NCBI GenBank assembly: GCA_026770585.1 | Contig: MU646373.1 | Span: 97,300 to 120,093, forward strand | DNA length: 22,794 bases | Source of the DNA: Baffinella frigidus | Lineage: Eukaryota; Cryptophyceae; Cryptomonadales; Baffinellaceae | Reading direction: 5' to 3' | Shown: positions 1 to 22,794 of the stretch, in pieces | Position numbering within the stretch: position 1 is the first letter of the stretch | Layout: every line of letters starts with the position of its first letter | Notes under the pieces: generated by a model | What the model was told of the DNA's origin: nothing | The model's database searches: none | What the model saw: only the letters and a program-made list of their open reading frames with translations | Program-made: the position numbers and the translations under genes

Positions 1-181
1 CCCCCCTATGCCGATATGAGACCCCCGCCCATTCCTCGATCCTGCTAGGTAGGCATCCCACCTCGCTTGTTGCGTTTCACGAAACTGGCGAGACTAATTC
101 GGCCTAAACAGAGCTAGGAGGTTGCCAGACGATGATTGCCCGATGACCCCATACCGTCGACGGTGCGAGTGCCTGGGAGAC

Positions 182-222
182 GCACTCCCAGGGAATCTCT
201 GGCACGTACTCCCTGGGAGTGC
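182..222. repeat. Inverted repeat, 13-bp perfect arms
   Basis: Arms GCACTCCCAGGGA (182-194) and its complement (210-222) enclose a 15-nt loop. A third related half-site, CCTGGGAG, lies just before at about 172. It sits about 100 nt upstream of the first recognised cyclase exon, probably in an intron. The rest of 1-318 shows no recognisable coding sequence. Confidence 0.7.
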
Positions 223-318
223 GTGCAAGGGCTGCCGTGCGGTGTTCCAACAACGCGTGTTCTTAACCCTGACGTTGAGGATTAACAACTGAGTGTGCGG
301 TTGGCGTGGCGCCCCCAG

Positions 319-3300
319 GAACTGCAATCGGTGCTGAGTGACCTCCTGCCTGAAGACGTCGCTGCCAAAATCCTGGAAAATCCACGCGCGGTACAGCCAA
401 AACCTGCCGGAAATGCCAGCATTAGAGCTGTGTTCAAAGACGATGGCTGCTCAACGTTTTGGAAGATTCAAACATGAAGAAATGTGAGAGTTGAAATCAC
501 CCTCACAGCTTGCTTTACACCAGCGAAGTGTTCCAACGCGAAGGAGAGTGGACGGCACGCAGACGGTCATCATTCAGCAGCATTTGCCGCCCTCCAGGAG
601 TGCGCGGGTGCCTGACTAAGACGGGACGGGGTCCTGACAAGTAGCATGTTTCTGGTGGCAGCATCTCCCGCCCGAGAAGAAGGAGGTGGTGGCGCTCCAT
701 CTCGACCTCTGCAACTTCACCCACATCAGCCAGACCGTCACGCCCCTCAAGCTCATCCGCGCGATCCATGTCAGTCGCCCCCCGCCCCCTCCTTCCTGCC
801 CCACCTCCTCTCCTCCTCTCCCCCTCTTTTCCTTTCCTCCTCTCCTGTTCTCCTCATCCTCCTCCGTCGCGCTGTTCATGCCAGTTTATCTCTATGGACA
901 CAAGCCCCTGTGGAGACACACCCTGTGTAAAGTCACTCGGCTGTTCCAACACAGAGCTTGTCCCCGGACGCTCAATCCTGCCCACCCCAATTGCGCTTTC
1001 GGCGCGGCGTGGTCGACCCCAGACCTGCAAACGCTCGTGCCAGACACCACCCGCTTCAGTCCAGGGCCCCGAACCCACCCCGCACCGCAACGTTTTCAGG
1101 AGGTCGTCCCTGAACTGTTCCCAACCCGCAACGTTTCAGGAGGTGTTTTCCGAGTTCGACGACCACTTAATGCTCCACGGGCTCTTCAAAGTGGACACGA
1201 TCGGGGACGCGTACGTGGCAGTGGGCTTTCTGCCCTCTTCGTGCAGTTATGGCACTTCGAGAGGGAAGAAGTCAAACGCGGAGTGCTTCCACGCGTGCCA
1301 GTCGATGATGCATGTCGCGCGCCTCATGCTTACGGTCCGCCAACACCGCTAATATTTCCAATACCTCCAATACCTCCAACACCTCCAGTACCTTCAACAC
1401 CTCCAATACCTCCAACAGATCCTAGCTGCAAATAGCTTCGATAGTCTCGAGAGGGAGCACGAGAGGGCGGTGCTGCCCCCCCCCCAACACCACCAACGCA
1501 CCCCCCCGGCCACGCCGCTGAAGAGTGAACACACGCCAACTGCAAACTCGGGATTCGGCCACACATTCCAACGCCGTGTTGATGCTGCCTGCATACAGTT
1601 CACAACAACCTTCGGAGCACGTTGGAGTGCCAGCAGAGTGCCAGCAGCTGTGCGGAAGGAGCACCACACGTTCACAGTCTGTCTCCTTCCTGCCATCTAT
1701 TTGATTTGGGGTGTCTGTGTGTGGGGGGGGGTCCCGCCCTAGGCACCGTGTGCACCATGATATATATGTTTCCAAATCCAAAACGTCAGCAAGCGGCGGT
1801 CGGTGAGGACGTTCACACTCGGGAGGGCCCCCTAACAGACACTCTCGAAGTTCCGGAAGCGACGAGACATCGATCTGCGGTGCCGAATCGGCATCTCACG
1901 GGGCAGTGTCTTTGCTGGCGTCCTCGGGACCCTCCAGCCCAGGTGCCTCCTTGCCTTGCCCCACGTCCGCCACACTCAGTTCAAATGATGCATTCCAAGA
2001 GACATCTGCCCGTTATAGAGCAATGGCTCCAATGCCATCCCGAGGCGGGCTCGTCCTAGACTAGCTGGCCTAGGTCCTCACAGCCACATACTTGGTTGCT
2101 GCTGCAGTCTGCATCCCTGCAACCCTGCTTGGCCACACACCATCGCCAGGCACATCGATGACGCATTCCTCGTGTCGAAAGAGTGACTCGTCGTAGTCCA
2201 CGTGGTCGAGTTTGAAGCGTGAAGTGTGGTTTCAGGACTAGCAAAAACTGAAATGCCAGGGCTTGGGTGGGTGGGCGCATGCCGCTGTGGTGTCCAAACC
2301 GCAGAACCCTGAACCACACACCCTCAACGCGTGTTGTAGGTACCAGCTGCTCGGGAAGCCAATGCGAGTGGCCGAAGAACTTGAGGGTAACTCTATGATC
2401 GATGGCGTCCATGTCTCTGAAGAGGTCCCCCCGCCCACCCCACACCCGAAACACTTCACCCTACACTCTAAACCCTGCACACTATACCTTACACCCTACA
2501 CCCTACACCCTACACCCTACACCCTACACCCTACACTCTACACCCTACACCCTACACCCTTCACCCTACACCCTACACCCTACACCCTACATTCTGGACC
2601 CTACACCCTACACCCTACATTCTGGACGCTGCACCCAACACCCTACACCCTACACCCTACACCCTACACCCTACACCCTACACCCTACACCCTGCACCCT
2701 ACACCCTACACCCTACACCATGTGCCTCTTTGCAAGCAACCGCTCGTCCGAGCCTTCCTCTCAGCCGCACCAACCACGACCAGTCTCCCTGCTCTAACCA
2801 ACTCTTGGAGATCTACTATCGAGCCCATGGAGGTCTTGGATGCACGTCCCCCCCCCAGCGTTCCAGGACGTGACCACCGTGGTGCACTTGCGCTGCCAGG
2901 CGCCAGGCCCCCTAGGACCCTGCAGTCCCTGCACCCTAAAACCGCCTCACCCCCCTGGCAGGTGGTGTCCGTGGTGGTTGCGGGAGTTGCCGATCTAGAG
3001 GTCGACTACGACCACAACCACGAATCCGAGGACGAGGCCGGAGGGCCTCGACTATCGGGGGTCGCGCTCACCCTGGGGGTCGGTGCGAGTGCGGACACCT
3101 CGGAGCTAAGTGCGGAGCGAGACCCGGTGAATTGGAAACAAGAGTGAGTTTCCGCGGCCACCCCAATGTCCACTTTCGAAATCCACCCCTTCCCGAAAGT
3201 CGATGCGGATTGCATGTCTGGCCCTGCGTTGCAAGCTTGACGCCGGACAACCTACACCTGTGGCCAAGTGGTAGCCATGATCAAAGCTTCGATCGAAGCG

Positions 3301-3593
3301 CATGCTCCCTGCCAGCTCATGCTCCCGAAACCCTCACCCCTCAACCCCAAGCCCTAAACTCTAAACCCTAAACCCTTAACCCACATCCAAACCCTAAACC
3401 CTAAACCCTAAACCCTAAACCCTAAACCCTAAACCCTAAACCCCACACCCTAAACCCTAAAACCTAACTCTAACACCCACACGCTGACAGGGTGACGAGC
3501 CCGTTCTCGCCAGAGGGGGTGCGCCAGTGGCTCGCGCCCAAGTGGATCCACCCGTCAGGCATCACCCCCCCCCTCCGCCACGCTCTGCGCTAG
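319..3593 (+). CDS. Class III adenylate/guanylate cyclase domain protein, 3' part (seven exons)
   Basis: Exons: 319-390, 662-769, 1140-1334, 1839-1942, 2340-2424, 2962-3143, 3491-3593 (TAG stop). All introns are GT-AG and phases agree at every join, giving 282 aa; the 5' end is probably missing. Seen in order: a linker like those before cyclase domains (SDLLPEDVAAKIL), the first metal-binding segment (LHLDLCNFTHIS), the core motif FKVDTIGDAYVAVG, then DLRCRIGISRGSVFAGVLG, then YQLLGKPMRVAEELE and GVHVSEE. Family knowledge: class III cyclases make cAMP or cGMP from ATP or GTP using two metal-binding Asp residues plus an Asn and an Arg. Both Asp are present (LDL, IGDAY). The Asn and Arg positions (usual form G..VN.AS.RME) read Arg and Glu here, so activity is doubtful. 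The last two exons (2962-3143 and 3491-3593) match nothing I know; they are supported by open frame, a strong GTGAGT donor at 3144 and phase 2 agreement. Introns 5 and 6 carry telomere-like arrays. Confidence 0.85.
1086..1104 (+). pseudogene. Upstream copy of the cyclase exon 3 splice acceptor
   Basis: The 18-nt acceptor and exon start of cyclase exon 3 (1127-1144, CGCAACGTTTCAG|GAGGT) is repeated 41 nt earlier with one extra T. The copy reads into different sequence after GAGGT. Use of this AG instead of 1138-1139 would add 41 nt and shift the frame. Confidence 0.7.
1349..1425 (+). repeat. Tandem 9-mer repeat (AATACCTCC-like)
   Basis: About eight units of (A)ATACCTCC / (A)ACACCTCC follow the donor of cyclase exon 3 by 14 nt, inside intron 3. 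It is pyrimidine-rich on the sense strand. Open frames through it are repeat artefacts. Confidence 0.8.
2440..2720 (+). repeat. Telomere-like array, CCCTACA type
   Basis: About 35 units of the 7-mer CCCTACA with occasional changes (CTCTACA, CCCTTCA, a repeated ATTCTGGACC interruption). It fills much of cyclase intron 5, close to the donor. The unit differs by one base from the CCCTAAA telomere motif and is C-rich on the sense strand. The long open frames here (His-Pro-Thr-rich) are translations of the repeat. Confidence 0.95.
3327..3475 (+). repeat. Telomere-like array, CCCTAAA type
   Basis: Contains an uninterrupted run of about nine CCCTAAA units (3390-3443) with degenerate flanks. It lies in cyclase intron 6 and ends about 15 nt before the acceptor at 3490, so it may also serve as the pyrimidine tract. 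C-rich on the sense strand. Confidence 0.95.
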
Positions 3594-3803
3594 AGCGGTT
3601 CTCGCATCCGGCCACGACACGAATGCAATGTGCCAAACGTTGACGATTTAGTACCAGCGTCGTCAACTTTTGGTATTGTTTTTTTTCTTCCGTGGCCAAC
3701 ACATGTGAAAAACGCTCCGGGGGACCTCACCCCCGCCCCACACCCCCAGCCATCGATGCTCCACCACACTCACACCCAATGCCCCCTCCACAGCGCGAGA
3801 CAG

Positions 3804-5923
3804 ATCGGACAGCAATTCATCATACCTCGACGGCTCGACCCGCCCTGGCGGAGAAGATGCCGCAGCAGCCTTCTTCACGCCGTTGCCAAGTGGGGGGCGC
3901 CACAGTCCCCGATGCTGCGAGGTACCGCCACGCCCCGGAACACCTCCACCCTTCACCCGCGATGTTTGCCGAGCCATCCCCCAGGCCGGCCGCCAACGCC
4001 TGCGGAGTTTTGTCCATCCTACACGCCGGACCTTCTCACCTTCCCAGAAAAAACTTACCTGATTTTATCGAACGGATCGTTTCCGTGCAACACCGTCGAA
4101 CCCCCCCCCCCCCCTCTCAGGGGCAGGGCTGCCGCCGGGGGCGAAGAAAGGGACGCCGGCCAAGTTGAGAGGAGGGTGGGATGCAGACCCGTCTGTTCCG
4201 GGGCACGGCAATCGACGCGGTTCAGCGCAGAGCCGAGACAGACAGCTCTCGCCTTCGCGATCGCCCGTGTCCATCACGTCCCGCTCGCGCCTTAGGGAGT
4301 ACGGTGCTTTCCCAAACTCTTGACCCTGAACTAGAGGGCATTTTACTTTCTTTTTCTGCTTCTTCTTCTTCTTCTTCTTCTTCGTCTTGTTCTTTTTCTG
4401 TATTACCTGCATTGCCTTCTGAACAGTGATCAACTTAACTGCCTACAACCGCGTGGCGAGGGCTGCGCGTTGAATCTCGATGTGATGAGACGCCCGCGGC
4501 TGCTCCCGAGAAAATTGGCACCCCCTGGCAACATTCCGCCACGCTGAGAGATTGATAAGTTATTGCCAAACAACCGGCGTCAGCGCCGCACATGCTACAC
4601 ATTGTGCCACTACTGTACCCCGTGTCGGCTGCCTATTCGAGCATGTTCCAGATGGATTCTAACTCCACCTCCTACCGCCACGCTGGAAGGATGCGAAGTG
4701 TTGAGTTTGGAGGGCGGGTGGAAGGCTGACGCGTGTTGTTGGCTTCCCGTGGTTGGCGGGTGTGCAGTGGCTTCGCCCTTCGACGTGCATGAAGTGCTCC
4801 GCAGCACTTCAATGGACGATCTTCTAGCGCCCGAGGCCATCAACCAAGCCTTCAGGTCTCCTCTCCGATACACCAACCACCACCACCACTCCTCCTCACA
4901 GATCACGCGTATCATTGGTACTGAGCCTGTCCGGAATAGTGTCAGTCCTGGTATATAACCTGTCGGGTTTAGTCAATCGTGGTGGGACGTTGCTCTCCCG
5001 CGATCCACGGACGAGAGACCTCTCGTTCAAACCAAATCAAACCAAACCTTGTCTCGTTCTAACTGCTTTCTCTGCAGATCCTTTCTACGGAAGGGCGTGT
5101 CGTTGGCATATGTTGGGCGAAATTAAAACCTAAAGGACCTAAAGGACCTAACCCCGTGGTAGCGGTGTATCTTCTGATCAAATCGAACAGTTGATGCCGA
5201 GAAGTTCCTGCGATTTCTCCATTTGAAGCTTCACGCCACCATACCATGTGAAATCGCTGCGCAAATGAGATGGTTTGGGTTCAGGAATGGGCTGCATATC
5301 ACTGACTAGCAAGCCCAACCTCGCTTGCTGACTGGGAGAACACTCCCCCTTTGAACAGCAGGGTCGGATCCGACGAGGCTCAGGGGAATGACATGGAGGC
5401 AGTGCAGGCGGACGCGGTGAGCCACCAAAGCCCCCCAGTGCCGCAAACTCTCGCACCGAGTCATCTCGCAACGCCACACACAAACAAGTGGGTTACATCT
5501 CGACACTTTCGATTTCGCGGCTGTCAGCCATGCGCGCACGCACCTCTCCTGGTAGAAGTGCCCCCCCCCAGCGAGAGATTGCTACTTGATTGCCAAACAA
5601 CCAGCGTCAGCGCCGAACATGCTGCGCATAGTGCCACTACTGTACCCCGTGTCGGCTGCCTATTCTAGCATTTTCCGGATGGATTCTATCTCCACCTCCT
5701 CCCCCCCCGCGAGTCTCAGAGAGCATCTCGCGAGATACTCTCCCTACCGATCATGGAGCACGGAGTTTGAAACACTTTTCTGGCTTTTGAGGTCGGGACA
5801 CGTTCTGAGGTCGGGACGAAGTTGAAGTCACTGTCGACATCCCAGTCTACGTCAAGTGCGACAATGGTGCCCATTGAGCTGAACCGCATGCCGCACACAG
5901 AGTGGGGAAATCAGCTCGAGTGA
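3804..5923 (+). CDS. Tentative four-exon gene of unknown function
   Basis: Proposed exons: 3804-3921, 4768-4855, 5359-5416, 5846-5923 (TGA stop). They were found as open segments bounded by AG and GT with phases 1, 2 and 0 agreeing at the joins; the product would be at least about 112 aa. The best segments are 4768-4855 (reads ASPFDVHEVLRSTSMDDLLA...) and 5846-5923 (ends MVPIELNRMPHTEWGNQLE). No family is recognised. The first exon is weakest: 3804-3921 is open in all three forward frames, and the frame chosen is the one that joins to the next exon. More exons could lie between these. It starts 210 nt after the cyclase stop, so it could be a separate gene or an extension of a longer transcript. 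Confidence 0.3.
4345..4402 (+). repeat. TTC/TCT trinucleotide repeat
   Basis: Mostly (TCT)n with interruptions. It gives Ser-rich forward and Lys-rich reverse open frames that are not genes. Confidence 0.9.
4541..4672. repeat. Dispersed repeat R1, copy 1
   Basis: Begins GAGAGATTG and holds TTGCCAAACAACCGGCGTCA, then a segment ending near CTCCACCTCCT. Copy 2 (5570-5700) matches over nearly the whole length with scattered changes; copy 3 (7149-7208) matches the first ~60 nt. One frame stays similar between copies 1 and 2 (reads IVPLLYPVSAAYSS), so an old coding origin is possible but unproven. Confidence 0.85.
5071..5150 (-). repeat. AGGTCCTTT-family repeat, inverted copy
   Basis: Reverse complement of the units at 8895-8970 and 10185-10270. 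It shares GCCAACGACACGCCCTTCC, a TCTGCAGAGAAAG end and a tandem AGGTCCTTT end. On this strand it looks like a body followed by a (CCTAAAGGA)n tail, as in some short retroelements (inference). Confidence 0.85.
5570..5700. repeat. Dispersed repeat R1, copy 2
   Basis: About 130 nt matching 4541-4672 in the same orientation, 1.03 kb away. It lies in what would be an intron of the tentative gene at 3804-5923. Confidence 0.85.
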
Positions 5924-6327
5924 AAAGCCACAGGGGTCTGAAGCACCGCCGCACTGGTACGCTTTCTCTCTCGAGAAACTTCAGACAGGCTTTCCCCTTG
6001 CAAACTCTGCAATGTCGTGCACTTTTCTTGCAAACCTCTGCAATGTCGTTCACTTTCCGTTGCGGTACCATCCTTTCTTGGACTTGCCAGCATTTCTGGC
6101 ACGTTTGCATGGAGAGAAGGGTCTGCAGGAGGCCTCGGACAGGATGTGCGTGCATGCCACGAGAGGCATGCTTGCGCGGTTGCCACGAGTATGCTGGGTG
6201 CAGTCTTCTCTACTACCCTGTGCGGACAGCAGTACTGGACCTCATCGCGACCGTTTCAGATTCTGCGACTGTTTCAGATTCCGCGAACGTTTCAGATTCT
6301 GCGAGTTGTTGAACCGTAATGCTCCTC
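5924..6327. other. Unassigned stretch with short tandem repeats
   Basis: No recognised gene. Two small tandem repeats are visible: CTCTGCAATGTCGT at about 6005 and 6035, and GTTTCAGATTCTGCGA-like units at about 6259-6305. Several open frames overlap here, none with recognised motifs. Confidence 0.5.
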
Positions 6328-6840
6328 GCTATTCCAAAACCTAAACCATAAACCCTCAACCCGTTACCCTCAACCCCAACCCCCAAACCCTAAACCCCAA
6401 ACCCCAAACCCCAAACCCTAAACCCTGATCCCAAAACCCGAAACCCGAAACCCGAAACCCGAAACTTTCAACACTGAACCCTAAACCCTGACCCTAAACA
6501 CAGAACCCCCTGATCCTAAACACAGAACCCCAAACCCCAAATCCTGAACCCTAACACCCAAACCCCAAACCCTTAACCCTAAACCCTGAGCCCTAAACCC
6601 GAAACCCTAAACCCTGAACCCCAAACACTGAACCCTACACCCTACTTGCTAAACCCTGATCCCCAATCTCTACTCCCTAATCCCGAATCTCTAATCCCTC
6701 ATCACTTATCCCTAAACCCTGAACCCTTGTCCTTGATCCCTAAACCCTAAACCCTAAACCCCACACCCAAAACCCTAAACCACAAATCCTCAACCCTACA
6801 CCCTCAACCCCAAACGCTCCCACCCATCCCCGCAACCCTG
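6328..6840 (+). repeat. Long degenerate telomere-like array
   Basis: About 500 nt of mixed CCCTAAA, CCCCAAA, CCCGAAA, CCCTGAA and CCCTCAA units, largest of the window. Variants are clustered (runs of CCCGAAA near 6436-6465), as expected from local tandem duplication. C-rich on the + strand. Non-coding. Confidence 0.95.
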
Positions 6841-7148
6841 AATCACATCATATCAACGTATCCCCCGAGCAGGTTGACCCTGCAAAAACAAAGCAGTGTC
6901 CGGCGAGGAAGCGGGAACGACGTTCTCCGCCTCGCGTCAATGACCGGGTCGGCGTCAAACCCCAGGTCCCAACACGCCCCGCAACCCGTCCTTCCACGCC
7001 AGAGTCTTGGAAGGGGTTTCCAAAAGGCAGTTCCTCGTGAGGGCAGTGGTTTTCAAAAGTCAAATGTCCTAGATATCTATCTAGGACTTGCAAAAAGAAT
7101 AACCCCCACCCCCTATCTGGCGTGGTTGCAGAAAAATTGGTATGTTTT

Positions 7149-7208
7149 TGCCAAACAACCAGCGTCAGCGCCGCACACGACTTCCGCATTCTGCTAAATA
7201 CTGTACCT
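7149..7208. repeat. Dispersed repeat R1, copy 3 (partial)
   Basis: Matches about the first 60 nt of copies 1 and 2 (CCAAACAACCAGCGTCAGCG), then diverges after the ACTGTACC segment. Confidence 0.8.
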
Positions 7209-7485
7209 GTCCTTGCAAGAACCTCTGCCCCCCCGCCTGGCTCCGCACTAGCCATCAGCACTCCGGGGCCGTGCTTGATATGAAGCATCACCACGCGCCA
7301 GATCGATCGAGGGAAACCGACACCTTATCCGCGTAAGATCTGACGTGGTTGACTTAAGGATTCAAGGGGTTTCCCTTGAAAGATGTCAAAAGTGGATGTT
7401 TCGATCAGCCTGGCGTGGCAACTTTGGAGCATCAACTTTTGAAAAGCATCAACTTTGGAGCCCCCCTCGGAGCAGGTCATTCCAG

Positions 7486-7812
7486 TTCTGCCTGGACGAG
7501 AAGTTCTCGTCTCGAGAGGAGGCGCCTGCCCGCCACACACTCGGAGCCATCGCCGCCGGGGGCCTGCAGCAAAGCGTCTCGAGCGGAGCTTTGCTGGAAG
7601 CGCCGGGGAAAGGCGCCGCCCTCTCCTCCCCTCCTCCCCCCGACCTGTTCGTGAGGGCGTTCTCCGTCCAAGGGGGGCGGCCAGGCGGCGCGCTTGCCCA
7701 GGAGGTGGGCGTGGGTGGGGGGCTGGGCGGCGATCTCGTGATCTCTCTCGAGGCCGATGAGGATGCGATGCTTGGGCAAGCGCCGGATGGAGGCATGTGC
7801 CTGCCGCCTTAG
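7486..7812 (+). CDS. Possible exon of unknown function
   Basis: Open from an AG at 7484-7485 to TAG at 7810-7812, 108 codons plus stop, inside a locally GC-rich block. It reads FCLDEKFSSREEAPARHTLG at the start and ends GQAPDGGMCLPP. Third positions are mostly G or C, as in the recognised exons. No known domain. The GC richness leaves other frames on both strands open as well, so the assignment is weak; the forward frame was preferred for its balanced, partly acidic composition over Arg-rich alternatives. Confidence 0.3.
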   Translation, partial: FCLDEKFSSREEAPARHTLGAIAAGGLQQSVSSGALLEAPGKGAALSSPPPPDLFVRAFSVQGGRPGGALAQEVGVGGGLGGDLVISLEADEDAMLGQAPDGGMCLPP

Positions 7813-7850
7813 AGGCGCCCATGCTGCACGGGCCGATGTAGCGCCCGAGC

Positions 7851-7877
7851 AAAATGGCTCCGAATTGGAGCCATTTT
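7851..7877. repeat. Short perfect hairpin
   Basis: AAAATGGCTCC, loop GAATT, GGAGCCATTTT: 11-bp perfect stem, 60 nt before the large foldback at 7937. No T-tract role can be argued in a eukaryote. Confidence 0.7.
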
Positions 7878-7936
7878 CATTTTCGTGGTACAAATTAAGG
7901 AATCTGGTTTGCATCGCCAGGCAGTTGGCACGTCCA

Positions 7937-8066
7937 AAGAACGCCGCCCCAAAGACGATGTCCGATTTTGTCAATTATCTCGACGATAATACTGAGATCT
8001 TTGAAACATCTCAGGATTATCGTCGAGATAATTGAAATCGGACATCGTCTTCGGGGCGGCGTTCTT
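7937..8066. repeat. Large near-perfect foldback element
   Basis: Left arm 7937-7998 and right arm 8008-8066 are reverse complements over about 60 nt with a few small differences and a 9-nt loop. Arms start AAGAACGCCGCCCC. Weaker complementarity continues outward for about 20 nt on each side. It looks like a recent inverted duplication, a foldback transposon or a hairpin RNA source. Confidence 0.9.
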
Positions 8067-8700
8067 CACATGTCCTGCTGCGGGCATCGCCATTTCGGTC
8101 GAACGGCTTCAATTCCAGACCGATCTTCGGTTTAAAACGTTTTAATGGCTTCAATCCTGAGGAAATGGCTCCACCACCTGCCTCAGGATCCTGCAAGGTC
8201 GGTCTGTCCCATTCAGACCCCCTTGTCTCAAGCTTGAATGTTTTTTTCAGGATCCAGGCGGGGGGGGGTGTTGGGGAGGGTCAGTTGAGGTGCGGGGAGT
8301 GAGGGGCGCCATCGGGGGGCGCCTGGGCTGGACGCCTGACGACGAAAAAAATAATCAATTTGTTTGGTGAAGCAAAAATATTTAAATTGTCAGGAGACCC
8401 TTACAAGACTTTTTTTCAAAATCGAAATCGTTTTCGGTCAAATAAAATTTTGGGTCCAAAAAAAATTGTCAGGATTTCCGGCCAGATATAATTTTTGATG
8501 AACGTCATTCAGACCAGCCCGCTCAAAAAGCACGCTATTCTCATGGAGCTATTGGAGCTTGACCCATCTCCTGTCTACCCCACACAATGTCCCGGACCCC
8601 GGATGTTCGCAGAAAGTTTGAAGGCTGTTCGCTGGGGCTGGCGGTTGAACCAAATTGAGTGATGTCCTCGTCTCATGGAGGATGCATCGGAGGCAGATGA
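8067..8700. other. AT-richer gap without recognised gene
   Basis: Composition drops in GC compared with the flanks, with A- and T-runs at 8344-8470. No open frame of note, no known motif. Short local repeats (CGGTC, TTCAATYC) are present near 8095-8220. Confidence 0.5.
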
Positions 8701-8708
8701 TGCCAGCT

Positions 8709-8813
8709 TTAGGTCCTTTAAGTCCTTAGCTGCCTAGAAGTGGTACGGAATGGGCTGCTTGCCTTAAGTGGTTCAGAATGGGCTGCTTACCTTAAGTGGC
8801 CGAACTTTGTCAA
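8709..8813 (+). repeat. AGGTCCTTT-family fragment with GGTACGGAATGGGCTGC
   Basis: AGGTCCTTT is followed by two copies of an AATGGGCTGCTTRCCTTAAG unit and TAAGTGGCCGAACTTTGT. The same modules recur in the same order at 10571-10702. Confidence 0.8.
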
Positions 8814-8894
8814 AAATCGGTTGGGAGTCTTCTTTAATGCCCCAAACGATTTGGGGACTCTTTAGCAAACCCGACACGAACTTTGGCACGCTTC

Positions 8895-8970
8895 CTTGAG
8901 GTCCTTCAGGTTTTGATTTCTCCCAACATAGCCCAACGACACGCCTTTCCGTAGAAAGGATCTGCAGAAA
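8895..8970 (+). repeat. AGGTCCTTT-family repeat copy
   Basis: Same module as 10185-10270 (AGGTCCTT, TCCCAACATA, CCAACGACACGCC, CTGCAGAAA) with several substitutions. Confidence 0.8.
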
Positions 8971-9114
8971 AAGAATCTTTGCTTTTGGATCGCGTTTAGC
9001 TCTCCAGTGCAGAGGCTCGTGAAGAGGGGATACAGGGTGGTTCTGTTGGGGTGTGTGAAGGTATGCGTCACGAGTCCCATGCTCTCACACACACCGAACC
9101 CAAGTTATGTTAAA

Positions 9115-9460
9115 CCTTTAGGTCCTTTGGGTTCTTCGAGCTCCCAACATAGGCGGACACCGAAACTTGTTCTGTAAAGGTCCTTACTGATTACTGATTA
9201 CTGAATTCATTCAAGAGGTTTCGCCGTTATTGCCTAACCCGTGCCTTAACCAGACTATGATCGGTCCATGTTATACCCCGCTCAGTCTGTCTCCGAGGGA
9301 TGCTCCCCGAAGATTGGCGCAGATGAAGTAAACGACGAAGAAGAGGGAGAGATCTGATAGGTCCACGATGATTAACAGAACTACTGCACCGGACACATCG
9401 ATATAGACCTATCACCGCCAGGGCGGTTCTTGAAAAGGGAGGAGTCGGATTGGTTAATCG
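9115..9460 (+). repeat. Composite repeat unit, copy 1
   Basis: An AGGTCCTTT module (9115-9183), a TTACTGA tandem, then a long block including ACTATGATCGGTCCAT and GCTCCCCGAAGATTGGCGCA, ending about 9460. Copy 2 at 10185-10570 has the same order with clear divergence. No open frame is conserved between the copies. Confidence 0.9.
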
Positions 9461-9766
9461 ATCCTCGGATCGGTTAGTCAATCCAACTCAAGTTGGAATT
9501 TACCCCGTGGTTATTATGGCTCATGCCTCCACCTCCCCGGTTTGGCATTCTGGAGAGGCACTTAGTCCCATTCCTCACAGGGCAATTTTCATAAGAACAA
9601 GATAGTCGGCAATTAATTCCTGGTACAAATTTTACAACACACATGTAATCGAAGGCGTTTGTAAAGCCCTTTAATGACAAAATGTTTGGACCGATTTCAA
9701 GGTCGGAAAATTTCAATTCCGGAGAAAACGGAAAAAAACGGGATTGTCGGCTTCAGGAGTCCAGGT

Positions 9767-9950
9767 TATGGACCTTTTGCCCAAAAGATCATGGCTTCGA
9801 TAGGGAAACATGAAAAATAGGTGGACCGAATCGTGTGCGAATCGGCTTTTGACAAAAAGAAGACCCGCTTTTTAACCCGCGCCACTCTCCTTTTTTGCCC
9901 TTTTTGCTTTCCTTTTTGCCCTTTTTGCTTTCCGGAGTCCATAACCTGTG
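9767..9950. repeat. Loose inverted repeat and TTTTTGCCC tandem
   Basis: CAGGTTATGGAC (from about 9762) is complemented by GTCCATAACCTG (near 9938), about 170 nt apart. Inside the second half is a tandem of TTTTTGCCCTTTTTGCTTTCC-like units (9890-9933). No gene recognised. Confidence 0.5.
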
Positions 9951-10184
9951 ACAGGTTTTCAATTTTGTTCATACCCGTGCCACTTAATTTCATTAATCCC
10001 GTCAATTCCGGCATTCCCGGAATTGGGTTGAAAGGAAGCGAAAAATCGCCGTTATTGCCGTAATCCTGTTTATTCTTCAATAAAATCTTGTGAGGAACGG
10101 GACTTAATGGGGCATGCCAAAAAGATCCTGTGGACCTTTTGCCTGCATGTATGCATGTGTGGCTTAAAGAACCTTCAAATTTTA

Positions 10185-10570
10185 AGGTTCCTTTAGGTCC
10201 TTTAGGTTTTAAATGCTCCCAACGTATGCCAACGACACGCCCTTCCGTAGAAAGGACTGCAGAGAAAGCTTCGACCCTCTGATTACTGACTCTCAACCGA
10301 TTACTGATTACTGATTACTGAATTTATTAAAGAGGGTTCGCCGTTATTGCCTAACCCGTGCCATTGCCAGACTATGATCGGTCCATTTTATACCCCGCTC
10401 AGTCTGTCTCCGAGGGATGCTCCCCGAAGATTGGCGCAGATGAAGAAAACGACGAAGGAGAGGTTTGGTAGGTCAACGAATTTTGATAGACTTATCAGCC
10501 TGGTCTCATCGAGATAGACCTACCATTCCGGGTGGGGTCTGGTTCTTGAAAAGGGAGGAGTTGGATTGGA
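10185..10570 (+). repeat. Composite repeat unit, copy 2
   Basis: Same order as 9115-9460: AGGTCCTTT module, TTACTGA tandem, then the block with CTATGATCGGTCCAT. The AGGTCCTTT module is more complete here than in copy 1. Copies are 1.07 kb apart and directly repeated. Confidence 0.9.
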
Positions 10571-10702
10571 TAGGTCCTTTAGGTCCTTTAGGTTTACCTT
10601 TTTTATGGAGCTTATGGAGCTTTAATGAACGTCGTACAGCAGCACACACGTTCCCACGTCCTGGTACGGAATGGGCTGCACCTTTTAAGTGGCCGAACTT
10701 TG
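10571..10702 (+). repeat. AGGTCCTTT-family fragment
   Basis: AGGTCCTTTAGGTCCTTTAGG, then the tandem TGGAGCTTATGGAGCTT, then GGTACGGAATGGGCTGC and TAAGTGGCCGAACTTTGT, as at 8709-8813. The tandem 9-mers (AGGTCCTTT and TGGAGCTTA) look like microsatellite tails of a short mobile element. Confidence 0.8.
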
Positions 10703-11291
10703 TGGGGTTGTCAACTTAGGATTGGGATTCCATTCCCCCACTCGGGGAAGGCTTTCTCGCTGTGTATGAGCGCGAGGAAAGGAACTTTCGCGCGGCAGAT
10801 CCCCCTCCTGCTATCCCAAGCCCCCCTGCCCGTCCGGTCAGCCCCTGCCACTCCCGGGAGAGTCATTGGAAAGAAAACGGAGGGTCCCATCGCGGAGCGG
10901 TTCAATTGCTGCGCGCGCGGTCGTTGCGACTCGTAGTGGATGGTTCGTGGGATGGTTCGTCAACCTCAAATTTTCCCTAGGCGACTTTTTAACTCCCGTC
11001 CTCCAACAGCTCCAACTTCCTCCGGCGTTCCTTTGCAACTTTCCCGTCCTCGAGTGTCGGATCCAGCCAGCAGCGTCGGTGCGTGCCCCCAAACCAAACC
11101 CCGACCCTTCATCTGCATCACGAACCAAGGAAACGGATCTTCAGAGAGCCAGTGTCCCGCTGGACTGCTCGCACGCAAGTCTTGCCAAGCGCGAAAAAGC
11201 CTCCTTGATCGTGCAAAAGTACGAGGAGCACCGCAATGAAAGGGAGCGTTCGGGGCGCAGGACCTCCTCACGTCGCTCGCAGCCAGAAGCG

Positions 11292-13104
11292 ATGGGCACT
11301 GATACCAGCGCGGCTCCCGCCCCCGAGTCTACGGCCTTCGTCCTCGATTCCAACGCGACTGGGACTTTCCTCGCGGCGCGCAACCTTATCGTCGCGGGAA
11401 CCCTCATCATGACCGACCCGGGGGTCTAGTCCCCACCACCGCCCCTACCCGTGACTTGCCGCGAACACGCGCCGGTGCTTTCTGGCTCGTGACCAACAAC
11501 GCGCGGCGTGTCGGGCGCATGACGCGTGGCGTGGCGGGCGCAGGAAGTGTCGGAGACGGTGAACATGCACACGATCCAGTTTGACAAGACGACGCACATC
11601 AACTGCCCCGGCCCGATCCGCTTCACCAACCACTCGTGCGCTCCCAACTGCATCATGAAGGTCCGACTGACTCCAATCCCTCCGAATCGATTCGCGTACC
11701 CTCGTGCCTGGCGGCAGCACGCGTCTGCCTATCAAAGCGTGAGCGAGTGGTCCCGCCAGTAGGGTTGTTATATCAGCTGGAAACTTATCACAGTATCAGC
11801 TGAGTGCTGATGTTGGAGTTATCAGCAATATCAGCTCTCAGCTGATATCGTATCAGCGGGCTCCGGAAGAGGACTCTTGGGCCTGGGAGACCCCTCGGCC
11901 GGCCTACTGGGCCGCCAGCTTGGCCCACCTGTACCGTCAAGAGACCACGCACTTGGATGCATCTTCTGGTGGGGCCATGTCCCAACACACAACGCTCTGT
12001 AGGACATTGTACATGGGTTACGCGCGTAAGGACACGCGCCTCCCTAGGGTCCTGGAGTATCTCAATTCCTTGCGGAGCCCTACTTCCACTCTGAAACCAC
12101 ACCGAAGGCCACCAGCCACAAAGTGAACCAAACCGACGATCGCAAAAATTGAATTTACCCTGCAGACTCAGCCTTTAGTCTGCAGGGGGGGGTCACCACA
12201 GGCCTGATGACCCTGATTTGGTTCTCTTGTGGTGGGTGGTGGGTCGGCTGACGACGCTGGGTGCTCTCCGGACGCAGGTCTCCAAGGAGCCGCCGGGCGC
12301 GTCGCTCGTTGCCATGCAAGACATCCCCCAAGGCACCCCCCCCCCCGAACTTTCTCCCATCAATGATTTATTCAACCTCGGATTCAGGACGTGGTGTGTG
12401 CATGGATTTTCTGCGCGGTGCGGAGGGATTCGAAAGTGGTCAAGGGAGACAGCTTTGCCCGCCTCGGGATGGATGGATGGATGCGTATGACTCACGGATG
12501 GAACCCTACACCTTCCGCCCTACACCCTGACCCATAACTCTAAATCTTAAACCCTACACCCTGACCCTGAATTAGGCGAGGCGCTGTGCTTCGACTATGC
12601 ATCGACAGAGTGGGAGATGGAGAGCCCCTTCGACTGCTCCTGCGGCGCTGGTCACTCCCACTTTCCCAATCACCTAAAATTTGCCCCACCCCCCTAGTGC
12701 AGCACCGTGACTCAGAAATCTGTCCCCTCCCCCCCTAGCGTGGCACCGTGTTATCTGTGGCCAGGGTTTCAGCACGGGGTATGTCTGCCGGTCGCGTAGA
12801 GTACAGGCCCCATGCGGAAGGTGTGCTACCTCGTCTATATCCCTGCAATTGGGAGGCAGTCAACGTTGACTGCCAACAGGTCCTAGGCAGGTCCTAGGGC
12901 CCTACGGTAGGGCGTATGCGCCTACTCGCCACTGAAGGGATAGTGAGGCTAGCGAAGCCTCGTCGATAGTGAGGCTGACTAACGTTGGTGGTTGCGAGTG
13001 CAGCGGCGTGCCGGAAGCGGGTGACGGGGTACAAGGACATGCCCACTGAGCAGCGTGCGGCCCTCCACCCCGACTCCATCTCGCCGTGGATCCTCGCTAA
13101 TTAA
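11292..13104 (+). CDS. SET-domain protein (likely lysine methyltransferase), five exons
   Basis: Exons: 11292-11423, 11544-11660, 12278-12332, 12576-12650, 13004-13104 (TAA stop). This gives 159 aa from the ATG at 11292; the frame stays open upstream to 10866, so the start is uncertain. Seen: SET N-terminal motif (TGTFLAARNLIVAGTLIM), the NHS motif RFTNHSCAPNC, the late SET motif (IPQGEALCFDYASTEW), then post-SET cysteines CSCG...CRKRVTGY. Family knowledge: SET proteins transfer methyl from S-adenosylmethionine to lysine; NHSC and the FDY Tyr form the active and cofactor sites, and the CxCG...C cysteines usually bind zinc with the NHSC cysteine. All are intact, so it is probably active; the substrate is unknown. 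Intron 3 starts GC, not GT. It converges with the helicase gene, 500 bp between stops. Introns hold a TATCAGC cluster, a telomere-like array and a truncated foldback element. Confidence 0.85.
11770..11857. repeat. Cluster of TATCAGC words in both orientations
   Basis: TATCAGC or its complement occurs about seven times in 90 nt, including the palindrome ATATCAGCTCTCAGCTGATAT at 11828-11848. It lies in SET intron 2. Confidence 0.75.
12158..12187. repeat. Short hairpin in SET intron 2
   Basis: CCCTGCAGACT (12158-12168) pairs with AGTCTGCAGGG (12177-12187), 11 bp with an 8-nt loop, about 90 nt before the exon 3 acceptor. Confidence 0.65.
12503..12572 (+). repeat. Telomere-like array in SET intron 3
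   Basis: Degenerate CCCTACA / CCCTGAC / CTCTAAA units ending within a few bases of the acceptor ATTAG at 12575. C-rich on the sense strand; it probably doubles as the pyrimidine tract of this GC-AG intron. Confidence 0.85.
12855..12874. repeat. Perfect 20-bp palindrome
   Basis: GGCAGTCAACGTTGACTGCC, with no loop, in SET intron 4 just before the truncated foldback element. Confidence 0.8.
12880..12946 (-). mobile_element. Truncated copy of a small foldback element
   Basis: Matches the reverse complement of the right part of 13242-13347: GTCCTAGGGCCCTACGGTAGGG, then CTACTCGCCACT and AAGGGATA. One terminal arm is missing. It lies in SET intron 4. Confidence 0.7.
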
Positions 13105-13241
13105 GGACACCCAAGCGGGCTCTACAGTGAGGCGAAGCCTGTCCCCTCGCTTCACGGGAGGGAATGCATGGTGGTCATGATTGTTGTGATCCGTAATGAA
13201 CGTTTTTTTATATTGCTTCGCCGTGTCGGGGGACTCTGTGG

Positions 13242-13347
13242 GTATCCCTTAAGTGGCGAGTAGCTTTATACACCCTACGGTAGGGCCCTAGGACCTGCCT
13301 AGGGGGAGCTAGGGCGATTAATCGCCCGTCCGCCACTTAAGGGATAC
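13242..13347. mobile_element. TA-flanked foldback element (MITE-like) between convergent genes
   Basis: Terminal inverted repeats TATCCCTTAAGTGGCG at the left and its complement at the right, each ending in TA, which may be the target duplication used by Tc1/mariner-type elements (inference). The core holds CCTACGGTAGGGCCCTAGG and the palindrome GGGCGATTAATCGCCC. About 105 nt, so non-autonomous. It lies in the 500-nt gap between the SET stop (13104) and the helicase stop (13605). Confidence 0.75.
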
Positions 13348-13604
13348 AGGCTCCAAGGGCACCTACGAATGCACGATTATGCGGAATCCAAATTAGATTC
13401 ACGTAGGACGCAGGAAACGGTGGATAGCTGTTGCGCTCTCTGTCAGATTGTGAGGGGTTGGAGAAGCGTGCTTCTGGTCGGGCACGCTCGAAGCAGAGAG
13501 ACGAAACATTCTCGCGTCATACGGCGATTGTACTCCACACACATCGGCTGGCCTCGACATTGGATGGTATCGTGACCGGCACTTGCGCGGCGTCGAGAGC
13601 GGCG

Positions 13605-13907
13605 TCAGGAAACGGTCGAGTAGACAGAGGGAACCAGCTCAGGGAGCCACGCCATGTCGATGACCGTGCAGTTTCGCATGTACATCTGCGCCACACGCAG
13701 CCTCTGGTGTTAGCAATCAATCAGGAATCCAAAGCGCGCACTTGGACCGTGTGCAGTGATAGTGAGGATCCGCACGGTAGGCTGCTCGCACCGCCACCAC
13801 GGTTGAAGCCTCCTGAAGCTAGTCCTTCAATCTCTGATAATCATTTGGCGGTGCACCGCCAGGTGGTGGATGTCTATCATTCATGGCGGTTGTGTTGGTA
13901 GTAGTAA

Positions 13908-13945
<38 letters not shown>

Positions 13946-13957
13946 TTCTCTCGCTCG

Positions 13958-14001
<44 letters not shown>

Positions 14002-14275
14002 GGAGGCGAGGAGAACCTTGATGGTGCGCATGAGGTTGAATCCCAAGAAACAATTTCGCCTGCAGCAATGCACCAAAAGATGGAGACCCCAAAACTCTAA
14101 ACCCCACACCCTGCACACATGAAACCCTGATCGGACCTTGGTGGTGAGCATAAGCTGATCAAAGACGACAGTTCGCGCCCGCCTCTGGAAGAGCGAAGAC
14201 GTCGGGTGGATGAACACCTCCTCTGACGAGCTCTCCACCTAAGAGTTGTAGGTTTGAGGGTTCAAGGTTGATGGT

Positions 14276-14307
<32 letters not shown>

Positions 14308-17300
14308 GGATGAGGGTTGAGGATGAAGGGGTAAGGGTTAAGGGTTAAGGGTTACACGGGTGTAGGTTCTAGAGTTTTTGGTTTGGCGGTAGCCCAAGGT
14401 CTAGGATTCCTGACGACGACGCCGACGTCAGGAATCCTTGATCTGTGCAGTGCACCACGACCGCACCGAGTCTAGAACGGGTGACAGCGCAAGGGTGCAG
14501 TGCAGCGCACGTTTCATCAAGGGTGCAGTACATCGCACGTTTCGCCACGTGCCATTCACGGCCACGCTGAGAGAGAGAGAGGAAACAATCTACGCGGGAT
14601 GTAGATTGCTGCAACCCCTCGAACCCCCCCCCCCCCATGACCTTGCAGCAGCGGCCATCGGGGGAGAGCACGGCCACGCTGAGAGAGAGAGGAAACAATC
14701 TACGCGGGATGCACATCGCTTCACCCCCCCCCGACACACACCACCACCAGGCCCCACTCGAGGCTGGACGATGGAGTATTTCAAATGTGGAATTGTTGAA
14801 TTTGGTACCAGGCACGGGCAGGCTTGGTCACGTTACTGGATGAATTCCCGCAGTAACGTGACCAAACGCCCCTAGTTGTGTGAAAATTACTGCACCCTCC
14901 TTTTTTTCTCTTCACTTGTAAAAGAATCCCAGTTTAAAAATGGTCACATTTCTAGCCTCGAGTGGCCTGACCTTGTAGCAGCGGCCATCGGGGGAGAGGC
15001 TGGCAGCGTTGGCGTAGAACGCCGTGACGAGGCACCGCGCAACCTGTTCGGAAAACACCCCTTTTCGTCAACTTATGACGTCGGGCCATAAAGTTAAGGC
15101 GTTGAGAGACGCGCTCAGATCGGGGCCAACGCGGGGCCAACTCTCAGGGGAATCGTGCCCAGATGTTTTGTGGATGGTGGGCATACAGGGGTACCTCGCT
15201 CATAAGAAACTGCCCCCCCCCCCCTAGGACCACCGTAGGGCCCTATGCATAGGCCTACTGTAGGGTCCTAGGGGGGCGTGGTTTCTTATGATCGAGGTAC
15301 CCCTGTACTGAAGCAAGGGGTTCTATGAGCCTGCTGGGTTGAGCGAATGGGCGACTACTGTTTCTCAGGAAGCAAGCACCAACGTTTTCACGAGGATTGT
15401 CGAGCGTAGCGTAGCTCACCCACCTCATAGGGGAACGACCCGGAATTAGGGTAGTTTAGCATACGGATCTCTTAGGACCAAGCCTACCGTGAGAGGTAGG
15501 TTTCCTAGGACCAGGTCCTAGGAGCCCCTCGGCCTACGGTGGGCAACCCATAGGCTAAACTACCCTAATTTTGGGTCGTTGAAGGACTAAACAAGAATCG
15601 ATACACACATCGATCCCCTTTTGGTACACATGCGAAATACCCAACCGATCAAAAAGTTTTCACGTGTGAGGGGTAATGGTGGTGTAGCGCATCGGAGGAT
15701 GATGGTTCGGCAAGAGGGGGCGGAGCGAGAGGATGATGCACCTGGGTGTGTTCCGAACCACACGAGACTAGCGCGACTTTCGCCTGCCGGGGGAGGGGAC
15801 CATCATCTGGTGTTAGCCAGCACTTATTGACTTGATTCGAAAGAGGAAAAACACGGCGCAGAATTGAGGCGAGCTTAGAAAAAATCTGGGAACTCTCCAG
15901 ACGAATTCCAAGGCAATACACTGCCACTACCAAGGATCACTCATCTCCAGGCTCGAGAGTGAGAAAAAAGGCAATACGTTAGCAAGCACACTCGCGCTGC
16001 GTGAGAACCGCACAAAGATAGCATTCGCCGCCAAGAAGAGGCGTCATGCAACTGGCGTTAATCGTTGTTTCACCTAGGGCGCCCTTTCAACGCAGAAAGA
16101 TGAGCCGGATGCGAGTGAGTGCAGATCTGCAGCAAGGACACCGCTCGCTGAGAGGGTGAGCGAGGGGCGTGTGTGACTCCTCGCTGAGCATTGTCACGCG
16201 TCGCAACTCAGTACGGGGCTGCTCTCTCTCGCGAACAAGGACACGCAGCGCCCCAGGGCCCTCACTCTCTCGTCCACGACATTTTCCCTGCGCAGTCTTC
16301 CACTCGGTGGGCTTTGAGGGTTTTGTTGACCCTTGATTCCGAGGTGTTACGTGACCAATTTGCATTAGAAGAATCGTTAAAGTCAACTATCTTCAGGTAA
16401 GTTGACTTTTGATGAAAGGTTCGTAGTCCACCGTGTGGTATCCGGGGATTCCTATTTTTCTTTCAGATTCGAGCAATGAAAATTACTACACAAATGCTTT
16501 GATATTAATTGTAAGAACGAATTGTGTATTATTTTGTGTTGCCGATTTTAAAGAAAACTAAGCAACTCATTACGGGGCTCACTGCCCCAGGGCCCTCACT
16601 CTCACTTCGTCCGCAGCACGTTCCCTGTGTGGGTATCTAGGCTCTAAGGGACGCACGTGGCTCGCAGCGTTCAGACCCAACGGGTTGAGACATGTTGGCA
16701 GAGGCGCTGAGATAATAACGTGTTGCCAGTGGCACTGAAATTATGACATGTTGGCAGAGGCGCTGAGATGATAACCTGTTGGCAGTGGCGCGCGAGCTGG
16801 GCGCGGATGTCAGCAGCCTTCTTCATGCTTCGAGCGTTCACAAAGTGCTGCGAACACCACCCCTTGTTCGTGGTCTTGCTCTCCACCCACGCGTTGTACA
16901 CCTGACGTCACCACTCACCTTACTCGCAAACATCTGGATTGGGCAAGGCTTTGTGGCCGGGGGGTGGGGGGGGGGCTTGCAAAAACTCTTCTCAAGCCGA
17001 AAGGTGGATGGAAGACGGAGAGATGGTGCTTGCTCTGCCTTTGTACAGGGAACGCTACACTTCTCCCTCAAGGGCACGCTACGCAACACTCCACTCTCAA
17101 TGTCTCTTCACTCACGCGTTGTACTGTACACCTGCCACCCAACCAGAAAGCATGCCACCAATCTCATCTCGGAAGATAACTGAGTCAGTTCCTTTTCGAT
17201 AGGAGGTTGATTAGGAGATATTAGTTAGGGCGCAGTAAATTCAATTAGGCCTCCTTATGAAATGAAAACGCCAATTAGGAAACTGATTCAGCCATCTTTC

Positions 17301-20300
17301 GAGATGAAATCATCTTGCACGACCACGAACAATGCCAGGTTCTTCTTCTTCTTCATCATCTTCTTCTTCTTCTTCTCAAGTCACCAATCCACTGCTAGCC
17401 AGAAGATTTTGTATTAGCCAACTTTGAAAACAATGGGAGAGAGGTGTAGTAAAATGGACGCCACCATGGCGTCCGGGATTCTTAAGGTGGACAGTTTCAA
17501 GGGGTGGTTGACTTTAGCCAAAAATCCTGGCTAGCAGTACAATCAGCCACCCATCAGCGTCCTTCCGAACGTGTGCCTCGGACAAGGGTTTGTGGCCACG
17601 GGGGGGGGGGGGAGCGCTCCTCTCAAGCCGACCGCCTGAGTCACGTGACTGGCTTCTGAAATGGGGAGGTACAGGTTTGATCACTCATCTCCAGGCGTGA
17701 GAGTCATCAAGAAGAAGAAGAAGCAGAAGAAGAAGAAGAAGAAGGAAAAGAAAAAAAAGAGAAAATGGAAAAAACAACAAGAAAAAACAACAAGAAAAAA
17801 AAGAGGGCAGGGCTGCGTCGGAGAGAGACCTGAAGGAAGGTGAGGTGGTCGCCGTCCGCGTGGAGAAGGTGAGCGTGTGCCTGCGTGCGTGGAATGGTGC
17901 AATATCTCAGAGCGTTGCAGAGAATGGGTTTCCCGCCGCATCCCAACGGGTTGATCACGGTGTTGTCCTCCACCGAGCGCCTCAACTTGCCGTATATGGC
18001 GATCGGTAACACGTCCCTATCCTCGGTGTACTCGGTCATGAGGTGGTCATGACCGAGTGCACCGAGGTGTCCGCGTGGAGAAGGTGCGCGCGCGCCTGCG
18101 TGCGTGCAAACGTGCAATATCTCGGAGCGGTGAAGAGAATAGTGGGATATTTTTCAGTGCATGTAAAAAGTGCAATATTTCAGAGCGGTGAAGAGAATAG
18201 GAGAATAGTGGGATATTTAGTGGGGTATTCCAGAGCCTAGTGGGATATAGAGGATAGTGGGATATTTCAGAGCGTTGAAAATAATAGTCCAGTATTTCAG
18301 ATCGTTGTGAAATATTTCAGACCGTTGTGAAATATTTCGGAGGGTTAAAGCGCGATGTGTGATGAAAGTAGTGGGCACAGATTGCTGGGAACTTCAAGAG
18401 TCTCTTCCACCCACCAACAGTGGGTGTAGCAACCTTGCGCAGCGTGTGAATCAGGGGTATTGATGCTGGGATAGTGACCAGACGCGTGATGCAATCACGT
18501 GGGAGAGGCACGCAATGGGCAATCCACCTTCTGGGCTTCGTCGCGTTTGCTGGACGGGTTCACGAAAATCGAGTCGACGGAGAGCATCGCCACTATTGTC
18601 AGCACCTGTCGTTTCGAATCGAGGACATTGTGAGCATCTGCACTTTCAAATCGAGGAGTGAGCCCCCTGCGATGCGGAGACACGCGAGGTGGCAGGTGCG
18701 TGTGTTCGCGAAACCAAGGCATGCATCACGTGCATGTGTTCGCGCAACGAAGGCATCGACCGACCACCGAAGACCGGGGAGGATTGCAGAAGGGGGGGGC
18801 GAGTCGTGACCTCGGTGGTGCAGTCAAAGGCCGGCGCCGAGAGGAGAAGTTTGGCGTACGAAGGTTCGAGCGGCAGAGACGCCATGCGCTGCCCTAGGTC
18901 CGTCACCTGCGCACCCGAGGTTTGCTGGGGTCAGAACCTATTGGGGTCGGTAACTCTGCGGAAGCAAGGTTATTGTGGTCAATAACCCATCACCCGCGCG
19001 CGCGCGGGTTATGGGGTTTAGGGCACCAAAGGGCGCGGATCGCTGTTCTGCTGCACATGACTCAAGGTTCGATTTACAGGAGTTTGGCTAAGGAAGGCTC
19101 GAGCGGCAGCGACGCCATGCGCTGTCCCAGGTCCGTAACCTGCGCAACCGAGGGTGTTGGGGTCAGTAATATGCGCGCGCGCACGTGTTGGGGATTATGG
19201 AAGCAACGGGCGCGTAGTCGCAGATCGCTGATCTGCTTCACATGACCCAGGGTTCAATCTACAGGACCTGGTGCCCCACCCTAACAAAATTCCTGGTGAG
19301 AGGTTCCGTTAATGCATGAAAACCGCGCGCCCTGAAGCGTGCAATTTGAAACCGAGCACCCTGAAAAATCAGCACACGTGATTTAAACGCACGATTCGAA
19401 GTGAAACGTGCGCGCGAGATTTGAAGTTGGGGTTGCGACCTTGTGGTTTCGGTCGATGGCCCCGAGGCAGAAGAGCTGCTCGAGGGCTTTCAGGAGAAGC
19501 TTCCTCGGAGGAGGTTCCATGAATTCAAACTCCACCAGATTGTCGATCCCCATGATCTTCAGCTGCAGAACCGTGCCTGCAAAACAGACACCCCTCCCGT
19601 TCAACACAAATAACTACCACCAGTGGAACCTAGTCGGGCACGGTGCAGCACCGTGCCTGCAAGACAGACCCCACTTCGGGTCACCGCACAGACGTGACTC
19701 ACACCCATCGGGCCTGGTCACTACATCTAGTGGCTAGGAGATCGAGAGGCCTGGTCACTGGCTCTAGGGGCAGCAAAAAATCCGAACACTGGAATAGTCA
19801 CTCTGGAGAGAAACGCAACGGGCTCATCATAAAGTCTCAAGTAGGCCCAGGGAAAGCTATACAGCACATCGACCAGAAAACCTGCAGATAACTTTTCGCG
19901 GGCACCAGCGTGCAGTCGAAGCGTGCATGGGGGGGACAGCGCGGAGATGGGTTTGGGGTTTGGGGTTTCAGGTGTAGGGTTTAGGATCTGGAGTTTGGGG
20001 TTTGGGGTTTAGGATTTGGGGTTTCGGGTTTCGGATTTCGGGTCCAGGGTCTAGGGCTTGGGGTGTATGGTTCAGGATTTCGGTTTTCGGGTTTGAGGTG
20101 TCGGGTTCAGGGTTCAGCGTTTAGGTTTTAGGGTTTCGGGTTTCGAGTTTGGGGTTTCGGGTTTGGGGTGTGGGGTTTAGGTGGGCGGGGTACCAGAGAG
20201 GCGGCAGCGCTTGATTTCCGGAACAGCAGATGCTTGCAGCTCCTCGAACGCCTCCTCTGTGAAGAGCCGGAAGCATTTGCCTGCGCCAACCACAATATCA

Positions 20301-22076
20301 GACTTGCGTTCCCCTCGGTGGCCTACGAGGGTTTCGTTGCCCCCGGATTCTGGGGTGTTACGTGACCAGTTTGCATTGGAAAAATGCTTAAGTTAATTGT
20401 GTTGAGGTAAGTTGAATTTTGATGAACGGTTCGTAGTTCACTGTGTGGATTAAGGAGTTCGCTGGGACTACTTAACAACCCAGACCTGTACCGTAGAGAT
20501 ATATATTGCCATGCCGCAAAAGAAAGCCCAGAAAAACGTCAACATATGACGGTGGTTGAAGCAGACGCTCACAATCGATCCGAGCAGCCCACAGAAAGCC
20601 GCCCACATAAATATCGATCTGAGCCGCCCACGGAAAACAACAACCAACACATTGACCAGCTGCCTACAAAGACAACATCCCACAAATCGCAGCTTCGCCG
20701 TGTCCCTGGGGCACACGCGTGTGGCTCATGGCGCAGGGCGCCGGGCTGGTTTCGTCCGGAAACGGTGATGAGCCCGCGGGCCTACCGTAGACACATACCG
20801 CACACCAGTCACCCTGTAATCGAGGAGAGTTCGGAAATCGAGGAGAGTATCGGAATAGCGTGTGGAGGACGTGCATTTGGACAAGAACCGGCGGCATAAC
20901 CAAGATGATTTGAGCGCCGAGCACGCAGTTTGATAAGAGTACACAGTTTGGGAAGAGCAAGGTTCAGGGAGGCAACAGCGCTGACGCGGCCGTCCTTGCT
21001 AAGCATGAAGTTAGGGGAAACGCAACGCGCAGCGAGCAGAGGGAGGGACCAGAGCTGACGCGGCTGAAGTGTGTACGGGTCTGCTAGCTGTTCCACGGCA
21101 CTGGTTTCGGGAGGGACCAGCGCTGATGCGGGCGTCCTTGCTAATCACGCAGGTTGGGAAACGCAATGGTCAGCCAAGTGGTTGAGGGAGGGAACAGCGC
21201 TGACGCGACCATCCTTGCGATCGCCAAAACAACTTGCGCGTTGAGCGCTATGTCCTTGCTGAGAATGCAGTTTGGGCAAACGCAATGCGCGACACGCAAT
21301 GGGTAGCGAGCAGAGTGGGTGACCAGCGCTGACGCGGAGGTGGGGGGTGGTTGAGGGAGGGAGGTGGTTGCGGGGGCGGACCAGCGCTGACGCGGCCGGC
21401 GCGTCCGGTGCGTTGCTGGGCCTGCGCCTTCGACACGGGCGTCTCCTGCTCGCAACCACACGTTGTGAGAGCTGCTCTTTCCGAGCGCGGCGCAATGCAC
21501 GCGGTTGAGAACGAGTCAGTTGTGAGGGCAGCTCTCGGCCACGTGAGTGGCGCAGGTTGGCGCGTCCGGTGCGCTGCTGGGCCTGCGCCTTCGAAACAGG
21601 CGTCTCCTGCTTGTAAGCACACGTTTTCACGTGAGTGGGTGACGCAGGTTTCGACCACGCAGACGCTTCCACGTCAGTTGCCCAGGTTTCGCGAAGCCAG
21701 CATTTCACAACCGCCCTGTGCCCAGCGTTGGCAAATGTCTCGCTCTGGCTCAGTTAGTCTGGTCTGCTCAAAATGAGGAGGCTGGAAGTTGATCTTCTGG
21801 TTATGTGGTACACATCCGTCAAGTATGTCCGGTAGTACAAAACGAAAATGGTTTGAGCCCTCACTATACAGAAACGCTCCAATGTCGCCCTGACCCTGAT
21901 ATACTTTTTATCAGCGGATACAGTTGATGGCATGTGAGGCGGGGGGGAGGGACCTGGAGGCACTCCATGTCGATGGTGGGCTGGTAGAACTTGGCCTTGA
22001 CGAGGCCGTTGTCGATGATGTATCGAATGCCGTCGATCGTGATCGATGATTCTGCGATGTTCGTCGCCAGCACCAC
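13605..22076 (-). CDS. DEAH-box RNA helicase (DHX33-like), C-terminal twelve exons
   Basis: Exons in transcript order: 22076-21954, 21445-21382, 20280-20194, 19576-19440, 18906-18811, 18605-18528, 17880-17830, 16901-16776, 15783-15742, 15043-14972, 14238-14137, 13685-13605 (TGA stop). Phases agree at all eleven joins; 352 aa. The 5' exons with motifs I-IV lie beyond the right edge. Seen: motif V ATNIAESSITI; motif VI QRTGRAGR; winged-helix/ratchet region (VLQLKIMGIDNL, ALEQLFCLGAID, LGQRMASLPLEP, AMLSVDSIF, DGDHLTFLQVYNAW, WCSQHFVNARSM); OB-fold end (EEVFIHPTSSLF, YMRNCTVID). Family knowledge: these NTP-driven 3'-5' RNA helicases act in splicing, ribosome biogenesis or translation. Similarity is strongest to DHX33 as I recall it (VDSIFVNPSSKRDEAQ region, end of OB-fold), but the subfamily is not certain. 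Every donor is G|GT and eleven of twelve exons start with G. Exon 9 is only 42 nt. Many exons have truncated copies in adjacent introns, listed separately. Confidence 0.9.
13911..13996. repeat. TC microsatellite
   Basis: (TC)n with CG interruptions, in helicase intron 11. Open frames rich in Ser/Leu or Arg/Glu here are artefacts. Confidence 0.95.
14093..14130 (+). repeat. Short telomere-like stretch
   Basis: CTCTAAACCCCACACCCTGC and neighbours, at the donor side of helicase intron 11. It is C-rich on +, so G-rich on the sense strand: the only intronic array here that breaks the orientation rule. Confidence 0.55.
14248..14358 (-). repeat. Telomere-like array, CCCTCAA type (sense strand)
   Basis: On + it reads GGGTTGA repeated, then GGGTTAA. 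On the helicase sense strand it is C-rich and ends about 10 nt before the exon 11 acceptor (14240-14239), in the place of a pyrimidine tract. Confidence 0.9.
14403..14438. repeat. Hairpin with 13-bp arms
   Basis: AGGATTCCTGACG (14403-14415) and CGTCAGGAATCCT (14426-14438), 10-nt GACG-rich loop, in helicase intron 10. Confidence 0.75.
14491..14543. repeat. Tandem duplication, 28-nt period
   Basis: AAGGGTGCAGTGCAGCGCAC and AAGGGTGCAGTACATCGCAC, each followed by GTTTC, in direct tandem in helicase intron 10. Confidence 0.75.
14557..14711. repeat. Direct repeat with 111-nt spacing in helicase intron 10
   Basis: CACGGCCACGCTGAGAGAGA through TCTACGCGGGATG occurs at 14557-14601 and again at about 14669-14711. 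Each is followed by a C-run. Between the copies lies the duplicated 3' end of helicase exon 10. Confidence 0.85.
14638..14668 (-). pseudogene. Copy of the 3' end and donor of helicase exon 10
   Basis: Matches 14968-14998 with one base change. On the minus strand it reads LSPDGRCCK followed by a GT, where the real exon has LSPDGRCYK. It lies 3' of the real exon in transcript order, so it is a spare donor, unlike the acceptor-side copies at other exons. Confidence 0.85.
14824..14865. repeat. Hairpin with 15-bp perfect arms
   Basis: TTGGTCACGTTACTG (14824-14838) and its complement (14851-14865), 12-nt loop, in helicase intron 10. Confidence 0.8.
15184..15307. mobile_element. Foldback element (MITE-like) in helicase intron 9
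   Basis: 27-nt terminal inverted repeats (15184-15210 and 15281-15307) with one mismatch, starting TACAGGGGTACCTCG. A core with CCTAGG, CGTAGGGCCCTATGCAT and TAGGGTCCTAGG resembles the elements at 13242 and 15434. TA at both ends may be the target duplication. Confidence 0.8.
15434..15580. mobile_element. Second foldback element in helicase intron 9
   Basis: 27-nt inverted repeats (15434-15460 and 15554-15580) with two mismatches, starting AACGACCC. The inner part holds GGACCA, CCTACCGTGAGAGGTAGG and CCTAGGACCAGGTCCTAGG. It lies 126 nt from the previous element; the termini differ but the core motifs are shared. Confidence 0.8.
16191..16640. repeat. Direct repeat pair in helicase intron 8
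   Basis: GCAACTCAGTACGGGGCT ... GCCCCAGGGCCCTCACTCTC at 16202-16271 recurs at 16562-16609 with deletions. Each copy is followed by CGTCC and a TTCCCTG motif. The 16300-16460 repeat lies between them. Confidence 0.7.
16300..16460. repeat. Dispersed repeat R2, copy 1
   Basis: About 150 nt (CTCGGTGGGC ... GGTGTTACGTGACCAATTTG ... GTAAGTTGACTTTTGATGAA ... GTTCGTAGTCCACCGTGTGG) matching 20311-20460 in the same orientation, 4 kb away, in another intron of the helicase gene. Confidence 0.85.
16686..16790 (-). repeat. Tandem repeats continuing from the exon 8 donor
   Basis: A GTTGGCAGNGGCNCTGAGAT-like unit of about 29 nt occurs four times. The last unit includes the end of helicase exon 8 and its donor (16776/16775), so the donor-proximal sequence is repeated into the intron. 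Confidence 0.8.
16930..17000. repeat. Repeat R3, copy 1
   Basis: GGGCAAGGCTTTGTGGCC, a G-run, then CTCTTCTCAAGCCGA. Matched by 17577-17631 (ACAAGGGTTTGTGGCC, G-run, CTCCTCTCAAGCCGA). Both lie in helicase intron 7. Confidence 0.75.
17104..17133 (-). pseudogene. Truncated upstream copy of helicase exon 8 start
   Basis: On the minus strand an AG is followed by GTGTACAGTACAACGCGTGAGTG; the real exon starts GTGTACAACGCGTGGGTGGAG (at 16901). A 5-nt AGTAC insertion (a duplication of GTAC-like sequence) shifts the frame and gives a stop seven codons in. Confidence 0.65.
17338..17377. repeat. TTC/TCT trinucleotide repeat
   Basis: (TTC)n with one ATCATC interruption, in helicase intron 7. Confidence 0.9.
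17577..17631. repeat. Repeat R3, copy 2
   Basis: Second copy of the G-run-containing segment at 16930-17000, about 640 nt away, same intron. Confidence 0.75.
17708..17805. repeat. AAG/A-rich tract
   Basis: (AAG)n grading into A-rich sequence; on the helicase sense strand it is a long TTC/T tract just after exon 7, in intron 7. Confidence 0.9.
18021..18067. repeat. Hairpin with 21-bp arms next to the exon 7 copy
   Basis: Arms CCTCGGTGTACTCGGTCATG+A (18021-18041) and 18047-18067 pair with one mismatch around GGTGG. The right arm stops 1 nt before the duplicated exon 7 segment at 18069, suggesting a linked origin such as template switching (inference). Confidence 0.85.
18069..18140 (-). pseudogene. 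Truncated upstream copy of helicase exon 7 start and acceptor
   Basis: On the minus strand 18095-18069 reads ARAHLLHAD against AHAHLLHAD at the start of real exon 7, preceded by an AG and about 45 nt of matching intron. After nine codons it diverges into the hairpin at 18021-18067. The real counterpart is 17853-17925. Confidence 0.9.
18130..18345. repeat. Degenerate tandem GGGATATTTCAGAGCGTTG repeat
   Basis: About eight loose units of GGGATATTTCAGAGCG / GAAATATTTCAGACCG, in helicase intron 6. They share the CAATATCTCAGAGCG motif that sits before exon 7 and its copy, so the array may have grown from there. Confidence 0.75.
19074..19139 (-). pseudogene. Truncated upstream copy of helicase exon 5
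   Basis: On the minus strand an AG is followed by 21 codons, VTDLGQRMASLPLEPSLAKL with a final L, then TAA. Real exon 5 (18906-18811) reads the same except Y for L at one place and continues for eleven more codons. The surrounding intron is duplicated too (18910-19080 against 19140-19265, including a CG-repeat and CACATGA-CAGGG/AAGG segment). The copy lies 5' of the real exon in transcript order. Confidence 0.95.
19645..19672 (-). pseudogene. Truncated upstream copy of helicase exon 4 acceptor
   Basis: Minus strand GTCTGTCTTGCAG|GCACGGTGCTGC, against GTCTGTTTTGCAG|GCACGGTTCTGC at real exon 4 (start 19576). Only the acceptor and the first dozen exon bases are copied, 80 nt away. Confidence 0.85.
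19949..20180 (-). repeat. Degenerate telomere-like array in helicase intron 3
   Basis: On + it is GGGTTTGG, GGGTTTC, GGGTTTA and similar; C-rich on the sense strand. It begins about 13 nt after the exon 3 donor. Confidence 0.9.
20311..20460. repeat. Dispersed repeat R2, copy 2
   Basis: Matches 16300-16460. It lies 30 nt upstream (sense) of the exon 3 acceptor. The match may extend weakly through the acceptor: the copy at 16285 also has a minus-strand GCGCAG followed by GGAAAATG, against GCGCAG|GCAAATGC here. Confidence 0.85.
20461..21381. other. Helicase intron 2, local repeats only
   Basis: No exon recognised. A loose repeat with words GGGAGGGACCAGCGCTGACGCG, CCTTGCT and GCAACG recurs about six times from 20965 to 21390, up to the exon 2 donor at 21381, which sits inside the same motif (ACCAGCGCTGACGCGG). 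Confidence 0.7.
21559..21606 (-). pseudogene. Truncated upstream copy of helicase exon 2
   Basis: On the minus strand AG is followed by 16 codons, ETPVSKAQAQQRTGRA, identical in protein to the start of real exon 2 (21445-21382), then diverges exactly within motif VI. The flanking intron bases CTCCTGCTNGNAA are also shared. The copy lies 5' of the real exon; using it would break the motif VI arginine finger segment. Confidence 0.95.
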
Positions 22077-22238
22077 CTGGATTGGGTGCCGTCAACGAAA
22101 GTCAACAAAAGTGTCTCAAGTTGAGCGCCCGGGATGGACACTTTCGATGATCAGACCACTTTCTAGCTCTGCCTGAGTTAATCTGGTCTCCTCATCTTGA
22201 GGAGACCAGAACTTGATACCCGTATTTTCCGGTACACA
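21738..22238. repeat. Direct repeats flanking helicase exon 1 of this window
   Basis: CTCTGGCTCAGTTAGTCTGGTCTGCTCA ... GGTACACATCCGTCAAG at 21741-21821 recurs at 22163-22236 with changes. The repeats bracket the exon at 21954-22076, with a hairpin (TCTCCTCATCTTGAGGAGA) inside the right copy. Confidence 0.8.
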
Positions 22239-22384
22239 TCCGTCAACGTTGGGTGTGAGCACGATGAGTCATTGCGAGTGAGGCAAAGGCAGACAGCGTC
22301 CGCGTGCTGCAGAAAGCATTCGGGAAATCACGAGTCGCTGCCTAGGACACGTCACCACTCGCACTCTCGCTGGGAGCCGGCCCC

Positions 22385-22443
22385 GAGAGTGGACCACTTA
22401 GTGGGCACTAAGTGGACCAGTTGCGAGCTGGTGGTCCACTCTC
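22385..22443. repeat. Nested three-way inverted repeat
   Basis: Outer 13-bp arms GAGAGTGGACCAC (22385-22397) and 22431-22443 enclose two smaller hairpins, CTTAGTG/CACTAAG (22397-22412) and ACCAG/CTGGT (22416-22432). It could form a cruciform or a folded RNA. It sits upstream of the first helicase exon seen here. Confidence 0.75.
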
Positions 22444-22476
22444 AGGCCCCGCTATTGCCAATGGTGTTCAAAAGTG

Positions 22477-22531
22477 CACTCTCTCTCGCGCGCGTTCGTT
22501 CTCGCGCTCTCTGTCTCAGTCTCAGTCTCAG

Positions 22532-22602
<71 letters not shown>

Positions 22603-22643
22603 TTCTCTCTGTCTCTCTCTTTCTCTCTGTCTCTATTTTCTAG

Positions 22644-22698
<55 letters not shown>
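22477..22698. repeat. Compound microsatellite (CT)n, (CA)n, (TA)n
   Basis: CT-rich 22477-22640 with a (CA)n insert at 22582-22602, then about 28 TA units at 22643-22698. No gene; open frames here are low-complexity artefacts. Confidence 0.95.
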
Positions 22699-22699
<1 letters not shown>

Positions 22700-22794
22700 G
22701 GGAGCGTGAAAATTCTTGTGTGTGTGGCCTATATATGATAGATGGACGGCTTATTTGGACGTGACGGTAGTAACTTTTTGTACCGGCTTGTACC

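Follow-up and report, generated by a model that had tools for sequence, protein, structure and literature searches.

Exon-edge copies in the introns of a helicase gene and other genes of Baffinella frigidus: probable relics of local tandem duplications

The window considered here, a stretch of 22,794 nucleotides, is located in a 950-kb contig of the 382-Mb assembly of Baffinella frigidus, which belongs to a cryptophyte genus. On its minus strand, positions 13605..22076 carry the C-terminal part of a gene for a DHX33-like DEAH RNA helicase, for which an in-frame model of 12 exons extends to the stop codon. Exons 1–6 are located at 22076-21954, 21445-21382, 20280-20194, 19576-19440, 18906-18811, and 18605-18528, and exons 7–12 at 17880-17830, 16901-16776, 15783-15742, 15043-14972, 14238-14137, and 13685-13605; the start of exon 11 was set to 14238 after comparison with homologues. 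The same exons, except for the outer ends of exons 1 and 12, were obtained from an independent metagenomic homologue (P0002) with a purpose-written spliced aligner. The best protein match of the spliced helicase is P0001, which is annotated as a Baffinella frigidus protein and contains all 346 residues of the initial model. The closest long relative among the proteins compared is P0167, a Guillardia theta helicase of 678 residues that is listed with DHX33/DEAH10-type proteins. With P0167 as the reference, the gene continues upstream onto the neighbouring DNA, where it is interrupted by an N run. Because the alignment based on P0167 put the ends of exons 1 and 2 in the wrong place and inserted exons of low complexity, the 12-exon model supported by P0002 was retained; for the upstream half, the exon that the aligner placed first was excluded, as were three low-complexity exons close to the N run.

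Repeated sequences are found in and around this gene. A dispersed 140-nt repeat occurs in introns 2 and 8 (20309-20448 and 16298-16438; 82% identical), and an 85-nt repeat lies on both sides of exon 1 (21738-21822 and 22162-22246; 75% identical); by inspection, the start of P0001 seems to have been taken from the second of the latter two. A palindromic MITE-like repeat of about 166 nt at 15425-15591 has at least 39 further places in the assembly, with 86–92% identity, among the 40 candidates scored. Long telomere-like arrays can be recognized by eye, in introns and elsewhere, at 19921-20214, 2460-2720, and 6340-6840.

An earlier note on this DNA had described intronic copies of the acceptor and exon head upstream of exons 2, 4, 5, 7, and 8, and a copy of the tail and donor of exon 10. 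To each match we assigned its best score and compared it with the maximum from 100 dinucleotide shuffles of the same intron. All six copies, which lie on the minus strand like the gene, exceeded this maximum. The copy of the end of intron 1 and the first 48 nt of exon 2 is at 21559..21635 (exon part, 21606-21559; 104 against 24), that of the end of intron 4 and the first 62 nt of exon 5 at 19078..19266 (111 against 25; tandem unit of about 232 nt), and that of the end of intron 6 and the first 27 nt of exon 7 at 18069..18140 (89 against 30). The exon 8 head copy, at 17104..17124, is short, comprising 21 nt of the exon with an in-frame stop seen by inspection (32 against 23). The copy of the end of intron 3 and the head of exon 4, at 19644..19683 (45 against 25), contains just 13 nt of the exon; it depends on the acceptor and the exon jointly, since the exon alone scored 21 against a shuffle maximum of 22. 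Downstream of exon 10, its last 27 nt and 4 nt of the donor recur at 14638..14668 (57 against 22).

Tail copies that the note had missed were found at three further exons on the same strand. Five copies of the exon 2 tail and donor region run through intron 2 within 20967..21340 (21340-21315, 21211-21186, 21134-21109, 21066-21041, and 20992-20967; best 40 against 26). A 28-nt tandem array at 16689..16789 starts in the exon 8 tail and crosses the donor (75 against 31), and a weak copy of the exon 11 tail and donor lies at 14015..14034 (25 against 24). With the initial model, none of the acceptor windows of exons 1, 3, 6, 9, 10, 11, and 12 scored above the shuffle maximum. With the corrected start of exon 11, its acceptor reached 36 against 23, the match being an intron-only minisatellite (−40 to −12; exon alone, 16). 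The upstream half of the helicase gene has a single, weaker exon-head copy, located at contig position 124371, which by inspection carries three amino-acid changes. Two further matches there are intron-only, and none of the nine upstream exons has a copy at the threshold used for the pooled genes below. By eye, a similar copy of an acceptor and exon head seems to be present at 1087-1110 and 1128-1150 of the window, in a gene on the plus strand that looks nucleotide cyclase-like.

Further genes of the genome were then modelled: two DEAH helicases, TCP1, two partial CCT-like genes, six DEAD-box loci, and one HSP70 gene, the names of genes other than the query proteins being our own assignments by reading. 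With the exon alone as the query, copies were searched for within at most 1 kb of flank on each side at a score of at least 34, and the exons counted were hand-picked ones of at least 36 nt with a reliable match. The exons accepted from the aligner were 15 of 37 at C64, 17 of 18 at C94, 3 of 14 at C39, 5 of 10 at C6, and 18 of 19 at C62; the six DEAD-box loci provided 17 in all, one of which was shorter than 36 nt and was not counted. A helicase locus with few introns and a poor model (C253) and a CCT fragment (C1202) were excluded before counting, and the sample also leaves out six VCP places, the HSP70 places other than C62, and the window's own cyclase and SET genes. Two of these other HSP70 genes, at C709 (130009-131940 and 132789-134720), lie on opposite strands with equal scores and end-to-end single-piece matches; this inverted pair is apparently intronless, whereas at least 18 exons make up the HSP70-like gene at C62.

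Copies were found at 31 of the 109 exons (14 gene pieces from 13 loci), in a sample of conserved genes whose models rest partly on references at 30–80% identity and on hand-entered human proteins. A clear contrast is seen in orientation: 35 copies are direct (16 upstream and 19 downstream of their exons) and 2 are inverted. The first 75 exons gave 26 direct and 2 inverted copies, the 16 DEAD-box exons 8 direct copies more and no inverted one, and the 18 HSP70 exons 1 copy more. None of the 300 cross-gene controls run with the first 75 exons matched. The view that the copies exceed chance is thus upheld, and it extends to other sampled genes. The rate varies by gene, with 1 copy in the 18 HSP70 exons and 0 in the 9 exons of the upstream part of the helicase, and 4 of the 14 gene pieces have no copy at a score of 34 or more.

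Three features characterize the arrangement of these copies. One is that the upstream copies reproduce the exon head and the downstream copies the exon tail, with the near exon end reached within 9 nt in 33 of the 35; by inspection, the two exceptions, both in the C64 helicase, are probably due to an exon end modelled at the wrong position. Another is that the copies lie close to their exons, at spacings of 52 to 543 nt (median 207). The last is that an exon is copied nearly whole in only 1 of the 35, while units of the observed lengths placed at random would give a ratio of whole to partial copies of 0.67. This depletion is consistent with what selection against extra exons would leave.

We consider, with a probability of roughly 75%, that the copies are remnants of local tandem duplications that by chance ran across an exon edge. 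Such duplications occur throughout the introns of the sampled genes and presumably arise by unequal exchange or replication slippage. A duplication across one exon edge would be tolerated because a complete exon and a functional splice site persist, and one covering a whole exon would be purged because the mRNA would gain an exon; selection rather than mutation would then be what removes the whole-exon copies. Later MITE insertions and repeat expansions may separate the copy from its exon, and the copy would decay. The general idea of intron growth in the earlier note fits the copies. Its further view, that they go beyond what tandem duplication would give, is not supported, as tandem duplication with selection against whole-exon copies would yield the pattern apart from one anomaly in codon positions.

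Tandem duplication predicts that the stretch from exon to copy should resemble the stretch beyond the copy. Of 26 copies tested, 17 showed such intron homology where it was predicted (at most 4 of 200 shuffles). The other 9 of the 26 have no significant homology there, which counts against this account, as do the uneven rates among genes and the Illumina-only assembly, and inspection indicates that inserted elements explain only some of these 9. One such element is a MITE-like dispersed sequence of about 212 nt at 14754..14965 (no strand assigned), with terminal inverted repeats visible by eye. It begins a few bases inside the intron from the exon 10 donor and separates exon 10 from its copy, and it has at least 39 other near-full-length places at 88–93% identity among the 40 scored of 1828 candidates.

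The anomaly concerns how the copies differ from their exons. At codon positions 1, 2, and 3, the differences number 23/467, 28/472, and 92/470, respectively, and the ratio of third-position divergence to that at the first and second positions is 3.6 (2.5–5.5 by bootstrap over gene pieces). In 34 copies, 83 silent differences over 320 sites stand beside 59 amino-acid differences over 1009 sites, and these copies, obtained at the threshold of 34, have 5 gaps, and their 443 codons include no stop; at a threshold of 28, there are 2 stops in 476 codons. The periodicity persists at the non-CpG sites of the first 26 copies (7/246, 18/272, and 35/226), and the pattern is homogeneous among the copies (p = 0.24). 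We simulated a neutral copy beside an exon drifting at third positions only. With an exon drifting at the rate of the copy or more slowly, the ratio was 1.5–1.9; with one drifting three times faster, it was 3.9. A neutral copy of an exon under constraint would thus not be expected to diverge with so strong a codon periodicity, unless the third positions of the exon itself change about three times faster than the copy, and this speaks against the tandem account in its plain form. As the observed 3.6 exceeds the simulated 1.5–1.9, some of the differences probably date from a time when both sequences were coding. The silent changes in exons 2 and 5 had at first been considered as proof of function; a test on all the copies above the threshold showed that the codon pattern is general.

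The simplest account of the anomaly would be an exchange between alleles, and a bolder one would be that the copies have retained a coding use; we offer both as proposals. According to the former, unequal recombination brought the copy from another, diverged haplotype, and the differences partly predate the duplication, both sequences having been working exons. The ratio of 3.6 agrees with this, as do the absence of stops and the small number of gaps, and a table of the genome paper contains the wording 'haploid gene models' (PMC9756366). However, no second locus for the helicase or TCP1 was present among the best assembly candidates scored, the allelic divergence required (about 9% at third positions by our own arithmetic) is high, and several copies lack silent changes altogether. 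We regard an origin from diverged haplotypes as a real possibility that falls somewhat short of an even chance. It suggests an addition to the tandem-duplication account rather than a competitor. The combined proposition, that the copies diverged while both were working exon edges and are either fossils of lost alleles left by unequal exchange or still read somehow, appears rather unlikely to us.

A function in splicing was among the readings offered in the earlier note, which had suggested a layer of splice decoys or a source of alternative or poison exons. If the copies were decoys, poison exons, or alternative exons under selection, the codon-periodic divergence would be understandable, and the splice dinucleotide is indeed retained in 27 of the 32 copies whose near end is within 6 nt (13 of the 15 that lie upstream and 14 of the 17 that lie downstream). 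Yet this retention fits neutral copies at 5–10% change, and the spacing between copy and exon has no frame preference (12/12/10 modulo 3), so that neither lends support to such a layer. A special conservation of the dinucleotides was dropped as a candidate on the same ground, the adjacent intron bases being blurred by indels. The annotated protein P0001 does include the exon 7 copy as an extra exon of 14 codons (about 18095-18054). We give this little weight because P0001 also counts a low-complexity intron piece as coding. At one residue of the exon 7 copy, by inspection, the orthologues match the copy rather than the exon, but the other amino-acid changes inspected (the E5, E10, E11, and upstream x6 copies) depart from the orthologues. 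We therefore consider selected function improbable for the copies.

Another proposal in the note was that intron growth starts at splice junctions, so that duplication is targeted to them. The helicase gene alone gives some encouragement to this proposal: 4 of its 11 acceptors are covered by local repeats against 22% of the intron positions, and an earlier count in the window found an upstream match for 6 of 12 acceptor windows against 24% of the intron windows, although one of the six, that of exon 11, is the intron-only minisatellite. In six gene pieces, a point was scored as covered when a local direct repeat (within 1 kb) spanned it. The coverage was 17 of 79 for the acceptors, 17 of 79 for the donors, and 25.6% of 27,144 positions for the intron interior, and the stratified expectation at the intron rate is 22.7 acceptors and 22.6 donors (sd 3.9), so the junctions are slightly below the interior. 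Inverted repeats covered 2 of 79 acceptors, 0 of 79 donors, and 3.2% of the intron interior. Under a stricter rule applied to seven pieces, the values were 10 of 68 for the acceptors, 10 of 68 for the donors, 21.3% for introns, and 9.2% for the exon interior. The acceptor excess suggested by the window is thus lost in the pooled genes. Copies being in substance equally common at other intron positions in this sample of genes, which is the outcome that the note itself had named as contrary to its view, targeting of junctions has very little probability.

It is no more credible that the copies were produced by the assembler through the merging of haplotypes. The Baffinella genome paper reports an Illumina-only AllPathsLG assembly with 41% repeats (PMC9756366), and the divergence of the copies is allele-like. 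On the other hand, the window has no N run of 5 or more, and no second haplotype for the helicase or TCP1 was seen among the best candidates scored. The depletion of whole-exon copies (1 of 34 against about 14 expected from the ratio of 0.67) also speaks against an artefact, since an assembler would not arrange it.

The least credible origin, and a very remote one, is intron gain through introner insertion or through the tandem duplication of an AGGT segment within an exon: both can leave direct repeats near splice sites (PMC3443670; PMC9860276), but many copies include adjoining intron sequence, they lie beside their own exon although the AGGT model requires a position at the far splice site, and exon pieces were not found across genes (0 of 300), contrary to what introners would give.

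With the tandem-duplication reading retained, the copies can be placed among known systems. The AGGT model as described (PMC3443670) likewise has a tandem duplication interacting with splice sites; there, the duplication is exonic and a new intron arises between the copies, while here, the duplicated segment often takes in intron sequence and it is a pre-existing intron that becomes longer. Introners, as treated in PMC9860276, are a genome-wide source of intron sequence, and MITE-like elements are present in the introns here as well; they are dispersed and create introns, while the present copies are local and exon-specific. Short direct repeats near splice sites are treated in PMC11782384. 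The nearest likeness in layout is the potato RdRp gene, in which a tandem duplication across an intron–exon boundary gave a new intron in use (Ma, Lan and Niu 2016, PMC4974935). In both cases the duplicated segment crosses the boundary, as direct orientation (35 against 2 inverted) and the predicted intron homology (17 of 26) indicate here, and the annotated model of the exon 7 copy likewise consists of a short exon piece followed by a putative new intron. The potato example is a single case as described, while here many exons of one genome are concerned, with copies on either side whose splice sites are candidates for use.

In tandem duplicated and mutually exclusive exons, exon sequence is copied beside itself. 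The adjacency is shared, but the copies here are partial, with only 1 of 35 nearly a whole exon, and this class was rejected. A search by title and abstract of the open-access literature, with subscription journals mostly outside it, found no description of exon-edge copies in cryptophytes, and the word 'intron' is absent from the main text of the genome paper (PMC9756366). As far as such a search can tell, boundary-crossing tandem duplication is already known as a single case, and its many-gene scale within one genome is new.

These copies have several implications for the genome of Baffinella. Annotators should be wary of such copies, as the public model of the helicase takes one of them as an exon. 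If the copies are fossils of lost alleles, the introns would store pieces of lost haplotypes; if they are still read, they could serve, for instance, as alternative or repeat-mediated exon edges in a large share of the genes. With copies at 31 of 109 exons, the genome offers many events by which intron growth may be measured, and the same events may also reveal the frequency with which duplicated splice sites are tolerated or put to use, and the point at which one becomes a new intron.
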